From Aliarcobacter sp. (GTDB lineage: Bacteria; Campylobacterota; Campylobacteria; Campylobacterales; Arcobacteraceae): DNA of 64,000 bases. Positions 1-64,000 of this stretch are shown piece by piece. Below the pieces are notes generated by a model. It was not told the DNA's origin. It saw only the letters and a list, made by a program, of their open reading frames with translations, and ran no database searches. The translations under genes were made by a program, and so were the position numbers. The stretch's first letter is position 1. Each line of letters starts with the position of its first letter. The stretch is taken from contig JAQVBE010000003.1 in the NCBI GenBank assembly GCA_028690445.1, forward strand, positions 12,909-76,908, in the 5' to 3' direction.

Positions 1-379
1 TTTTTAATATCTCTTCTCTATACTCTTCTAATCTCTTTTGATTATCTTTATTTGAACTCTTCTCTTCTTCTAGCTCTTTTTGTAGTTTTTCACTCTCTTT
101 TTCTAAATCATCTTTCTCTTCTTTAAATCTATTTATTGATCTTTCCAAAGTCTCTATTTCATCAGTTGAATTCCTATATTTCTCATTCGCTTGATCTAAC
201 TGCTCTATTGATTTTTGATACTCATTCTCTAATCGTATTAATTCTCGCTCTTTTTTTAATATCTCTTCTCTATACTCTTCTAATCTCTTTTGATTATCTT
301 TATTTGAACTCTTCTCTTCTTCTAGCTCTTTTTGTAGTTTTTCACTCTCTTTTTCTAAATCATCTTTCTCTTCTTTAAA
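1..379. repeat. 252-bp tandem repeat inside the coiled-coil gene
   Basis: Bases 1-127 are identical to bases 253-379, a period of 252 bp or 84 codons. The segment between (128-252) is a related coiled-coil sequence. Base-perfect identity suggests recent duplication or conversion, and the array may continue left of the window. Confidence 0.95.
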
Positions 380-1306
380 CGCTTTAGAACTATTTTCGAT
401 TTCTTTCAAATTATTTTGTAATTCTAATAGTTTTATTTTATACTCTGCAATCTGTTCTGTAGAAAAACGATATTTTTTTCTAGCTTCATCTAAATCAGCT
501 TTTATAATATCTTTCGATTCAGAAAGTTCTCTATATCGTTTGTTTATATTACGAATTTTTTCTTGTTCTGAAATATAAGATCTTAATTCTGAATAAAAAT
601 TAGGTACATTTTCACCAAAAGTATTTATAATTTTTAATTTATGCACAAATACTACCATTGGTGTAGCACCAAATAATGTTATAGGTTCATATTGGAATTG
701 TTTCATATATTCAACAGTTTTATTAATTATCATTCTATCTATACATTCAATTAAAAGAATTGGAGAATTTTTTTGTATAACCTCTTTGGCTCCTGCTAAA
801 ACATCTAATTCAAAACCTTCTACATCTATTTTAATTAAAGATATAGTTTCACTTTTTGGAATCATGGAATCTAAAGTTTTAACTTCAATATCACCATTAT
901 TTTCATATGATATAGTTGTTGAACCAAGATTATTGTCTAGTATATTAGTAATTGAAGCTTTTCCATTAGCACTACCTATTCCCATTTTAAAATGACTAAC
1001 AAGCTTTTCTAATTTATTAATTGTAATATTTTCTTTTAAAAGTTTATATGCTGTTTCATTTGGTTCAAATGAGTAACACCTACGTTCCATAATTTTTGAA
1101 AAGAAAATAGTATGATTTCCTATATTAGCACCTACGTCAATAAAAGAACCTTCATCAATATAAATTACCAATAACCAATCAAGTAATTCACTTTCATAAA
1201 AATCTTTCTCTCTAGAAATAGTTTTAAAAATATAATCATTTTCAAGTAAATTAGAAAATAAAACACTTTTATTAAACTTTTTAATTTCAATAAATTTTTT
1301 TTCCAT
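1..1306 (-). CDS. FkbM-family methyltransferase with repetitive coiled-coil C-terminus (3' end outside window)
   Basis: Reading from ATG at 1306 gives a SAM-dependent methyltransferase domain: motif I FIDVGANIGNHT near residues 55-66 and an IDVEGFE motif near residue 165 are typical of the FkbM family, which O-methylates sugars. From about residue 215 the protein becomes a charged, Glu/Lys/Ser-rich coiled coil that runs off the window. The coiled coil holds a direct repeat of 84 residues. The start codon overlaps the wecC stop (TAATG), which implies translational coupling and a role in the same surface-polysaccharide locus. The gene is incomplete; its total length and the number of repeats are unknown. 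Confidence 0.88.
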   Translation of the reverse strand, partial: MEKKFIEIKKFNKSVLFSNLLENDYIFKTISREKDFYESELLDWLLVIYIDEGSFIDVGANIGNHTIFFSKIMERRCYSFEPNETAYKLLKENITINKLEKLVSHFKMGIGSANGKASITNILDNNLGSTTISYENNGDIEVKTLDSMIPKSETISLIKIDVEGFELDVLAGAKEVIQKNSPILLIECIDRMIINKTVEYMKQFQYEPITLFGATPMVVFVHKLKIINTFGENVPNFYSELRSYISEQEKIRNINKRYRELSESKDIIKADLDEARKKYRFSTEQIAEYKIKLLELQNNLKEIENSSKAFKEEKDDLEKESEKLQKELEEEKSSNKDNQKRLEEYREEILKKERELIRLENEYQKSIEQLDQANEKYRNSTDEIETLERSINRFKEEKDDLEKESEKLQKELEEEKSSNKDNQKRLEEYREEILK

Positions 1307-2541
1307 TATATACTCACAAAATCAATAATTTTATCAGACAATAATCCAATAAACTCTCTATGTTTTACCAACACTACTAATACATCAGCGTCACTTAAAG
1401 CTTGTTCTAGTTCTACAAGTTTTACATTTTTTCTATTTTCAAGCACTTTTGGTAATGACTTTACATTTGGCTCAACTGCTAATATCTCATAACCTTCTAC
1501 ATCAGATAGCATTTTTGTAATTTCTAGTGCAGGGGATTCTCTTAAGTCATCAATGTCAGGTTTAAATGCAAGTCCAAGACAAGCTATCTTAGGATTTTTC
1601 ATATCTTTTACAGCATCTTTTACTTTAGAGATTACAAAATGAGGTTTTCCATCATTTACAACTCTTGCTGTGTTTATAAGTTTTGCATCTTCAGGATATG
1701 CATTTACGATAAACCATGGATCTACGGCTATACAATGCCCACCTACTCCACATCCTGGTTGAAGTATATTTACCCTTGGATGTCTATTTGCTAGAGAGAT
1801 CAATTCCCAAACATCTATGCCCATTTTGTCACATAGTATAGAAAGCTCATTTGCAAAGGCTATTTGCACATCTCTTGAGGCATTTTCTGTTAGTTTTGCC
1901 ATCTCTGCTGTTCTTGCATTTGTAGCTATGCATTCACCTTCTACAAAGATTTTATAAAGTTCCGTTGCATCTCTTGTACACTTTGCAGTCATACCTCCGA
2001 TGATTCTGTCGTTTTCCACAAGTTCTCTTATCACATGTCCTGGAAGTACTCGCTCTGGACAATGAGCTATTCTTATATCAGATTCTTCACCATTTTGTTG
2101 AGGAAATGTCAAATCAGGTCTCTCTTGAACTAACCACTCAGCCATTTTTTCTGTAGCTCCTACAGGAGAAGTTGATTCTAGTACCACTAAGTCACCTTTT
2201 TTTAGAACTTTTGCAAGTGTTCTAGTCGCAGATTCTATATAGTCAAGATTTGGCTCATGGTCTTCACCTTTAAATGGTGTTGGTACAGCCATGATGAAAG
2301 CATCAGCAACTTCTGGAGTTGTTTGAGATTTTAAATATCCATCTCTTACTGTTGCATGTACTAGGATATCTAGTTCAGGTTCTACGATATGAATTTTTCC
2401 TTGATTTATAGTATCTACTGCATGTTGATTTATATCTACACCTATTACATTTACTTCTCTACTTGCAAACACTGCAGCCGTTGGTAAACCTATATATCCA
2501 AGCCCTATCATACATACTTTTTTAAATCTACTTTTATTCAT
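1306..2541 (-). CDS. wecC: UDP-N-acetyl-D-mannosamine dehydrogenase
   Basis: This 411-residue protein oxidises UDP-ManNAc to UDP-ManNAcA with NAD. The N-terminal Rossmann motif GLGYIGLPTA is at about residues 13-22. The catalytic cysteine motif GCGVGGHCIAVDPWF lies near residue 260, and the C-terminal UDP-binding domain contains GLAFKPDIDDLRESPA. It sits one base downstream of wecB, which makes its substrate, and both face the same way as the capsule genes. Length and motifs fit the WecC branch of UDP-sugar dehydrogenases. A UDP-GalNAc or UDP-Glc preference cannot be fully excluded, but wecB next door favours ManNAc. Confidence 0.93.
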   Translation of the reverse strand: MNKSRFKKVCMIGLGYIGLPTAAVFASREVNVIGVDINQHAVDTINQGKIHIVEPELDILVHATVRDGYLKSQTTPEVADAFIMAVPTPFKGEDHEPNLDYIESATRTLAKVLKKGDLVVLESTSPVGATEKMAEWLVQERPDLTFPQQNGEESDIRIAHCPERVLPGHVIRELVENDRIIGGMTAKCTRDATELYKIFVEGECIATNARTAEMAKLTENASRDVQIAFANELSILCDKMGIDVWELISLANRHPRVNILQPGCGVGGHCIAVDPWFIVNAYPEDAKLINTARVVNDGKPHFVISKVKDAVKDMKNPKIACLGLAFKPDIDDLRESPALEITKMLSDVEGYEILAVEPNVKSLPKVLENRKNVKLVELEQALSDADVLVVLVKHREFIGLLSDKIIDFVSI

Positions 2542-2542
2542 A

Positions 2543-3676
2543 TTATTTTGCTTCCTTTATAAAATTTACTATTCTTTCACAAGCCTTACCATCACCATAA
2601 GGATTATGTGCTTTTGACATAGTGTTATATTCATTTTCATCTTCTATCAATTTTTGAGCTTCTTTGATAATAGTCTCTTTTGAAGTACCTACTAGTTTTA
2701 CTGTTCCAGCCTCAACTGCTTCTGGTCGCTCTGTAGTATCTCTCATAACCAATACTGGTTTTCCCAAACTTGGTGCTTCTTCTTGTACTCCCCCACTATC
2801 AGTGATTATAAAATATGATTTATTCATCATATAAATAAACTGTTCATATTGAAGTGGATTTATTAGATATACATTTGAAGTATTTGACAGTATCTCTTTA
2901 ACTGGTTTTTGTACATTTGGATTTAAGTGTACTGGATAAACTATATCAATATCAGGATTATTTAAAGCAATTGTTTTTAATGCTTCACAGATATTTATAA
3001 ATCCATCACCAAAATTTTCCCTTCTGTGTCCAGTTACAAGTATAATTTTTTTATCATCTTTTAGTTCATATTGAGAGTTTATAGACTCTATAATTTTAGA
3101 TTTTAATTCATCATTTTTTTCTATTTTATATAGTGCTAAAAACAAAGCATCTATTACTGTATTTCCAGTAACTACTATATCCTTTGGATTTTTATTCTCT
3201 TTTAGAAGATTATTAGCACTTGTTGTTGTTGGAGCAAAATGATAGCTTGCTAATACCCCAGTTATTTGTCTATTTGCTTCTTCTGGCCATGGGCTATACA
3301 TATCACCAGTTCTAAGACCTGCTTCAACATGTCCTACTTTTATTTTATTATAAAAAGATGCTAGTGAAGCAGAAGAAGTGGTAGTAGTATCACCATGAAC
3401 AAGAACAACATCAGGAGAAAAATCATTTAAAACATCTTTTAAGCCCAAAAGTACATTTGATGTCACATCAAATAAGTCTTGACCTGGTTTCATGATGTTC
3501 AAATCATAATCAGGTTTTATATCAAACATTTCAAGAACTTGATCTAACATCTCTCTATGTTGTGCTGTTACACATACTTTTGATTCAATTGTTGGCTCAT
3601 TTTCAAAAGCTTTTACTAATGGTGCCATCTTTATCGCTTCTGGTCTTGTTCCAAATACTAATAATACTTTTTTCAA
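2543..3676 (-). CDS. wecB: UDP-N-acetylglucosamine 2-epimerase (non-hydrolysing)
   Basis: This cytoplasmic enzyme of 377 residues interconverts UDP-GlcNAc and UDP-ManNAc. Family signatures are [13 protein letters not shown] at the N-terminus, [10 protein letters not shown] in the middle and the UDP-binding block [17 protein letters not shown] near residue 290. Length is normal for the family. It ends one base before wecC, so the two probably form one operon giving UDP-ManNAcA for capsule or lipopolysaccharide. The 146 bp between this start and kpsD hold no gene and may carry its promoter. Confidence 0.95.
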
Positions 3677-3822
3677 AATCTATATTCTCCATTATTTTTA
3701 TCTTTGTGATTATACCAAACCACTTTACTCTTTTTCTACTCTTTTTTATAAATTTAATAATTTTTAAAAGTATATTTTGAATTTTCCCAAAATATAACCT
3801 TATCTCAAACTAAAATCTTATA

Positions 3823-5457
3823 TTAGATATCAAGTACAACTTTTGTTGCTACTGCTACATGATATAGTATTTGTGTTAAAGCACCTGTGATTTGAAGTGT
3901 TTTACCCTCAACTTTTGGTAGTACCAATATAGCATCTCCACTATCTATTTTTGGAGCACTACTAAAGCTAAACATACTTGCATCAAATCTTTCTGCTTTA
4001 CCATTTGCTTTGATTACTAAGATTCTCTCTTTATTTGCTCTTTCATTTAAATATCCAGCAGATTTTATATAATCATCAATATGATAATCTTTGTTATAAG
4101 TAAACGCCCCAGGAAGTCCAACTTCACCTTGAACTACGATTACATCACTTTTTGTAGGGATATTTACTATATCACCCTCTTCTAGTGTAAACTCTGCAAG
4201 ATTTGCATTTTCATCAATTACAACTTGACCTTTTGGCTCTTCTTTTTTAACTCTTTCTATAAACTCTAAAATAAACTTTGATTCACTAGCTCTCATACTA
4301 GCTTCCTCTTTTGTAACAGCAGAGTTTGTAAGAGTCAAAGTTTCAAGCTCTCTTAAAGAGGCTTCTATAAGTTTTTTTTGCATTACTGCAACACTTTTTC
4401 TATATAACTGTATAGCTTGTAGATTTGTTTGAGCATTTGGAGAAATAAGCGCTATTGCATCTTTTAGTGAAGTTCCTTTTTTTACTACATAAGTTTGTAA
4501 ACTATTGTGTTCACCTTGTATAAATATTTTCATATTTACAGCATTATGATCTTGAATAAAACTTACGATATCACCATTTTTCAACTCTGTTTTACTAAAT
4601 TTACTCGCAGGTAAAGTAATCATACTAACTTTATTATTCATAGTATATGAAGTCAAAGCAGCATTTGTAGTTGTAGCTTTTATACCTGCAAATTTTGATA
4701 AATCAAAAACTGTTTTCAAGTCATTTCCAAGTTCAAATCTAAAAGGTTTTTGAGCATCACCCTCAACAAATACATAATCTTTTAAATTTTCTACAAGTAC
4801 TACATCGCCACTTCTAAAAGAGAATAAATCCATTTTTCCATTTTGTAAAAAATCATATAAATCTATAGTTTTTATTATTTGATTGTTTCTTAGTATTTTA
4901 ATATCCCTAAAACTTCCATATTCTGTATTTATACCACTTGCTTTATCAATATATTGAATGATACTATCACTACTTAATCCTTGATAAAGCCCTGGTTTAT
5001 TCACATTTCCTGTTACAAATACTGAAACATTTTGATAGTTATTCATATCAGCGTATACAAAAACATTGTTTCTATAAACTTTTTGAATACTTGCTTGTAA
5101 TATCTTTACTAAATCACCATTTTTTGCACCTAGTAAATTTACAGCTCCAACTCTAGGAATAAAAACATTTCCTTGTGAGTCCACAGTTAAGACTTGCTCA
5201 AACTCTATAGCTCCCCAAACTTTTAATGCTATTTGATCACCAATTACAATAGTATAATCAGGATTATATATGTGCGTTGTATTGTCTTTAAAGCTGCCAT
5301 TGAAAAGATGACTTCCAAAAACTTTTGTATTTGTCTCTTCTACTTTTTTTATATCTTGATTTTCTTGCGTTGCTACTATTGTTGCTACATCTAAAGCATT
5401 TAAACTATTTGCTATAAACAATAGTGCAAAAAGATATTTTAAAACTCTATTTTTCAT
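3823..5457 (-). CDS. kpsD: Capsule polysaccharide export protein, outer-membrane/periplasmic (KpsD/Wza-like)
   Basis: This 544-residue protein begins with a signal peptide (hydrophobic to about residue 21, NSLNALD). A polysaccharide-export (PES) domain follows with IGDQIALKVWGAIE at residues 72-85, then SLBB-type domains (VFVTGNVNKPGLY; VVVQGEVGLPGAF). It would form the periplasmic and outer-membrane conduit for capsule. Its start overlaps the kpsE stop by one base. A short hydrophobic C-terminal segment (ILYHVAVATKVVLDI) follows the last SLBB. Function is inferred from domain order and from the kpsMTE neighbours. Confidence 0.9.
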   Translation of the reverse strand: MKNRVLKYLFALLFIANSLNALDVATIVATQENQDIKKVEETNTKVFGSHLFNGSFKDNTTHIYNPDYTIVIGDQIALKVWGAIEFEQVLTVDSQGNVFIPRVGAVNLLGAKNGDLVKILQASIQKVYRNNVFVYADMNNYQNVSVFVTGNVNKPGLYQGLSSDSIIQYIDKASGINTEYGSFRDIKILRNNQIIKTIDLYDFLQNGKMDLFSFRSGDVVLVENLKDYVFVEGDAQKPFRFELGNDLKTVFDLSKFAGIKATTTNAALTSYTMNNKVSMITLPASKFSKTELKNGDIVSFIQDHNAVNMKIFIQGEHNSLQTYVVKKGTSLKDAIALISPNAQTNLQAIQLYRKSVAVMQKKLIEASLRELETLTLTNSAVTKEEASMRASESKFILEFIERVKKEEPKGQVVIDENANLAEFTLEEGDIVNIPTKSDVIVVQGEVGLPGAFTYNKDYHIDDYIKSAGYLNERANKERILVIKANGKAERFDASMFSFSSAPKIDSGDAILVLPKVEGKTLQITGALTQILYHVAVATKVVLDI

Positions 5458-6551
5458 TAATACTTATGCTCCTCTACTATGTCTTTAATCAATCTTCCAA
5501 TACCATAAAGTAAAGAAAGAACTAAGAAAATTGTTAAAATATTATATATCTTTTCTGGATAAACCGCAGATTGGGGTAAACTTGGTTTTTGAATTACCAA
5601 AAGTTGTTTTGCTTTTTTATTTGCTTCTATTCTGTTTTGTTCAACTGCTGTTAAAGCTATTTTATATGCATCTTCACTAAATCCTGCTTCTATTGTCAAA
5701 TCTTGATATTTTGAAGCAAGCTCATTTAGTTTTGATTTTGACTCTGTTGAAGCTACTTTTGAACTCTCTTTTACTAATTGATCTTTCAAAGCTACAATTT
5801 CAGATTTTAAAGCAACCACTTGAGGTGCTATTTCATTTAAATAACTAAGCATCGTTGCAAGTTCTGTCTCTTTTTGTGCAATTTTTGAATCAATCTCTAT
5901 AGAAAGTTTTGCTTTTGCTTCTGCTTGTACTTTTGGGTCAAACATTCCATATTTATTTTGAAATGTAATAAGTTCACTTTTTGCTTCTTGATATCTCTCT
6001 TTTGCTTTTAAAAGCTCATCTTCTGCAAATCCCATTTGCTCCCTTGAAATCTTATGAGAAAGTTCATTTATAAATCTATCAACTTCTATCAAAATCTCTT
6101 GAGCAATAAACTGAGCGTCTTGTGATTCAAAGCCTTGAACTCTAACTTTTAATAATCCTGTAATCTCATCATATTTCAACTCAACTCTGTTTTTGTAGTA
6201 ATTATGAAAACTCTCTTGATTCATAGAAGAGTACAATCTAAAAAATGGATCTAGTGTCTGCTTTTCATAAATTTCTCTAAGTTTGATTTTTTCATTTAAG
6301 ATATTTAACATATCTAAAGAGTGGATATACTCTTTTACATGCATTACATCTTCCTTTGAAGATGGTGGTGCACCAATTAAACTAGCAAGAGCATCCGCTT
6401 TACCAGCACTTGAATTTGAAGATTGAACTCCCAAAGAGATTTCACTTACATATCTATCTGCTGCAATAGTATAATAATAAACTACTACAAATAGCATAAG
6501 AAGTAATACAATCTTAAAACTAGAAACCATTTTAATTAACAACTTTTTCAT
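5457..6551 (-). CDS. kpsE: Capsule export inner-membrane polysaccharide co-polymerase (KpsE-like)
   Basis: This 364-residue protein has the KpsE/Wzz-like layout. One transmembrane helix is near residues 12-30, followed by a long periplasmic alpha-helical hairpin rich in Glu/Lys/Ala (about 150-310). The proline segment QKPSLPQSAVYPEK sits just before the C-terminal transmembrane helix (about 335-355). KpsE links the KpsMT transporter to KpsD. It overlaps kpsT by four bases (ATGA) and kpsD by one, so the exporter genes form one transcription and translation unit. Confidence 0.9.
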   Translation of the reverse strand: MKKLLIKMVSSFKIVLLLMLFVVVYYYTIAADRYVSEISLGVQSSNSSAGKADALASLIGAPPSSKEDVMHVKEYIHSLDMLNILNEKIKLREIYEKQTLDPFFRLYSSMNQESFHNYYKNRVELKYDEITGLLKVRVQGFESQDAQFIAQEILIEVDRFINELSHKISREQMGFAEDELLKAKERYQEAKSELITFQNKYGMFDPKVQAEAKAKLSIEIDSKIAQKETELATMLSYLNEIAPQVVALKSEIVALKDQLVKESSKVASTESKSKLNELASKYQDLTIEAGFSEDAYKIALTAVEQNRIEANKKAKQLLVIQKPSLPQSAVYPEKIYNILTIFLVLSLLYGIGRLIKDIVEEHKY

Positions 6552-7213
6552 TTTCCTAAACCTTGATAAACTTTTATTCCTTCACTTACATCATCATAAG
6601 TTGTTAATTGTTTATTTTCAACAATTACAACTTTATCACACCATTTTTCAATTTCATTCATGTTGTGAGAAACCATCAAAAACTTTGAAGTTTTTAGCTT
6701 TTCATCATAAAAAGCTGCAATTTTTTTCTTAAAAGCTGCATCTCCAACAGCAGTAATTTCATCAAACAAGTAATAATCAAAATCAAAAGCTATACTAATC
6801 GCAAAAGCAACTCGTGAACGCATTCCAGATGAAAAACTTCCTATTTGTTGATCAAAATATTTACCAATAGCAGCAAACTCTTCGATAAAAGCAACCCTAT
6901 CTCTCATAGCTTCACCCCAAAGCCCATAGACTCTACAAACAAACTTAGCATTATCTCTAGCACTAAGCTTTGCTTGAAGACCACCACTAAGACCCACAGG
7001 CCATGATAAAAGCTTATCAGTGATAACTTTTCCATGGTCAAGTGTAACAATTCCACAAAGAATTCTTAATAGTGTAGATTTTCCAGCACCATTAGCTCCA
7101 AGAAGACCAATAGAGCAATCCTCTGGAAAAGTAAAATTTATATTATCAAACAGATAATGTCTTTGACCATCTTTTAGATCAAAATATTTAGTAAGATTTT
7201 CAAGTTTAATCAA
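6548..7213 (-). CDS. kpsT: Capsule polysaccharide ABC transporter ATP-binding protein
   Basis: This 221-residue ATPase has Walker A GANGAGKST (about 39-47), the ABC signature FSSGMRSRVAFAIS (about 127-140) and a Walker B ending in YYLFDEI (about 149). The switch histidine follows in VSHNMNE. Short length and these motifs match KpsT/CtrD, which energises export of group 2-type capsules through KpsM. It overlaps kpsM upstream by four bases and kpsE downstream by four bases. Confidence 0.95.
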   Translation of the reverse strand: MIKLENLTKYFDLKDGQRHYLFDNINFTFPEDCSIGLLGANGAGKSTLLRILCGIVTLDHGKVITDKLLSWPVGLSGGLQAKLSARDNAKFVCRVYGLWGEAMRDRVAFIEEFAAIGKYFDQQIGSFSSGMRSRVAFAISIAFDFDYYLFDEITAVGDAAFKKKIAAFYDEKLKTSKFLMVSHNMNEIEKWCDKVVIVENKQLTTYDDVSEGIKVYQGLGK

Positions 7214-7968
7214 TCAGAAGCTCCTAATTCTTTTCTTTTGTGATAATAACCCCAAAGTCCAATGAAAAGTAATATAACAGCTAAAGAAAGAGGATAGGTT
7301 AAAGAAACACCATCTATTACAGGATAATCTTTAAAGTAAGATCTTCTTATAAGTTCCAAACCTTGAGCAAAAGGATTATATAAAATCCAAGTCAAATAAG
7401 GCTCAGGAATAATCCAAAGAGGATACATAATACCAGAACCTAGATATAAAAATCTAAAAACATTTTTTACCATTGTGCTATAAACTTTTGATTTTTTAAT
7501 CAAAGTAGCAAGACAAAGTCCCAATGAAAAAGCAAGTAGAACTAAAATAAAAAATCCTAAAAATGCACCTAAAAAATCATTTGGAATAGCTGGAAGTCCA
7601 AAAAACCAACCAGCGATAAACATCATAATAAAAAATATAGTTGAATAAATAAATACTTCAAGCAATACCCTACTTAAATAAACATGCATAGGAGTTACAG
7701 GCTTATAAAAAAACAAACTTTTGTTTGCTTCTGCACCATCCATAACACTAAAAACTATGTGTCTTACTAAAAAAAATGGAACTATCCCTGTGATTAAAAA
7801 TAATTCAAAAGGAACATTTGGAATCATTCTACTTCTAATAAAAGTAAAAATAAAAATTAGCATAATTACATGAAGCATTGGCTCGAAGAATACCCAGAAG
7901 TATCCAAGTCTAGTCTCACCAAATCTAGTTTTTAATTCTCGTAAAAAAAGTGCTTTTATAACATTCAT
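7210..7968 (-). CDS. kpsM: Capsule polysaccharide ABC transporter permease
   Basis: This 252-residue ABC-2 type permease has six predicted transmembrane segments. The N-terminal cytoplasmic motif LKTRFGETRLGYFWVFFEP is characteristic of polysaccharide exporters. With KpsT it moves lipid-linked capsule across the inner membrane. It is the first gene of the export operon, and the following intergenic region is the probable promoter region. Adjacent sequence beyond 8.1 kb changes in character to the island. Confidence 0.94.
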   Translation of the reverse strand: MNVIKALFLRELKTRFGETRLGYFWVFFEPMLHVIMLIFIFTFIRSRMIPNVPFELFLITGIVPFFLVRHIVFSVMDGAEANKSLFFYKPVTPMHVYLSRVLLEVFIYSTIFFIMMFIAGWFFGLPAIPNDFLGAFLGFFILVLLAFSLGLCLATLIKKSKVYSTMVKNVFRFLYLGSGIMYPLWIIPEPYLTWILYNPFAQGLELIRRSYFKDYPVIDGVSLTYPLSLAVILLFIGLWGYYHKRKELGASD

Positions 7969-8040
7969 AAGTAATAATAATTATAAGAAGAAATTGAGAT
8001 ATACATGATTATTATGTTTTCCTTTTGAATAATGGGGATT

Positions 8041-8046
8041 ATTATA
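8041..8046 (-). promoter_or_regulatory. Candidate -10 element for the kps operon
   Basis: On the minus strand a perfect TATAAT preceded by TTTTA lies about 75 bp 5' of kpsM. T-rich extended -10 regions without a clear -35 are usual in Campylobacterota. The remainder of 7969-8167 is featureless AT-rich sequence. The call rests only on consensus match and position. Confidence 0.35.
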
Positions 8047-8167
8047 TAAAATTCATACTTAAGTTATTATAATTATTTTTAAATGTATTAATATTTTGCT
8101 TTTGCTGATTATTTACATATGATAATTGAACTCTTTACAAAAAAATAAAAAGAAGAGCACTAATGAT

Positions 8168-8863
8168 TTATGACATTTTCACATTTTCATTAAAATCTTT
8201 TTTAATAAATTTCTCAATTAAATTGGATTTATTTTCCATATTAATTTTAATATCTACTTGCCAAGGTCTTAATTTTGTTTGATTAACTATTCCTATTGGA
8301 ATTGATAAAGTAATTTTAATTATATTTTCTAGCAGCTCACATTCATGTTTAGATTTAAAATTAAACCCTTTAAAAGAATTTATATAACAAGCTAATAAAT
8401 TTACATCTACAATTTTTATTTCATTTTGTATTTTTTTTATATATTTATAATTGTTATATTTATTACATGTAGAAATACTTTCAAACTCTCTTATTATAAT
8501 CTTAATCATTTGTTCTAAATGCTCATAATGTTTTGGTGTTTTGAAATTTAATATATCAGTAATATTTAAATAGTATGTCAGAAGTTCAACATCAATTAAA
8601 TCGTATTTATTTTTTAAATCTTGTATTTTTGAGTTTGTTTTTATTCTAGTTAATTTTTTTTGCAATCTTCCTTTTTCTTTTTTATAGAAATAAGCTACCG
8701 TGTAATATAGTGTTTGTATATTGAAATTTTGTTTTAAATAAATAGCTTTTGCTGAAAAATGTACTCTATGATGATTGAAATTTTTCATATCAAAATAAAT
8801 AATTCTTAATGCTTGTTTTTTAACTAAGCCTCTAACAAATTTTTCCATTTTAGATTTTTCCAT
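8168..8863 (-). CDS. Hypothetical protein, left margin of the island
   Basis: A 231-residue basic protein that I do not recognise. It has no signal peptide and no membrane segment. It contains two similar internal stretches: LIDVELLTYYLNITDILNF near residue 90 and VDVNLLACYINSFKGFNF near residue 155. Each is followed by a Lys/His-rich segment and an E-M/L-I-K-I motif, so it may be built of a duplicated helical unit. It is the first gene after the capsule operon and is isolated by long AT-rich gaps. Function is unknown. Confidence 0.7.
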   Translation of the reverse strand: MEKSKMEKFVRGLVKKQALRIIYFDMKNFNHHRVHFSAKAIYLKQNFNIQTLYYTVAYFYKKEKGRLQKKLTRIKTNSKIQDLKNKYDLIDVELLTYYLNITDILNFKTPKHYEHLEQMIKIIIREFESISTCNKYNNYKYIKKIQNEIKIVDVNLLACYINSFKGFNFKSKHECELLENIIKITLSIPIGIVNQTKLRPWQVDIKINMENKSNLIEKFIKKDFNENVKMS

Positions 8864-9189
8864 TTATTTATAAAACCTTTTTCTTAAATTTTCACTTTTT
8901 TGCAAAAGAAATACCCTATATCTATAGATATATAGTATGTGGACACTGCAATATTTTTAATACTTTTTTACTCAGAAATATCCGAGTATATACTTATATT
9001 GGACACTGCCCTATTTCAAAAAAATAGATTTATTATAGTCAATATATAAAATCTTTAAATTGAAATAGACAAATGTATCTACTATATGTATATAGTAAAT
9101 TTATTATAACATATATAGATTAATTTTAATACACTATTTATATTTAATATGTATAATATAGTTTTTAAATTAATGCAAGGATAACTAAA
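8864..9189. promoter_or_regulatory. Intergenic control region with repeats and palindromes
   Basis: No gene is seen in these 326 bp. TGGACACTGC occurs twice in direct orientation, at 8940-8949 and 9000-9009, exactly 60 bp apart. A perfect 16-bp palindrome (TATATCTATAGATATA) is at 8917-8932 and an 8-bp-arm inverted repeat (TACTATAT, gt, ATATAGTA) is at 9080-9097. The sites lie upstream of the RHH gene at 9190 and could be its operators. They could also be iteron-like sites. Confidence 0.5.
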
Positions 9190-9396
9190 ATGGCAATAAA
9201 AAAAGAAAAATTACTAGAAGAACTTAGTAAAGGAATTCAAAAAACAGAAAAGAAAAATAAAAAAGTAATGCTCTCCTTTACTGAATCAGAATATAAAAAC
9301 TTACAAAAAACTGCTCATGATTTAAAAACAACCATACCTAATTTAATTAGAAAAACTATGATGTTTACAGGAATAACAGATGAAGAAAAAAATTAA
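9190..9396 (+). CDS. Ribbon-helix-helix DNA-binding protein (predicted)
   Basis: A 68-residue protein with a Lys/Glu-rich N-terminus, then KVMLSFTESEYKNLQKTAHD followed by a second helix LKTTIPNLIRKTMM. A beta strand and two helices with the ExYxxLxxxA pattern are typical of CopG/Arc/MobC-like RHH proteins, which bind palindromic operators as dimers. The upstream gap has palindromes, so autoregulation or relaxosome binding is plausible. The ribosome site AAGGA precedes ATG. The family is inferred by pattern only. Confidence 0.7.
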   Translation: MAIKKEKLLEELSKGIQKTEKKNKKVMLSFTESEYKNLQKTAHDLKTTIPNLIRKTMMFTGITDEEKN

Positions 9397-9426
9397 GTAC
9401 ATAGTTAAATAAATATGGATAAATAA

Positions 9427-9924
9427 ATGCTAGGAAAAACCCATATAATAAATTCCCTTGCTTTAGCATCAATACCATTAGCATTTGAAACAAAAGTAGA
9501 TACAGAATATATACTTATTTTATTACTTATTGGTTTAGGCTCAATACTTCCTGACATAGATGAACCATCTAGTATGATTGGTAGAAAAATGAAATTTTTA
9601 TCATATCCTATAAATATATTTTTTGGTCATAGAACTATCACACACAATTTAGTGCTTTTTGCTATTTCTGGTATATTTTGTTATTTAAATGATTATACAT
9701 TTTTACTAGCACTTAACATTGGAATCTTATTACATATTTTACAAGATTCTATTACATACCAAGGAATTACAAATGAATTATTTCCTTTTCAAAGACTTAA
9801 TTATAATTTTGTGCTATTACCTAGAATATTAAGATTTAAAGTTGGTGGTTTAACTGAATATCTTATTTTGATACTATCAGGAATATTTTTGTTAATAGTT
9901 TTATTTATTCAATTAGGAATATAA
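9427..9924 (+). CDS. YdjM/DUF457-type inner-membrane metal-dependent hydrolase
   Basis: A 165-residue membrane protein with the family motifs. It has an N-terminal KTH, then GSILPDIDEPSSMIGR near residues 38-53, FFGHRTITHN near 66-75 and LLHILQDSIT near 102-111; the His/Asp residues are the presumed metal ligands. About four or five hydrophobic segments flank them. Members of this family include the LexA-regulated E. coli YdjM; their substrate is not known. It lies 30 bp after the RHH gene and 3 bp before the WGR gene, suggesting an operon. Confidence 0.8.
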   Translation: MLGKTHIINSLALASIPLAFETKVDTEYILILLLIGLGSILPDIDEPSSMIGRKMKFLSYPINIFFGHRTITHNLVLFAISGIFCYLNDYTFLLALNIGILLHILQDSITYQGITNELFPFQRLNYNFVLLPRILRFKVGGLTEYLILILSGIFLLIVLFIQLGI

Positions 9925-9927
9925 ATT

Positions 9928-10170
9928 ATGTTAATTATTCTTACTAGAATTGTAAATAATTGCGAAAGATATTATAGATTGATGCTGGTTAATAATTTGT
10001 TTGGCGAATGTATAGTTGAAAGGATATTTGGAAGTTCAAATAAATTATCACCAACAGGAAGAAAAAAAAATATATTTATTTGTAAAAAGGATGCTGACAT
10101 ATATGTTGAAAAAATGATAGTAAAAAAGATTAAAAAAGGCTATAAAATATTAGCTAAAAAAGGAAATTAA
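9928..10170 (+). CDS. Small WGR-domain protein
   Basis: An 80-residue protein whose entire length resembles a WGR domain. It has a strand, then ERYYRLMLV (consensus KFYxIql), ERIFGSSNKLSPTGR in place of the WGRIGtxG turn, a Phe-containing strand, and a C-terminal helix ending KIKKGYK, which is the typical end of the fold. WGR domains occur in PARPs and in bacterial proteins that bind nucleic acids. The Trp of the name motif is replaced by Glu-Arg. It is co-directional with the hydrolase before it. Confidence 0.65.
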   Translation: MLIILTRIVNNCERYYRLMLVNNLFGECIVERIFGSSNKLSPTGRKKNIFICKKDADIYVEKMIVKKIKKGYKILAKKGN

Positions 10171-10184
10171 ATAAAGTATATTAT

Positions 10185-10214
10185 TTGACAATAAGAATTA
10201 TAATTTATTATACT
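10185..10214 (+). promoter_or_regulatory. Promoter P1 upstream of the toxin-antitoxin pair
   Basis: TTGACA at 10185-10190 and TATACT at 10209-10214 are separated by 18 bp. This is the farther of two tandem promoter matches upstream of the antitoxin. Confidence 0.5.
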
Positions 10215-10242
10215 AAATTCAATTTTATTAAACTAATAATTA

Positions 10243-10271
10243 TTGACAAAAAATACCTATTTATATATAAT
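10243..10271 (+). promoter_or_regulatory. Promoter P2 of the toxin-antitoxin pair
   Basis: A perfect TTGACA (10243-10248), a 17-bp spacer and a perfect TATAAT (10266-10271) lie 42 bp before the antitoxin ATG. This is the closest sigma-70 consensus match found in the window and suggests strong transcription, probably repressed by the antitoxin. Confidence 0.8.
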
Positions 10272-10312
10272 AATATTTAGTTTATATAAATATAAATTTT
10301 AAGGAGTTTTCT

Positions 10313-10567
10313 ATGTTAAGTATAGGAATTGGAGAAATTCAAAAAAACACTTCTATTTTTACAAATATGACTGAAGCGATACAAATAGTAGATAAAAGAA
10401 AAAAACAAATTTTAGCAATGGTTTATCCAGTAAAACAACAGTCCATAGTTAATAACCTTGCAGGGAAATATAAAAATAGAATCACAAATAGTGACCTATC
10501 TATGAATGAAATCAAAGAAATTGCTATGATAGATGCTATGAGGGAAAAATATGGTTTATCTTCTTGA
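10313..10567 (+). CDS. Antitoxin of a PIN toxin pair (Phd/YefM-like)
   Basis: An 84-residue protein starting MLSIGIGEIQKNTSIF. The N-terminal IQKN-type strand-helix followed by KRKKQILAMVYP resembles the Phd/YefM fold (xxIGxxexrknls plus xxxikkrgkpvavlvp). The C-terminal half would wrap the toxin. A strong AAGGAG ribosome site precedes ATG. It overlaps the toxin ORF by 17 bp, which is typical of type II pairs. It probably also binds its own promoter. Confidence 0.8.
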   Translation: MLSIGIGEIQKNTSIFTNMTEAIQIVDKRKKQILAMVYPVKQQSIVNNLAGKYKNRITNSDLSMNEIKEIAMIDAMREKYGLSS

Positions 10568-10928
10568 TACAAATATTATTATAAGATTTTTAGTTGGAGA
10601 AAATGAAAAATTTTTAGAGCAGAGTACTGAATATTTTAATCAAATTGAAACAGGTGCATTAGAAGTTGAAATTCTAAGTGAAGTTTTAATGGAAGCTTTT
10701 TTTGTTCTTACTAAGTTTTACAAACTACCTAAAAATGAAGTAATATCTGATCTTAAAACTATAATATCTCTTGAAGGAGTAGTAAATAAAAATAAAATAA
10801 TACTATTTGAAGCTCTTAATATCATTGAAAATAAAAATATTGATTTTGTAGATGCTTTAATATGTGCTAAATGTAAATTACAAAATTATAATAAATTAAG
10901 TTTCGATAGTGATTTAAAAAATTGTTAA
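10551..10928 (+). CDS. PIN-domain ribonuclease toxin
   Basis: A 125-residue complete PIN domain. The first acidic residue is in YLLDTNIIIRFLVG (Asp6). A conserved Glu follows near residue 43, the third acidic motif is DFVDALICAK near residue 103, and the last is LSFDSDLKNC at the C-terminus. All the metal-binding acids expected of VapC-type RNases are present. It starts inside the antitoxin gene. As a plus-strand stabilisation module at the edge of a minus-strand island it probably helps retain the element. Confidence 0.9.
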   Translation: MVYLLDTNIIIRFLVGENEKFLEQSTEYFNQIETGALEVEILSEVLMEAFFVLTKFYKLPKNEVISDLKTIISLEGVVNKNKIILFEALNIIENKNIDFVDALICAKCKLQNYNKLSFDSDLKNC

Positions 10929-11066
10929 TGTAGATATTGATAGTTTTATATCAACGAATAAATCATTTTTATATTAATAGCTAAAAGTATTAAAGAGAAT
11001 AATTTTCATTAAATTTTTCCAAATCTTTTTGGCATAAAACAAGACTTGAAAAAACCCAAAAAGGGA

Positions 11067-11089
11067 AAATCTCTCTAGGAGATTTTTTT
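11067..11089. terminator. Bidirectional intrinsic terminator between convergent genes
   Basis: AAATCTC, a loop and GAGATTT are followed by a T-run on the plus strand and preceded by an A-run. It serves the PIN toxin from the left and the 441-residue gene from the right. Confidence 0.75.
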
Positions 11090-11093
11090 CTTT

Positions 11094-12419
11094 TTAAAAC
11101 AAAGAGCCATTCATAAAACAATTTAATTGTTCATCAGAATAGCATGTTTTAGAAACATTATTTAATGTTGATTTAAATGAATCTAATTTTTTAGATTCAC
11201 TATCCAAATTAGTACTTAGATAATCATACATTTTTTCAAACACTTCAACCCCTTTAACATCAAATATAAATGTATAATCTTCTCTTGAAGACTTCAAATC
11301 TATTTTTCTATTAAGTTGTTTTCTATATTCATTTAATTGCGATATACTTAAATATAAATAATTTAAATCATATCCATAGCTTACACTATAACAATCATCA
11401 CATGGACCACTTCCTCCTCCATGATGTCCCGTATAATTACCAAATTTTTTAATATACGAAACTATATTTTTTCTAAAATCAACTGCATCTTTTGCATTAT
11501 CAATATAAGAATAAAACTCTTTTTCATCTTTAATAAATCTTTTTGAAAAATCTAATAAAGAATCTTTTATTATTTCATCATCAGTTAATGGCTCTCTATA
11601 TGGAACATTCAATTTTTCTCGCAACCAACAACAAAACTCTTCATTATATAAATCATAAAACTTTGTTTTTTCATCATATAATTCTATTTTCAATTTAGCA
11701 CTATAGTATGAAGAATAAAATCGCTTCTTTGTTTTACCTTTTTTTGTGATTAGCCAAAACTTATCATTAGAACAATCTGCATATTTATCTTCTACATATG
11801 TAGATAATCCAAAACACATTCTTAATTGACTGTATAAGCGACTTAACATTTCTCTATCACTTATAGGCTCTAATGTAAAATATTCATCATACTCAAAATT
11901 AAAAAAGTCATATTCTTTTTCTGGATTCTTAAAATAAAGAGTAATGCATTCTTTTACAAATATTATCATCTCTTCATCATTATTAGGAATATCTTTTAAG
12001 TAATCATCAAAGTCAAAAAAATAGTAATCACTTACACAATCCCAAAAACTTAAATATTTACTTGATATTCTTTTGTTTTCTTTTTCTATTTTAGTTTCAA
12101 CAAAAAGAGACAATTGGACAGAATCAGTTTTATCAAAATTGATTAACTTATCAATATATTTCAAAACATTATCTGCAAAATTCTCTTTTTGATTTTTTCT
12201 AATTTTTGTACAAAGCCAAGCTTCATATTGAATGAAATTTGCTTTGTCTTTAACTTTATTTTTGCAAATAAATAAATCATAAATTTCATTTTCTTCTACT
12301 TCAACAACATCAAAATGTTTTTTTAATGCATCAAAGCTTGAAATTTTAGGCTTTTTACTTTTTGAAGGCTTTTCTTCAAAATCTTCATCATAAAAATCAT
12401 CTTCTTCTAAGCAACACAT
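11094..12419 (-). CDS. Hypothetical 441-residue protein with central CxxC motif
   Basis: An acidic, Tyr/Phe-rich cytoplasmic protein that I do not recognise. It starts MCCLEEDDFYDEDFEEK, has a Lys/Ser linker, and carries a Gly/His/Cys patch HHGGGSGPCDDCYSVSYG near residue 345, which may bind metal. It ends CFMNGSLF, and the same kind of ending (FVNGTLF) occurs on the 883-residue protein at 16761-19412. It starts 9 bp after the methyltransferase gene and is probably cotranscribed with it. Confidence 0.8.
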   Translation of the reverse strand: MCCLEEDDFYDEDFEEKPSKSKKPKISSFDALKKHFDVVEVEENEIYDLFICKNKVKDKANFIQYEAWLCTKIRKNQKENFADNVLKYIDKLINFDKTDSVQLSLFVETKIEKENKRISSKYLSFWDCVSDYYFFDFDDYLKDIPNNDEEMIIFVKECITLYFKNPEKEYDFFNFEYDEYFTLEPISDREMLSRLYSQLRMCFGLSTYVEDKYADCSNDKFWLITKKGKTKKRFYSSYYSAKLKIELYDEKTKFYDLYNEEFCCWLREKLNVPYREPLTDDEIIKDSLLDFSKRFIKDEKEFYSYIDNAKDAVDFRKNIVSYIKKFGNYTGHHGGGSGPCDDCYSVSYGYDLNYLYLSISQLNEYRKQLNRKIDLKSSREDYTFIFDVKGVEVFEKMYDYLSTNLDSESKKLDSFKSTLNNVSKTCYSDEQLNCFMNGSLF

Positions 12420-12428
12420 TTATTACAC

Positions 12429-13319
12429 CTAATTATTAATAGACCAAATGCCTCTTTGTACATTTGTAAAATGTTTTTGAAGCAATTGTCTGATTTTAGC
12501 TTTCCAATTTGCATTATTATTAATCAAATTAGCAGCAACTTTTTCAACTTCTTTATAAATAGTTTCTAAATCTGCTTTTTGTAGCTTCATCATTACTATT
12601 CTTATTACATTTCTCCAAGTTGTAGCGACTCTACTTTGTAGTTCACTTGCAATATCAAAAGATACTGCAAAAAGAGATTGTTGTTTTTTCTTCCAGATGA
12701 GCAGATACTCATGCATACACGGGATAAAACTTCCACTATATGTACGGCTGTCAGACAGACACTTGTGTTGTAGTTTCACTACTACACTTAACAGTTCATC
12801 TTTTGGCATCATAGAAATAAAATCAGCTTGATAGCTTCGGAAATTTCCCTTACCCAAGCTTCCACCTCTTTGATCTCCTATAAGAGTGCAATAAATTCCG
12901 TTCTCTATTGTTGCCTCGCGTTGGTTCATTAACATAACCTGAGACTTTGAGATAAACTCTTCGGGGCTTTCGCAATGTGAAGTATCCCCAGAGATAATTT
13001 CATTTCCATATACACTTCCGCTATATTGTATCATTGAGTGATAAGGTGGATGAGTAAAGCATATGTCAGCAGGTCTAGGCAATTGAGTCAAAATCGAATC
13101 TTTTGTAAAATCTTGACCTTTGTATAAGTCAAGCCCTACATACTCTATTCCCATTTCTTTACAAACATCTCTACTAGTTCCACTACCCTCACACGCATCA
13201 ACAAACAACTTTGGATTAAAGTGTTCAACTAATTCTTTTATAACATAACCTGAAGTATTACCTCTCCAGTTACTATTTCCATAATTTCCTCTTTCTGGAA
13301 AACTCATTACGCTTTTCAT
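12429..13319 (-). CDS. Orphan adenine/cytosine-N4 DNA methyltransferase
   Basis: A 296-residue protein with a SAM-binding region (LFVDACEGSGTSRDVC near residues 38-53). The catalytic motif appears as FTHPPYHS near residue 88, a THPPY variant of DPPY. The C-terminal part NANWKAKIRQLLQKHF...RGIWSI resembles a winged-helix DNA-binding module. No restriction endonuclease is adjacent, so it is an orphan, a common anti-restriction or regulatory enzyme on mobile elements. The gene is visibly less AT-rich than its neighbours, which suggests a separate origin. Target sequence is unknown. Confidence 0.82.
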   Translation of the reverse strand: MKSVMSFPERGNYGNSNWRGNTSGYVIKELVEHFNPKLFVDACEGSGTSRDVCKEMGIEYVGLDLYKGQDFTKDSILTQLPRPADICFTHPPYHSMIQYSGSVYGNEIISGDTSHCESPEEFISKSQVMLMNQREATIENGIYCTLIGDQRGGSLGKGNFRSYQADFISMMPKDELLSVVVKLQHKCLSDSRTYSGSFIPCMHEYLLIWKKKQQSLFAVSFDIASELQSRVATTWRNVIRIVMMKLQKADLETIYKEVEKVAANLINNNANWKAKIRQLLQKHFTNVQRGIWSINN

Positions 13320-13336
13320 TATTTATTACCTTTTAA

Positions 13337-13361
13337 AAAGAGCAAAACAAATCTGCTCTTT
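13337..13361 (-). terminator. Terminator-like hairpin just 5' of the methyltransferase
   Basis: On the minus strand AAAGAGCA pairs with TGCTCTTT and is followed by TT, ending only 17 bp before the ATG at 13319. A simple hairpin without the GTTG element, it occupies the same place as the multi-hairpin leaders farther on. Confidence 0.6.
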
Positions 13362-13398
13362 GATTTTTTAAATTTAATAGTTTTAATTCATTATAAAA

Positions 13399-13905
13399 TC
13401 AAAATGAAGTCAATAAAGTATTTTTTGAATTTAAAAATTCCTCTTCAATTTCATAGTCATATTCTAGTGACGATGACTTCAAATTCAATTCTTGAACCAT
13501 TTGCTTTGCAGTAATTCTTGTTAAATTACTCTCTACAATTAATTTATTGGAGTTTTCATCAATTGAAAAAACGCAAAAATTTGTAGGAATTATTTTAGGC
13601 CATTTACTAGCATCTAATCTTTCTTTAGAAATATCATATGTTGCAAATTCTAGGTCAGTTTCTAAAAGTACCACATCTCCATCTGGTTCAAGAATTACAG
13701 GACAAAAATATCCATCAAAATCTTTTGGTTTATAATCTATGTCATAAATTAATACATTTTCAAAGCTTTTTTCAAAATTACTTGCTATTAATCTTATGTC
13801 ATCAGATAGATCATGTTTTGTTATATTGTTTAATCTTCTCTCAAAGAATAAAATTTTTTTATCCTCATGAACTGAGATTATTCTTTTTGCTATATTAATA
13901 TTCAT
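13399..13905 (-). CDS. Hypothetical protein
   Basis: A 168-residue protein from ATG at 13905, which has AAAGGA six bases upstream; a TTG six bases earlier is an alternative. It contains mixed strands and helices (KKILFFERRLNNITKHDL; DGDVVLLETDLEFATYDIS) without membrane segments. It lies 10 bp downstream of the next gene and they are probably cotranscribed. No family recognised. Confidence 0.75.
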   Translation of the reverse strand: MNINIAKRIISVHEDKKILFFERRLNNITKHDLSDDIRLIASNFEKSFENVLIYDIDYKPKDFDGYFCPVILEPDGDVVLLETDLEFATYDISKERLDASKWPKIIPTNFCVFSIDENSNKLIVESNLTRITAKQMVQELNLKSSSLEYDYEIEEEFLNSKNTLLTSF

Positions 13906-13915
13906 ATGCAATCCT

Positions 13916-14791
13916 TTACATAACTGATATTGTTACTTTAAAATTTTCATTATAATCGTACCAACTGCTAGAACCAAAATAATTTTCCCATTCAGCTATA
14001 TTTAACTCATCAATATTCTTATCTAAGATTGATTCATTTATATAGTGATTGACAGCATCATCATTACAATATTTTTTACATTCATCTTTGAAAAGTTTTT
14101 CAGCTTCATCTTTAGATAAAAAATTTCTATTTTGTTCTATCTCATTATTTGAAATTGTTGTAACAGAATAAAAAATATTGCTTGAAATCTCTAAAAGAGT
14201 TTGGTAAATTTTTCGTAATGCTTGGATATTAGGATTTTCTTTTGAAATTTTTATATTTATATTTTCAAATGAAAAGTCTATTATTGTATAGATACAATCT
14301 CTTAGAAAATTTGCATTATCATGAGATATAGGGATATTTTCTCCATTGTTATATAATCCAGATTCATCCACTTCATATAATCTATATTTAAAGGCAGAAA
14401 GAATTTCTTTTATAGATTCTATTCCATCAAAATTTTCATCATCTTTTGTTATGCAGTCACTGTCATATAAAGTACCCTCTTCAAGTGTATTATTGCTATT
14501 TAAATCTATGATTTCATCAAATGAAGCAACTATACATCTACTATCTGTTTCTCTATATGTAGCACCTTCAAAAATTGTTATCCAAAAAGATTTTTCAACT
14601 TGTGAATGTTCAATTTTAATTGAAAGTAAATAGTTTGTAAAACATTCATAATTTTCAGCATTTTTTCCATAATATAAATATTCTGAAGCTCTCACATCAA
14701 TAATTTTCATATCAATTGGGATATTTAATCCTGAAGGAATGATTCCAAATTTCTCTAAAATATTTAATTTTTCGTTTGATAAAGTTATCAT
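13916..14791 (-). CDS. Hypothetical protein with leader RNA
   Basis: A 291-residue acidic cytoplasmic protein. It is rich in Asn, Glu and Ser and has no recognisable motif. A middle segment CIVASFDEIIDLNSNNTLEEG gives way to a mostly helical C-terminal half (QALRKIYQTLLEISSNIFY; KDEAEKLFKDECKKYC). ATG is preceded by AAAGGAG. The multi-hairpin leader lies 20 bp upstream. It probably heads a two-gene unit with the 168-residue gene downstream. Function unknown. Confidence 0.78.
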   Translation of the reverse strand: MITLSNEKLNILEKFGIIPSGLNIPIDMKIIDVRASEYLYYGKNAENYECFTNYLLSIKIEHSQVEKSFWITIFEGATYRETDSRCIVASFDEIIDLNSNNTLEEGTLYDSDCITKDDENFDGIESIKEILSAFKYRLYEVDESGLYNNGENIPISHDNANFLRDCIYTIIDFSFENINIKISKENPNIQALRKIYQTLLEISSNIFYSVTTISNNEIEQNRNFLSKDEAEKLFKDECKKYCNDDAVNHYINESILDKNIDELNIAEWENYFGSSSWYDYNENFKVTISVM

Positions 14792-14811
14792 AATATCTCC
14801 TTTAAAGATTT

Positions 14812-14887
14812 AAAAAAGAATACACCTACCCATAAGGATAGTGACTTTCGTGTATCCTTTACAGGTAAGCTCAAAATGAGCAACAAT
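14812..14887 (-). promoter_or_regulatory. Structured leader L1 (repeated family)
   Basis: The minus strand has GTTG followed by the hairpin GCTC-atttt-GAGC. Then comes ACCTGTAAAGGATA, then a stem GGATACAC/GTGTATTC enclosing CTATCC-ttat-GGGTAG and followed by six T. The middle segment is complementary to the inner hairpin. It ends about 20 bp before the ATG at 14791. It is related in sequence to L12. Confidence 0.75.
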
Positions 14888-14913
14888 TTTGTGTTTTTTG
14901 TAAGTTTTATATT

Positions 14914-15876
14914 TTAACAATCATAAATATGCAATGTGTCATATTTATCTACTTTTGCTTCTTTTATAGCATCAATAAGTTTATTAACTTCATTATAAAA
15001 CTTTGGATGTAGATTTGATTTTAAATAAATTGACAATTCACTGTAATTTATCTCTACTTCTAAAATAATTTCAATTGATGAATAATCTTCAGTAGTTCTA
15101 CTATCTTGAGTTAATATTAATTCATTTAATTTACTTAAATCGGTATTTGCATAAATGTTGTGAAGCTGTTGAAGATTACTGAGTAATTCGATTGGAACAC
15201 CATATTCTATTGTAGTTCTATGATTGTATTTTTTCTGTTTTTTATTTTGTTCTATATTGCTATTTAAAACATTTAATGTTGTAAAGAAGTTTTCACAAAG
15301 TTCATCTATTTTATTTTTTAGACTTTTATGACTGTAGTCTTGATATTCTTCATCCAATTGCCAATTTGGTAGAAATTCACCTACATCAACAAATTCTGAA
15401 TATGTAGGAACAATATAATTATCATAATCACAAAAGATAGTTTGTAAAATATCATCTTTTACAATTAAAACTTCATCAAATATTTTATAAATATTTTCAT
15501 AATTATTTGCATTTTCATTAAAAACTGAACATCCATCACATAAAGAAACGCTATCATTTAATGAATCTTCATAAAGTTCATCATCAGGCATTAAAATAGT
15601 GTTGCAACAAGAACAAATATCTACATCTTCAATATTGATGTTATTATGAATTAAAATAAATTCATTTTTATCTAAATGCTTGTTGTCATAAATAAATAAT
15701 GCTGTTTTACCTTCAATCTTTTTAATTGCTTTTTGAAGAATTTTATCTTCCATTTCAACAATATCAAGACCTAAAGGTTTTAATTCATTTTTAACAATTT
15801 CAATTGCTTCTTTTAAGAAAAATGATTTTTCTTTTAAAAATTCAATATTATTAAGTAATGTAGTATTTATTATCAT
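14914..15876 (-). CDS. Hypothetical protein with zinc-ribbon-like CxxC pairs
   Basis: A 320-residue protein; I start it at ATG 15876, which has AAAGGAT upstream, because the longer ORF runs into the leader hairpin. Near residues 85-120 it has DICSCCNTI and SLCDGCSVF, two Cys pairs spaced like a zinc ribbon. The C-terminal half contains SSIEIILEVEINYSEL and a Lys-rich end. No known domain beyond the Cys pairs is recognised. It stands alone between two leaders. Confidence 0.78.
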   Translation of the reverse strand: MIINTTLLNNIEFLKEKSFFLKEAIEIVKNELKPLGLDIVEMEDKILQKAIKKIEGKTALFIYDNKHLDKNEFILIHNNINIEDVDICSCCNTILMPDDELYEDSLNDSVSLCDGCSVFNENANNYENIYKIFDEVLIVKDDILQTIFCDYDNYIVPTYSEFVDVGEFLPNWQLDEEYQDYSHKSLKNKIDELCENFFTTLNVLNSNIEQNKKQKKYNHRTTIEYGVPIELLSNLQQLHNIYANTDLSKLNELILTQDSRTTEDYSSIEIILEVEINYSELSIYLKSNLHPKFYNEVNKLIDAIKEAKVDKYDTLHIYDC

Positions 15877-15886
15877 TTTATATCCT

Positions 15887-15958
15887 TTTTGACATACCAA
15901 TCCTCAAAGAGGATTAGTTAAAACCCTCTTTGGGTATGGTTAGCCTATAAAGGCAACT
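15887..15958 (-). promoter_or_regulatory. Structured leader L2
   Basis: The minus strand has GTTG, hairpin GCC-tttata-GGC, TAA, then ACCC-aaaga-GGGT, then AATCC-tctttg-GGATT, with CATACC/GGTATG closing the last two. CAAAGAGG in hairpin 2 is complementary to CCTCTTTG in hairpin 3. It precedes ATG 15876 by about 11 bp. Confidence 0.78.
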
Positions 15959-15975
15959 AAATATTTTTTTGTTTA

Positions 15976-16644
15976 TTAATAAGCATTTTCACTCATAAGA
16001 TATGAACCTATACATTCACCATTCATACATCTTGTTCTTTCAATTTCACCTTTTCTACGACTTATTCGTATAAAGTTATATTTTGCATCAGAGTGTAATT
16101 CAGTAATAGATTTTATGTGATTTTTATTCCAGTCAATAAGAATATTTAGTGCTGTTTCACAATCCTCTTTGTTACCATTTGCAAAAGAGATAGGACGAAG
16201 ATATTCTTTTATTTTAAACATCTCCATATAATCTTTAGGAGTTGTATTTTTATCATCCTGTAATATTTGCCAAGCTCTTTTAGTATATGCACCAAAAGAA
16301 TCACAAGTATTTAAATAATCTTCAGATGATAGTTCACTTCCACCATTTTCAAAAACATAGTTATAAATAGCAGAATCACTCCATGCAAGGGCAATAACAC
16401 TATAGCTTTCATCAAATTCATTTTGAATGATATGAGGTTGATAAGAAAGAGATAATCTAAAATATTTATCTGTTTGCTTCATCACACCTTTTTCAATCAA
16501 GTTTTTCATTTGTTCAAGTAAAACATCAATTTCCATTGTAGGTATATGTGAGTAATCAATCTTAATAAGTTTTATATCTTCAGATCTAATGCTTTTTGTT
16601 TGTTCTTGCTCTAAAAAATCAAGCAGATTAAGTTGTGTTATCAT
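15976..16644 (-). CDS. Hypothetical protein with N-terminal clamp-binding-like motif
   Basis: A 222-residue protein starting MITQLNLLDFLEQE. QLNLLDF at residues 4-10 fits the beta-sliding-clamp binding consensus QLxLF in a loose form, which would suit a protein acting at replication forks, but it may be coincidental. The rest contains LALAWSDSAIYNYV-like hydrophobic stretches and a C-terminal NFIRISRRKGEIERTRCMNGEC with two Cys. The domain is not recognised. ATG has AAGGAATT upstream. Confidence 0.75.
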   Translation of the reverse strand: MITQLNLLDFLEQEQTKSIRSEDIKLIKIDYSHIPTMEIDVLLEQMKNLIEKGVMKQTDKYFRLSLSYQPHIIQNEFDESYSVIALAWSDSAIYNYVFENGGSELSSEDYLNTCDSFGAYTKRAWQILQDDKNTTPKDYMEMFKIKEYLRPISFANGNKEDCETALNILIDWNKNHIKSITELHSDAKYNFIRISRRKGEIERTRCMNGECIGSYLMSENAY

Positions 16645-16664
16645 TTTAATTCCTTAAAATTATT

Positions 16665-16742
16665 TCCTAGTACTAGACTAGCTTTAGAAAATATTAAAAC
16701 CTTTAAAAAGCACATAAATTTAGCTTCTCTAAAGGCAAAACA
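16665..16742 (-). promoter_or_regulatory. Degenerate structured leader L3
   Basis: The minus strand begins TTTTGCCTTTAGAGAAGCTAA, resembling the first hairpin of the family. CTTTAGA here is complementary to TCTAAAG downstream, and CTAG-tctagta-CTAG follows. Pairing is weaker than in the other copies. Confidence 0.45.
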
Positions 16743-16760
16743 AAAATCAAAATATATATT

Positions 16761-19412
16761 TTAGAACAAGGTACCATTTACAAAATTTGATAAAACATCA
16801 GCACTATAAAGTGTAGATGTAACTATTGCAGCTGCTTGTACTTTTTCTAAATTTTTTATAATAAAACCTCTTGCATATTTAGAATAATAAGCAATATCGT
16901 TTTTAGTTAAGTATTCATTAAAAGCCTTAAAATCGCTAATATAAGAATTGACTCTCATAACTTTCAATTTTTTACCAGTTTGAGTATGTTCAAAATCTTC
17001 AATTGTTGAAGATTTAATTAGTTCTTCAAAATTTCCTTTTTGAATTTCTTTTATTTCTTTAATTTGATTCATAATTGTCTTAGGCTTTTTGCATTCAACT
17101 TTAGATTCAAAATATTTTTTTATACTTTCATCTACATACTTAATAAGTTTTGGTTCTTGTTTAATCCAATGTTCCATGAACTCAATATCAGAAGATAAAT
17201 CTTTACCAATATTTCCAAATGCTATAATTAAATGTTCACCATTAAAGTATTTCAAAGTATTTTGCATAAAAGTACAATTATTTTTTAATTCTTGACTTAT
17301 ATTTACAAAATACACTATATCTTTTGTTATTTGTATAAACTTTAAAGCAAATTCATAATCATTAAAACAAATATTTGGAATAAATGATTTTTTATCGATC
17401 ATATTATCAAGCATAAAATACCCTATTTCCAAAATTGTTTTTTCTGATATAGCTGGAATTTTACTTAATGCATTTGCTACAAAAGGATTACCTTTAATGT
17501 AAGATTTTAAAAACCCAACATCCTCTAGTAATTCAACATCAGCTAATAGCAAAGGTGTTTTTAAAGCTTTTCCTTGCCATTCTTTGTAAGCATCATAATT
17601 AATACTATTAGATTCTTTAAATTGTTTTTTTAATTTTAATTTAAAATCAATAGAAAATCCATCAAGACCTATATAACTTCTTAAACTATCAAGAATTTTT
17701 TTAGCTTCTAATTCAATAAGAAACATTACATATTCTTTATTATTCAGTTCTAATTTTAGAGATTCATTTAAAGTTATAAATATTTTGGCCCAATCATTTT
17801 CTACTATTCCAATCCAATCATTTACTGTATTAGATTTTTTATGTCCTCCACAATAATTAATATTTTTGAAAATAGATGTTGCAAGTGCCTTTAATGATAA
17901 AGTTGAAGGTCTATTATCTATAATTACTTTAATGTTTTCACCTGTAACCATTGAATATAAAGCTTTTAACTCTTTTTCATTTTTTACCAATTCCTCTTTG
18001 AGCAGTTCTTTTGCAGTTTTGATTTTTTCAAGTTCCACTCTTCTATAGTTTGTTTTTATTTTATAGAAATTATCAATCCCTGTATTTTTTGTTTCATCAT
18101 AAGATGTTTTATAAAATAATTCCCAAAGATTTAACATTTCATTTATAGTTTCATTATCAAACGAATTGAAGTTAAAATAAATTCCTTCAAATTGTTCATA
18201 ATATATTCTGCTTTTAATCATATCCATATCGTCTGTAGCAAAAATAACTCTACTTTGCTCATTAGCAAAAAGAGCAGCTATTTCTAATGCTCTAGCAATT
18301 ATTTCTTTTTTATCGAAATAGTATTTAGATTTTTTAGATATTTCTTCTTTTTGAAATTCACTCACTTTAAGATTCTCCAAATCTATTCTTTTTGAGAGTT
18401 TGTCAATCATATAATTAACAAATTTTGATTCAAAAATTGCTGTATTTGTTAAATGAATAAAGTGTGCAATTTCGTGAATTAAAGCACTTGTATCTCTTAC
18501 ATCTTCAGCTACAATCAAACCTGATTGAAAAAAAACACCCCTAGCATTTAAATTGCCAAGTTTTCTAAATTTAAGAGTGAATTTACTCTCACAATTTATT
18601 TTTAATCTTTTTATTTGATTAATAACTTTTAATGCTTTTAAAACATCACCATCACCATCAATTTCAACAGCTTCAATATATTTAAAACTGTTTGATTTTA
18701 TACCTTCTGAAATTTCTGAAATTACAGACAATTGATTTTTATGTGTTTTTGTAATCTGTCTAACACCCTTATAATCTATGTAAGTAGAATTTTGAATTAC
18801 ATCAGTAACTCCACTTCTATTAAATATAGAGGTAAATTCAGAAGACTCTTCATAATTTAATTTTTTTTGGAAATCGTTGAATTTTTGATCTATATATCCA
18901 ATTTTTTCAATTAGCATATCAGCTAATATTGTAGATGGGTATAAAACAGCTTTTTCAATATCATTTTCAGCAGTTTCATACTTTGATAATGCTTTCACTA
19001 GGTTATTTAAATCTTTTCTTGTAATATCAAAAAGATTTTTATACATAAAATCAACTAATTCCGATTTCTCAAAATTAGTTCTTTTATTAACATCAAAAAG
19101 AACACCGCAAAGCTTAATTATTCCATCTTTGTATGTACTATTGAAAAAATTTTCCACAGTATTGTCCAGAATAGTTAGTTCCATAACTAATCCATTTGAA
19201 ACTGAGTTAATAATTCCTAAACTATCAGTTAAGTATCTAGCAGTTTTTTCTATATCATCTTTAAAAGCATCTATAAATTCACTTTTACTACCACCACAAG
19301 CTAAAATTTGCGAAGTTTTATCTGTAAAAACAGTCGCTCCCATTTCATTTAACTGTATGATTCTTCTTAATTTATTTTCATGTTTTGCAACATCCATTAA
19401 ACTTTTTGCCAT
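16761..19412 (-). CDS. Large protein with zincin HExxH motif (polyvalent-protein-like)
   Basis: An 883-residue cytoplasmic protein. Residues 313-320 read HEIAHFIH, a zincin-type metal site preceded by DTSALI. A glutamate-rich helix follows, and EIIARALEIAALFANEQ further on could supply the third ligand. Such HExxH modules occur in large polyvalent proteins of conjugative elements and phages, where they are thought to be delivered to recipients; that role is inference. The remainder is helical and unrecognised. It ends SNFVNGTLF, like the 441-residue protein. A T-rich leader (L4) precedes it. Confidence 0.75.
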   Translation of the reverse strand: MAKSLMDVAKHENKLRRIIQLNEMGATVFTDKTSQILACGGSKSEFIDAFKDDIEKTARYLTDSLGIINSVSNGLVMELTILDNTVENFFNSTYKDGIIKLCGVLFDVNKRTNFEKSELVDFMYKNLFDITRKDLNNLVKALSKYETAENDIEKAVLYPSTILADMLIEKIGYIDQKFNDFQKKLNYEESSEFTSIFNRSGVTDVIQNSTYIDYKGVRQITKTHKNQLSVISEISEGIKSNSFKYIEAVEIDGDGDVLKALKVINQIKRLKINCESKFTLKFRKLGNLNARGVFFQSGLIVAEDVRDTSALIHEIAHFIHLTNTAIFESKFVNYMIDKLSKRIDLENLKVSEFQKEEISKKSKYYFDKKEIIARALEIAALFANEQSRVIFATDDMDMIKSRIYYEQFEGIYFNFNSFDNETINEMLNLWELFYKTSYDETKNTGIDNFYKIKTNYRRVELEKIKTAKELLKEELVKNEKELKALYSMVTGENIKVIIDNRPSTLSLKALATSIFKNINYCGGHKKSNTVNDWIGIVENDWAKIFITLNESLKLELNNKEYVMFLIELEAKKILDSLRSYIGLDGFSIDFKLKLKKQFKESNSINYDAYKEWQGKALKTPLLLADVELLEDVGFLKSYIKGNPFVANALSKIPAISEKTILEIGYFMLDNMIDKKSFIPNICFNDYEFALKFIQITKDIVYFVNISQELKNNCTFMQNTLKYFNGEHLIIAFGNIGKDLSSDIEFMEHWIKQEPKLIKYVDESIKKYFESKVECKKPKTIMNQIKEIKEIQKGNFEELIKSSTIEDFEHTQTGKKLKVMRVNSYISDFKAFNEYLTKNDIAYYSKYARGFIIKNLEKVQAAAIVTSTLYSADVLSNFVNGTLF

Positions 19413-19430
19413 TTTAGTACACCTTTTTCA

Positions 19431-19520
19431 TAAAAAAAAGGACAGACCAATCCCCAAAAGGGATTAGGAACTTGTCCTTGAAACCCCTTTTGGGTAAAAA
19501 TTAGCCTATTTAAGGCAACA
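19431..19520 (-). promoter_or_regulatory. Structured leader L4
   Basis: The minus strand has GTTG, GCC-ttaaata-GGC, TAA, then ACCC-aaaag-GGGT, then GGACA...AATCCC-ttttg-GGGATT...TGTCC with eight T after it. CCCAAAAGGG of hairpin 2 is the exact complement of CCCTTTTGGG in the terminator apex. It is nearly identical to L11, upstream of an unrelated gene. Confidence 0.85.
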
Positions 19521-19522
19521 AT

Positions 19523-19738
19523 TTAAAACGAATGACCTATTTGTCTAGCTGTAAAGCATCTGTTCTCACCTAAATATTCATTTACATTCATAACTTTATC
19601 TTCATAAAACAATGGAATATCACTATCTACAAAATCCATCAAATCTTGAGTAGATAAAATTTCTATACCTCCATCTTGAACAAATTCAAAATGCAGTAGA
19701 TTTCCATTAGAAAATAATTTAGCAACAATTTTATTCAT
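19523..19738 (-). CDS. Small hypothetical protein
   Basis: A 71-residue protein, MNKIVAKLFSNGNLLHFEF at the start and ENRCFTARQIGHSF at the end. It is probably a compact beta-rich fold. Its ATG directly follows the stop of the frameshifted ORF at 19739-19986. No family recognised. Confidence 0.65.
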   Translation of the reverse strand: MNKIVAKLFSNGNLLHFEFVQDGGIEILSTQDLMDFVDSDIPLFYEDKVMNVNEYLGENRCFTARQIGHSF

Positions 19739-19986
19739 CTATCTATTCATTGAAAATGATTCAAATGTACTAAATACATTTTTAATAGTACAATGTATTT
19801 CAACTGTACCACTCTCATAAACCAAAATAGAAAGATTTTTACTCACTGCAAATCTTTTACCAAATTGTTTTGATATTTTGATTTGCTCATATTCTTTTTT
19901 ATAACACTCATCACAGACTCAATTTGTAAACTTTTAATACCTAATTCAAGATATAAATTTACAAGCCAATTTCTTATTTCTTCCAT
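19739..19986 (-). pseudogene. Small ORF split by a frameshift
   Basis: From ATG 19984-19986 the minus strand encodes MEEIRNWLVNLYLELGIKSL and then goes out of phase. The reading continues in another frame as VCDECYKKEYEQIKIS... to ...STFESFSMNR and TAG at 19739-19741. A single missing base near codon 23 (context CAAATTGAGTCTGTG) would join them into one protein of about 82 residues with a CxxC pair. It is probably a frameshifted pseudogene; programmed frameshifting or a sequencing error cannot be excluded. The start overlaps the previous gene. Confidence 0.55.
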
Positions 19987-20579
19987 AATGCATTCTCCAT
20001 TAATTGTTGTTTTATATTTTTAAACTCTTCGCTATTATTTATATTGTTATAATCACTAATCTTTTTAAAATCTTTTTGGATCTTAATTTTTTCATAGTTA
20101 AAGTGATTTCTAAATCTTCTATGACAAGGAACATCACTATTAATAGCAATATTGCTCCATCTAGTTTTAAAATCTCTCATTAAACAATATAAGTCTAAAG
20201 CAATAAGATCTATTTGTAATGAATCAAGATATTCTTTTCTTTTAAAAACATCATCATAAAACGCTTTAAAAATAGTTTTGAGTTTATCTGAACAAATTTC
20301 TTCAAAACTTTCACCATTGAAAAATAAATAATGTTTATTCATACATACAAAGTCTATTTTTCTATGTAAAAAATCGTGGCTTTCTCTTGTGCTTAATGAA
20401 TAATCAAAATTATCCATATCTAAACAAAATATGTTTGTGCCACTATCTCTATATCCGTATAAAAATTTGCCTTTGTAATTTTTTAAAAGTTCTTTGTCAT
20501 AAATTGTTAAATCATCTTTGAAAGCTAACAAATTTGGAAGAACTATTTTTTCTAATTCTTTATATATTTTTAAACTCAT
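19974..20579 (-). CDS. Hypothetical protein
   Basis: A 201-residue protein of unknown family. The N-terminal half has hydrophobic/aromatic patches (GKFLYGYRDSGTNIFCLDMD near residues 36-55) and the C-terminal half is basic and helical (KEYLDSLQIDLIALDLY; RNHFNYEKIKIQKDFKKIS). ATG overlaps the upstream stop by four bases (ATGA), so translation is coupled to the 163-residue gene. Confidence 0.75.
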   Translation of the reverse strand: MSLKIYKELEKIVLPNLLAFKDDLTIYDKELLKNYKGKFLYGYRDSGTNIFCLDMDNFDYSLSTRESHDFLHRKIDFVCMNKHYLFFNGESFEEICSDKLKTIFKAFYDDVFKRKEYLDSLQIDLIALDLYCLMRDFKTRWSNIAINSDVPCHRRFRNHFNYEKIKIQKDFKKISDYNNINNSEEFKNIKQQLMENALWKK

Positions 20580-21067
20580 TTAGCACCTACTTGACAAAGA
20601 TTCCAAACTTTGAAATTAATTTCAAACCATACACCTCTTCCTCCACCAGCTTCATTTCCACTGAATGTCCAACATCTTCCTTTTTTAAACATAGAAATTG
20701 GTTCTAAATTTTCAAGAGTTAATCTATCTCTTTCTATAGTAATTGTTGAGTCCCAAACGCAGCCACTTGCTTGTGATGAAAATTCACTAACAAAAACACC
20801 AATACTCTCAGAAAGCTGAAATTTTCCATCTTCATGAATTCTCGATAATCTTGATATATTTCCATCAAATTTTACAAAATCACCCTCTTTTGGTTCATTT
20901 ATCTCAATTAAACTTTTTTCAATTTTTTCAAACATTGCCAAATCATTAGCAATAACTTTTTCTAATTTTTCTTTAGAACAAAAGTCTCGTAAGTACTCAA
21001 GTGAATAGCCTTTTGCGATTCCAGTTTTTTCGTTATCTCTAAATGAGATTACTTCATCGTATGTCAT
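20576..21067 (-). CDS. Hypothetical protein
   Basis: A 163-residue cytoplasmic protein. The N-terminal helical part ends near residue 55. A beta-rich C-terminal part follows, with GDFVKFDGNISRLSRI, GVFVSEFSSQASGCVWDS and a glycine loop SGNEAGGGRGVWFEI. The C-terminal part could be a small beta barrel. It is preceded by leader L5 and an AAGGAA ribosome site, and coupled to the next gene. Confidence 0.75.
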   Translation of the reverse strand: MTYDEVISFRDNEKTGIAKGYSLEYLRDFCSKEKLEKVIANDLAMFEKIEKSLIEINEPKEGDFVKFDGNISRLSRIHEDGKFQLSESIGVFVSEFSSQASGCVWDSTITIERDRLTLENLEPISMFKKGRCWTFSGNEAGGGRGVWFEINFKVWNLCQVGAK

Positions 21068-21081
21068 TTCTTGTTCCTTTT

Positions 21082-21164
21082 TAAAAAGAACAGACTAATC
21101 TCCCCCATAGAGAGTTAGAATGTTCTTAACTCCCTATTTGGGAATGATTAACCTAATGGCAACT
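21082..21164 (-). promoter_or_regulatory. Structured leader L5
   Basis: The minus strand has GTTG, GCC-atta-GGT, TAA, then TCCC-aaata-GGGA, then nested stems AAGAACA/TGTTCTT, CTAA/TTAG and TCTC/GAGA with five T after the outer stem. It ends about 15 bp before ATG 21067. Confidence 0.78.
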
Positions 21165-21175
21165 ATTAATTTATT

Positions 21176-21787
21176 TTAAATTCTTTCAAAATTTTCAGCA
21201 CCAGTTTTTAAATCGTAAAAGTCATCTAAAAAAAGACTTGTAAAGTCCTCAGTAGTTCCTTTTTCATTTAACAACATTAAATGCCTTGATGAAAAATAAA
21301 CAAATTCATTTTCATCCCAATTTTTAGATCTAATTTTTTTCCCATCTAAAAGTAATTTTTTAAATCTATTTGTAAAAATATCTTTAATAGTGTAAATTGT
21401 TTGAGAAACAAATCTATCTTGACTAATATCTAATGGATAATATCCAGCATAAACAACTCTTTCATCAGAAGATGAATTTATTATCTCTTCTGGAGTATGA
21501 TGTTCAAGCATTGATTCTATATATTTTGAATAATCAATAAAAGCATCATAAACACCATAATCATCTAAAATTACCATAAGGATTGTTCTCATGTATAATT
21601 TAGTAGGTAATTTACAAATAATGTCATATTGCTCCTCATAGGTTTCATCAAAATTTTCGATTTCAGCTATCATTTTATGCTCATCCTCACTGATTCTTTC
21701 AGCTACATAAGTATAAAGATTTCTGCCATGCACTACTTCTAAAAGATACTTTTTTTTATTAATTTCAAATACTTCTCCATAACTCAT
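21176..21787 (-). CDS. Hypothetical protein
   Basis: A 203-residue acidic protein, starting MSYGEVFEINKKKYLLEVVH. The N-terminal strands (residues 5-40) are followed by helices and by GKKIRSKNWDENEFVYFSS near residue 155. No membrane segment or catalytic motif is recognised. It lies 14 bp after the 100-residue gene and is likely cotranscribed with it. Confidence 0.75.
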   Translation of the reverse strand: MSYGEVFEINKKKYLLEVVHGRNLYTYVAERISEDEHKMIAEIENFDETYEEQYDIICKLPTKLYMRTILMVILDDYGVYDAFIDYSKYIESMLEHHTPEEIINSSSDERVVYAGYYPLDISQDRFVSQTIYTIKDIFTNRFKKLLLDGKKIRSKNWDENEFVYFSSRHLMLLNEKGTTEDFTSLFLDDFYDLKTGAENFERI

Positions 21788-21801
21788 TTAATGCTCCTAG
21801 A

Positions 21802-22104
21802 CTATCTTTTTATGTTACTTACTTCAATAGAATAACCTTTTTTAATTGTTACAACATCGAACTTGTAACCTAACCTTTTCATTGATTCTAAAGTATCTTG
21901 AATATCTCTATAGACACATTCAATTACTCTATCTGTATCAAATTTTATAATTTGTGAAAAGTAAAAAGCATTTTGTAGTTCATTTGTTGAAACACTAATA
22001 GTTGAACTCCATTTATTTTCAGAAGCTTTATCTGACAAAATGCTTGTAAAGTAGTGTCTAAAATCGTTTGCTATTTCTCCAAGAGTAAAATCTTTGCTTC
22101 TCAT
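21802..22104 (-). CDS. Small hypothetical protein
   Basis: A 100-residue protein, mostly helical (FTLGEIANDFRHYFTSILSD; RVIECVYRDIQDTLESMKRL), ending in a strand with a basic tail. Its start overlaps the previous stop by four bases (ATGA). No family recognised. Confidence 0.7.
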   Translation of the reverse strand: MRSKDFTLGEIANDFRHYFTSILSDKASENKWSSTISVSTNELQNAFYFSQIIKFDTDRVIECVYRDIQDTLESMKRLGYKFDVVTIKKGYSIEVSNIKR

Positions 22105-22643
22105 TTTGCTTCTCCATTTTGATATGCAGTAAATGATTCAATAAGTTCTTGACAAACTTTATTGAATTCTTTCATATCAACATCTTTTGATATAAAGCCA
22201 TTTGTTCCACAACAATTTAAAACATAGTCTTCGCTAGACTCTCTTAAATATTCTAAATCTTCTCTCATCAAGTATTTATCTGATTCTGAATTAGATTCTC
22301 CAATCCATGATTCAATATTGCTAATTGCTTCATCTCTATCTTCTATTAAATATCCTACTATTTTACCGTTATACACTAAATCCATATCAATTTCATAATC
22401 AATTTCATTTTGAATATCAGTAATTTTCATTACATTATAATCAGTCGAAATATCGAATAAATCTTTCTTTGATTCACCAAATGGTAAAGATGTAGTTTCT
22501 TTTAATAAAGAATCAATTTTTTCAACAATTTGTTCTATCTCAACAAGACCTAAAGCAGTCTTTTTTTGTAAAACAACACTGTTTCTAGTTTTAACTACCA
22601 ATAATCTTATTGCTTCTAATTCAGTATTTGTAAAAGTTGTCAT
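22101..22643 (-). CDS. Hypothetical protein
   Basis: A 180-residue acidic protein with a helical N-terminus (NTELEAIRLLVVKTRNSVVL), a beta segment IDYEIDMDLVYNGKIVGYLI near residue 83 and a CC pair near residue 142 (YVLNCCGTNGFIS). It is preceded by leader L6 and begins a three-gene coupled unit running to 21176. Confidence 0.75.
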   Translation of the reverse strand: MTTFTNTELEAIRLLVVKTRNSVVLQKKTALGLVEIEQIVEKIDSLLKETTSLPFGESKKDLFDISTDYNVMKITDIQNEIDYEIDMDLVYNGKIVGYLIEDRDEAISNIESWIGESNSESDKYLMREDLEYLRESSEDYVLNCCGTNGFISKDVDMKEFNKVCQELIESFTAYQNGEAK

Positions 22644-22661
22644 TGTATTCTCCTTAATGAA

Positions 22662-22729
22662 CTAAAGAGATAGAACTATCCCATAGGGATAAGTTATATC
22701 CCTGATGGGTTAGCTCTGATGAGCAACAG
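22662..22729 (-). promoter_or_regulatory. Structured leader L6
   Basis: The minus strand has GTTG, GCTC-atca-GAGC, TAA, then CCC-atca-GGG, then GATA-AAC-TATCCC-tat-GGGATA-GTT-TATC. It is almost identical to L10, except that the first hairpin keeps pairing with different bases (CTC/GAG against TC/GA). It ends about 20 bp before ATG 22643. Confidence 0.85.
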
Positions 22730-22760
22730 TCTGTTATTCATTACTCAGTTGGTCGAGCAA

Positions 22761-22981
22761 TTATCTTTTTAAATTATTAAAAACATGTTCGATATTATGT
22801 AAAGTACCAGTTACTAAATTTATAGAGCATTTTTTATATTTAGGCAAACTTTGAGATTTACCAATATAATTTTTAAATGCAGCTATTGACTTATAAATCT
22901 TTCCATTTAAGTCAAAAACTATATTATCTATTGAATAAGCAACCTAACCTTTATGACATATATATCATATACTTCTTTCAT
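22761..22981 (-). pseudogene. Small ORF split by a frameshift
   Basis: ATG at 22981 starts MKEVYDIYVIKV and then loses phase. A continuation VAYSIDNIVFDLNGKIYKSI runs on to ...HNIEHVFNNLKR and TAA at 22761-22763 in another frame. A one-base loss around GGTTAGGTTGC would restore one protein of about 72 residues. As in the 19739 case, a stop separates the two frames. The start is 1 bp after the upstream gene. Confidence 0.5.
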
Positions 22982-22982
22982 C

Positions 22983-23408
22983 TCACACTTCTCCAAATGT
23001 ATTAGTAGTCTCAAATTGCATTTCTTCAATCATTACACCAAAATTATATTTATCAGTAATCCATTGATTAGAACCATTTTCATATACTTCATCTGCAAAA
23101 CCTGTATATAGCTCTTCAAAACCTATTTTCATAGCTTCTACTGCTGCATCAAAATCATCAAATGTACCGAAATCTGAACAATGTTCATTGAAATATTTGT
23201 TATATTGGCTTATTTTGTAATAAGTTGTTGAAAAGTTTTGAGGATTTTTGAAAGTTCTAAAAACTAAAAACTCATCGTTTGTACCTTCTCTTTCAACAGT
23301 TGCATTTGTAAGATTCTTATAATCTTCAAAAGTTTGTGAGTTTTTTAATTCATCTTTGAATATTTTTACATATCCAACATTTTTTGTATCTATTAATAAT
23401 TGTTTCAT
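22983..23408 (-). CDS. Hypothetical protein
   Basis: A 141-residue acidic protein. It begins MKQLLIDTKNVGYVKIFKDE and contains DEFLVFRTFKNPQNFSTTYY and a helix DDFDAAVEAMKIGFEELYTG. No recognised family. It is preceded by leader L7. Confidence 0.72.
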   Translation of the reverse strand: MKQLLIDTKNVGYVKIFKDELKNSQTFEDYKNLTNATVEREGTNDEFLVFRTFKNPQNFSTTYYKISQYNKYFNEHCSDFGTFDDFDAAVEAMKIGFEELYTGFADEVYENGSNQWITDKYNFGVMIEEMQFETTNTFGEV

Positions 23409-23449
23409 TTTTTAATCTTTCGTAATATTAAGCACTAATGCTAATTGAT

Positions 23450-23508
23450 TAACCAAGAGAATAAATACTATTACCCTTAAGGTAAGTAAATACCCTCTTA
23501 GGCAACAG
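23450..23508 (-). promoter_or_regulatory. Structured leader L7 (divergent)
   Basis: The minus strand has GTTG, then CCTAAGAG pairing with CTCTTGG around an inner hairpin TTACC-ttaa-GGGTAA. It keeps the GTTGCC start and the CC/GG apex but merges the first and outer stems. It lies about 40 bp before ATG 23408. Confidence 0.6.
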
Positions 23509-23510
23509 TT

Positions 23511-23789
23511 TTATTTAAATTTTTTTTTACTATTCCCTTTTCTTTGACCTACCCAACCTGTAATTAGCTGAATCTCATCATTTTTGTTAATTTGGTACAC
23601 AATAGTACTTGAACCTATTGTAAATTCTAAATCTGCATTCCTCTTGATATTGTCAATATTATTTAAAACATAAACATAAAGTGGAACTAAAGCACTTAAT
23701 TCAAAAGCTCTTTTCAAGCCAGAAACCCAAAAATGTTCTTTAGAGGTAATTTTAATTGAAGGTGCTTTTGCACTTATTATTACAGACAT
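23511..23789 (-). CDS. Small hypothetical protein
   Basis: A 92-residue protein with alternating strands and one helix (GLKRAFELSALVPLYVYVLN). The C-terminal tail QRKGNSKKKFK is strongly basic and might bind nucleic acid. GAGG precedes ATG. It lies 11 bp after the 224-residue gene. Function unknown. Confidence 0.7.
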   Translation of the reverse strand: MSVIISAKAPSIKITSKEHFWVSGLKRAFELSALVPLYVYVLNNIDNIKRNADLEFTIGSSTIVYQINKNDEIQLITGWVGQRKGNSKKKFK

Positions 23790-23800
23790 TAAACACCTCT

Positions 23801-24475
23801 TTAGTTTAATAAATTAATCTGTTTATTTGCTTTTAAAAATGAATATAAATCTTCACTTGAATCGTGACGAGAATAAACTTTTCCACCTATGAATAAAACA
23901 AATTTCTTTTCAGTTTTTTTACGAATTTTTACTTCATCATTTTTATCTGATGTAGTTTTACACTCAGTAGTGAATGTTTCAGTATCTATTTTTATATTCT
24001 CTTTAGAGAAATCTTTACCTTTAAAAGTTGGATGTTTATAAGCAACTTTAGTTCTTGCTAGTCCAGTTTGAACAGCAACTATAGAACCAATAATGCTTCC
24101 ACCACAATCTAATACTTCATCCACATCTAAATGGTGCTTATTAAGATACTTTGCAATATCTTGAGTAGGTAATTCAGATAAGAAGTCATAGCTTTTATCA
24201 ATTTCTTCTTCTAAATCTTCATCATAATCATCCCTTTTAAAACTTACTAAAAGTGGAAATAAATATTGATTACCTCTTGATAGACCTATTCTTCCTTTTG
24301 AGTCGTACAAATCTCCCCAAGATTCACCTGTTTCCATATTTCCAGAAGTTATTGTTACAAAACTTCTATTTTTTCTAGCTGCTTCTAAAGCTGCAATTAA
24401 GTCATCAGACATATTTAAAGGATAAGCAATTTGTATATCACTACCACTGTTAATTAATTTGTAACTCTTTTCCAT
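23801..24475 (-). CDS. Hypothetical protein
   Basis: A 224-residue protein with a beta-rich N-terminus (QIAYPLNMSDDLIAALEAAR; FVTITSGNMETGESWGDLYD), a glycine-containing loop CGGSIIGSIVAVQTGLARTK and a C-terminal strand VLFIGGKVYSRHD. Not recognised. AGGGG precedes ATG. A possible leader (L8) is 170 bp upstream. Confidence 0.72.
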   Translation of the reverse strand: MEKSYKLINSGSDIQIAYPLNMSDDLIAALEAARKNRSFVTITSGNMETGESWGDLYDSKGRIGLSRGNQYLFPLLVSFKRDDYDEDLEEEIDKSYDFLSELPTQDIAKYLNKHHLDVDEVLDCGGSIIGSIVAVQTGLARTKVAYKHPTFKGKDFSKENIKIDTETFTTECKTTSDKNDEVKIRKKTEKKFVLFIGGKVYSRHDSSEDLYSFLKANKQINLLN

Positions 24476-24648
24476 TTTGAACCCCTGTTATACACTCAAT
24501 ATGGTTAATACAAATTTATCAAATACAATTTACTGGACATTAGAATATTCTCTTAATTGAACAAGCTAGTTTTTCTGATTGTATGTAATTTTGATTTATT
24601 TGTAAAAATTGATTGTGAGTTTTTTAAAAGTAGGAGTATTTTGAATAA
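24476..24648. other. AT-rich gap between leader L8 and the 224-residue gene
   Basis: No start-to-stop gene is seen. An open frame without a start codon crosses the middle, and AGAGAATATTCT forms a weak palindrome. The space may hold a promoter for the 224-residue gene. Confidence 0.4.
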
Positions 24649-24708
24649 CTACAACAAAACCCCAGAGGGAAATGTTATTCACACTCCCCTTTGAGTAATT
24701 TGTTGTTT
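24649..24708 (-). promoter_or_regulatory. Leader-like structure L8 (atypical)
   Basis: The minus strand has ACAACAAA/TTTTGTTGT enclosing ACTC-aaagg-GGAGT and CCC-tct-GGG. It lacks the GTTG hairpin and is far from the next start codon. Confidence 0.45.
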
Positions 24709-24777
24709 TAATATTTATTAAATTTTTAGTTAGTGTTGTTTTTTTTAAGAGAACTTAGAAAGTCCATACTCCATATA

Positions 24778-24888
24778 TTAACTATGTTTTCTTTTTGCTT
24801 TTTTAGAATTTTGATTATTTCTATAGGCTTGAAATGCAAGACCACAAGCTATAATCAGAAATACCATTTGCATTAGATTAGTTTCCAT
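24778..24888 (-). CDS. 36-residue single-span membrane microprotein
   Basis: ATG at 24888 has AAAAGGAA 6 bp before it. The product has a hydrophobic stretch MVFLIIACGLAFQAY then a basic tail NSKKAKRKHS. It follows the 97-residue membrane protein by 11 bp. The same arrangement recurs at 30796-31091, which supports both as real genes. Confidence 0.6.
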   Translation of the reverse strand: METNLMQMVFLIIACGLAFQAYRNNQNSKKAKRKHS

Positions 24889-24899
24889 TTCTATTCCTT

Positions 24900-25193
24900 T
24901 TATTTTTTGTTTCTTTCTATTGTTTCATTTGATAACATTATACCACAAAAGCAAATTATTGATAATAAAACATTATATAAGCTAACTTCTGTATTTAGAC
25001 CATAAATTGCATTAATAAACAATCCCAAACATAAATCTCTTACATTTTGAGGATTTTTAAAAATACGACCTATTCTATTTACGAGTAGTTTTACTTTTTC
25101 ATTTTCTATTAATATTTTTATTACTTTTACTGAAAGCATACAAATCATAAATAGAAAAAACATTGGTATTAAAAACATTATTCCAAATCCCAT
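24900..25193 (-). CDS. Small membrane protein, paralogue of the one at 30876-31091
   Basis: A 97-residue protein with an N-terminal transmembrane segment (MFLIPMFFLFMICMLSVKVI), a basic stretch (NRIGRIFKNPQNVRD) and two C-terminal segments. GLFINAIYGLNTEVSLYNVL followed by a short tail ERNKK resembles GVFVNALFSITINQISILIL plus ESRCKK in the second protein. The two look paralogous. The terminator-bearing leader L9 precedes it. Function unknown. Confidence 0.7.
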   Translation of the reverse strand: MGFGIMFLIPMFFLFMICMLSVKVIKILIENEKVKLLVNRIGRIFKNPQNVRDLCLGLFINAIYGLNTEVSLYNVLLSIICFCGIMLSNETIERNKK

Positions 25194-25223
25194 ATTTACA
25201 CCTCTCTATTTAATTTTTTAAAA

Positions 25224-25314
25224 TAAAAAAACTCCCCTTTTTACAAAGGCATATACGGGAGTTTTAAGCAAACCCCGTATAGCATGGGATAAAGAGAGGC
25301 TATCTCTTAACAAT
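25224..25314 (-). promoter_or_regulatory. Structured leader L9 with strong terminator
   Basis: The minus strand has AAGAGA-tagcc-TCTCTT, then CCCATGCTATACGGGG, then AAAACTCCC...GGGGAGTTTT with a T-run. TATACGGG in the second element is complementary to CCCGTATA in the 5' arm of the terminator. That is the layout of an antiterminator competing with a terminator. It lies about 30 bp before ATG 25193. Confidence 0.8.
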
Positions 25315-25318
25315 AAAT

Positions 25319-26725
25319 TTAGCCTTTAAAAGCAATTTTCACAACAGATACATAATTTGTTAAAAAATCTTCCATATTTTTAAATGGTGCTTTACCACTT
25401 AAAGCAAGTTTTCTAACATCATTCATATCTCCATACCTTTCATCCCATGTACAAACTTCTGGAACTACTCCTGATTTAAGACACTTTTGAATATATCCAT
25501 CTTGTTTACTTTCATAATATTTAATATTTTTACTATCTAAATATTTTTTTTCGATTGAAAGTAATTCTAATCCTTCTTGATTTCTGATAAATCGTTTTGA
25601 TTTATATTCATCACACTGAAGAGTGATTGAACCAAAAGTTGCAATCTTTCCAGCTACATCAGGATCAAGCATAATTCTTAAATTTTGTCCTCTTAATAAA
25701 TTTAGATGTTGTTCTTTCAGTCCATTAGTTCCTGGACTTCCAATAAAAAGGAAATCTTTATTTTTAAAGATTTCTTCATTGCATAAAGTATCAGGACCGC
25801 CTTCAACTAAACATTTGATAGCATTTTTATTTGCTATAAAATCATAAGTTAATCCATACGGAACACTTTGATGCAAGTCATTATTACTCATTTGTATTTC
25901 TTTCATGTGCGACTCTATCATCCAATCTTCTGGTTGAGTAGGTCTAAACATAAAAGATGTAACCAAATTAGTTTTATAAATATGAAAAGAAGGAAATGTA
26001 ATTACACCGCCTTTTTTTATGTAATATAATTTAAATTTTAGAGGGGCTTTAATATGTTCAGAATCATTTAAAACACCTAGTTCTACCAAAACTTCTAATC
26101 CAAACCATTTAATTAACTTTTCTGTTAATTCGTCAAATTTTTCAACAGGAATAAATCCTAATTTATTTATTGATGAATGATTCAAGTTAACTTCTCTTTT
26201 TGCAAAATATTCAATTTTTTCAAATTGTTCTTGTTCTAATGAGAAGTTGTAAATGTATGTATATATAAGCATCATTTTGAACTTTAAAGGCATCTCAATA
26301 TAATTTTTAAAGCCTTTTTTTAAATCCGCATCTCTTCTCAAAGATGGATTAAAAATTTTATATTTTACTTCCTCTTTCTTATTTATTTTTTTGTTAACAG
26401 CAATTTCTTTTGGTCTGTAATTATCATCTTCATATTCAAGTGTAAAATTTGAAATTACAGCTATTTTTTCAATAGCATCAGGATATGATAATCTTTCATA
26501 CTCCATTACAAATTTTATTCCATCACCTTTTACTCCACATCCAAAACAAGTATAAATTTGTTTTGATGGATTAATTGTAAATGATGGTGTATTTTCACCA
26601 TGAAAAGGACAACAAGCCTTAAAATTTGCACCACTTTTTTTTACCTCTATAAAAGTTTCAACAACATCAATGATATTGATTTGTTGTTTTAATCTTTCGA
26701 TTGATTCAGTCTTTATCATTGACAT
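25319..26725 (-). CDS. DnaG-type primase (CHC2 zinc finger plus TOPRIM)
   Basis: A 468-residue primase that would make RNA primers for the element. The zinc finger is CCPFHGENTPSFTINP...CFGCG near residues 38-66. The TOPRIM core shows LVEGGPDTLCNEE near residue 310 and LDPDVAGKIA near 357. A middle domain of about 200 residues separates them. It lacks an obvious DnaB-binding C-terminal domain and is shorter than chromosomal DnaG (about 550-600), fitting phage or plasmid primases. Ribosome site AAAGGGG. It is cotranscribed with a 17-codon ORF. Confidence 0.9.
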   Translation of the reverse strand: MSMIKTESIERLKQQINIIDVVETFIEVKKSGANFKACCPFHGENTPSFTINPSKQIYTCFGCGVKGDGIKFVMEYERLSYPDAIEKIAVISNFTLEYEDDNYRPKEIAVNKKINKKEEVKYKIFNPSLRRDADLKKGFKNYIEMPLKFKMMLIYTYIYNFSLEQEQFEKIEYFAKREVNLNHSSINKLGFIPVEKFDELTEKLIKWFGLEVLVELGVLNDSEHIKAPLKFKLYYIKKGGVITFPSFHIYKTNLVTSFMFRPTQPEDWMIESHMKEIQMSNNDLHQSVPYGLTYDFIANKNAIKCLVEGGPDTLCNEEIFKNKDFLFIGSPGTNGLKEQHLNLLRGQNLRIMLDPDVAGKIATFGSITLQCDEYKSKRFIRNQEGLELLSIEKKYLDSKNIKYYESKQDGYIQKCLKSGVVPEVCTWDERYGDMNDVRKLALSGKAPFKNMEDFLTNYVSVVKIAFKG

Positions 26726-26740
26726 TTCTAACCCCTTTAA

Positions 26741-26794
26741 TTATTTTTGATTTAAGAAATCATATAAATCTTCGTTTACTTCCCAATCTAACAT
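26741..26794 (-). CDS. 17-residue microprotein ORF before the primase
   Basis: ATG at 26794 overlaps the stop of the 80-residue membrane protein (TAATG) and encodes MLDWEVNEDLYDFLNQK. It is acidic with an amphipathic helix. It ends 15 bp before the primase start. It may be a leader peptide or a coupling ORF; evidence is limited to position and coupling. Confidence 0.35.
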   Translation of the reverse strand: MLDWEVNEDLYDFLNQK

Positions 26795-27036
26795 TAGAAA
26801 CCCCCTTTAAATGCAATAATTGCAAGTAAAATCAAAAACGATACAAAAAGAGATATTCCATAGAATATTGTTCTTCCTGTCTCTTTATGTGAAGCAAAAG
26901 TTTCGTATGCAGCAATAGGGATTAGGTAATATAATAAACCTATGAATAGGTTCTTTGTTAGTAAAATTAAAACAAATGGTATTATTACACTATGTGCAAT
27001 TCCCATAAAAATTGATTTTTGATTATTTTTTGTCAT
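26794..27036 (-). CDS. Small membrane protein
   Basis: An 80-residue protein with two or three transmembrane segments (SVIIPFVLILLTKNLFIGLL; SLFVSFLILLAIIAF). A cytosolic start MTKNNQKSIF precedes them. Not recognised. Leader L10 lies 20 bp upstream and the primase lies downstream. Confidence 0.72.
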   Translation of the reverse strand: MTKNNQKSIFMGIAHSVIIPFVLILLTKNLFIGLLYYLIPIAAYETFASHKETGRTIFYGISLFVSFLILLAIIAFKGGF

Positions 27037-27056
27037 TTGAAATTTCCTTATGACTT

Positions 27057-27125
27057 ATAAAGAGATAGAACTATCCCATAGGGATAAGTTATATCCCTGA
27101 TGGGTTAGTCCTATTAAGACAACTT
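27057..27125 (-). promoter_or_regulatory. Structured leader L10
   Basis: The minus strand has GTTG, GTC-ttaatag-GAC, TAA, CCC-atca-GGG, then GATA-AAC-TATCCC-tat-GGGATA-GTT-TATC. About 50 bases match L6. The first hairpin covaries. CCCATCAGGGATA in hairpin 2 can pair with TATCCCTATGGG with one bulge. Confidence 0.85.
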
Positions 27126-27162
27126 TTTGTATAATCCTTTTAAAAATTTCAAGGATTAAAAT

Positions 27163-27351
27163 TTGAATAAAAATTATTTTAAAATCTATCTTTTTACAAT
27201 CATTCCTGCTGCAATACTTTTTATAAGCGGTTTAGATAAATCTAAAGAAGCTTCTTTGTTTTTATTGTTTGGAGGATTACTTTTAACTTTTTTAAATTGG
27301 AAAAAAGATTCAGATTGGAGAGTTAGAGATTTTATTAATAAAGTTTTTTAA
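27163..27351 (+). CDS. Small membrane protein, lone plus-strand gene
   Basis: A 62-residue protein starting at TTG 27163 with AAGGA 8 bp upstream. Two transmembrane segments (FTIIPAAILFISGL; LFLLFGGLLLTFLNW) and a basic C-terminus DWRVRDFINKVF. It is antisense-oriented in the minus-strand island, ending where the nuclease gene ends. Possible promoter TTGTATAATCC lies just upstream. Function unknown. Confidence 0.6.
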   Translation: MNKNYFKIYLFTIIPAAILFISGLDKSKEASLFLLFGGLLLTFLNWKKDSDWRVRDFINKVF

Positions 27352-28307
27352 ATTATTTTTAAATAAGAATACTTTTTAGAAGGTATTCTATATTTTGCAT
27401 ATATGTTAGGCTCTTCTACTCTCAACTTATTTAAGTCTATAGAATATTCATCACCTTTGTTTTGATGCAAAGAAACTGTAATATCATTAGATTTAGCTAC
27501 ATTAGTATTTGTAGCTTCCAAAAATGTTTTAACTTCATCTTTACATTTTTTTATCTCTTTTTCTATTGACTCAAACTTTTTAAGTTTTTGTATCAATGCT
27601 TTTATATTAAAAGGTAATTGTTTATTTGCTCCTTTAGAAACAGCTGGACAATCACTTTTGAATGGGCATTTTTTACAATAAAGTTGTATTTCACCATCAG
27701 GACACTTATTGCTTTTTAATGCATTTGCTAATATATTAGCATTTGATAAAGCAATATTATAAAGTGTTTTGTTTGGCTCAACCTCAAAAGTTTTATACCA
27801 CCCTGTATTTACATCTATTGCTATTATGTAGCCTCTGATTGATTTATTTGGTAAAGATGGTTTTAATAAACCCATTTGTAGCTGTATTTGTAAAACCCAA
27901 CTTTCGTAAGGTTCATCTACAGGTATAGAAGTACTTTTTGCTTCTACAACAACCACTTCTCTTCCAAAATCTACAACAAAATCTATATGTGCTTTTATAG
28001 GAAACCCATTATCGGCTTTACCACAAGCTTCAATTTGTGTTTTAAAAGGAGTGCCTTCTAGCATTTTTGCAACAATTCCCTCTGATAAATGCCCTCTCTC
28101 AAACACTATGTGTTGAGCGATGTCATACTCCGTTTTTTGCTGTTTTGATAAAAATGATTTTCTTAGGCATCCTCCTATATCACTAGCTCCTATATATTTA
28201 CTTCTATCTCCAAGTGAACTAGCTGTTTCTTTTGCTAAAACTTTTGGAAGATTTTTATTTATAAAAACATCTAACTTTGTTAGTGTTGCATCATTTAAAT
28301 TGCTCAT
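27348..28307 (-). CDS. Cas4/RecB-like PD-(D/E)XK nuclease with Fe-S cysteines
   Basis: A 319-residue nuclease. The core motifs are HIDFVVDFG (Asp) and VVVVEAKSTS (ExK) near residues 104-120, followed by a QLQMGL glutamine helix. One cysteine lies in DIGGCLRKSF (residue 46) and three in YCKKCPFKSDC (near 214-224), the layout of an iron-sulfur cluster as in Cas4 and AddB. No CRISPR locus is nearby. With recT and an SSB just upstream, it probably resects ends for RecT-mediated annealing. Leader L11 precedes it. Confidence 0.85.
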   Translation of the reverse strand: MSNLNDATLTKLDVFINKNLPKVLAKETASSLGDRSKYIGASDIGGCLRKSFLSKQQKTEYDIAQHIVFERGHLSEGIVAKMLEGTPFKTQIEACGKADNGFPIKAHIDFVVDFGREVVVVEAKSTSIPVDEPYESWVLQIQLQMGLLKPSLPNKSIRGYIIAIDVNTGWYKTFEVEPNKTLYNIALSNANILANALKSNKCPDGEIQLYCKKCPFKSDCPAVSKGANKQLPFNIKALIQKLKKFESIEKEIKKCKDEVKTFLEATNTNVAKSNDITVSLHQNKGDEYSIDLNKLRVEEPNIYAKYRIPSKKYSYLKII

Positions 28308-28323
28308 TTTATACCTTTTTCAT

Positions 28324-28410
28324 AAAAAAAAGGACAGACCAATCCCCAAAAGGGATTAGGAACTAGTCCTTTAAACCCCTTTGGGTAATTTAGCCTATTT
28401 AAGGCAAACC
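28324..28410 (-). promoter_or_regulatory. Structured leader L11
   Basis: The minus strand has TTTGCC-ttaaata-GGC, TAA, then ACCC-aaag-GGGT, then GGAC...AATCCC-ttttg-GGGATT...GTCC followed by T9. It is nearly the same as L4, upstream of the 883-residue gene. It ends about 15 bp before ATG 28307. Confidence 0.85.
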
Positions 28411-28478
28411 TAATGTCTATGATATTTATGTTCTTCAATAGCAATATCTACTGCTAATTATTTCATTTTTAATTTCAT
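28410..28478 (-). pseudogene. Tiny ORF interrupted by one stop
   Basis: From ATG 28478 the frame reads MKLKMK, TAA, LAVDIAIEEHKYHRH, TAG. A single codon change would give a 22-residue peptide. It lies directly after recT. It is possibly a remnant, given the two other broken small ORFs. Confidence 0.3.
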
Positions 28479-28494
28479 CTTTCAGAATCAACAC

Positions 28495-29712
28495 CTAAAA
28501 TAAAGAATCAATTACTTTTTCAGATTCTGACTTTTTATCTTCTTGTTGATTAGATTTTGAATTTATATATTCATCGACCATCATGTCAAGCAAACTTAAA
28601 TCAGCTAAAACTTCATTTATTCCATCTGTATCATCTTTAGTTAAACCTAGAACATCATTAACAAATATTCCTATAGTTTCTTTATCCATTTTTTGTGATA
28701 AATGTTTAAATAATTTTATAGATGGTTTTGTATCTGTTTTAGTTTGATTTTGAGTATTTACAGCAGTTGGTTCTTTAGATGGAAGTATTTGTGCATCTTC
28801 AATATATTCTATAGAATAGTTACCACCATTTTTGTTAAATCCAAATTGTTGTAAAATATTTTCTTTACCTTGATAATTTGAAGCTATAGCAACACCATTA
28901 AATTTTTGAAGTTTAATACCAAGTTGCAATAATGCTTTTTCATTTTCATTTGTAAGATATTTACCACTTGATGTATCTGCTTGAGACAAAACTGAATCAT
29001 TTAATGCTTCAATCTCTTCAAACGCTTCGATTTTTCTACCTTTTGGAATCATAAAATCCCCATAGGCTCTACGAACAGCTTTGTGTCTCCAAGTTTGGAG
29101 CTTCCATCTCTCATCCTTAATAGTTTTTGTTGCTTGTTGAACATAATTTAAATCAACAAATTTAACCTGAGTAGGTAATTCATTTTTTAAATCAGTTAAA
29201 ACAACATCAAAACCAATAAAATGTGACTCAACCCACTTCGCATCTGCTGTTCTTAAACTAGCTTGTTGCAGTCTTGTTAATTTAGATTCAGATTCGCAAG
29301 AACCATCATCAAATTTCCATACTGCATCAAGCAGTAAAAAAAATCCTTTTTGATAAGCTAATTGTTGCATCCCATTCAAAGGTATTATTGTTTGAGGCAA
29401 CATAACCTTTTGATTATTAACTTTTGTATCAAATGGGACGATGTAAACTTCTTTACTTGATGGGCTAATATCAAGACCTGTTTTTGTAATTATTGTTGCA
29501 AACCTAACTAGTTCTTTTGTATCTACGATACTCAATAGATAGTCTTGCGTAGCTAACTCAAGAAAATTGTTTTTGAACTGTTCTTGTTTAGCTGTAGGTA
29601 TTACATCTAGGTATTGTTTATATTTAACAAGACCATCACCAAGTTCTTTTCTTTTATCGTCTAGTATTTGAAGATTTGTTCTTCTGGTTGTTGTCTGTAC
29701 TTCATTATTCAT
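28495..29712 (-). CDS. recT: RecT-family single-strand annealing protein
   Basis: A 405-residue protein. The conserved RecT core is clear: LSIVDTKELVRFATIITKTG near residue 60, DISPSSKEVYIVPF, PQTIIPLNGMQQLAYQKGFF and a later WRHKAVRRAYGDFMIP. RecT anneals complementary strands in recombination together with a 5'-3' exonuclease. The acidic, poorly conserved C-terminal part ends ESEKVIDSLF, an SSB-like tail. A bistable RNA (29870-29965) and a terminator lie upstream, and the ribosome site is AGGAGC. The Cas4-like nuclease is downstream. Confidence 0.92.
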   Translation of the reverse strand: MNNEVQTTTRRTNLQILDDKRKELGDGLVKYKQYLDVIPTAKQEQFKNNFLELATQDYLLSIVDTKELVRFATIITKTGLDISPSSKEVYIVPFDTKVNNQKVMLPQTIIPLNGMQQLAYQKGFFLLLDAVWKFDDGSCESESKLTRLQQASLRTADAKWVESHFIGFDVVLTDLKNELPTQVKFVDLNYVQQATKTIKDERWKLQTWRHKAVRRAYGDFMIPKGRKIEAFEEIEALNDSVLSQADTSSGKYLTNENEKALLQLGIKLQKFNGVAIASNYQGKENILQQFGFNKNGGNYSIEYIEDAQILPSKEPTAVNTQNQTKTDTKPSIKLFKHLSQKMDKETIGIFVNDVLGLTKDDTDGINEVLADLSLLDMMVDEYINSKSNQQEDKKSESEKVIDSLF

Positions 29713-29869
29713 CGTAAGCTCCTAAAAAACTTACAAATTAAATCAAAATTAAACAATATTTATTATCCTTTGACTAGGCAAGCTCTTTTAAGTTGCTGAT
29801 AATAAAATTTTTAATTGTTTTGTTTGTTAGATAAAATGTAAGTTATAAATTTATTGAAATCTTAAAAGA

Positions 29870-29965
29870 CTTCCATAAACCGATTAGAAGTATCAAATAA
29901 TGAGAATAATGGCATAAGCCGATTATTCAAACTCTTATTCAAAGTTCAAAATCGGCTTATGGAAG
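29870..29965 (-). promoter_or_regulatory. Bistable RNA element upstream of recT
   Basis: The minus-strand transcript contains arm A (CTTCCATAAGCCGATT, 29965-29950), arm B (AATCGGCTTATG, 29924-29913) and arm C (AATCGGTTTATGGAAG, 29885-29870). A can pair with B over 12 bp or with C over 16 bp including one G-U. The two helices exclude each other. Arm C ends about 160 bp before the recT start. Confidence 0.75.
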
Positions 29966-29982
29966 CCATTGTTTGTATAGAT

Positions 29983-30030
29983 AAAAAAAGCGAAGTACTT
30001 TTTGAGTATTACTCTATTGTATCTTCGCTA
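29983..30030 (-). terminator. Intrinsic terminator after the SSB-like gene
   Basis: The minus strand has AGCGAAG and CTTCGCT around a loop that holds GAGT-aat-ACTC, followed by T7. It separates the SSB-like gene from recT. Confidence 0.82.
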
Positions 30031-30055
30031 TAAAAACATCTAGTGTTTTTTTAAA

Positions 30056-30580
30056 TTAAAACGGAATTTGACTTTCGTCTATTTTTTCATATGTTTCATC
30101 TGAATTTTGTGTATTTTGTGTTGTCTCTGCATTGCTGCTAGACTCTTCAATTTCAATACCAAAAACGCCAGATAAATATCCAATCTTTAGCATACCAGTG
30201 TCACCTAATGCTTTGTTCTCTTTTAATTTATGAGTAGTTATGAACAGTGCATCACTATTATCAGTAATTTCTTTTTGTTTTTCTCTATCATATTTTTTTA
30301 AAAGTCCTAAAGTACCTTTTGTAACACTTTCTATAATAGTTTGATCTTGTTTTTTTGCAGGGAATGTTTTTCCTACGCAAACAACTTGCTCTTGACCTTG
30401 TCTATCTGTATAAGATTTCATTAAATCAAAACCCAAGTCTTGTCTTTTAACAAGTGTAACTGTTGTTTTACCAAAGAAACCTAAATTAATTGAACAAAAA
30501 ACACTCTTTGTGTTTGGATTATAAACTATATCTCCAAACGTTCTTTCTTTTCCGTAAGTTCTTTTTATTGTAGTTGTCAT
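30056..30580 (-). CDS. SSB-like single-stranded DNA-binding protein
   Basis: A 174-residue protein from ATG 30580, which has AAAGGAG upstream; the longer ORF to 30616 enters the leader. The N-terminal part is beta-rich (TFGDIVYNPNTKSVFCSINL; GKTTVTLVKRQDL), fitting an OB-like fold. A Ser/Thr/Gln/Asn-rich linker follows, and the end YEKIDESQIPF matches the acidic SSB tail DDxIPF that recruits partners. OB-fold identity is not certain. It belongs with recT, the nuclease and the primase in a replication/recombination module. Confidence 0.75.
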   Translation of the reverse strand: MTTTIKRTYGKERTFGDIVYNPNTKSVFCSINLGFFGKTTVTLVKRQDLGFDLMKSYTDRQGQEQVVCVGKTFPAKKQDQTIIESVTKGTLGLLKKYDREKQKEITDNSDALFITTHKLKENKALGDTGMLKIGYLSGVFGIEIEESSSNAETTQNTQNSDETYEKIDESQIPF

Positions 30581-30603
30581 AATTTCTCCTTTGAAATTTA
30601 ATT

Positions 30604-30675
30604 TTAAAGAATACACCTATCCGTAAGGACAGTGACAGTTGTGTATCCTTATGGATTGGCTCTTATGAGCAACAG
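30604..30675 (-). promoter_or_regulatory. Structured leader L12
   Basis: The minus strand has GTTG, GCTC-ataa-GAGC, CAATCC-ataa-GGAT, then GGATACAC/GTGTATTC enclosing CTGTCC-ttac-GGATAG. Related to L1. The outer stem is identical, while inner stems and the first loop differ with pairing kept. It lies 25 bp before ATG 30580. Confidence 0.8.
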
Positions 30676-30795
30676 TAAAATTTTAGACAATAAAAATCTC
30701 TCTGAAATTAATCAGATTTTAATTTTAACAATTAAATTAGTTAGGGATTTTTATTGTGTGTTTAGAAACCTAAAATAATATTAGTTTTCAAGAAA

Positions 30796-30888
30796 TTAAA
30801 AAGTTTCTTTATTAGATTTTTCAAAAAAAGCCCAATAGAAACCTATTATTGAAAGTAAACCAGCTATTATTGTGATTATTTCTTGCAT
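30796..30888 (-). CDS. 30-residue single-span membrane microprotein
   Basis: ATG 30888 overlaps the end of the 71-residue gene and has AAAGGAG upstream. It encodes MQEIITIIAGLLSIIGFYWA then FFEKSNKETF, a single hydrophobic helix with a charged tail. It parallels the microprotein at 24778-24888. Confidence 0.6.
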   Translation of the reverse strand: MQEIITIIAGLLSIIGFYWAFFEKSNKETF

Positions 30889-31091
30889 CTTGACTCCTTT
30901 TTTAGTATTGTTCCTTCTATTATGAGTATTATACCAAATAAAATATCAAGTAGTATTAAAATAGAAATTTGATTAATTGTTATAGAGAACAAAGCATTCA
31001 CGAAAACACCTAGTCCTATATTAGACAATATCTCACCTCTAACTTCTCTTTCTTTAAAAAGAGCTAGCCTTTTTTTAATATAATTTTTCAT
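30876..31091 (-). CDS. Small membrane protein, paralogue of the one at 24900-25193
   Basis: A 71-residue protein from ATG 31091, preceded by GGGAGGTG (a longer ORF starting at 31136 lacks this). A basic N-terminus (KNYIKKRLALFKEREVRGE) precedes two hydrophobic segments, GLGVFVNALFSITIN and ISILILLDILFGIILII. It overlaps a 30-residue membrane microprotein. The pair repeats the 25193/24888 arrangement. A hairpin GTGTCTT-gttt-AAGATAC lies before the start. Confidence 0.68.
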   Translation of the reverse strand: MKNYIKKRLALFKEREVRGEILSNIGLGVFVNALFSITINQISILILLDILFGIILIIEGTILKKESRCKK

Positions 31092-31183
31092 TAACACCTC
31101 CCAAAATGTATTAGTTTTGTATCTTAAACAAGACACACCAAATAACTAACACAAAAAAGGATTTTTAATAAGTAGTGTAAGTA

Positions 31184-31214
31184 CTAGCATCAAAAAAATC
31201 ATTTTTTGTGCTAG
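31184..31214. other. Strong hairpin downstream of the group I intron
   Basis: CTAGCA and TGCTAG flank complementary A/T runs, extended outward by AAGTA/TACTT. It may be a terminator or a processing signal in either direction. Confidence 0.6.
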
Positions 31215-31385
31215 TTTATACTTGCCTCAATGGTCAATAGAATCGCAACTTCTACCCGTTCAAATCTGTTTAATAATGAATGAATAGTAAAACAAATTTA
31301 AACTGCCTTGTCTCTTAACAAGGGACGGACTATCTTTTACTTTCTTATTTTTTTGAAAGTTCCCCCGTTTCGCACCTATCATTTT

Positions 31386-32008
31386 TCTTAACTCACCACA
31401 CATCACAACACACACCACAATTTAATCTTAACTTGCAGTTTTTACTTTTTCCTCTTTTTTTGCTACTATTTTCCTTTCATCTTTGTTTTCTGCATCAACA
31501 ATTTCAATTTCACTATTTTCTTTATTTTTGTTTTTAAATTTTTGAATCTTTCTATTTAAACTAGGATTACTTGTTCTAACTCTTGCTTTGTTTAATAATT
31601 CAACTGCAATATCTTCTACTGCTTTTATTTGCTCACACATTAATGAGTATTCAGATTTAAATTTTGCTATATTATCACTATTAATTCCTCTTCCTTCTAA
31701 CCTATATAGATAATCCATTGCTTCATCAATATGTTCAATAGGTCTTACTGTTTCGGCCAAAAAGAATTTATCTTTTATTACTAAAAATTCAACATTTGCA
31801 CCATGTTCTTTGATTAAAGATGTTGCTCTTCTTATACTTTCATCTTGAGCAATTTTCCATCTAGGTATTTCTTGTTCGTTTTCTGTTTTTTCTACAGCCA
31901 TATTTTTTCCTTAATGTATTTAATAATTTAAAACTATGTATTTTTCATAGTCAACTTAAAAAAGCAAAAATGTTAATATAATCGTGTGTGATGTGTGGTG
32001 AGTTAAGA
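31386..32008. repeat. Perfect 22-bp inverted repeat enclosing the intron ORF
   Basis: Bases 31386-31407 are the exact reverse complement of 31987-32008 (TGTGATGTGTGGTGAGTTAAGA). In the RNA they form a long helix between the R and S elements with the ORF as its loop. Confidence 0.95.
31428..31901 (-). CDS. Protein encoded within the group I intron
   Basis: A 157-residue basic/acidic helical protein with AAGGA before ATG 31901. It has no LAGLIDADG, GIY-YIG, HNH or His-Cys motif, so it is not a recognisable homing endonuclease. The middle has KDKFFLAETVRPIEHIDEAM, then ARVRTSNPSLNRKIQKFKNK and a Lys/Glu tail. Its position in the loop of the 22-bp helix suggests it was placed there without breaking the ribozyme core. 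A maturase, a relaxosome protein or cargo are possible; I cannot decide. Confidence 0.75.
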   Translation of the reverse strand: MAVEKTENEQEIPRWKIAQDESIRRATSLIKEHGANVEFLVIKDKFFLAETVRPIEHIDEAMDYLYRLEGRGINSDNIAKFKSEYSLMCEQIKAVEDIAVELLNKARVRTSNPSLNRKIQKFKNKNKENSEIEIVDAENKDERKIVAKKEEKVKTAS

Positions 32009-32598
32009 GTCGCTTATAGGGCTACTCTCTTTCGAGATAGTCTCTGAACATATTTCATAATGAATATAGGCAAGAATTAAAAAAGGGAGCTTACGATGTC
32101 TTCAACTCTTTTAATTCTTAACTATATCCACCAAGAAACTTCGCTGCGTTTAGTTGATAGTCTCTATTTTGTCGTTTTTACCATCCAATAGGCATTACCC
32201 TATTTGCTACTTTATGTATTATTGTTTTTACATAAATGCGGTTTTTACAGTTTTAACTATAAAAGTGGAGCTTACGCTTTAACCACAGACAAAAATCACA
32301 TTTACTAAAAAGTAAAAGCTATGCTTTCGAGAGTATGCATAGAATACTGCCAGTTCTTTATTCTTAAACCGCACTGGCACTTCCCCGCAATTAGAGGGAT
32401 TTAAAGTCGGCATTCGGCTTTATTTTACCGACTTGAACTTCTATTTATCTCTTATTACTAGAGTTCTACCAAAGGCTTTCCAGAGAGACCTTAATAAAAA
32501 AAGATTAAAAATCTTGTAAATGTGTCTGGAAACACAAAAGATTTAAAAATCTTATTCAACTATAAAAGTAATATGCCGTAATATTAATACATTTTAAT

Positions 32599-32871
32599 TT
32601 ATTTGTCAATACTTTCTATATATTTTTTAAGATTATCAATTCTTATATCTCTATTATATGCTATTTTAAGTTCATCAGACATTTCTTCTAAAAAACCATC
32701 TATATACAAAATAATATTTTTTGCAAATAAATCTTTCCATTCTTTTTCAAGTTCAGGATTCATTGTACTAAGCTTTTTAAACATATGCGAAACTTGTGGT
32801 TTAAATATTTCCAAAAACCCAGCTTCAATATTTTCGGAAAACAACTCTCCTTTAGAGATTTTATTTTTCAC
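32599..32871 (-). CDS. Small hypothetical protein downstream of the HD protein
   Basis: A 90-residue helical acidic protein with GTG start at 32871 and an ideal AAGGAG, which lies over the preceding stop. Sequence features: EAGFLEIFKPQVSHMFKKLS and ELKIAYNRDIRIDNLKKYIE. Not recognised. It is the last gene before the intron and probably part of the transfer operon. Confidence 0.72.
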   Translation of the reverse strand: MKNKISKGELFSENIEAGFLEIFKPQVSHMFKKLSTMNPELEKEWKDLFAKNIILYIDGFLEEMSDELKIAYNRDIRIDNLKKYIESIDK

Positions 32872-32874
32872 TAT

Positions 32875-34458
32875 TTACTCCTTACTTGCCTTATTGATTG
32901 TCACATTGCGTAAATGTTCTTGATTTCTTCTTTTTAAATCAGCATCTTCGCTTATTATTCCTAAGCTATTTAAATCAAAAATCAAATAATCTCTTCTTGA
33001 TTTATATGCAGCATTTGAAAATCCATCTAAAGAGATGTTGCTAGTTTCATAATTTAATAAACCATCTGTTTTCAATTTTTTTAGCAATGCATTTAAATCC
33101 TTTTCAGTTGATGAATTTAGTCCAGCAGTTTTTGCAAATTTTATAAAAACTTCTTTTGGCATAATTAATTTATCTACATTACTAATTGATAGTAATTTAA
33201 CTCTATTGGTTTTAGGTGTAACTTCAACCTCATTAATATTTTTTATAATTAGTTCTATTAAATTACCAATATCAGATGGACTAAAAATAATATCTTGATT
33301 TTCAGTTATTACATCATTTTTTTCAATAAGACTACTTATATCTTGAACTTTATCATCTACAATTTCAGAATTTTCTAATAACTCTATTTCTGGCAATAAT
33401 TCATTATTTATTTCGCTTATATTTACATCATCATTACTATTGTCTTTTTTATTATTTAAATACTCTTTTATTTCCTGTTTTCGTGCAAATTGATCAGCAT
33501 TTTTCAAGTACTTAATTGACTTATAATTTTTATTTTTTTCATCTAATGTTTGAATATGATGCTTTTCTATAATCTCACAAACATCATCAATACATTCATA
33601 ATTTGGAAACGCATTACTTATTATTAATCTACTTATATTTTCATGTGTATTATTTTCATATTTGCCTTTTTCTAATCCTGAAAGACCCTTTAGTGATTCA
33701 ATTTTTTCAATTTTACCAATATCATGTGCTAATGCAGAAATTAACATTTTACTCCATCCAAAAACAAATGAATCTTTTTCTTTTATTAAAATATTATATA
33801 TGTTTTCAACAACATTCATAGTATGATCAAATAAATTTACTTTATATAAAATTTCATATGATGTAAGTTTTTCAGAAACAATATCTTTATAAATACTTTT
33901 ATCTGTATCGCTTTTATAAAGTGTTGCCACAGAAGGCAATTCTTTAGCTTTTGTTTCAAGCAATTCATACAATATAGCTACAATCTCTAGTTCATACTTA
34001 GAAAATGAGTCTATATAATTAAAAACATATTTCTTATAAAAAGACATATCTTGAATATTTCTTGTTCCAATAAGTGTATTTATTACATCTTGAATATCTT
34101 TTTTAGACTCATCAAAAGAAACTTCCATTTTTTCAATCATTTTATGTTCAATATTATCTTCAATTTCTTCATATTCAAGCCAAAGATGAGCAATTTTTTC
34201 TAAATCAACATAAGTAATTTGACAATTCTTTCTATTTTTTAATTTTTCTTTGTATAGCTTATATTGATATATAATTATTAACATTAATGAAAGAATTATA
34301 AATATTGTAGTAAAAGGATTACTTTTAACAAGCAATGTAACAATATACAAATTAAGACTTAATTCTTCAAAATATACATAATTAGAATAGCCAATTAGTA
34401 TTATTAAAAAAAATACAACCCAAGTTCCATAAAACAGAATCATCTGAAGTTTAATCAT
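32875..34458 (-). CDS. Membrane-anchored HD-domain protein, TraI/MOBH-like candidate
   Basis: A 527-residue protein. Two N-terminal transmembrane segments (residues 7-23 and 47-64). An HD domain follows with LFDHTMNVVENI then ISALAHDIGKIEKI, and HENISRLIIS and EIIEKHHIQT supply further histidines. The C-terminal part (ALLKKLKTDGLLNYETSNIS) resembles the winged-helix end of MOBH TraI relaxases. HD-type TraI next to TraD is typical of SXT/R27-like conjugation, so it is a candidate relaxase. A plain HD phosphohydrolase is the alternative. It overlaps traD by four bases. Confidence 0.62.
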   Translation of the reverse strand: MIKLQMILFYGTWVVFFLIILIGYSNYVYFEELSLNLYIVTLLVKSNPFTTIFIILSLMLIIIYQYKLYKEKLKNRKNCQITYVDLEKIAHLWLEYEEIEDNIEHKMIEKMEVSFDESKKDIQDVINTLIGTRNIQDMSFYKKYVFNYIDSFSKYELEIVAILYELLETKAKELPSVATLYKSDTDKSIYKDIVSEKLTSYEILYKVNLFDHTMNVVENIYNILIKEKDSFVFGWSKMLISALAHDIGKIEKIESLKGLSGLEKGKYENNTHENISRLIISNAFPNYECIDDVCEIIEKHHIQTLDEKNKNYKSIKYLKNADQFARKQEIKEYLNNKKDNSNDDVNISEINNELLPEIELLENSEIVDDKVQDISSLIEKNDVITENQDIIFSPSDIGNLIELIIKNINEVEVTPKTNRVKLLSISNVDKLIMPKEVFIKFAKTAGLNSSTEKDLNALLKKLKTDGLLNYETSNISLDGFSNAAYKSRRDYLIFDLNSLGIISEDADLKRRNQEHLRNVTINKASKE

Positions 34459-35924
34459 CTCTTCACCAATTTTGGAGGATTAATTTTTATTTCAGTATCT
34501 CCTATTCGAGCAGTCTTACCTTTAAATTGTCCTTCCATACCAAAATAATAAAATTCTCTAGGCATAAGACCTAGCAAATCTTCAGATTTTAATGCCATAT
34601 CTTTAGTTTGCTTAGACATTATCCCATTAGTTGAAATTACAGAATCCCACTTTGTTATTTCCCCTGCATATCTAGCTGCATCTTCAGCAGTATCTGGGTC
34701 AACTAACCTCATAAATACTTTACCATTAGCATTACCTAAAATCATTTTTGCTTTTTCTCTACCAACAGCATCAATATAATCAGCATAATTTTGAGATAAA
34801 GCAGTTATTCTTGTATTGGTACTTCTACTTTTATTAAAAAGATTTTCTATTCCTTGATATAATGAATTTGAAGATTCATCAATGTAAATTGAAAGTCCAT
34901 GTTTAAATGTTTCATCAGCAATAGCCTTTCTACCTATACAACTTTGAATCATAGATAAACAAACTTTTGCAGTAATATCTGATGTTTTTTTTGATAACAT
35001 TGATGGAGTTTGAACATACAAAATAACCCTTTCATCATTTTCAAGCATATCTATAAATCTATTTTTTTTAGCTCCACCAAATACTGCTCCTATTGCTCCT
35101 GTACTCATTTGTGTTAATGTAGTTCTCAATGAAGATACCACTTTTGCAAAATAATCAGCATTAGAACCAAGAACATTGTTTATTAAGATAACCATATCTT
35201 CTAAATCTCTATCTTTAGAGTTGTTTATTTTTTCAAGGTTTTCTTTTAACTGTAATAAACCCTCATATCCTGCATATCTATATATTTCTCTAAAATTTAG
35301 TGGTGTATTATCTTTTATATATTTTTTTATTAGTAATCTTGATTTTACGATAGCTGTAGATACCTCTAAAGCGATGTTATAGAAAAATATATCTCCACTT
35401 GTCTCAATTGCTGAAACAATATGTCCAATTATCTCTTCATCCATGAAATATTGACTCATAGGATTAATTTTTATTGATAATTTAGGATGTATTGGAGATA
35501 AAAGCATAAATCCTCTTTCATTACCAGAACGAACTGCAGCTTGATATGTTCTACTTAAAAGTGCATTATCAACTTTTGGATCAATAATAACTACGCAATT
35601 ACCATATATCATAATATCTTGCTCAACCATATTTTCTATAAGTCTTGATTTTCCTGCACCTGTTGTCCCAAAACCTATAACATGACCTCTTCTAAAATCA
35701 TTATTAAGATTTATATCAATAAACTGCTCTTGCTTTAAATCTTTTAAATGAAATCCTTTACCAATATTTATATTATCTATTGGTTTATTCTTTTTCTCAT
35801 TTTTAAAAAAATTCAATAAAAAAGAATTAATTTCTTTTGAAGCATTTAATAATTTACAATCCATATCAATACTCATCATATTTTGATTTTTGACTTGACG
35901 AAAATAGTAATTTTCTAAATCCAT
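34455..35924 (-). CDS. traD: Type IV coupling ATPase (TraD/VirD4-like)
   Basis: A 489-residue P-loop ATPase. Walker A GFGTTGAGKSRLIENM near residues 86-101, a VVIIDPKVDNALL strand, and Walker B LSIYIDESS with the downstream FNKSRSTNTRITALSQNYAD motif of T4CPs. It lacks obvious N-terminal transmembrane helices, which may be supplied by the next membrane protein. It delivers DNA to the transfer channel. The start overlaps the 243-residue gene by 59 bp; the internal ATGATG at about 35876 is an alternative start. Confidence 0.88.
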   Translation of the reverse strand: MDLENYYFRQVKNQNMMSIDMDCKLLNASKEINSFLLNFFKNEKKNKPIDNINIGKGFHLKDLKQEQFIDINLNNDFRRGHVIGFGTTGAGKSRLIENMVEQDIMIYGNCVVIIDPKVDNALLSRTYQAAVRSGNERGFMLLSPIHPKLSIKINPMSQYFMDEEIIGHIVSAIETSGDIFFYNIALEVSTAIVKSRLLIKKYIKDNTPLNFREIYRYAGYEGLLQLKENLEKINNSKDRDLEDMVILINNVLGSNADYFAKVVSSLRTTLTQMSTGAIGAVFGGAKKNRFIDMLENDERVILYVQTPSMLSKKTSDITAKVCLSMIQSCIGRKAIADETFKHGLSIYIDESSNSLYQGIENLFNKSRSTNTRITALSQNYADYIDAVGREKAKMILGNANGKVFMRLVDPDTAEDAARYAGEITKWDSVISTNGIMSKQTKDMALKSEDLLGLMPREFYYFGMEGQFKGKTARIGDTEIKINPPKLVKR

Positions 35925-36597
35925 AGAATAAAAAAGGTAAGAACGAAGATATTAAAATTAATATAATTGTTATGTAATAAATAGTATGTATATCGCTATA
36001 AAATGTATTTTTAGCATAAAGCATAGTACTATTAAAACTGATTTTATTTAAAAAATACTCTAAATAAATAAAAGATATAAAGATTACAAAACCAACCACT
36101 ACAGTAGATGTCATCTTTCCTATAAAAAATGTTTTTAAAGCCCTTGAAGTATAATCACCGACTGCAAATTTGCTTAAGTTAGAAATGTAAATTGTAATAG
36201 CAATAGTTACTATTGCAGGTAAATATTTAATAAATAAGCCTATTGCTTCATTCTCTTTAAATAAATTTATTGCGTATTCAAAGGAAAATAAATAGCAAAA
36301 AATTATATGAAGAATAATAGTTATACTTGAACTAAATCCTAAACTCATACCATTTTTAATAGCACATACTGTCTTTTGAAGAGTAAATAAATTTTTATCA
36401 ATATCACCATCTAATAAATTTTCTTGAACACTAATTTCTTGAAGGCTTGAAATAAATCCCATAACGCTATTGCAATTAATTCCATTTTGAGAAGATTGAT
36501 TGTTTCTATCTTTATTCTTATAAAATTCTATATCTTTGCCATATCCTTTATTGTTCCATTCAATATCTCTCGCATCTAAACCTGTATCTTTTGACAT
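35866..36597 (-). CDS. Integral membrane protein of the transfer block
   Basis: A 243-residue protein with a hydrophilic N-terminal third and four hydrophobic segments (about 95-115, 125-145, 165-190, 212-235). Not recognised. It lies between traN and traD in one operon, so it may be a conjugation membrane subunit, possibly supplying the membrane anchor the TraD-like ATPase lacks. This is inference from position. Confidence 0.75.
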   Translation of the reverse strand: MSKDTGLDARDIEWNNKGYGKDIEFYKNKDRNNQSSQNGINCNSVMGFISSLQEISVQENLLDGDIDKNLFTLQKTVCAIKNGMSLGFSSSITIILHIIFCYLFSFEYAINLFKENEAIGLFIKYLPAIVTIAITIYISNLSKFAVGDYTSRALKTFFIGKMTSTVVVGFVIFISFIYLEYFLNKISFNSTMLYAKNTFYSDIHTIYYITIILILISSFLPFLFYGFRKLLFSSSQKSKYDEY

Positions 36598-36608
36598 ATT
36601 TATATCTC

Positions 36609-38792
36609 CTAATTACTATTTCCAAGCATATTTTTAAAGTTGTTTACAGTGCTATTTATTTTATTTGTTAAATCTGTTTGATTAATTTGTGGAATATCAA
36701 AAGCTCCCGCTAAATTAATCTTTGAAAAATCTAATTTCTGAAACTCTTCAGGTGTAAAACCACGACATTGTGGATTTTCGGCACTTCCCCAAGATAGTCC
36801 TATTTGACTTCTACCTTGCTCGTGTACAAACCTTGCAAGTTTACTACCAAAACAGCAATGCCCCAATGACTTTTGAATACAAATTTTTGTAAATCCTAAA
36901 TTCATTTTTTTAGAACAATATTCACCTAGTTCAGTACATAATTCAGCTTTATTTTGTTTAGCAAGTAATTTTTCATTTTCTTTACAAGCAACCAGTCCTG
37001 CAAAAACTTTATCTTTGTCACAGCATCCTCCACCTACTAATCCGAAAAACATATCCCAATTTCGACATCTTCTATCTCTACCATTAAAAATATGAATTTG
37101 ACCATTGCACATTCCATCTTCACCCCAACCATTATTGTTTTTATCACTAGTTCCTTCAACAGTACCTTCAGGTGTGATATCATTTTCTCCAAAGCAAGGG
37201 AATGGTGAACATTGCCACTTATCATCAACATAAGAACAAGGTCTATCATTATTGGCTTGACACATAAACTTTTCTCTTTTACAATTATTAGTAGGTGGAG
37301 TTTGACTATTACAAGGATCATCTAAAGTTGAAGAATTGATAGTAGTATTATTTGGATCTGTTTTATTACAATTTCCACCACTATTTATAGGTAAATAATT
37401 ATAACCTTGAGTATTTTTTGAATCCCCACAAAGATAATTGTAATAGGTATATTCTATTGTTTTTTTACATTCACCTTTTGCTGTTTCTGTTCCTGTTGTT
37501 TCTGTATATCCTGAGGGGCAAGTTAAAATTTTTCTGTTGTAGCATTTCTTTGGATCAGCATTTAATTGAGAACCATTTACATAGCCAGTGTCGTTACAAA
37601 TATAACGTTCTGTAGTATTTAAAGAAAATGTATTTGCAAGAAAAGGACTGCCTATTGCATTACCACCACAATATGCATTTTGGAAATATATAGAACAAGC
37701 CCCATTTGATGTACAAATAATTTTTCCTTGTGAACCTCCATAGGGTTGATAATAAACTCCATTTAAAAATTGATTTGCATCTGAAATATTTACAGTCTTT
37801 TTTAAACTTCCTTGTGGACTACAACAATCATAATATTTGATGGTTGCACTATTTCCACTACAAGAAATATCTATATGACAACAAGAATCAGAATCGGGTG
37901 TACATTTAACAGATCTTGATACACATGATAAATTTGTAACTTTTGTTGCATCTTTTATATTATTATCATAACAAATTCCATTTATCATTACTCCATCACA
38001 AATTTTACTCATATAATCATCTACTATTCCAGTTTTTTGTATACTATACCCATTCTCATAATCCCATTCTTGTCCACATAGTGCCAATGCAGATGGGCAA
38101 TATGTATTATTATAAATGTCTGTTCTGCAATCCAAAATAGAACCTGTCTCTAAATGACCAGTTTTATCATCCCATATTTGTGTACTACATTTTTTATTTG
38201 TAAATGTATCAATAACATTCGATGATAAATCTTCAAAACAAACAGGAGCTGTATCAAATTCCAATAAAGCATAAAATTTTGCATTTCCAGAATCAAGATG
38301 ATTACCATAATCCCACCATCTTCCACTATTCCCGTCCATAGAAACCCAATGCTCACCCAAAGGAGAAACTCTTTGAACACCATTATATGTATCATATTCT
38401 TCAATTAAATTATCAGGCTGAGTATATTCCCAGTAAGAATAAGATAAAGATTTACCTTTAATATCTTTAAATCTTGTGGTATTTATCTTTTGGCCAATTG
38501 AATAAGAATAATTAGTACTATAAGTTGGGTCATAAACTCCAATCCAACCACCTTTTCTACCACCTAAAATATTTTTTAAAAAACTATTTTCTGCTGCATT
38601 ATTTGGAATGGCTAAATATCCACCTTTTGATTCAGAAAACTTTTTAGCTTCATCAAAGGTCATTGTATTTGTTGTTACTCCATAGTAATGTCCATTATGT
38701 AACTTTAGTTCACTAATATCTGGACACTTACTTGAAGCAAACAATAAGGCTGAAGTAGAAATTAATAATGAGGATAATAGTTTAATAATCAA
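36609..38792 (-). CDS. traN: TraN-like mating-pair stabilisation protein with N-terminal C-type-lectin-like domain
   Basis: A 727-residue secreted protein with TTG start (GGAG upstream) and a signal peptide (LLISTSALLFASS). Residues about 25-185 resemble a C-type lectin domain (HYYGVTTNTMTFDEAKKFSE; GGYLAIPNNAAENSFL; WIGVYD; GEHWVSMDG; YALLEF). The rest is Cys-rich and ends with the TraN C-terminus HCCFGSKLARFVHEQGRSQI, then GLSWGSAENPQCRGFTPEEF and DFSKINLAGAF. TraN binds recipient surface receptors during conjugation, so the lectin-like domain probably sets recipient specificity. Confidence 0.85.
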   Translation of the reverse strand: MIIKLLSSLLISTSALLFASSKCPDISELKLHNGHYYGVTTNTMTFDEAKKFSESKGGYLAIPNNAAENSFLKNILGGRKGGWIGVYDPTYSTNYSYSIGQKINTTRFKDIKGKSLSYSYWEYTQPDNLIEEYDTYNGVQRVSPLGEHWVSMDGNSGRWWDYGNHLDSGNAKFYALLEFDTAPVCFEDLSSNVIDTFTNKKCSTQIWDDKTGHLETGSILDCRTDIYNNTYCPSALALCGQEWDYENGYSIQKTGIVDDYMSKICDGVMINGICYDNNIKDATKVTNLSCVSRSVKCTPDSDSCCHIDISCSGNSATIKYYDCCSPQGSLKKTVNISDANQFLNGVYYQPYGGSQGKIICTSNGACSIYFQNAYCGGNAIGSPFLANTFSLNTTERYICNDTGYVNGSQLNADPKKCYNRKILTCPSGYTETTGTETAKGECKKTIEYTYYNYLCGDSKNTQGYNYLPINSGGNCNKTDPNNTTINSSTLDDPCNSQTPPTNNCKREKFMCQANNDRPCSYVDDKWQCSPFPCFGENDITPEGTVEGTSDKNNNGWGEDGMCNGQIHIFNGRDRRCRNWDMFFGLVGGGCCDKDKVFAGLVACKENEKLLAKQNKAELCTELGEYCSKKMNLGFTKICIQKSLGHCCFGSKLARFVHEQGRSQIGLSWGSAENPQCRGFTPEEFQKLDFSKINLAGAFDIPQINQTDLTNKINSTVNNFKNMLGNSN

Positions 38793-39458
38793 AAAAACTC
38801 CATTGTTTTGTTGATTATAATTAAAACAATAAAAGCAAGATTTTTTGGAATTAACTATAAAAATGAATAAAATAATTTAAAGAGATGATTTAGTTTTATC
38901 AATGAAAAAAGTGTGATAATGATAAAAAAAGTCAATTATTTGAATTGGATTTTATAGCGGCAACAACAAAATCCAAAACACAACCATTTAAGTTAATAAA
39001 AGGAGAAAGGTATATATAAAAAATAATCTAAATTTCGCTCAAAATTCGCTCTAAAAATTTCTCAATTTTTCATTTTATAAATCCGTAATATTTTTTTTAA
39101 AGCCCATTTTGTAAGATTTTTCGGAAATTAAAAGAAGTAATAAGTATTCCTACAATACCTGTATTCATAACATACTCCTTATATATAATTTATTTATTCT
39201 ATCATAAAAATCGTTAAATACTATACTTATATGAAAAAATTACACTTATAAAATATTGTAATTATCGAATATATAAAATTATAAATTGATTTTATATTGA
39301 TTTTATTAATATATTTAATTTAGAAGAAGTTGATGTTGATAAATTTGATACGTGAGTATTTAATTCATTATTATTACTTTGATTATATTTATCAAAGTTA
39401 CTCCTTATTTACATTTCAAATTATATTATCTTAGTGTAAATAAAAAGTAACATCCTAC
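38793..39458. other. Long intergenic region at the island/ftsK junction
   Basis: No convincing gene. A 23-codon minus-strand ORF with AAGGAG (about 39103-39171) starts MNTGIVGILITSF. At 39375-39400 the hairpin ACTTTGAT/ATCAAAGT appears. GTTACT...TTATTTACA pairs imperfectly with TGTAAATAA...AGTAAC near 39395-39450, a candidate ftsK terminator. No tRNA and no duplicate matching the left end was found, so no att site can be named. Confidence 0.5.
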
Positions 39459-41663
39459 TTAAATAAGAATTTCTCTATTTCCTTTGGCATTAACTTCTGA
39501 TAAAATACCTGATTGTTCCAGCTGCTCTACTATTGTTGCTGCTCTGTTATAACCAATTCTTAGTCTTCTTTGAATATATGAAATTGAAGTTTTTTTCTCA
39601 GTTAAAACAATTTCTTTTGCATCTTCGTACAACTCATCAAATTCAATATTTGTAGATGTATTTGAACTACTTGAGTTTACACTTGAAGTTCTATCTTTGA
39701 TAAAATTCATATCATAAACGACTTCTCTTTGATCTTTTAAGAAATCTACAACTTTTTCGATTTCTGTTTCTGTTGACCAAGGAGCATGAATCCTCACAAG
39801 TCCAGACATTCCAGGAGGTGTAAATAACATATCTCCTTTACCTAATAAAGATTCAGCGCCCATAGAGTCTAAAATAATTTTAGAATCTATTTTTTGCCCT
39901 ACTTTATAAGATAATCTACTTGGTAAATTTGCTTTAATAAGTCCAGTTACAACATCAACTGATGGTCTTTGAGTTGCAACAATTAAATGAATTCCTGAAG
40001 CTCTTGCCATTTGTGCAAGTCGGGCAATTGAGTATTCAACATCTTTTCCACTTGTCATCATCAAATCTGCTAACTCATCAATAACTACAACAATATAAGG
40101 CATAGTATCATAACCTTCAACTTTTGCTTTGTCGTTATAATTTTCAATATTTTTTGTTTTCGTTTTTGACATTAATGTATATCGTCGCTCCATCTCTGAA
40201 ACCATATTTGCAAGAGCATTTATAGCATCACCTGCTTTTGTAATAACAGGAGTTAAAAGATGTGGAATATCATTATACATTGAAAACTCAAGCATTTTTG
40301 GGTCAATCATCACTAAACGCAAATTATCTGGCGAATTTTTATAAAGTAATGATAAAATCATTGAATTTAATCCAACAGATTTTCCACTTCCCGTTGTTCC
40401 TGCAATCAGCAAGTGAGGAAGTTTTTTTAAATCTGTTATAAATGGTTTACCAACTATATCTTTTCCTAAAATCATTGTTAAAGGAGATTTTGAATTTTGA
40501 AAAATTTCACTATCAAGTAACTCTTTTAAATAAATTGTTTGAGTATCTTCATTTGGAACTTCAATCCCAACAACATCTTTTCCCGGAATTGGAGCTTGAA
40601 TCCTAATAGTTTGAGCTTTTAAAGCCATTGCTAAATCATCTTGAAGACCTAAAATTTTTGAAACTTTTACATTTGGAGCTGGTTTAAACTCAAATGTCGT
40701 TACAACAGGACCAGTATAAGTTCGTACAACATCACCATCAATTTTAAACATTGCTAATTTATCAAGTAAATCTGCAATTTTTTGATCAATAAAAGCTTCT
40801 GAAACCTTTGATTTATTGTCCTTTGGAGGCTCTTGAAAAAATGAACTTGGAGGTAATTTGAAATTTTTTGGTTTTTCTGTCTTCCCTAATTCTATTTGAT
40901 CTAATAATTTTTTGTTTTCTTCTAACTCTTCGACTATTAAATTATGTGATTCGGCATTTGTTTTCTCTACATATTTTTCATCAAATAAAGAATTTTCAAA
41001 GAACTCTTCTTCTTGTATCTCTTCTTTTTCAGGAACTTGAAGTACAATTTTTTTAGCATTTGATTCAATTGCTTTTATTTCTGAAATATTTTTATCTAAT
41101 TTTTTTTCAATATTTTTGTAAACTGTTTGATTAATCTCTTCTTTTCTTTTTTCTCTATTTTTATTTTCTATTTTTTTTATATCTAAATTATTTCTTAGTT
41201 TTATCTTATTTTTAAGCTTATGTAAATCTTTTAGCTCAAATTCTGAATTTTCAAATAAAACAATAACAGAAATTATAAATCCAACTAAGACAAAAAAATA
41301 AAGTCCTGCTCGTCCTATTATTGGACTTAAACTATCAACTAAAATATTACCAATTTCTCCTCTTTGATAAGGATTTTCAATAAGTAATGCCTGTAAAATC
41401 AAAGATACAAAAAGTAATAAAAATACAACTAATATATTTAAAACTAAATCTCTTTGTTTTATATTTTTAAAATTTATAATATATAAAATGTAAATAAATA
41501 AAAATAAACTAACATATGATAAATATCCAAAATATTTATGCGAATAATCTGAAAAAACATATCCGACATTTCCAACTACATCTTGACCACTTTCAAAAGT
41601 GGAAAATTGGAAATAAATAATAATAAATAAAAAGATTAATGATATGATTCTTTTTGCTATAAT
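39459..41663 (-). CDS. ftsK: DNA translocase FtsK
   Basis: Cell-division DNA translocase. The ATPase core shows Walker A AGTTGSGKSVGLN and Walker B YIVVVIDELADLM, and the C-terminal gamma domain (SYIQRRLRIGYNRAATIVEQ) reads KOPS-like sites. The ORF from TTG 41402 lacks the first membrane helices. Frame-conserving coding extends upstream through KRIISLIFLFIIIYFQF, VSLFLFIYILYII and LVVFLLLFVSLIL to within 10 bp of the lpxD stop, where no ATG/GTG/TTG exists. The likely start is ATT 41663 or ATA 41660 behind AAAGG, giving 734 or 733 residues. Confidence 0.9.
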   Translation of the reverse strand: MIAKRIISLIFLFIIIYFQFSTFESGQDVVGNVGYVFSDYSHKYFGYLSYVSLFLFIYILYIINFKNIKQRDLVLNILVVFLLLFVSLILQALLIENPYQRGEIGNILVDSLSPIIGRAGLYFFVLVGFIISVIVLFENSEFELKDLHKLKNKIKLRNNLDIKKIENKNREKRKEEINQTVYKNIEKKLDKNISEIKAIESNAKKIVLQVPEKEEIQEEEFFENSLFDEKYVEKTNAESHNLIVEELEENKKLLDQIELGKTEKPKNFKLPPSSFFQEPPKDNKSKVSEAFIDQKIADLLDKLAMFKIDGDVVRTYTGPVVTTFEFKPAPNVKVSKILGLQDDLAMALKAQTIRIQAPIPGKDVVGIEVPNEDTQTIYLKELLDSEIFQNSKSPLTMILGKDIVGKPFITDLKKLPHLLIAGTTGSGKSVGLNSMILSLLYKNSPDNLRLVMIDPKMLEFSMYNDIPHLLTPVITKAGDAINALANMVSEMERRYTLMSKTKTKNIENYNDKAKVEGYDTMPYIVVVIDELADLMMTSGKDVEYSIARLAQMARASGIHLIVATQRPSVDVVTGLIKANLPSRLSYKVGQKIDSKIILDSMGAESLLGKGDMLFTPPGMSGLVRIHAPWSTETEIEKVVDFLKDQREVVYDMNFIKDRTSSVNSSSSNTSTNIEFDELYEDAKEIVLTEKKTSISYIQRRLRIGYNRAATIVEQLEQSGILSEVNAKGNREILI

Positions 41664-41670
41664 AAAGCCT

Positions 41671-42621
41671 TTACTTTTTTAATAAATTTGATATTTTTCC
41701 TTGTAATTTAAGCCATTCTCTATGCTCAAACAAAGGAAATCCTGCCCATGATTTTTTAGGTTCTGTTATACTTTTTGTAACTCCACCACGAGCTGCGATT
41801 GTAGTAAATGCTGCAATTTCTAAATGTCCAGCAGCTGCACTTTGTCCGCCCATTACTACATATGGATTTAAAATTGTTGAGCCTGAAAGTCCAACTTGTC
41901 CAACTAAAATAGAACCTCGACCAATTTTACAATTATGTCCAATATGTACTAGATTATCAAGTCTTACACCATCTTCAATTATTGTTGAATTAAATACAGC
42001 TCTATCTATTGCTGTATTTGCACCAATTTCTACATCATTTCCAATAGTTACATTACCATTTTGATATATTTTGATATATTTCCCATCTTTAGTATTTGCA
42101 AACCCAAAACCATCACTTCCTATTACCGTTCCTGCATGAATAATGCAATCATTTCCTATTATACAATCTCTATAAATTGTAACATTTGGATAAATAATAG
42201 TGTTATTTCCTATTTTTACATTATCACCTATAAAAGCTCCTGCCATGATAGTACAGTTATTTCCAATAAGGGAATCCTTTCCTACATAAACATTTGGCAT
42301 AATAGTTGTTTCACTACCAATTAGAGGTTCTGCGCCATTTATTTCAATAATATTTGGAGCAAAAAGTTTACTTATTTTTGCTAAATTCAAATATGGTTCA
42401 TCACAAACTAAAGCAACCGTTCCAGCTGGAACTTCACTAGCATTTTCACTTGTAACTAAAACAGCTGCTGCTTTTGTTTTTTTTAAATCGTTAATATATT
42501 TTCTATTTTCTAAAAAAGTAAGTTGATTTTCATTTGAATCAAGTAAAGTATTTAAACCTGTTATCTCTTTTTTTTCTTGGTTGTTTAATCCAATAAATTC
42601 TGCAATCTCTTGAAGAGTCAT
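41671..42621 (-). CDS. lpxD: UDP-3-O-acylglucosamine N-acyltransferase
   Basis: A 316-residue lipid A biosynthesis enzyme that adds the second acyl chain to UDP-3-O-acyl-GlcN. It has the N-terminal uridine-binding domain and a long left-handed beta helix of hexapeptide repeats (residues 100-260; IGNNCTIMAGAFIGDNVKIG). The catalytic His is in LVHIGHNCKIGRG near residue 234. Length is normal. Upstream of ftsK and only 7-10 bp from its inferred start, so they are probably cotranscribed. Confidence 0.95.
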   Translation of the reverse strand: MTLQEIAEFIGLNNQEKKEITGLNTLLDSNENQLTFLENRKYINDLKKTKAAAVLVTSENASEVPAGTVALVCDEPYLNLAKISKLFAPNIIEINGAEPLIGSETTIMPNVYVGKDSLIGNNCTIMAGAFIGDNVKIGNNTIIYPNVTIYRDCIIGNDCIIHAGTVIGSDGFGFANTKDGKYIKIYQNGNVTIGNDVEIGANTAIDRAVFNSTIIEDGVRLDNLVHIGHNCKIGRGSILVGQVGLSGSTILNPYVVMGGQSAAAGHLEIAAFTTIAARGGVTKSITEPKKSWAGFPLFEHREWLKLQGKISNLLKK

Positions 42622-42664
42622 TTTTTATCCTTATTTATTAAGAATAAGATAAGAGTTTTTACTC

Positions 42665-43162
42665 TTATCTTTCCATCGCTACAATTCCACTTCTTACAAC
42701 TTCAAGTGGATTGAATTTTTGCATAACTTTTATAAAATTCATAATTCTAGCACTTGAATCTGTTGCTGAAACGATAATAGAATCGTCAGTTACATTTTGA
42801 ATACTTCCATGATATGCTCGTGCTATTACATCAATATCTGAAAGATTATTATCAATTGAAAACTTCATTAAAACTGTATCTTTTTCAATTACATTTTTAT
42901 GCTCATTTACTCTTAATACTGGAATTAATTTATTTAATTGTTTAACGATTTGATCAATCACTCTTTTGTCACCAGTTGTTACAATCGTCATTCTTGAATA
43001 TTGACTATCTGTAATTGGAGCAACGGTTAATGAATCAATATTGTAACCTCGTGCCGAAAATAATCCAACAATTCTTGACAAAACATTATGCTCATTTAAT
43101 ACAATTACAGATATTACCTGTCTTGATATTTCTGAATCGTAGTAATGGTTAAAATTGTTCAT
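42665..43162 (-). CDS. ilvH: Acetolactate synthase small (regulatory) subunit
   Basis: A 165-residue protein with an N-terminal ACT domain (RQVISVIVLNEHNVLSRIVG, then FSARGYNIDSLTVAPI) that binds valine and a C-terminal activation domain. It overlaps the ilvB stop by one base, so the two subunits are made together. It regulates branched-chain amino-acid synthesis. Confidence 0.96.
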   Translation of the reverse strand: MNNFNHYYDSEISRQVISVIVLNEHNVLSRIVGLFSARGYNIDSLTVAPITDSQYSRMTIVTTGDKRVIDQIVKQLNKLIPVLRVNEHKNVIEKDTVLMKFSIDNNLSDIDVIARAYHGSIQNVTDDSIIVSATDSSARIMNFIKVMQKFNPLEVVRSGIVAMER

Positions 43163-44865
43163 TATTTTCCTCCTTCAATTAATGTCATTTCATTTAATGC
43201 ATGACCATTTGGAACCATTGGTAATACCTCTTCATGTCTAGCAACAACAACTTCTATCATTGCTGGTCTTTTTTTCTCTACTGCATCTTTTAAAGCGGCA
43301 TCAAACTCTTCTTTTGTTGTAACTCTATAACCTAAACCACCAAAAGCTTCAACAAGCATTTTAAAGTTTGGTTGAGCTGATAAGTCAGTTTGAGATAATC
43401 TATTTTCATAGAACATCGTTTGCCATTGTCTAACCATTCCTAAATAGTTGTTATTTAAAACAATATTTATAACTGGTAATTCATATTCAACACAAGTCAT
43501 AAGTTCTTGAATATTCATTAAGATTGAACCATCACCTGTAAAGTTAATAGAAACTTTATCTGTTCCTTTTAAAGCTCGTGCAACTCCCATAGCAGCTGGT
43601 AATCCAAATCCCATAGTTCCTAAACCACCAGATGTTATCCATTGTCTTGGATATGAAAATGGATAAAATTGAGCTGTCCACATTTGATGTTGTCCAACAT
43701 CAGTAGAAATAACAGCTCTTGCCCCTAAAAGATGCCCTACTCTTTGAATTGGCCATTGAGGTTTAATAACTTCATTTGAATCAATATATCTCAAAGGCTC
43801 TTTTTCTCTATAATCTCTTAATAATTCAACCCAATTTGTATAATCATTAAACTCATTTTCGCCACTTTCAATAGCTTCAATCATAGCCTTAACTGTAACT
43901 TTTAAATCTCCAACAATTGGATAATCAGGAACTACAAGTTTTGCAATAGAAGTTGGGTCAATATCAACATGAATAACTTTTGCTTTTGAAGCAAATTCAT
44001 CAAGTCTTCCTGTTACCCTATCATCAAATCTAGCTCCTAAAGAGATTAATAAATCTGTTTCATGAGCTGCCATATTTGCTGCAAACTCTCCATGCATTCC
44101 TAACATTCCAAAGAATAATGGATTTTCATCACCCATTACACCCCTTGCCATTAATGTTTCAACTGCTGGAATATTTAATTTTTTTGCTAATTCTCTAATT
44201 TCAAATGCACAATTTGATAAAATTGCTCCTCCACCAACATATAACAATGGTTTTTTTGCATTTGAAATTGCTTCCATTGCTCTCTTTAACTGTTTTTTAT
44301 TGTAATTAACAGTTGGTTTGTAAGTTGGTAAATTTATCTCTTTTGGATAAATAAATTCTGCAACTTGGGCTGTAATATCTTTTGGAATATCCACATGTAC
44401 AGGTCCCGGTCTTCCAGTACTTGCTATATGAAACGCCTCTTTTATAATTCTTGGTAAATCTTCAATTTTATTTACTAAATAATTATGCTTTGTACAAGGT
44501 CTTGAAATTCCAACGGCATCAATTTCTTGAAAACCATCAGAACCAATAATTGTAGTTGGAACTTGTCCTGATATTACAACCAAAGGAATTGAATCCATAT
44601 ACGCATCTGCAAGTCCTGTTACGGCATTTGTAAATCCAGGTCCTGAAGTTACTATTGAAACTCCAACTTTTCCTGTTGCTCTTGCATACCCCTCAGCTGC
44701 AATTATCGAAGCTTGTTCATGTCTATTTAGAATGTGTTGAAAATAATTTTGTTTATATATTTCATCGTAGACGTTCATAATAGCGCCTCCAGGGTATCCA
44801 AATACTACTTCAACCCCTTCTTGATGTAATGATTCTACAACCATTTTTGCGCCAGTCATCTTCAT
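43162..44865 (-). CDS. ilvB: Acetolactate synthase large (catalytic) subunit
   Basis: A 567-residue ThDP enzyme condensing pyruvate in valine/leucine/isoleucine synthesis. The N-terminal catalytic Glu sits in RHEQASIIAAEGYARA (near residue 48). FAD/ThDP motifs include GTMGFGLPAAMGVARA and GDGSILMNIQELMT ending in NNNYLGMVRQWQ. Length and motifs are normal. Followed by ilvH. Confidence 0.96.
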   Translation of the reverse strand: MKMTGAKMVVESLHQEGVEVVFGYPGGAIMNVYDEIYKQNYFQHILNRHEQASIIAAEGYARATGKVGVSIVTSGPGFTNAVTGLADAYMDSIPLVVISGQVPTTIIGSDGFQEIDAVGISRPCTKHNYLVNKIEDLPRIIKEAFHIASTGRPGPVHVDIPKDITAQVAEFIYPKEINLPTYKPTVNYNKKQLKRAMEAISNAKKPLLYVGGGAILSNCAFEIRELAKKLNIPAVETLMARGVMGDENPLFFGMLGMHGEFAANMAAHETDLLISLGARFDDRVTGRLDEFASKAKVIHVDIDPTSIAKLVVPDYPIVGDLKVTVKAMIEAIESGENEFNDYTNWVELLRDYREKEPLRYIDSNEVIKPQWPIQRVGHLLGARAVISTDVGQHQMWTAQFYPFSYPRQWITSGGLGTMGFGLPAAMGVARALKGTDKVSINFTGDGSILMNIQELMTCVEYELPVINIVLNNNYLGMVRQWQTMFYENRLSQTDLSAQPNFKMLVEAFGGLGYRVTTKEEFDAALKDAVEKKRPAMIEVVVARHEEVLPMVPNGHALNEMTLIEGGK

Positions 44866-44916
44866 AATAATTCTCCGTTTTTCTAAAAATAAGTCTTTAT
44901 TTTACTAAAACTATAA

Positions 44917-46854
44917 TTAAACTTCGGTTTGTTGATGTAATAAATTTTCTATTTTTACCTCTTGCAGAGTTGAAAAATAGTAACCTTGGGCATAATCAAC
45001 ACCTAATAATTTAATTAATTCAAAAATTTCTTTTGTGTTTACACATAAAACAATAACTTTAATATCAGCTTCTTTTGCAAAATCTATAATACTTTTTACT
45101 AAAAGAAAAGATATTTTATCTTCTAAAATTTTTATTATAATATTTCCATCAATTTTTATATAATCTGATTTTATTTCCGTTAAATAAATAAAATTTGAAT
45201 ATCCACTTCCAAAATCATCAATAAAAATTTTATAACCTAAATTTTTTAACATTAATAAATTATCTTTTGCTTCTTTAGAATTTATCAAATCTTCATTTTC
45301 AACTATTTCTAATCCTAACCTACTTGAAATATTGTCTTCTAAAGCAAAATTCTTTAAAAGTTGAAGAATTGAGTTATCAAGAATATCTTTTGGATTTAAA
45401 TTTATATTTATTTTTATATTTTTTTGTTCTTGCAATTTTTTATAACAAATTTTCAAAATAGTTTTTGTAATATTTCTTAAAATAAAAGTACCTTTTATAA
45501 TTGGAAGAATTTGGTCAGATAAAACTATATTTCCATTTTTATCTATAATTTGAAAAAGTGCTTCATAATGAGAGATTTCTAAAGTTTTTGTATCTACAAT
45601 TTCTTGATAAAAACAAATAATTTGTTTTTTTTCTATTGCATCTTTTATTTCATTTATTGAAAGAATTGATTCTGCATTTTTATTTTTTATTTCATTATAA
45701 ATTTCTATATTATTTCTACCTTTACTTTTTGCATCATATAAAGCTAAATCAGCTAATTTAAAGGCATCCAAAAAACTTCTTGATTTGTATGGAACAAGAT
45801 TTACTCCAATAGAAACTGTTACATTTATAAACTCATTATTATTTATATAAAACTGTGTATTTTGAATATTTTTAAAAATTCTCTCTATCACATTTAAGGC
45901 ACTTAAATTGTCATTTTGGTTAATTTTTGCCAAAATTACAAACTCTTCTCCTCCATATCTAATGATAATATCTTCATTTGTTCTAACAGTTGAAGTAATT
46001 ATCTGAGCAGTTTGAGTTAATACTTTATCTCCAATATCATGTCCATAAGTATCATTTACAGCTTTGAAATAATCTATATCTAAAGTTGCTAATATATATT
46101 CATTTAAATTTATAAAATTCTCTGTTTCTTGTAGATAATTTCTATTATAAACACCTGTTAGCTTGTCGGTATAAGCACTTTTCTTAATAGCTAGATATTT
46201 AAAAGTTTGGACTAATAGAAGAATCAAAAATCCTATTACTATAAAAATAATTACAATAATTGTATATTGAATCCAGTTAAGTATTTTATTTATTTCTTCA
46301 ATCTTTTCTATTGAAAAATCAATCGCCAAAACGAGTTCAACTTCGTTATTTCTTAAAATAGGTACTAAATATGTAATTGATAACTGATGTGAAAAGCCAT
46401 GTTCAATAATAAGTGATTTTTTTGTTTCAAAAATTTCTAACCATCTTAAATTATCAATATCAAATTTTTGATTTAAAAAAGCCTTTTCATTTTCTTTTGC
46501 ACCATCTGCTAAAAATCTAAAAATTCCTCTTGCATCTTTATAGATTAAGTAGGCATATTTAATATTTGAAGTCAATAATAAACTTAAATTTTCTTCAATT
46601 TGAGTTCTTAATTTAGAATTTAACTCCAACTCTTTTGAGTAAGCTTTTTGGCTTGTTTGTAAAGATTTTTCAATTGATAAAGCATTATTATTTGCTATTG
46701 AAATAACATCGAAAGTTGATATTTCTATCATTTTTTTAGTTATATTTTTTTCTAATTTTACTGTTCCATAAAGTAATAATGAAAAAACTGAAGATATAAA
46801 AATAGCAAAGAAAATTAGATAAATTGGATTTTTAATATATAAAAACTTTCTCAT
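44917..46854 (-). CDS. Membrane GGDEF protein with degenerate EAL domain
   Basis: A 645-residue c-di-GMP protein. Transmembrane helices at about 12-32 and 197-217 enclose a periplasmic Cache-like sensor. The GGDEF domain has the intact RYGGEEFVILA site (about 296-306). The EAL domain keeps EAL, NLNP, LGLEIVENE, DDFGSGYSNF and IKIDG, but the position normally AEGVE reads VIVLCVNTKE, so a key Glu is missing. It likely acts as a cyclase with an inactive EAL domain. Start overlaps the next gene; a TonB-dependent receptor is two genes upstream. Confidence 0.9.
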   Translation of the reverse strand: MRKFLYIKNPIYLIFFAIFISSVFSLLLYGTVKLEKNITKKMIEISTFDVISIANNNALSIEKSLQTSQKAYSKELELNSKLRTQIEENLSLLLTSNIKYAYLIYKDARGIFRFLADGAKENEKAFLNQKFDIDNLRWLEIFETKKSLIIEHGFSHQLSITYLVPILRNNEVELVLAIDFSIEKIEEINKILNWIQYTIIVIIFIVIGFLILLLVQTFKYLAIKKSAYTDKLTGVYNRNYLQETENFINLNEYILATLDIDYFKAVNDTYGHDIGDKVLTQTAQIITSTVRTNEDIIIRYGGEEFVILAKINQNDNLSALNVIERIFKNIQNTQFYINNNEFINVTVSIGVNLVPYKSRSFLDAFKLADLALYDAKSKGRNNIEIYNEIKNKNAESILSINEIKDAIEKKQIICFYQEIVDTKTLEISHYEALFQIIDKNGNIVLSDQILPIIKGTFILRNITKTILKICYKKLQEQKNIKININLNPKDILDNSILQLLKNFALEDNISSRLGLEIVENEDLINSKEAKDNLLMLKNLGYKIFIDDFGSGYSNFIYLTEIKSDYIKIDGNIIIKILEDKISFLLVKSIIDFAKEADIKVIVLCVNTKEIFELIKLLGVDYAQGYYFSTLQEVKIENLLHQQTEV

Positions 46855-47312
46855 TAAAAATCTTCCACGAATTTATCATAATCTTTTGATAACTCAATCT
46901 TTTGTTTTTCTAATCGGGCTTTTATAAATGTAATATTTGGTCTGCTTTTATTCCAAAAAAATGCACCTAAATATCTACTATCTTTTAAAAGCTTTTCATA
47001 ATTATTAGTAAAAAAGATTTGATTATTATCACTTTTACATAAAAAATTTATATTTATATTCTTTTTTATAAAAATAAAATTTGCATCTTCACAACTATTT
47101 GTTAAGGTAAAAAATTTAGAATAAATATCATTTTCAATGCTTGATATTTCAGGAATATAAAGTTTTATTTCGCCTTTTATTGAAGCTGTTGCAATATTTG
47201 ATATTATTTTTGCTTCAAGTTCTAGTTCTTTATCATATTTATTAAGTAAAAAAGTATATTGATCAGCATTTAAAAAAGAAATAAGCATTATTAAAAATAT
47301 TATAAATTTCAT
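46854..47312 (-). CDS. Small secreted (periplasmic) protein, possibly YfiR-like
   Basis: A 152-residue protein; I choose ATG 47312, which overlaps the receptor stop (TAATG), over an upstream ATG at 47324. A signal peptide MKFIIFLIMLISFLNA is followed by Asp. The mature part is basic with one Cys pair candidate (NSCEDANFIF; INFLCKSDN). It lies between a TonB-dependent receptor and a GGDEF protein, like YfiR between an outer-membrane protein and a membrane cyclase. The family match is by layout only. Confidence 0.7.
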   Translation of the reverse strand: MKFIIFLIMLISFLNADQYTFLLNKYDKELELEAKIISNIATASIKGEIKLYIPEISSIENDIYSKFFTLTNSCEDANFIFIKKNININFLCKSDNNQIFFTNNYEKLLKDSRYLGAFFWNKSRPNITFIKARLEKQKIELSKDYDKFVEDF

Positions 47313-49153
47313 TAAAATTTCCATTTCAATGAAAGTATGGCACTTCTTTCATAATCATTAAAGGCAAAATCATTTCCTGAATCAGAATATAAAGATTCCG
47401 TAGAATCATTAAAAAGATTTTCACCTTTTAAACTAACTTTTAAATTTTTATTTATATTGTATGCAATTCCCAATGACAAATCATAAGAAGCATCTATATC
47501 TAAGTTTTTATAAGTATAAGAATTTCTATATATAACAGAAGTAAAATATTCAAATTTATCATATTCTCCCATATATTTTATGTATCCACCCTTATTTGAG
47601 TTATTTAAAGTCTCACTTAAAGTTGTTGTAAAGTAATTTACTTGAATTTTATTTGCATCTTGTAAAAGGTATTCATAACTAAATATATATCCTGATGTTT
47701 TAATTGTATGGTCAATATTCATAAAACCAATAGTTGGCTCTAAATAAATAAAATCATCTATTTCAACATTATGATAAGTTACCCCTGTTTTTGATTTTTG
47801 AGTTGTATAAACTCCCTCAATAGTAAAAATCCTATATTTTTGAACATCTAAATTTCTATCTAAAAAGGCATAATCTACATCAAAAAATGAAGGTGGTAAA
47901 TATGTTTTTGTATAAAAAGTTTTTAATCCAAAATACTCAAAAGGAGTATAAATAGCGCCAATTCGGTAAAGTTCTTCAGAAATATCTTCTAAAAATCCAC
48001 TTCTTTTATATTTATCAAATTTTGCATTTCCTATTAAAACTAAATTATCACTTAGATTATAATCATCTTGAAATACTACTGAAGTTATATCTTCTTTATC
48101 AAAATCATTATTTGCATTATTGCCTTGTGTGTATTTTTTCTCAGAAGCACTTAATCCTGCTAAAAAATTATTATTTTTATATTCAAAAGATTTACTTACA
48201 CTAGCTTTTACTTTAGTAAATTTTAAATCTTTATCAAAAACTTTAATTCTTCGAACTGGTAAAAATGACATTCCTTCTTTATTTATTTCTGAATTATCTA
48301 GATTATTAACATCAACTGAAATATTTGTTTTTAGTGATTTATCATTTAAAAAATACTTAGTAACATCAACAAAAAAATCTTTTGATGTTATTTCACTATC
48401 TTCAGGAACAGCATCATAAGACAATCCCATATAATTATCTTTTTTTAAATCCGTATAAGCTACATTTATATTTGTATTATCATTGCTAATATCTAAATAT
48501 AAATATCTTCTATTTCCATCATTTAATAATTTATCATTTTTATATTTTCTTGTCTCTTTTTCTTTTTGGTTGTTTCCATAAAATAAATAAGTCCAGCCAT
48601 TTTCTAAAGCTCCTGAATTTGTAAAACTTTCAGCTGATGAACCTTTTGATGAGCCTTTTAGGTTTATTTCATTTCCATTTTCTTTTATACCTTTTTTAGT
48701 ATAAAGTCTAATAAAATAAACTCCTGTTTCATTTCCAAGAGAAAAAGAGCTTTCTCCATAATAAATTTCCACATAATCAATAAAATCCAAAGGTAAATCA
48801 CCCCAAGATACAGCCGCACTTTGATTGTAAAGAGAACTTATTTCATGGTCATTAATAAAAACTCTAAAAAATCCACTAACAGTAGTTTTCGTTCCAGCAA
48901 GAGATAGAGAGGATAAACCATATCTATTTTTATTTAGATTCAAAAGAGGAAGTTCTTTTAAAATATCATTTAACTTTTGGTATTGCATTAATTTTATATC
49001 TTTTTGAGAGTAAAGAAAAACATGACCGAGTTTTTCATCTACTGTTTGCAATGATTTTTGATTAACCGTGTCATATTCTTGTAACAAATAATCTAAATTA
49101 CTTGAAAATACTGAAGTATAAAAAAGAATAAATAATAAAATGAATAGTTTCAT
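47312..49153 (-). CDS. TonB-dependent outer-membrane receptor
   Basis: A 613-residue protein with a signal peptide (LFILLFILFYTSVFSSN), a plug domain (YLLQEYD, then DILKELPLLNLNKNRYGLSS) and a long C-terminal barrel of alternating strands ending in ILSLKWKF with aromatic terminus, typical of outer-membrane barrels. Ligand unknown. Coupled by TAATG to the periplasmic protein, and in line with the GGDEF/EAL protein; the three probably form a ligand-sensing operon. tonB-exbBD are 5 kb away. Confidence 0.85.
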   Translation of the reverse strand: MKLFILLFILFYTSVFSSNLDYLLQEYDTVNQKSLQTVDEKLGHVFLYSQKDIKLMQYQKLNDILKELPLLNLNKNRYGLSSLSLAGTKTTVSGFFRVFINDHEISSLYNQSAAVSWGDLPLDFIDYVEIYYGESSFSLGNETGVYFIRLYTKKGIKENGNEINLKGSSKGSSAESFTNSGALENGWTYLFYGNNQKEKETRKYKNDKLLNDGNRRYLYLDISNDNTNINVAYTDLKKDNYMGLSYDAVPEDSEITSKDFFVDVTKYFLNDKSLKTNISVDVNNLDNSEINKEGMSFLPVRRIKVFDKDLKFTKVKASVSKSFEYKNNNFLAGLSASEKKYTQGNNANNDFDKEDITSVVFQDDYNLSDNLVLIGNAKFDKYKRSGFLEDISEELYRIGAIYTPFEYFGLKTFYTKTYLPPSFFDVDYAFLDRNLDVQKYRIFTIEGVYTTQKSKTGVTYHNVEIDDFIYLEPTIGFMNIDHTIKTSGYIFSYEYLLQDANKIQVNYFTTTLSETLNNSNKGGYIKYMGEYDKFEYFTSVIYRNSYTYKNLDIDASYDLSLGIAYNINKNLKVSLKGENLFNDSTESLYSDSGNDFAFNDYERSAILSLKWKF

Positions 49154-49202
49154 AACTGCCTATAAAAGAAATATTTTACGCATTCTAACCAAATAATAAT
49201 AA

Positions 49203-49466
49203 TTAATTATTTAATTCGTCTTGATATTTTCGCATACCTGCATTAACTTCAGAATATTGTTCTTGAGTTATATTATCATCTTGAAACCATTTTACTTCAT
49301 CAATTTGTCCATTATATGAAGATCCAAGTTCTTCAATTTTTTTTGCAAAATCTTCTACATCATCACATACTTCTTTTTTATTTTTAACAGTATCTGTTAA
49401 TTCTATATACCAATCGTGAGGAGCTTCACCTCTATTTTTTATTCTTGCTTCGAAAACTACACTCAT
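49203..49466 (-). CDS. Small hypothetical protein
   Basis: An 87-residue acidic soluble protein with strands at the start (VVFEARIKNR; DWYIELTDTV) and two helices. Not recognised. Single-gene unit between the receptor and the divergent rraA-like gene. Confidence 0.7.
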   Translation of the reverse strand: MSVVFEARIKNRGEAPHDWYIELTDTVKNKKEVCDDVEDFAKKIEELGSSYNGQIDEVKWFQDDNITQEQYSEVNAGMRKYQDELNN

Positions 49467-49625
49467 TAAATACCTTTATTTTTTGGAAAGCATTATAACA
49501 AATTAAGATTAAATTGTATTTTTTGGGTAAGTTAAATATACTTGATTTTTTCATACCCTCAAATAAAATTAAAATATTCTTTAATAATTTAGTATAATAT
49601 TTCTTATCAATAGTAAGGAAAATAT

Positions 49626-50228
49626 GTGGATTATCAAAAATTTAGTGAAATTTCACCTTGTGATTATGCGGGGACTTTAAAAAGAGAAAATTTTATGGAT
49701 GCAGGAATGAAAGAGTTGTGGTCAAATATTCCTAGAATTTCAGGACCTGCGTTTACAGTAAATATGGTTGCCGGTGAAAATTTAGCACTACATAAAGCGA
49801 TTTATGAAGCACCTGCTGGTTCTATAATTGTTGCACAATCAAATACAATGGATTATGCAGTAATTGGTGGAAATGTAGCTACTATTGCATTTAAAAGAGG
49901 AATTGTAGGTTTTGTAATTGATGGAGTTGTACGGGATATTGCAGAAATTAGAGAAATGAAAATTCCAATGTTTGGACGTGGTGTTTTAGCCATGCCAGGA
50001 ACAAAAAATCAAGCAGTTCCAGTAAATACACCAATAACAGCAGGTGGAATAAGTGTAAATCCTGGTGATATAATAATTGCAGATGAAGAAGGAATCGCTG
50101 TTATTCCTAAAGATAGAGCCGAAGAAATATATCAAAAGTGTAAAGAAAAAGTAAAAAAAGAAGCTAGTCTTAGTTTTGAAGAATGGGCAGAAAGACACAA
50201 AAAAAATATAGACTCTTTTTATGAGTGA
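49626..50228 (+). CDS. RraA/4-hydroxy-4-methyl-2-oxoglutarate aldolase family protein
   Basis: A 200-residue protein with GTG start (AAGGA upstream; an ATG two bases earlier is out of frame). Family signatures: AVIGGNVATIAFKRGIVGFV, IDGVVRDIAEIREMKIP, PVNTPITAGGISVNPGDIII and ADEEGIAVIP. Members are class II pyruvate aldolases or RNase E inhibitors; without adjacent catabolic genes the substrate is undetermined. A terminator follows at 50257-50290. Confidence 0.85.
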   Translation: MDYQKFSEISPCDYAGTLKRENFMDAGMKELWSNIPRISGPAFTVNMVAGENLALHKAIYEAPAGSIIVAQSNTMDYAVIGGNVATIAFKRGIVGFVIDGVVRDIAEIREMKIPMFGRGVLAMPGTKNQAVPVNTPITAGGISVNPGDIIIADEEGIAVIPKDRAEEIYQKCKEKVKKEASLSFEEWAERHKKNIDSFYE

Positions 50229-50256
50229 TTTTTTATAGAATTATGAAATTGAGATT

Positions 50257-50290
50257 AGAAGTTTTTTACAGTAAATGGAACTTCTTTTCT
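50257..50290 (+). terminator. Intrinsic terminator after the RraA-like gene
   Basis: AGAAGTT and AACTTCT separated by 15 bp, followed by a T-rich tract. Confidence 0.6.
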
Positions 50291-50340
50291 CTTGGGTTTG
50301 GAATACTCCATTTTTTAACTTTAAAAGTTAAAATTTTATT

Positions 50341-50859
50341 TTAGACATATTTTACTTCTCTTAGAACTTCATCTTTTATAAGAGGTTTCAAATATTTTTC
50401 CCTTGCAATATCTACTTTTTTATCAAATGCTTTTTCCATAATCTCTTTTAATAAAGATTTTTTTTCATAAATATCTGTTAAATCTTTTTTCTATTGCTCT
50501 TCAATAGCTATTATCATATATTTATTAACTCCTAATGCGTCATAGTTAAGTCTTTCTATATTCGATGAATCTCTCCAAGGTTTTATATATGAAGTAACTA
50601 AAAGGTTGATATTTTTAAAATTTGTTACAGAACAACCATTCCAATATTCAATTAATTGGTCTCTAAATTTACCTTGTCCAATTCTACACTTAATTAAATT
50701 TTCTTTTTCTGTATCTATTGAAATTTCACTACCTAGAATATTTTCAATATCTTCAATTAGTTTTATATTAATTTTTTCACCAAATTTAGTTTTTTCTATT
50801 TGAGTTGTATCTTCATCAGCAAAACGATTTATATTTTTATATAAGATTTTGATACCTAC
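50341..50859 (-). pseudogene. Degenerate HNH-endonuclease fragment, in frame after truncated sbcC
   Basis: After the sbcC stop the same frame continues without a start as VGIKILYKNINRFADE..., then CRIGQGKFRDQLIEYWNGC and SVTNFKNINLLVTSYIKPW, the core of an HNH nuclease in which the first catalytic His is Tyr (SYIKPW for SHIKPW). It ends ...MIIAIEEQ at a TAG (50491-50493). A further open stretch KKDLTDIYEKKSLLKEIMEK continues to TAA at 50341. The HNH metal-binding half is missing. This is a decaying insertion or rearrangement scar. Confidence 0.8.
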
Positions 50860-52590
50860 TTAATTTATGGCTTGAAATTCTAGGTCTTTTTGTAGAAGTT
50901 CTAGATTGTATTTGTCTTGATTTGAAATAGAAGTTTGTAGTTCTTCTTTTATACTATCTACTCTTTTTAGCATTGTTTCAAGGCTTAGTACATATTCGTA
51001 TTTTGTTTTTAGCTCTTTTTGTTTTTCAAGCATTTGTTCATGTATAGAATTATCGTAAGTATAGATTTCTAGTTTTGCTAGTTCTGTTTTATTTTTTACA
51101 CCTTTTTGTGTTACTTTCTCAAAATGCTCTTTTTGGAGTTGTAAATCTTTGTTTTTACTCTCTATTAGATTTATAGCTTTTGATAGTTCGAAATGTTCTT
51201 TTATATATGCTTTTTGAGATTCTTCTATTTGCTTTTTGTTTTTTTGTATCTCTTCTAGGTTTATAGTGGCTTTTTCTATTTTTTCTTTTTGTGTTGTTTT
51301 TACTATATGCTCTAAAGATAATATTACATTATCATATTCATCTAAAAGTGGTCTTGTACAAGTTGGGCAATTTGATTCTCTTCCTAAGTTTGTGATGTTT
51401 TCTATCTTTTTTGAAATATCTGATATTAGTTTTTGCTCACCTGCTATTTCTTGAAGTAAGGCTTTTTCTTTTATTTGTATTTGAATAAGAGTTTGTTTTA
51501 TATTTTCTAGTTTTAGCTCAATGGCTTTTTCTTTTTCTACTAGCTCTTTATGCTCTTTTGTTTCAAATTCTAAAAGGCTTATGGTTTCTTTTGCTTTTTT
51601 GTATTGTTCTCTTAGTTCATTTTGCTCTAGGATTAATCCTTCTTTTCTTATATGAAACTCTTTTAGTTTCTCTTGCTCTTTTATACTCTCATGTAAGCTT
51701 ATATACTCTTGTTTTACACTTTGTAATCCTCTAAGCTCTTCTTGTTTAACTTTTAGGTTATTTAGCTCATTTGATAGCTTATCTTGATTTATTTGATGAG
51801 ATTTAATACTGCTTTTTAAAAGTTCACATCTTGCGTGTAGGCTTTGTTTTTGCTCTTTTGTTTTTGCATATAGTTCTAACTCTTGTTTTATAGTTTGTTC
51901 TTGTGTTTTTGTATTATCTAAAAGTGTTGTTCTTGTACTTATATCTTTTTGTAAAAGTTCGCTTTGATTTGTGTATTCTACTATATGCTCTTTTTTAATA
52001 CTAATATCTTCAGCACTTAATAATACTTCTGCAAAAGCGCTTATTTCTCGTTTTAATTCACGGCTTTTTTCTATTAGCTCTTTTTCTACAAAATCTATTT
52101 TTTCAAGTCCTAGAAGTTTTCTTATCATCTTTTTTCTATCTTCTGGTTTACTGTTACTAAGACTTGTTAGTTCTTTTTGACTAGCAAATAAAGTATGAAC
52201 AAAAGCATCTTTACTCATTTTTGTCAGATTAATTATGCTTGTAGTTACTTCTTTTGCTCCTGTTGTTATTAGTTCAGTATTTTTATATAGTTTGGCATTT
52301 GCACTTAAAGTTTTTCCTCTAAACTCTCTTATTACTTTATACTCTATTGTGTCAAACTCAAAATCAAGTTCTACTATAACAGCATCTTTTGAACTTGCAT
52401 TTGAGTTTCGTACTACTTCTTTATCACCTTTACTTTTTAGTTCTCCATATAAAGCAAATAAAATAGCTTCAAAAATAGTAGATTTTCCAGCACCATTTTT
52501 TCCTATGATTCCTATAAGTCCTGATTCAAAGGCTATTTCAAAATTTGTGTATTTTTTGAAGTTTTCTAGTTTTAGATTAGTTAGTATCAT
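50860..52590 (-). CDS. sbcC: SbcC, truncated (N-terminal ATPase lobe, coiled coil and zinc hook only)
   Basis: A 576-residue protein. Walker A GKNGAGKST near residues 33-41, a long coiled coil, the zinc hook CPTC near residue 408, and the start of the returning coil. The C-terminal lobe with the ABC signature, Walker B and D-loop is absent; full-length SbcC is usually 750-1050 residues. The frame ends at TAA 50860-50862 and is followed by HNH debris. SbcCD would need that lobe to dimerise and hydrolyse ATP, so function is doubtful. It overlaps sbcD by 14 bp. Confidence 0.88.
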   Translation of the reverse strand: MILTNLKLENFKKYTNFEIAFESGLIGIIGKNGAGKSTIFEAILFALYGELKSKGDKEVVRNSNASSKDAVIVELDFEFDTIEYKVIREFRGKTLSANAKLYKNTELITTGAKEVTTSIINLTKMSKDAFVHTLFASQKELTSLSNSKPEDRKKMIRKLLGLEKIDFVEKELIEKSRELKREISAFAEVLLSAEDISIKKEHIVEYTNQSELLQKDISTRTTLLDNTKTQEQTIKQELELYAKTKEQKQSLHARCELLKSSIKSHQINQDKLSNELNNLKVKQEELRGLQSVKQEYISLHESIKEQEKLKEFHIRKEGLILEQNELREQYKKAKETISLLEFETKEHKELVEKEKAIELKLENIKQTLIQIQIKEKALLQEIAGEQKLISDISKKIENITNLGRESNCPTCTRPLLDEYDNVILSLEHIVKTTQKEKIEKATINLEEIQKNKKQIEESQKAYIKEHFELSKAINLIESKNKDLQLQKEHFEKVTQKGVKNKTELAKLEIYTYDNSIHEQMLEKQKELKTKYEYVLSLETMLKRVDSIKEELQTSISNQDKYNLELLQKDLEFQAIN

Positions 52591-53695
52591 AACTTAACTC
52601 CTCATATTTAGAAAATAGTTCTTGTATTTTTGGTTTTAGTCTTTCATACTCCAACTCTTTACTTTCTTCTTTTATATGCTCTAAAAAACCTTCTTCTAGT
52701 GAGATAGCTTCTAGGTTTTGTAAGTTTTGGTTAATTTCACTTTTTTTGAACTCTCTTTTTACACTCACACTCATTGCATTTGGAAATAAATCTTTGATTT
52801 GTTTATTTGAAATATCTATTGAAGTAAGTGGTGTAAGATTTTTTAATTTCACTTCTACAATGGCATTTATACAATCACTAATATCTAAATTTTGTATAGA
52901 AGTTTCATAATCCTCACAATCTATCTCTTTTTGTCGTATAGCTCTTATATTTATCTCTTTATACTCTATTGTTAAACTCTCATGAATGTTTGCTAGAATA
53001 AAACCTTTTGAGTTTCGTTTGTCATTTAGACTTGTTCGCTCAAGACTTCCACTGTAATAAACATTTTCATATTTACCAACTGAGCCAAATCCATGCCAAT
53101 GCCCAAGTGCTACATAATCCATTTTAGAAAAAATATATTCTTTGTTAGATGGATATACCCATTCTCCAAACTCTTGCATCAAATACCAAGCGCCAACACT
53201 ACAATGCATCATCATAATATTTTTTTTAGATTCACTTATATTTGCTTCACATGATTCTATTTGAGTCAAAGCTTTTGTATCATCGTTTAGATGAGGTAAA
53301 GTATGAAATATCACATTATCAAACTCTATTTTTTTATACTCTTGATTGTATGAAACATAGATATTTTTAAAGTTATCAAAAATACGCAAAATTGGTGAGC
53401 TGAGGTTTGTTCGTGGAGTTGAATGATTTCCCGCTATTAAAATACAAGGAATATCCAAAGAGTCAATTTCTAAAAACTTCTCCAAAGCAAAAGTAATTGC
53501 CCTATTGCTTGGACTACTTCTATGAAACAAATCTCCTGTATGGATTATAAAATCTGGTTTGATTATTTTGATTTGTTCAACAACTTGGCAAAAAGCATCA
53601 TAAAAGTCTGCTTCTCGTTGGTTTATGTTTTCACTGTTTATTATGTCTAGGTCATTAAAACCCAGATGTGTATCACTAAAATGTAGTATCTTCAA
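52577..53695 (-). CDS. sbcD: SbcD/Mre11-type nuclease subunit
   Basis: A 372-residue metallophosphatase that cuts hairpin and blunt DNA ends with SbcC. Metal motifs FSDTHLGF (residues 6-13), HTGDLFHRSSPS (about 52-63), AGNHSTPR (about 89-96) and VALGHWHGFG (about 195-204) are all present. It overlaps sbcC at its 3' end. It appears intact although its partner is truncated. Confidence 0.93.
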   Translation of the reverse strand: MKILHFSDTHLGFNDLDIINSENINQREADFYDAFCQVVEQIKIIKPDFIIHTGDLFHRSSPSNRAITFALEKFLEIDSLDIPCILIAGNHSTPRTNLSSPILRIFDNFKNIYVSYNQEYKKIEFDNVIFHTLPHLNDDTKALTQIESCEANISESKKNIMMMHCSVGAWYLMQEFGEWVYPSNKEYIFSKMDYVALGHWHGFGSVGKYENVYYSGSLERTSLNDKRNSKGFILANIHESLTIEYKEINIRAIRQKEIDCEDYETSIQNLDISDCINAIVEVKLKNLTPLTSIDISNKQIKDLFPNAMSVSVKREFKKSEINQNLQNLEAISLEEGFLEHIKEESKELEYERLKPKIQELFSKYEELSYDTN

Positions 53696-53712
53696 AATTT
53701 ACTCTTTATTTT

Positions 53713-54408
53713 TTAAATTAGTTTGTATTCTATTGGTATTTGAATTTCTATACTTTGATTTGTTTTAGGAAAGTTTTTAGAAGCTTCTTCAATAGCTTCT
53801 ATTGTTGCACTTTGTAAAAATTTATGACCATCTAATATAGTAATATTTTCGATTGTTCCATTTTCATTGATTTTGAACCTAACAGTTACAATTCCTTCAA
53901 TAGATAACTTTTTAGCTTTTAAAGGATATTTTACATTTTGATTTATTAGATTTCTTATTTGTGCTAAATGTTTATCTAAATAATCTTTTTTCTCATCAAC
54001 TAGAGGTTGTGGTGCTTTTTCTTCTACTTTATTAAAAACTTGTTCTTGGATTTTTTTAGTTGGTTCAAACTCTTGTTTTTCCACAACTTTTTTTTCTGTG
54101 ATTTTCTCTACAATTTTTTTTTCAATCTCTTTTTTTTCAATCTCTTTTTTTTCAATTTTTTTTGGAATTATAGGTTTTGGAGTTTCTATTATTTTTTCTT
54201 CTTTTACAATCTCTTTTGTTTGAGGTTCTGGTTCTTTTTTTTCTTCTTTTATTTCTGGTTTTAACTCTATATGATTTAAAGATATAAGTTTTGGTTCTTC
54301 ACTTTTATTGATTATGATTTTATCATTTGCCATTACATAAAAAATACAAACAGCAAAAAATGCATAAAAGAAAAAAGCTATAAAAAAAGAACTAAAATAT
54401 CTTTTCAT
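53713..54408 (-). CDS. tonB: TonB energy transducer
   Basis: A 231-residue protein. One N-terminal transmembrane helix (IAFFFYAFFAVCIFYVM), then a Glu/Lys/Pro-rich periplasmic linker (residues 45-135, many EIEKK units) and the C-terminal TonB fold (KKLSIEGIVTVRFKINENGT). It powers the receptors with ExbB/ExbD. It overlaps exbD by four bases. Confidence 0.93.
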   Translation of the reverse strand: MKRYFSSFFIAFFFYAFFAVCIFYVMANDKIIINKSEEPKLISLNHIELKPEIKEEKKEPEPQTKEIVKEEKIIETPKPIIPKKIEKKEIEKKEIEKKIVEKITEKKVVEKQEFEPTKKIQEQVFNKVEEKAPQPLVDEKKDYLDKHLAQIRNLINQNVKYPLKAKKLSIEGIVTVRFKINENGTIENITILDGHKFLQSATIEAIEEASKNFPKTNQSIEIQIPIEYKLI

Positions 54409-54782
54409 TTTTTAGTCACTATTGAAATATTTGAATATTCGTATCTTTTTAACATATCTAAAACCGATACAAAAGTCTCAAATTTTGCATTTTTATCACT
54501 ATTTATATGAATTGGTGTATCTTTTGGAAATTGTAAAATATACTCTTTGATATTGTCTAAACCCTCTATATCATTATTACAATAAAAAGTTCCATCATCT
54601 TTTATTATTATGATAATCTCTTTATTTACCTTCAACTTATCTGCGTTTGTTGCTTTTGGAAGTGATATAGGAATTATCCCTTTTGATATAAAAGTTGAAG
54701 TCATTAAAACAATTGTTAAAAGTACAAGTAATACATCAATAAATGGTATTACATTTATTGAATCATACTTCTTCAGTTTCAT
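54405..54782 (-). CDS. exbD: ExbD proton-channel subunit
   Basis: A 125-residue protein with one transmembrane helix that includes INVIPFIDVLLVLLTIVLM; the Asp within it is the proton-carrying residue. The periplasmic domain follows. It overlaps exbB by 20 bp upstream and tonB by four bases. Confidence 0.94.
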   Translation of the reverse strand: MKLKKYDSINVIPFIDVLLVLLTIVLMTSTFISKGIIPISLPKATNADKLKVNKEIIIIIKDDGTFYCNNDIEGLDNIKEYILQFPKDTPIHINSDKNAKFETFVSVLDMLKRYEYSNISIVTKK

Positions 54783-55188
54783 ATTTGCTTTTCAAAACTT
54801 CTGCGTATCTGCCTAAAATATTATAAAAAATCTGAGAAGCAATTGCAACCACAAGTCCAACAGCAGTTGCTTTTAAAGCAAGAGCTAATGAACTCATAAT
54901 TTTTGCAGCTTCAATATCTCCATTTCCCATGGTCATAAATGTAAGCATAATGGCTAAAACTGTTCCTAAAAGTCCAATATATGGAGAATTTGAAGCAATA
55001 GTTCCTATAATAGTAAGATGTTTAGTCAAAGCAATATCAAGTGTTTTTTTATTTTTAAAACTTGAAACATCTAAATTTTTATAGAAAATTATTCTTTCTA
55101 TAAAAAACCAAAAAGAGATAAAACTCATAAAAAGTAAAAGTGCAATTACTCCATAATCAATAAGATTTTTTAGAAATTCTATATTCAT
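54763..55188 (-). CDS. exbB: ExbB proton-channel subunit
   Basis: A 141-residue MotA/TolQ/ExbB-family protein with three membrane segments; SPYIGLLGTVLAIMLTFMTM and SLALALKATAVGLVVAIASQ are the family signatures. First gene of the tonB operon. Confidence 0.94.
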   Translation of the reverse strand: MNIEFLKNLIDYGVIALLLFMSFISFWFFIERIIFYKNLDVSSFKNKKTLDIALTKHLTIIGTIASNSPYIGLLGTVLAIMLTFMTMGNGDIEAAKIMSSLALALKATAVGLVVAIASQIFYNILGRYAEVLKSKYETEEV

Positions 55189-55211
55189 TTATTTAATCCT
55201 TTTTTTAATTG

Positions 55212-56138
55212 CTAAATTATAAACCATTTTTTCTGCTCTTTGGCATCAAAAAAACTCCAAGCTACAATTCTTGTTATTTTTTGCCCTTGCGACATATCTA
55301 TAGTTTTTATCTCTTTTGCTTTTATCTCTTCTAATTTTTTGTAAATCAAAGGTAAATTCTCTTTTTTTGAAACCAATGTTGTAAACCAAAGAATATGGTT
55401 TTTAAACTCAAAACTCTCTTTTATCATATTTGTTATAAAAGCTATTTCACCACCTTTACACCAAAGTTCGTTGTTTTTTCCACCAAAATTTAGGGCATTT
55501 TTTGTAGTTTTTTGTTTTGTTAGATTTTGAATTTTTCTTTTATTTCCATCCATTGCATCTTTTAAAGATTTATGAAAAGGTGGATTACAAAGTGTAAAAT
55601 CGTAAAAATCATCTGCATTTATGATTCCAGTAAAAATATTTTCAGGATTTGTTTGAAGTTTGCATTCTATTTTTTCTTTTAAAATTTCATTTGAATTTAC
55701 TATATCTTCAACAGATTTTATAGACTCTATTTCAATATCACTTCCTAGAAAATTCCAATTATAAACACTTGAGCCAATTATAGAATAAATACCATTTGCC
55801 CCAATTCCAACATCCAAACCAATTACTGCTTTTCCTTTTGGAATAACACCATTATTACAACTTGCAAGTAAATCAGCGACATGATGAACATAATCAGCAC
55901 GTCCAGGAATTGGTGGACATAAATATCCATTTGGAATGATGTAATTTTTTATTCCATAAAAGTGAGCTAATAAAGCTTTATTTAGTGAAATCACAGCTTG
56001 AGGATTTGCAAAATCAATTGATAAATCTCCATATTTATTTGGTTTTACAAACTCTTGTAAATCAGGATTTGTTTTTATAAGTGCGTTAAAATCATATCTA
56101 TCGTTATGAAAATTTCGTAGGTGAAGTGTTTTTAACAT
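55212..56138 (-). CDS. rlmF: 23S rRNA (adenine1618-N6)-methyltransferase
   Basis: A 308-residue enzyme. N-terminal LHLRNFHNDRYDFNALI is characteristic of RlmF. The SAM motif is AVIGLDVGIGANGIYSIIG near residue 105, and the catalytic FTLCNPPFHKS near residue 181. It methylates A1618 in 23S rRNA. Overlaps the histidine kinase by seven bases. Confidence 0.93.
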   Translation of the reverse strand: MLKTLHLRNFHNDRYDFNALIKTNPDLQEFVKPNKYGDLSIDFANPQAVISLNKALLAHFYGIKNYIIPNGYLCPPIPGRADYVHHVADLLASCNNGVIPKGKAVIGLDVGIGANGIYSIIGSSVYNWNFLGSDIEIESIKSVEDIVNSNEILKEKIECKLQTNPENIFTGIINADDFYDFTLCNPPFHKSLKDAMDGNKRKIQNLTKQKTTKNALNFGGKNNELWCKGGEIAFITNMIKESFEFKNHILWFTTLVSKKENLPLIYKKLEEIKAKEIKTIDMSQGQKITRIVAWSFFDAKEQKKWFII

Positions 56139-56998
56139 AATTTTCCTAATTTGATTATATTTTTTAGATTTAAATTAAATCTATTTCCATTTTCTAAAGT
56201 ATCAATATTTATGGCAATTTTATTTTTATCACAAAACTCTTTTACCATGGCTAACCCCAAACCAAAACCATCTTTTGAAGAGTCTTCTTGAAAATATTTA
56301 TCAAAAACTATAAAAAGATTTTTTGTATCAATTTGTTCACCAGTATTAAAAATAGATAAAATCGGACTTTTATAACTTATTTCTACTAATGGATTATCTT
56401 TTATATTATATTTTATAGCATTTGAAATTAGATTATCCATTGTTTTTTCAAAACCATTTATATCAGTTAATATAAGAATATTGGGAATATTAACTACTAT
56501 TTTTATATCTTTTTTTATATCATCAAATTTATCACAAGATGTGAAAATTATCTCATCTAAATAAAACTCTTGTTTATCAATTTTATCTATCTCTTTTTTG
56601 ATATTATATTCCATATTTTCATACAATTTTAAAAGATTATTACTAGCTTGATTGATTCTTTCTAATCGTTTTATACTTTTTTCATCAGTTATTGTTTTTT
56701 GTAAAAGTTGAGTATTCATCTTAATAGTTGAAACAGGAATATTTAACTCGTGAATTGTCTCTTTTATGCTTTGTTCTAATTTTTCATCACTTTTAAATAA
56801 AGGCTTTAAAACAGACACTGAAAAACTCAAAAAAATCCCTAGTCCAATAATCACTGACGGCATAATAATATATATATAATTTTCTTGATTTAATCCAAAT
56901 AAAGAGATAAAAAAATAGTTCAAATAAAGAATAATTATCAAAGAAAAAGTAAAAATCATTGAAATTGAGATTAAAAAATCCCTTTTTTTAGAATTCAA
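56132..56998 (-). CDS. Sensor histidine kinase
   Basis: A 288-residue membrane kinase with two transmembrane segments (about 9-32 and 42-66) and almost no periplasmic loop. H-box HELNIPVSTIKMN near residue 87, N-box NLISNAIKYN near 191, G boxes IFNTGEQID and GFGLGLAMVKE. It overlaps the response regulator by 11 bp and forms a two-component system with it. The short sensor suggests an intramembrane or partner-dependent signal. Confidence 0.93.
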   Translation of the reverse strand: MNSKKRDFLISISMIFTFSLIIILYLNYFFISLFGLNQENYIYIIMPSVIIGLGIFLSFSVSVLKPLFKSDEKLEQSIKETIHELNIPVSTIKMNTQLLQKTITDEKSIKRLERINQASNNLLKLYENMEYNIKKEIDKIDKQEFYLDEIIFTSCDKFDDIKKDIKIVVNIPNILILTDINGFEKTMDNLISNAIKYNIKDNPLVEISYKSPILSIFNTGEQIDTKNLFIVFDKYFQEDSSKDGFGLGLAMVKEFCDKNKIAINIDTLENGNRFNLNLKNIIKLGKLC

Positions 56999-57647
56999 TT
57001 TTATAACCTACACCTTTAATATTTAAAATTGTATCTTTATCAAATAGTTTTTTTAATTGATTAATATAAACCCTAATAGAACCCTCACTATATTCTTGAC
57101 TTGTTGACCAAAGTTTTGAAATAATCATCTCTTTTGTTACAATTTCACCTTTGTTTTCAACAAAAAGTTCCATAAGCTCTAAAACTTTTACAGGAAGATT
57201 TAAATCAATTTTATTTTTATAAACTCTTTTATTTAGTGGATTATATGTAAGTGTATTTGAGAGTTTTATTATGTCAAATTGTTTTTTATTTCTTTTTAAT
57301 AAAGCTTTTATTCTCAAAAGCAATTCATCCAAATCAGCTGGTTTTTTCAAATAATCATCACAACCATTTAAAAAAGCAGTTTGTAAAGTATCTTTATCTT
57401 TGTATGAAGTTAGAAAAATAGATGGAGTATCATCTCCTGAAGTTCGTAAATGTTCTAAAAGTTCTAAACCATTTATTTTAGGTACATTTATATCAAAAAT
57501 ATATAAATCATAGTTCTTTTTAAAATTTAATTCCAAACACTCTTCACCATCAAATGCAATATCAACTTCAAACCCCTCATCACTCAAAAAATCTTCAACT
57601 GTTGAAGCAAAAAGTTCATCATCTTCTAAAACTAAAATTTTGTACAA
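56988..57647 (-). CDS. OmpR-family response regulator
   Basis: A 219-residue protein. Receiver domain with acidic pocket DD (residues 9-10), phospho-acceptor Asp in YDLYIFDINVP (near residue 53) and Lys in DYLKKPAD (near 103), then a winged-helix C-terminal domain (EYSEGSIRVYINQLKKLFDK; GVGYKIEF). It is transcribed divergently from the Na/Pi cotransporter, a possible target. Confidence 0.94.
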   Translation of the reverse strand: MYKILVLEDDELFASTVEDFLSDEGFEVDIAFDGEECLELNFKKNYDLYIFDINVPKINGLELLEHLRTSGDDTPSIFLTSYKDKDTLQTAFLNGCDDYLKKPADLDELLLRIKALLKRNKKQFDIIKLSNTLTYNPLNKRVYKNKIDLNLPVKVLELMELFVENKGEIVTKEMIISKLWSTSQEYSEGSIRVYINQLKKLFDKDTILNIKGVGYKIEF

Positions 57648-57779
57648 ATTTTTCCCTTTTATAACTATTATATTGATTATATTTGTTTTTTGTTAAATAA
57701 TTGATAATTCCAAATATTTCCAGTGTAATTAATGTTAATTTGATACAATTAAAAAATAAAATAATTTTTAGGATAGTTA

Positions 57780-59537
57780 ATGGCAAAAAATCTGCTTTTG
57801 TTCTTTGCATTTTTAGTACTTGCATATATTGTAATTTCTTTTGAAAACTTTACAGTAATTTTAAGTGGAATTGCAATTTTTTTAATTGGTATGTTTTTTA
57901 TGCAAGATGGATTTAAACTACTATCTGGTGGTGTTTTGGAAAAGTTACTTCAAAAATTTACAAGTAATACATTTTATGCAATCCTTACTGGATTCTTCTC
58001 AACTACACTTGTTCAAAGTTCATCAATCGTCTCTTTGGTTGTTATCTCTTTTTTATCTGTTGAATTATTAACTTTAGTTCAAGGTATAGGAATAATTTTT
58101 GGCTCAAACCTTGGAAGTACAACAACAGCATGGATAGTTTCAAGTTTGGGAGTGAATGTAAAAATTTCTATTTATGCAATGCCTATGATTTTATTTGGAG
58201 TAATACTTAGATTTTCAAAAAATAATACTTATAAAGGAATTGGTTATGTTCTATTAGGATTAGGTTTTATTTTTCTTGGTATTTCTTATATGAAAGATGG
58301 CTTTGATATATTAAAAGATTCTTTAGATTTGTCTTCATATTCAATGAAAGGGGCTTTAGGAATTATTATTTATATTCTAATTGGAGCAGTTGCTACAATA
58401 ATTATGCATTCAAGTGGTGCAACATTAGCTATTATAATTACAGCTTTAAGTGCTGGAAGTATTATTTATATAAATGCCTTAGCTTTGGTAATAGGAGCAC
58501 ATATTGGAACAACTTTTACAGCAATTCTTGCATCGTTAGCTTCAAATGAAAATGGTAAAAGAGTAGCTTTTGCACACTTTACTTTTAATATTATCACAGC
58601 AACAACAATAACTTCTTTTATCTACCAATTTCAAAATTTAGTTGATTATTTAGCACCTTATTTAGGAATAAGTGAAAACAACTATACTATGAAACTTGCA
58701 CTATTTCATACAATATTTAGTTTAGTGGGAATCATTCTTCTTGCACCTTTTATAAATCAAATTGAGAAATTATCAAAAAAATTCATAAAGAAAAAAGTAT
58801 CATCTCTATCAAAACCAAAATATCTTATGGATTCAAATTTAGCTCTTCCTGATACAGCAATTGTATCTATTAGAAAAGAGACCATAAACCTTTATGAAAG
58901 TTGTCAAAAAGCGATACTTCATGCTTTAAACTTTCATACAAGTAATCTAAAAACAAAAGAAGATTTAAAACTACAAATGAACGAAGAAGTTGCAAAAATA
59001 GATACAAATATTGATGAAATTTATCACTCAAATTTAAAAATTATTTATAGCGAAATCATAAAATATGCTTCTTTTGCTCAAGAGAATATGACAAGTATCC
59101 AACAACAAGAAGTGGCAGACATAAAAAAAAGTGCAAAACTTATTGTTGAAGTATTAAAAGATACAAGAGATATTCAAAAAAATGTTAATTTTTATCTAAA
59201 AAGTAAAAATGATTATATAAAACAAGAGTATAATTTACTAAGAAAAGAATTAGCTACCATTTTAATAGATATAAATTTACTTGATAGTAATGAAACACAG
59301 TTGGAAAAACTAACTCAATTAGAAGTTATAAAATCAACTCTTATAGCAAATGATTTATCAAATACGGGGAAAATTGATACTTTAATTAGAGAAGATAAAA
59401 TCAAAGCTACAATGGCTACTTCATTAATAAATGATAGTGCCACTGTTTATTCTATACAGAAAAAATTAGTTGAAATGGCAAGTATGTTATTTTTAAATAA
59501 CAACCTACTAAAAGAAATAGGAGATACACAAAAATGA
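57780..59537 (+). CDS. Na+/phosphate cotransporter family protein with PhoU-like domain
   Basis: A 585-residue membrane protein. Two inverted repeats carry the family QSSS-type motif: TTLVQSSSIVSLVVISFL near residue 77 and IIMHSSGATLAIIITAL near 205, the latter with HSSG. A cytoplasmic helical PhoU-like C-terminal part begins near residue 360. Length is normal for NptA/PNaS bacterial members. AGGA precedes the ATG. The stop overlaps the following 75-residue gene. Confidence 0.9.
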   Translation: MAKNLLLFFAFLVLAYIVISFENFTVILSGIAIFLIGMFFMQDGFKLLSGGVLEKLLQKFTSNTFYAILTGFFSTTLVQSSSIVSLVVISFLSVELLTLVQGIGIIFGSNLGSTTTAWIVSSLGVNVKISIYAMPMILFGVILRFSKNNTYKGIGYVLLGLGFIFLGISYMKDGFDILKDSLDLSSYSMKGALGIIIYILIGAVATIIMHSSGATLAIIITALSAGSIIYINALALVIGAHIGTTFTAILASLASNENGKRVAFAHFTFNIITATTITSFIYQFQNLVDYLAPYLGISENNYTMKLALFHTIFSLVGIILLAPFINQIEKLSKKFIKKKVSSLSKPKYLMDSNLALPDTAIVSIRKETINLYESCQKAILHALNFHTSNLKTKEDLKLQMNEEVAKIDTNIDEIYHSNLKIIYSEIIKYASFAQENMTSIQQQEVADIKKSAKLIVEVLKDTRDIQKNVNFYLKSKNDYIKQEYNLLRKELATILIDINLLDSNETQLEKLTQLEVIKSTLIANDLSNTGKIDTLIREDKIKATMATSLINDSATVYSIQKKLVEMASMLFLNNNLLKEIGDTQK

Positions 59538-59761
59538 ATCTAGATAAAATTGTTTCAAAAATTAAAAAATATCTGAAAAAAGAATCATTAAAAGACTCTA
59601 AGAAAGAAAAAGTAAAAGAGATAATTGAAATATTATCTCAGAAAAAAATAAAATTAAGAAAAGAATTAAAAGAAACAACCAGTGAATCTGAAAAAGAAAA
59701 AATTCAAAAAGAAATTAATGCTGTAGTAAAACTTATTGAAAAAAGTAATACTCTCATTTAA
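59534..59761 (+). CDS. Small coiled-coil protein
   Basis: A 75-residue highly charged helical protein (KKYLKKESLKDSKKEKVKE; LRKELKETTSESEKEKIQKE), resembling a coiled-coil dimer. It is translationally coupled (ATGA overlap) to the cotransporter. Not recognised further. Confidence 0.75.
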   Translation: MNLDKIVSKIKKYLKKESLKDSKKEKVKEIIEILSQKKIKLRKELKETTSESEKEKIQKEINAVVKLIEKSNTLI

Positions 59762-59779
59762 ATAGTATAAAAATATCAA

Positions 59780-59800
59780 GGAAAGCTATTAAGCTTTTCC
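59780..59800. terminator. Bidirectional hairpin between convergent genes
   Basis: GGAAAGCT and AGCTTTTCC form a stem with a short loop between the coiled-coil gene and trmL. It is followed by a short T-rich stretch. Confidence 0.5.
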
Positions 59801-59814
59801 ATCAAAATTGTTTT

Positions 59815-60279
59815 CTATTTAAAATCTTTAAAGTTTTGTCTTAAAGCTTCGTAAGCTACGATTGAAACAGAGTTTGCAATATTTAAGCTTCTAGCTTCAT
59901 TTGTCATAGGAATAGTGATACAAGTTTTTTGGCTTTTATCTAAAATACTTTGAGGAAGTCCAGCGTCTTCTCTTCCAAAATAAAAATAATCCCCTACTTC
60001 AAAAGAAGCATCAAAATAAACTTGTTTTGTTTTTGTAGTAGCTAAAAAATGTCTATCATTAAATGGATTTTTTGCCCAAAAATCTTCGATATTTTCATAC
60101 TCTCGCACATCTAAATTAAACCAATAATCAAGCCCTGCTCTTCGCACTTCTTTTTCAGTGATTTCACCAAAACCATAAGGTTTGATTAGATGTAAAGTAC
60201 AGTTAAGTGCAAAAGCAAGTCTTCCGATAGTTCCCACATTTCCAGGAATTCGTGGTTCTAGTAAAACTATATTAAACAT
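59815..60279 (-). CDS. trmL: tRNA (cytidine/uridine-2'-O)-methyltransferase
   Basis: A 154-residue SPOUT knot enzyme. N-terminal VLLEPRIPGNVGTIGRLA, then YFYFGREDAGLPQ near residue 98 and ITIPMTNEARSLNIANSVSI near 115-134, the knot motifs. It methylates the wobble position of certain leucine tRNAs. It shares one base with purU. Confidence 0.95.
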   Translation of the reverse strand: MFNIVLLEPRIPGNVGTIGRLAFALNCTLHLIKPYGFGEITEKEVRRAGLDYWFNLDVREYENIEDFWAKNPFNDRHFLATTKTKQVYFDASFEVGDYFYFGREDAGLPQSILDKSQKTCITIPMTNEARSLNIANSVSIVAYEALRQNFKDFK

Positions 60280-61112
60280 TATAAAATTACCGTTTTATTT
60301 CCATGAACAAAAACTCTATCATGTAATAACATTTCAAATGCATTTGAAAGTACGATTTTTTCTACATTTCTTCCTGCATTTCTCATATCTTCCCAAGAAT
60401 AACTGTGATCAACTCTAACAACATCTTGGAAAATAATTGGACCTTCATCCAAATCACTTGTAACATAATGTGCAGTTGCTCCAATAATCTTTACACCTCT
60501 TTCGTGGGCTTGTTTATATGGGTTAGCTCCTATGAATGCTGGTAAAAATGAGTGGTGAATATTTAAAACTTTTTTTGGGAAAGCATCTACAAATTTTGGA
60601 GTTAAGATTCTCATATATTTTGCAAGAACAATTAATTCAGGTTCATATTCATTGATTTTAGCAATCATTTTATCTTCATGATCTTCTCTACTCATTCCAT
60701 CTGCGCTAATACAAGTAAAAGGAATATTGAACTTCTCAACTAAATCTTTTAAGTGGTCATGGTTTGCAATAACTGCTTTGATATTTGCATTTAATTCACC
60801 TGCAATATATCTAATTAATAAATCACCTAAAACATGGAACTCTTTAGTTGCTAAAATAACAACATCTTTTTTCTCTTTTTTGTTTAGTTTGATTGAAGCC
60901 CTATCAGGTAAAACTTCTGTTAACTCTTTTAGTAACATATTTTTTGAAACTTTTCCAGAAACTATACTTCTCATAAAAAACTTTTTTGTATCTGGATCAA
61001 CATACTCCGCATTTTGCTCAATGTTTAAGTTATTTGCAAAAAGAACTTTTGAAATGTTATAAACAAGTCCTTTTGAATCTTCTGTGTCAATTAAAAGTAT
61101 ATACTCTTCCAT
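60279..61112 (-). CDS. purU: Formyltetrahydrofolate deformylase
   Basis: A 277-residue protein with an N-terminal ACT domain (residues 1-75) and a C-terminal formyltransferase-like domain with catalytic NIHHSFLPAFIGANPY (near 206-221) and HYVTSDLDEGPII. It frees formate and THF from 10-formyl-THF, which supplies purine synthesis and balances one-carbon units. Normal length. Confidence 0.95.
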   Translation of the reverse strand: MEEYILLIDTEDSKGLVYNISKVLFANNLNIEQNAEYVDPDTKKFFMRSIVSGKVSKNMLLKELTEVLPDRASIKLNKKEKKDVVILATKEFHVLGDLLIRYIAGELNANIKAVIANHDHLKDLVEKFNIPFTCISADGMSREDHEDKMIAKINEYEPELIVLAKYMRILTPKFVDAFPKKVLNIHHSFLPAFIGANPYKQAHERGVKIIGATAHYVTSDLDEGPIIFQDVVRVDHSYSWEDMRNAGRNVEKIVLSNAFEMLLHDRVFVHGNKTVIL

Positions 61113-61191
61113 TTTTATCCTATTTATTATTCAAGCTTAAATTTTTTAAAGCCCGAATAATAACATTTTATAGATTAATAGATAATTCGGC

Positions 61192-62451
61192 TTATATCAT
61201 AGAAGCTAGTTTTTCTCTATATTTTTCTAAATCAAAATCTTTAATTCTAGCAACTCCTGTTTCAACAGCACCAAGTGCAACAGCTGATGATACTTCAACC
61301 ATCAATCTTTTATCAAAAGGAATTGGAATAATATACTCTCTTCCATAAGTTAAATTACCAAAAGAAGCTATTAAATCAGGTGTTATAGGCTTTTTTGCAA
61401 GATTGGCAATAGCCTTTGCTGCTGCCATTTTCATATGCATATTTATTTTTCTTGCTTGTACATCTAAAGCACCTCTAAAAATAAATGGGAAACCTAATAC
61501 ATTGTTTACTTGATTTGGGAAATCTGATCTTCCAGTTCCTACGATTGCATTTGGTCTTACAGCTTTCACTTCTTCAGGGAAAAGTTCAGGAGTAGGATTT
61601 GCAAGTGTAAAGACAATTGGTTCTTCACTCATAAGTTTTATATGTTCAACTGTAAAAGTTCCAGGTTTTGATAATCCTAAAACCATATCAGCATCTCTAA
61701 AAGCATCTTCTATACTTACAGCATCACTTGAAGTAATAAACTCTTTTTTATACTTATTTATATCTGTTCTTCCTTTGTGAATTACACCTTTAGAATCACA
61801 CATAATTAAGTTTTTAACTCCAAGTTCTTTATACATAATAGAACAAGCAATAGCAGCAGCCCCAGCTCCCACAACTACGATTTTCATATCTTCAATTTTT
61901 TTATTTAACATTTCAGAGGCATTCATTAAAGCAGCACTTGTAATAATTGCAGTTCCATGTTGGTCATCATGCATAACTGGAATTTCAAGTTCTTCTACTA
62001 ATCTTCTTTCAATTTCAAAACATTCAGGTGCCTTAATATCTTCAAGATTTATTCCACCAAAAGTAGGAGAAATAGCTTTTACAACAGCACAAAATTTATC
62101 AATATTTTTTTCATCAACTTCAATATCAAAAACATCAACAGCTGCAAATTTTTTGAATAGTACAGCTTTACCTTCCATAACTGGTTTTGATGCAAGTGCA
62201 CCAATATCACCAAGTCCTAAAACAGCCGTTCCATTTGAAATAACAGCAACTAAATTTCTTTTTGCTGTAAATTCATAAGCTAACTCTGGATTTTTTTCAA
62301 TCTCTTCACAAGGAAATGCAACACCAGGCGAATATGCTAGTGATAAATCTTTTTGTGTTTCCAATCTAGTAGTTGTTGCAATTGCAACTTTTCCTGGAAT
62401 TGGACCCCTATGATACTCTAATGCTTCTTCTTTTGTAACTTTAGCAGTCAT
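61192..62451 (-). CDS. maeB: NADP-dependent malic enzyme (malate dehydrogenase, decarboxylating)
   Basis: A 419-residue enzyme; I start it at ATG 62451, which has AGGGAA upstream, rather than a longer ORF lacking a ribosome site. Motifs: SPGVAFPCEEI, NGTAVLGLGDIGALASKPVM, HDDQHGTAIITSAALM, VVVGAGAAAIACSIMYK, NPTPELFPEEVK. It lacks the phosphotransacetylase-like C-terminal domain of E. coli MaeB. It links malate and pyruvate. Confidence 0.92.
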   Translation of the reverse strand: MTAKVTKEEALEYHRGPIPGKVAIATTTRLETQKDLSLAYSPGVAFPCEEIEKNPELAYEFTAKRNLVAVISNGTAVLGLGDIGALASKPVMEGKAVLFKKFAAVDVFDIEVDEKNIDKFCAVVKAISPTFGGINLEDIKAPECFEIERRLVEELEIPVMHDDQHGTAIITSAALMNASEMLNKKIEDMKIVVVGAGAAAIACSIMYKELGVKNLIMCDSKGVIHKGRTDINKYKKEFITSSDAVSIEDAFRDADMVLGLSKPGTFTVEHIKLMSEEPIVFTLANPTPELFPEEVKAVRPNAIVGTGRSDFPNQVNNVLGFPFIFRGALDVQARKINMHMKMAAAKAIANLAKKPITPDLIASFGNLTYGREYIIPIPFDKRLMVEVSSAVALGAVETGVARIKDFDLEKYREKLASMI

Positions 62452-62574
62452 ATTTTCCCTTTTAATTATTATTTCATTATAAAATTTACAAGATAGTAAC
62501 AAAAAGAAACTTAAATAGATAAATTTTATTAATTAATACTTATAATTAAAATATTTAAACAACTTATGTAAAAT

Positions 62575-63261
62575 TTATATAAGTTGTTTATCCACTAAAC
62601 TTATAACTCCTGCAAACCTACCTGTTTTAGGACTTTTTCTAAAAGAAAAATATGGTTCATTTGAGCATTTTGTACAAATATTTGAAATATTTATATGTCT
62701 AATTCCTACTTCTTCTAAAAGCATAATATTAATTCCTTGCAAATCAATATTTCTTCCTATACAAAATTTCTCTCCAAAAGATGTTTTTACAATAGCTAAT
62801 AATTCATCACTTACCTCATAACAACAAGAGTGAATTGATGGTCCAAAAATTACTTTTATATTATTTACATTACAGCCTAACTCATTTATCATTTTGTTTG
62901 CTGTTATTTGTGCAATCTTTAAAAAAGTCGAGTTTCTTCCTGCATGAACAGCTGCAATTACACCTTGTATCTCATCAAAAAATAAAATAGGAATACAATC
63001 AGCCACCATAACCATAAGTGGTAATTCTTTCTCTTTTGTGATTATTCCATCACAATTTTCTATAAGTTTTGGTGAATTTTTATCCACTATTTGAACATTG
63101 TTTCCATGAACTTGATTCATATAAACTAAATCTTCGTTTTTGTATTCCATTATTGAAGCAACTGCTTGCCTATTTTTATCCACATTTTCTTTTATATCAC
63201 CTACATGATAAGCTAAATTCCCATCATTTGAAGTTGTAAAATAGTATTTAATTTGATTCAT
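62575..63261 (-). CDS. pgeF: PgeF/YfiH-family peptidoglycan-editing protein (multicopper-like fold)
   Basis: A 228-residue member of the YfiH family with MNQVHGNNVQIV, VADCIPILFFD (Cys) and AAVHAGRNSTFLKIA (His) and then FGPSIHSCCYEV. The Cys/His/His set binds copper or zinc. Family members remove aberrant residues from peptidoglycan precursors or oxidise phenols; the former is favoured. Confidence 0.88.
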   Translation of the reverse strand: MNQIKYYFTTSNDGNLAYHVGDIKENVDKNRQAVASIMEYKNEDLVYMNQVHGNNVQIVDKNSPKLIENCDGIITKEKELPLMVMVADCIPILFFDEIQGVIAAVHAGRNSTFLKIAQITANKMINELGCNVNNIKVIFGPSIHSCCYEVSDELLAIVKTSFGEKFCIGRNIDLQGINIMLLEEVGIRHINISNICTKCSNEPYFSFRKSPKTGRFAGVISLVDKQLI

Positions 63262-63331
63262 AATTTCTTCTTTTATTTGCTTTTGCTATAATTTATCAAA
63301 ATATTAATGATTTATTGTTTAAGGATAAAAT

Positions 63332-63940
63332 TTGAATAGATTTGATGAAGCAGCAAAAACTTGGGATACAAAACCTTCAAGCCTAGCTATGGCAAAAGCT
63401 TGTGTGGAAAATATAAATAAAATTATTAAACTAAAAGATAATGCAAAAATTCTTGATTATGGTTGTGGAACTGGACTTGTAGCATTTAGTTTGAGTAATG
63501 AAACAAATGAAGTTATTGGAATGGACAACTCAAATGGAATGGTTGAACAATTCAACAAAAAAGCAACTGAACTAAACTATTCAAATATCAAAGCTATTAA
63601 ACATGATATAAATGATGAAAATTTAGAAGAAAATGAGTTTGATTTGATAATAACAAGTATGTCTTTACATCACATAAAAAATGCAAATATTTTTATAGAA
63701 AAAGCCTATGAAGCTCTAAAAAAAGATGGTTTTTTATGTATAAATGATTTAGACAAAGAAGATGGAACTTTTCATAAAAAACACAATAATGATGGTGTTT
63801 ATCACTTTGGTTTTGATAAAAATGAATTAGAAAATAGTTTAAAAAATCTAGGATTTAAAATCATAGATTATAAAATAGTTTATACAGACTTTAGAGAAGA
63901 TAGAGAGTTCCATATTTTTAATCTAATAGCTCAAAAATAA
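63332..63940 (+). CDS. Class I SAM-dependent methyltransferase
   Basis: A 202-residue protein with TTG start and AAGGA 6 bp before. SAM motif I ILDYGCGTGLVAFSL near residue 45, VIGMDNSNGMVEQF as motif II, and LIITSMSLHHIKN as motif IV. Substrate cannot be told from sequence. Located 8 bp before aroE. Confidence 0.88.
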   Translation: MNRFDEAAKTWDTKPSSLAMAKACVENINKIIKLKDNAKILDYGCGTGLVAFSLSNETNEVIGMDNSNGMVEQFNKKATELNYSNIKAIKHDINDENLEENEFDLIITSMSLHHIKNANIFIEKAYEALKKDGFLCINDLDKEDGTFHKKHNNDGVYHFGFDKNELENSLKNLGFKIIDYKIVYTDFREDREFHIFNLIAQK

Positions 63941-63948
63941 GGAAAAAA

Positions 63949-64000
63949 ATGTCACAAAAATTTGCAATATTTGGAAATCCAGTTGCCCACTCAAAATCAC
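63949..64000 (+). CDS. aroE: Shikimate dehydrogenase (5' end only)
   Basis: Starts at ATG 63949 with AAGGAA upstream and reads MSQKFAIFGNPVAHSKS, the N-terminal shikimate-binding signature. Truncated by the window edge. Confidence 0.85.
   Translation, partial: MSQKFAIFGNPVAHSKS

Follow-up and report, generated by a model that had tools for sequence, protein, structure and literature searches.

A fungal mitochondrial LSU group I intron encodes ribosomal protein S3, a cargo gene that is not a homing endonuclease gene (HEG). The IA2 introns of phages and bacteria, such as the td intron of phage T4 and introns of the nrdB type, lie in protein genes and either lack an ORF or encode an HNH-like endonuclease. 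IStrons combine an IA2 intron with an IS200/605 or IS607 ORF at the 3' end and occur in Firmicutes and Fusobacteria (PMC4227781). The c-di-GMP-II allosteric group I ribozyme of C. difficile lies in a 5' leader, with a structured RNA just upstream (PMC3984707). A review places bacterial group I introns in tRNA, rRNA and protein genes and assigns their ORFs the role of homing endonucleases (PMC3984707).

The locus described here lies in a window of 64,000 nt, the whole stretch of DNA that was analyzed, from Aliarcobacter sp. (GCA_028690445.1, contig JAQVBE010000003.1, forward-strand positions 12,909-76,908). The minus strand contains a predicted group I intron of 1201 nt (31226-32426), and, as judged from the sequence, its structure establishes it as a member of the group I introns. 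It has the same P-Q-R-S core, the same P1 adjacent to P3, the same P9.0/P9.1/P9.2 hairpins and the same GAAY-N5-G 3' end as the phage and bacterial IA2 introns, including those at loci L071/L072 and L079 discussed below, but its exon is noncoding and its ORF is not a HEG. Like the IStrons, it carries a foreign protein gene and has the P7.1/P7.2 and P9.0-P9.2 architecture. However, there is no transposase, the ORF sits between P7-5' and P3-3', and the introns occur in Campylobacterota, in one copy per genome and at one syntenic site; no IS200/605 or IS607 ORF fused to the intron was found. The position in a 5' leader downstream of a structured RNA resembles the C. difficile ribozyme, but here an ORF is carried and no rearrangement of a start codon or RBS is predicted; no Rfam aptamer, c-di-GMP-II included, was found in the window or at five homologous loci. 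With the fungal intron it shares a non-HEG cargo gene within a group I ribozyme, whereas the exon (rRNA), the genome (organelle) and the protein differ. No earlier report of this intron family was found in the literature searched, the coverage of which was incomplete.

The core between 32426 and 31226 is complete, comprising P1, P3, P4, P7, P8 and P9.0-P9.2. The P, Q, R and S elements are all present with P7 and the G-binding site, and their standard order rules out a circular permutation of the intron. The P element with the 5' strand of P4 is AATTGCGGGGAA (32381-32392; motif and covariation), and the Q element AACGCAGCGAAG (32139-32150) contains the P4 3' strand CGCAG (32148-32144; pair 16-22, UA:7, GC:4). 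The R element GTTCAGAGACTATC (32036-32049; motif and covariation) includes the P7 5' strand GACUAUC (32042-32036), and the S element AAAGATAGTCCG (about 31337-31326) includes the P7 3' strand GAUAGUC (31334-31328) and the start of P9.0. P3 is formed by UCCCUC (32394-32399) and GGGGGA (31366-31361), with C-G/U-A covariation. The P8 hairpin CUUUC...GAAAG (31340-31359) shows two-sided changes in 5/5 pairs across homologs, and the P9.2 hairpin with its conserved UUGCG loop (31237-31255) in 6/6; between them lie the P9 hairpin (31306-31323), which was part of the covariation analysis, and the P9.1 hairpin (31258-31303). The intron ends (31235-31226) with the P9.0 3' strand GAC (31235-31233) and the terminal omega-G31226, as indicated by the stepwise variation of P9.0 and by the end of an nrdB intron. 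All these features are on the minus strand. The preliminary description, made from the sequence of this locus alone, had reported P, R and S in this order, the perfect P7 (GACTATC/GATAGTC) and P8 and P9 hairpins, and all of these were borne out, the hairpins by covariation among homologs; the Q element could be located too. Its interval of 31250-32480 should read 31226-32426, preceded by a leader exon reaching back to about 32574, and its "P2" hairpins 5' of 32427 belong to this exon, because the hairpin adjoining P3 (CGGU|...GCCG) is P1. The insertion at the P7.1/P7.2 position together with P9.0, P9.1 and P9.2 are features of subgroup IA2 as described in PMC4227781; the earlier label "td-like" is apt at the level of IA2-type features, as a likeness by described features, and at that level only.

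The preliminary description had named a covariance score below threshold as one result that would count against it, and, taken literally, this was the outcome, as RF00028 stayed below threshold over the interval. No Rfam family reached its gathering score in the window. With the cutoff relaxed to E 10, the local scan of the window did not show RF00028 either, and a whole-genome search did not place it at the locus. The 221-base 3' half alone gave 18.4 bits (E=0.0099, over 31421-31306; gathering score 50), and the 5' half alone gave no match. The gathering score is a detection threshold and not a structural defining feature, and we attribute the low score to the ORF and large P5/P6 insertions, which split the model. 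The Nitrosophilus labii homolog has a close architecture and a compact core, and here RF00028 matches fall on either side of the ORF, at 42.6 bits (E=3.7e-9) for one half and 35.1 bits (E=6.5e-7) for the other; L085 gave a match in one half (26.9 bits). Rfam leaves the window alone undecided, and relatives were therefore needed.

A DNA search of 200 related genomes yielded a 75% identical copy in a congener (G003) and a matching fragment in Poseidonibacter ostreae (G084). Among plasmids, relatives were found on pCIG1485E of Campylobacter iguaniorum, on pHRV44 of Nitrosophilus labii and on one C. upsaliensis plasmid. When 397 Campylobacterota genomes were searched with a profile of the embedded ORF (A3), 16 matched, and a covariance model built on the 3' domain of the ribozyme (R2), run on 399 genomes of the order and the 397 genomes of the phylum, added member L068. 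In total, 13 members have a complete ribozyme with the ORF (window, G003, G084, Cig, Nlab, Cup, L055-L059, L061 and L068), and in these 13 related elements, all from the phylum Campylobacterota, ribozyme and ORF occupy the same location. Among the 397 Campylobacterota genomes, 13 bear the 3' domain, 12 of them with the ORF; the remaining one contains an ordinary intron in a polymerase-like gene, without the ORF. In L060, the 5' half of the ribozyme is lost and the ORF is broken; at 1-3411 of this contig, an unrelated transporter-gene region takes the place of the 5' half, a natural truncation. Viral contigs contained no relatives, and a pattern match in L043 (Bacteroidaceae) lacked a core and was dismissed as chance. 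The R2 model also found introns of order-mates in an nrdB-like gene (L071, L072, L073/L077) and in dnaK (L079). By inspection, the nrdB-like introns L072 and L073 contain an HNH-like ORF. The dnaK intron (L079 704-2898, G165:C9) is an ORF-less group I intron of 311 nt between DLGG and GTFD.

For the covariation analysis, the P3, P4, P7, P8, P9, P9.0 and P9.2 segments of 11 distinct members were aligned, their order was checked in the sources, and two rows were adjusted by hand. Standard pairs were found in 95.1% of the cells, compared with 73.7 +/- 1.3 after shuffling; two-sided changes were present in 24 of the 39 core pairs, and the covariation score was 0.611 versus 0.167 in the control. 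None of 500 shuffles matched the real core on any of these measures, and in controls slid by 1-3 columns pairing was at or below 49%. The helix segments were picked by eye, which favours pairing, and these controls are not fully independent for that reason. The choice of segments has no bearing on the compensatory changes seen in P3 (C-G to U-A, in L061 and the C. upsaliensis group), P4 (U-A to G-C) and P9.0 (G-C to A-U, L061), and the P9.0 variants change in step (GUUC:GAAC, AUUC:GAAU and GUC:GAC). P7 is nearly invariant, and its support is motif identity and not covariation. The analysis supports the P3-P9 core pairings, including the P3/P7 pseudoknot. A pairing proposed by RNAalifold in model R1 (AACGG:CCGUU) competes with P9.0, and therefore model R2 was used.

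The splice sites were predicted from pairing and from ordinary introns. The nrdB-like intron L071 ends in GAAU-N5-G and its P1 lies four bases before P3; the joined exons of L071 and L079 translate into intact reading frames, and the GAAY-N5-G end is shared with the nrdB intron, the exon junction of which was verified by translation. Applied to the family, the omega-G and the P1-P3 spacing of these introns place omega-G at 31226 and P1 next to P3. P1 (32404-32434, minus strand) would be formed by the exon sequence AAGUCGGU (32434-32427) and the IGS GCCGACUU (32411-32404), and the predicted 5' splice site is 32427|32426, after U32427, which closes the conserved CGGU/GCCG P1 with a U.G pair. This U.G is invariant in the 11 distinct P1s and kept in all 13 members, the outer pairs of P1 covary (score 0.255 versus 0.093), and the stem in the window is significant against shuffles (p=0.0005). 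The predicted 3' splice site is 31226|31225, after omega-G31226, which would give the ligated junction ...AGUCGGU|GCAAGUAU. By inspection, the window shows no P10 with the 3' exon; one can be drawn in a few members only, e.g. Cig (UAAU:AUUA) and L061 (UAAG:CUUA), and conservation of the 3' exon among members is poor. Searches of relatives found no intron-free allele of the exon, and the exon boundaries therefore rest on pairing and homology. An initial P1 assignment (AAGGU|/GCCUU at 32488 and equivalents) had the U.G in three members only and was dropped, because the hairpin next to P3 carries it in all. Pairing of the upstream UUUCCAGA with UCUGGAAA, considered as a P10 or a sign of a permuted intron, occurs in the window and G003 only and lies inside the leader. 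With that first P1, a short reading frame of 25 codons crosses the junction in Cig, but it is not conserved. A hairpin spanning the ligated exons looked attractive in L055, L056, L057 and Cup (Fisher p=0.024 over 12 members) and is not claimed here.

Neither a protein gene nor a tRNA gene is interrupted by the intron, which sits in a promoter-proximal structured noncoding leader. The preliminary description had seen no exon gene, and this stands: no protein-gene exon was found, and ARAGORN detected no tRNA or tmRNA across the 13 joined exons. The predicted 5' exon (32427-32574, minus strand) ends in ...AAGUCGGU|, its start being placed by a candidate sigma70-type promoter, TTGACA-17-TAATAT (32581-32609, minus strand). 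The window promoter matches the consensus at 10/12 positions, a match not above chance by itself (19% of shuffles reach it); homolog promoters match at up to 12/12 (L055, L057, L058), and the first leader hairpin follows the end of the -10 box at a distance of 31-34 nt in six members. A bulged leader hairpin, picked by eye, with a conserved bulge and a C-rich loop covaries in six members; the leaders found in the window and in G003 differ from these. Just downstream of omega-G, window 31144-31216 (minus strand) can fold in two mutually exclusive ways that are conserved in G003, as a hairpin from a 23-nt imperfect inverted repeat or as a smaller one. In L045 (4610-4713), a 21-bp tandem repeat, possibly of iterons, occurs in five copies upstream of the C. 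upsaliensis ribozyme.

The embedded ORF (31901-31428, minus strand) encodes 157 aa and lies between the ribozyme halves, between P7-5' and P3-3'. It is enclosed by a perfect 22-bp stem at the P7.1/P7.2 position (minus strand; 5' arm 31987-32008, 3' arm 31386-31407). Neither ORF nor stem was part of the preliminary description. Placing the ORF in P8 proved wrong, as P3-3' follows the ORF and P8 is the small hairpin beyond P3-3'. The ORF is present in every complete member, and homologs were found in the 13 ribozymes and at four ribozyme-free loci. In 17 ORF members no convincing known domain was found with Pfam, NCBIfam, PHROG and PDB sequences, and in the same collections the embedded ORF showed no resemblance to homing endonucleases. 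An AlphaFold model predicts four helices with moderate confidence (pLDDT 71); the predicted fold had no match in the PDB, and a function could not be derived from it. The dN/dS was determined for two pairs: a value of 0.17 between the window and G003 indicates purifying selection, and two free-standing copies (L064-L065) gave 0.04. Among the free-standing homologs, L062 and L063 directly precede bet, and ssb is next in L081; no ribozyme was found in the surroundings examined.

Genes in the window encode a TraG/TraD-type T4CP and HD-domain, Cas4/Dna2-like, RecT-like and primase-like proteins. In Aliarcobacter cibarius pACIB, the T4CP and HD genes occur together among F-type tra genes; no ribozyme was found in the stretch of pACIB examined. 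The T4CP, HD-domain, Cas4/Dna2-like and RecT-like neighbours and the F-type tra context in pACIB agree with the conjugative-type island proposed earlier. Together with the covarying core and the RF00028 matches of homologs, they support a group I intron in a conjugative island without a protein exon. At 30056-30580 (minus strand), an ORF ending in ...DESQIPF has an SSB-like acidic tip but no Pfam SSB domain and is possibly a divergent SSB. In L037 (9392-9607), PLSDB calls a 71-aa hypothetical gene ANT(4')-IIb at 100% identity, which looks like a spurious resistance call.

The explanation that we favor, with a probability of roughly 0.6, is that the locus is an IA2-type group I intron in the leader of an F-type element, is predicted to self-splice, and is kept for an ORF of the recombination module. 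RNA polymerase would start about 150 nt upstream of the intron, and the ribozyme would fold with the ORF held out on the long stem between P7-5' and P3-3'. A guanosine bound in P7 would cut after U32427 at the P1 U.G, and the freed leader would attack after omega-G31226. This would join the leader to the region ahead of the small genes and the recombination genes of ssb/bet type that follow, with release of an intron RNA of 1.2 kb. Having its own start and stop, the ORF would be translated, with either the precursor or the excised (possibly circular) intron serving as the mRNA. Its product would belong to the ssDNA-recombination module of the element and would not be an enzyme of intron mobility. 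Loss of the intron would then be loss of a gene, which would account for the persistence, at a single site in distant elements, of an intron that lacks a homing endonuclease.

Several other readings were weighed against splicing for the sake of the ORF. The leader might sense a ligand or protein and bias the ribozyme, splicing thereby setting the amount of the ORF or downstream mRNA. For such a domesticated switch, the C. difficile c-di-GMP ribozyme is a precedent (PMC3984707), and it would fit the structured domain directly 5' of P1, the covarying bulged hairpin in six members, and the GGDEF and HD-domain genes upstream in the Cig and Nlab elements. However, no known Rfam riboswitch reached its gathering score in five members, the window and G003 leaders are unlike the others, and the predicted splice neither creates nor removes downstream start codons, and we consider a switch unlikely. 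Similarly, it is improbable that only cleavage matters, by 3' hydrolysis at omega-G or a lariat-capping-like one-step reaction, with ligation incidental or lost and the ORF mRNA trimmed away from the downstream operon. The highly uniform P9.0 and omega-G end, with P10 and the 3' exon not conserved, would be in line with such processing, but pure 3' cleavage has no need of a P1 U.G that is kept in 13/13 members within a covarying P1.

The sub-threshold Rfam score of the window, and a relative without its whole 5' half and with a broken ORF (L060), could point to a decaying relic that is inactive in this genome. We regard this as very unlikely, as the catalytic core, the P7 G-site, P1 and P9.0 are intact in the window, P3 and P9.0 show compensatory changes among members, and the ORF is under purifying selection. 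Least credible of all is a function at the DNA level, in which a folded single strand near ssb would act in conjugative entry as an origin or a leading-region promoter; the nearby ssb/bet genes and long inverted repeats would suit it, but group I catalytic motifs and the P3/P7 pseudoknot pairing are RNA-specific demands. More tentatively than self-splicing for the retention of the ORF, we suggest that the exons may be an undescribed structured noncoding RNA of conjugative elements, and that maturation by a gene-carrying ribozyme may coordinate this RNA with expression of a recombination-module protein. If true, the intron would be domesticated and an obligate part of the regulatory circuit of the element.

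Three features make the family unusual: the cargo gene, the noncoding leader, and the long time for which it has stayed at one site without encoding a homing endonuclease. It breaks both rules of the review (PMC3984707), with a noncoding leader as its exon and a cargo gene that is also found outside introns. As the model is split by the ORF, the family escapes detection at Rfam gathering thresholds, and plasmid annotation may therefore be passing over similar cases. The family provides a concrete case of an intron without homing activity that persists across bacterial families, which makes the reasons for keeping such introns accessible to experiment.
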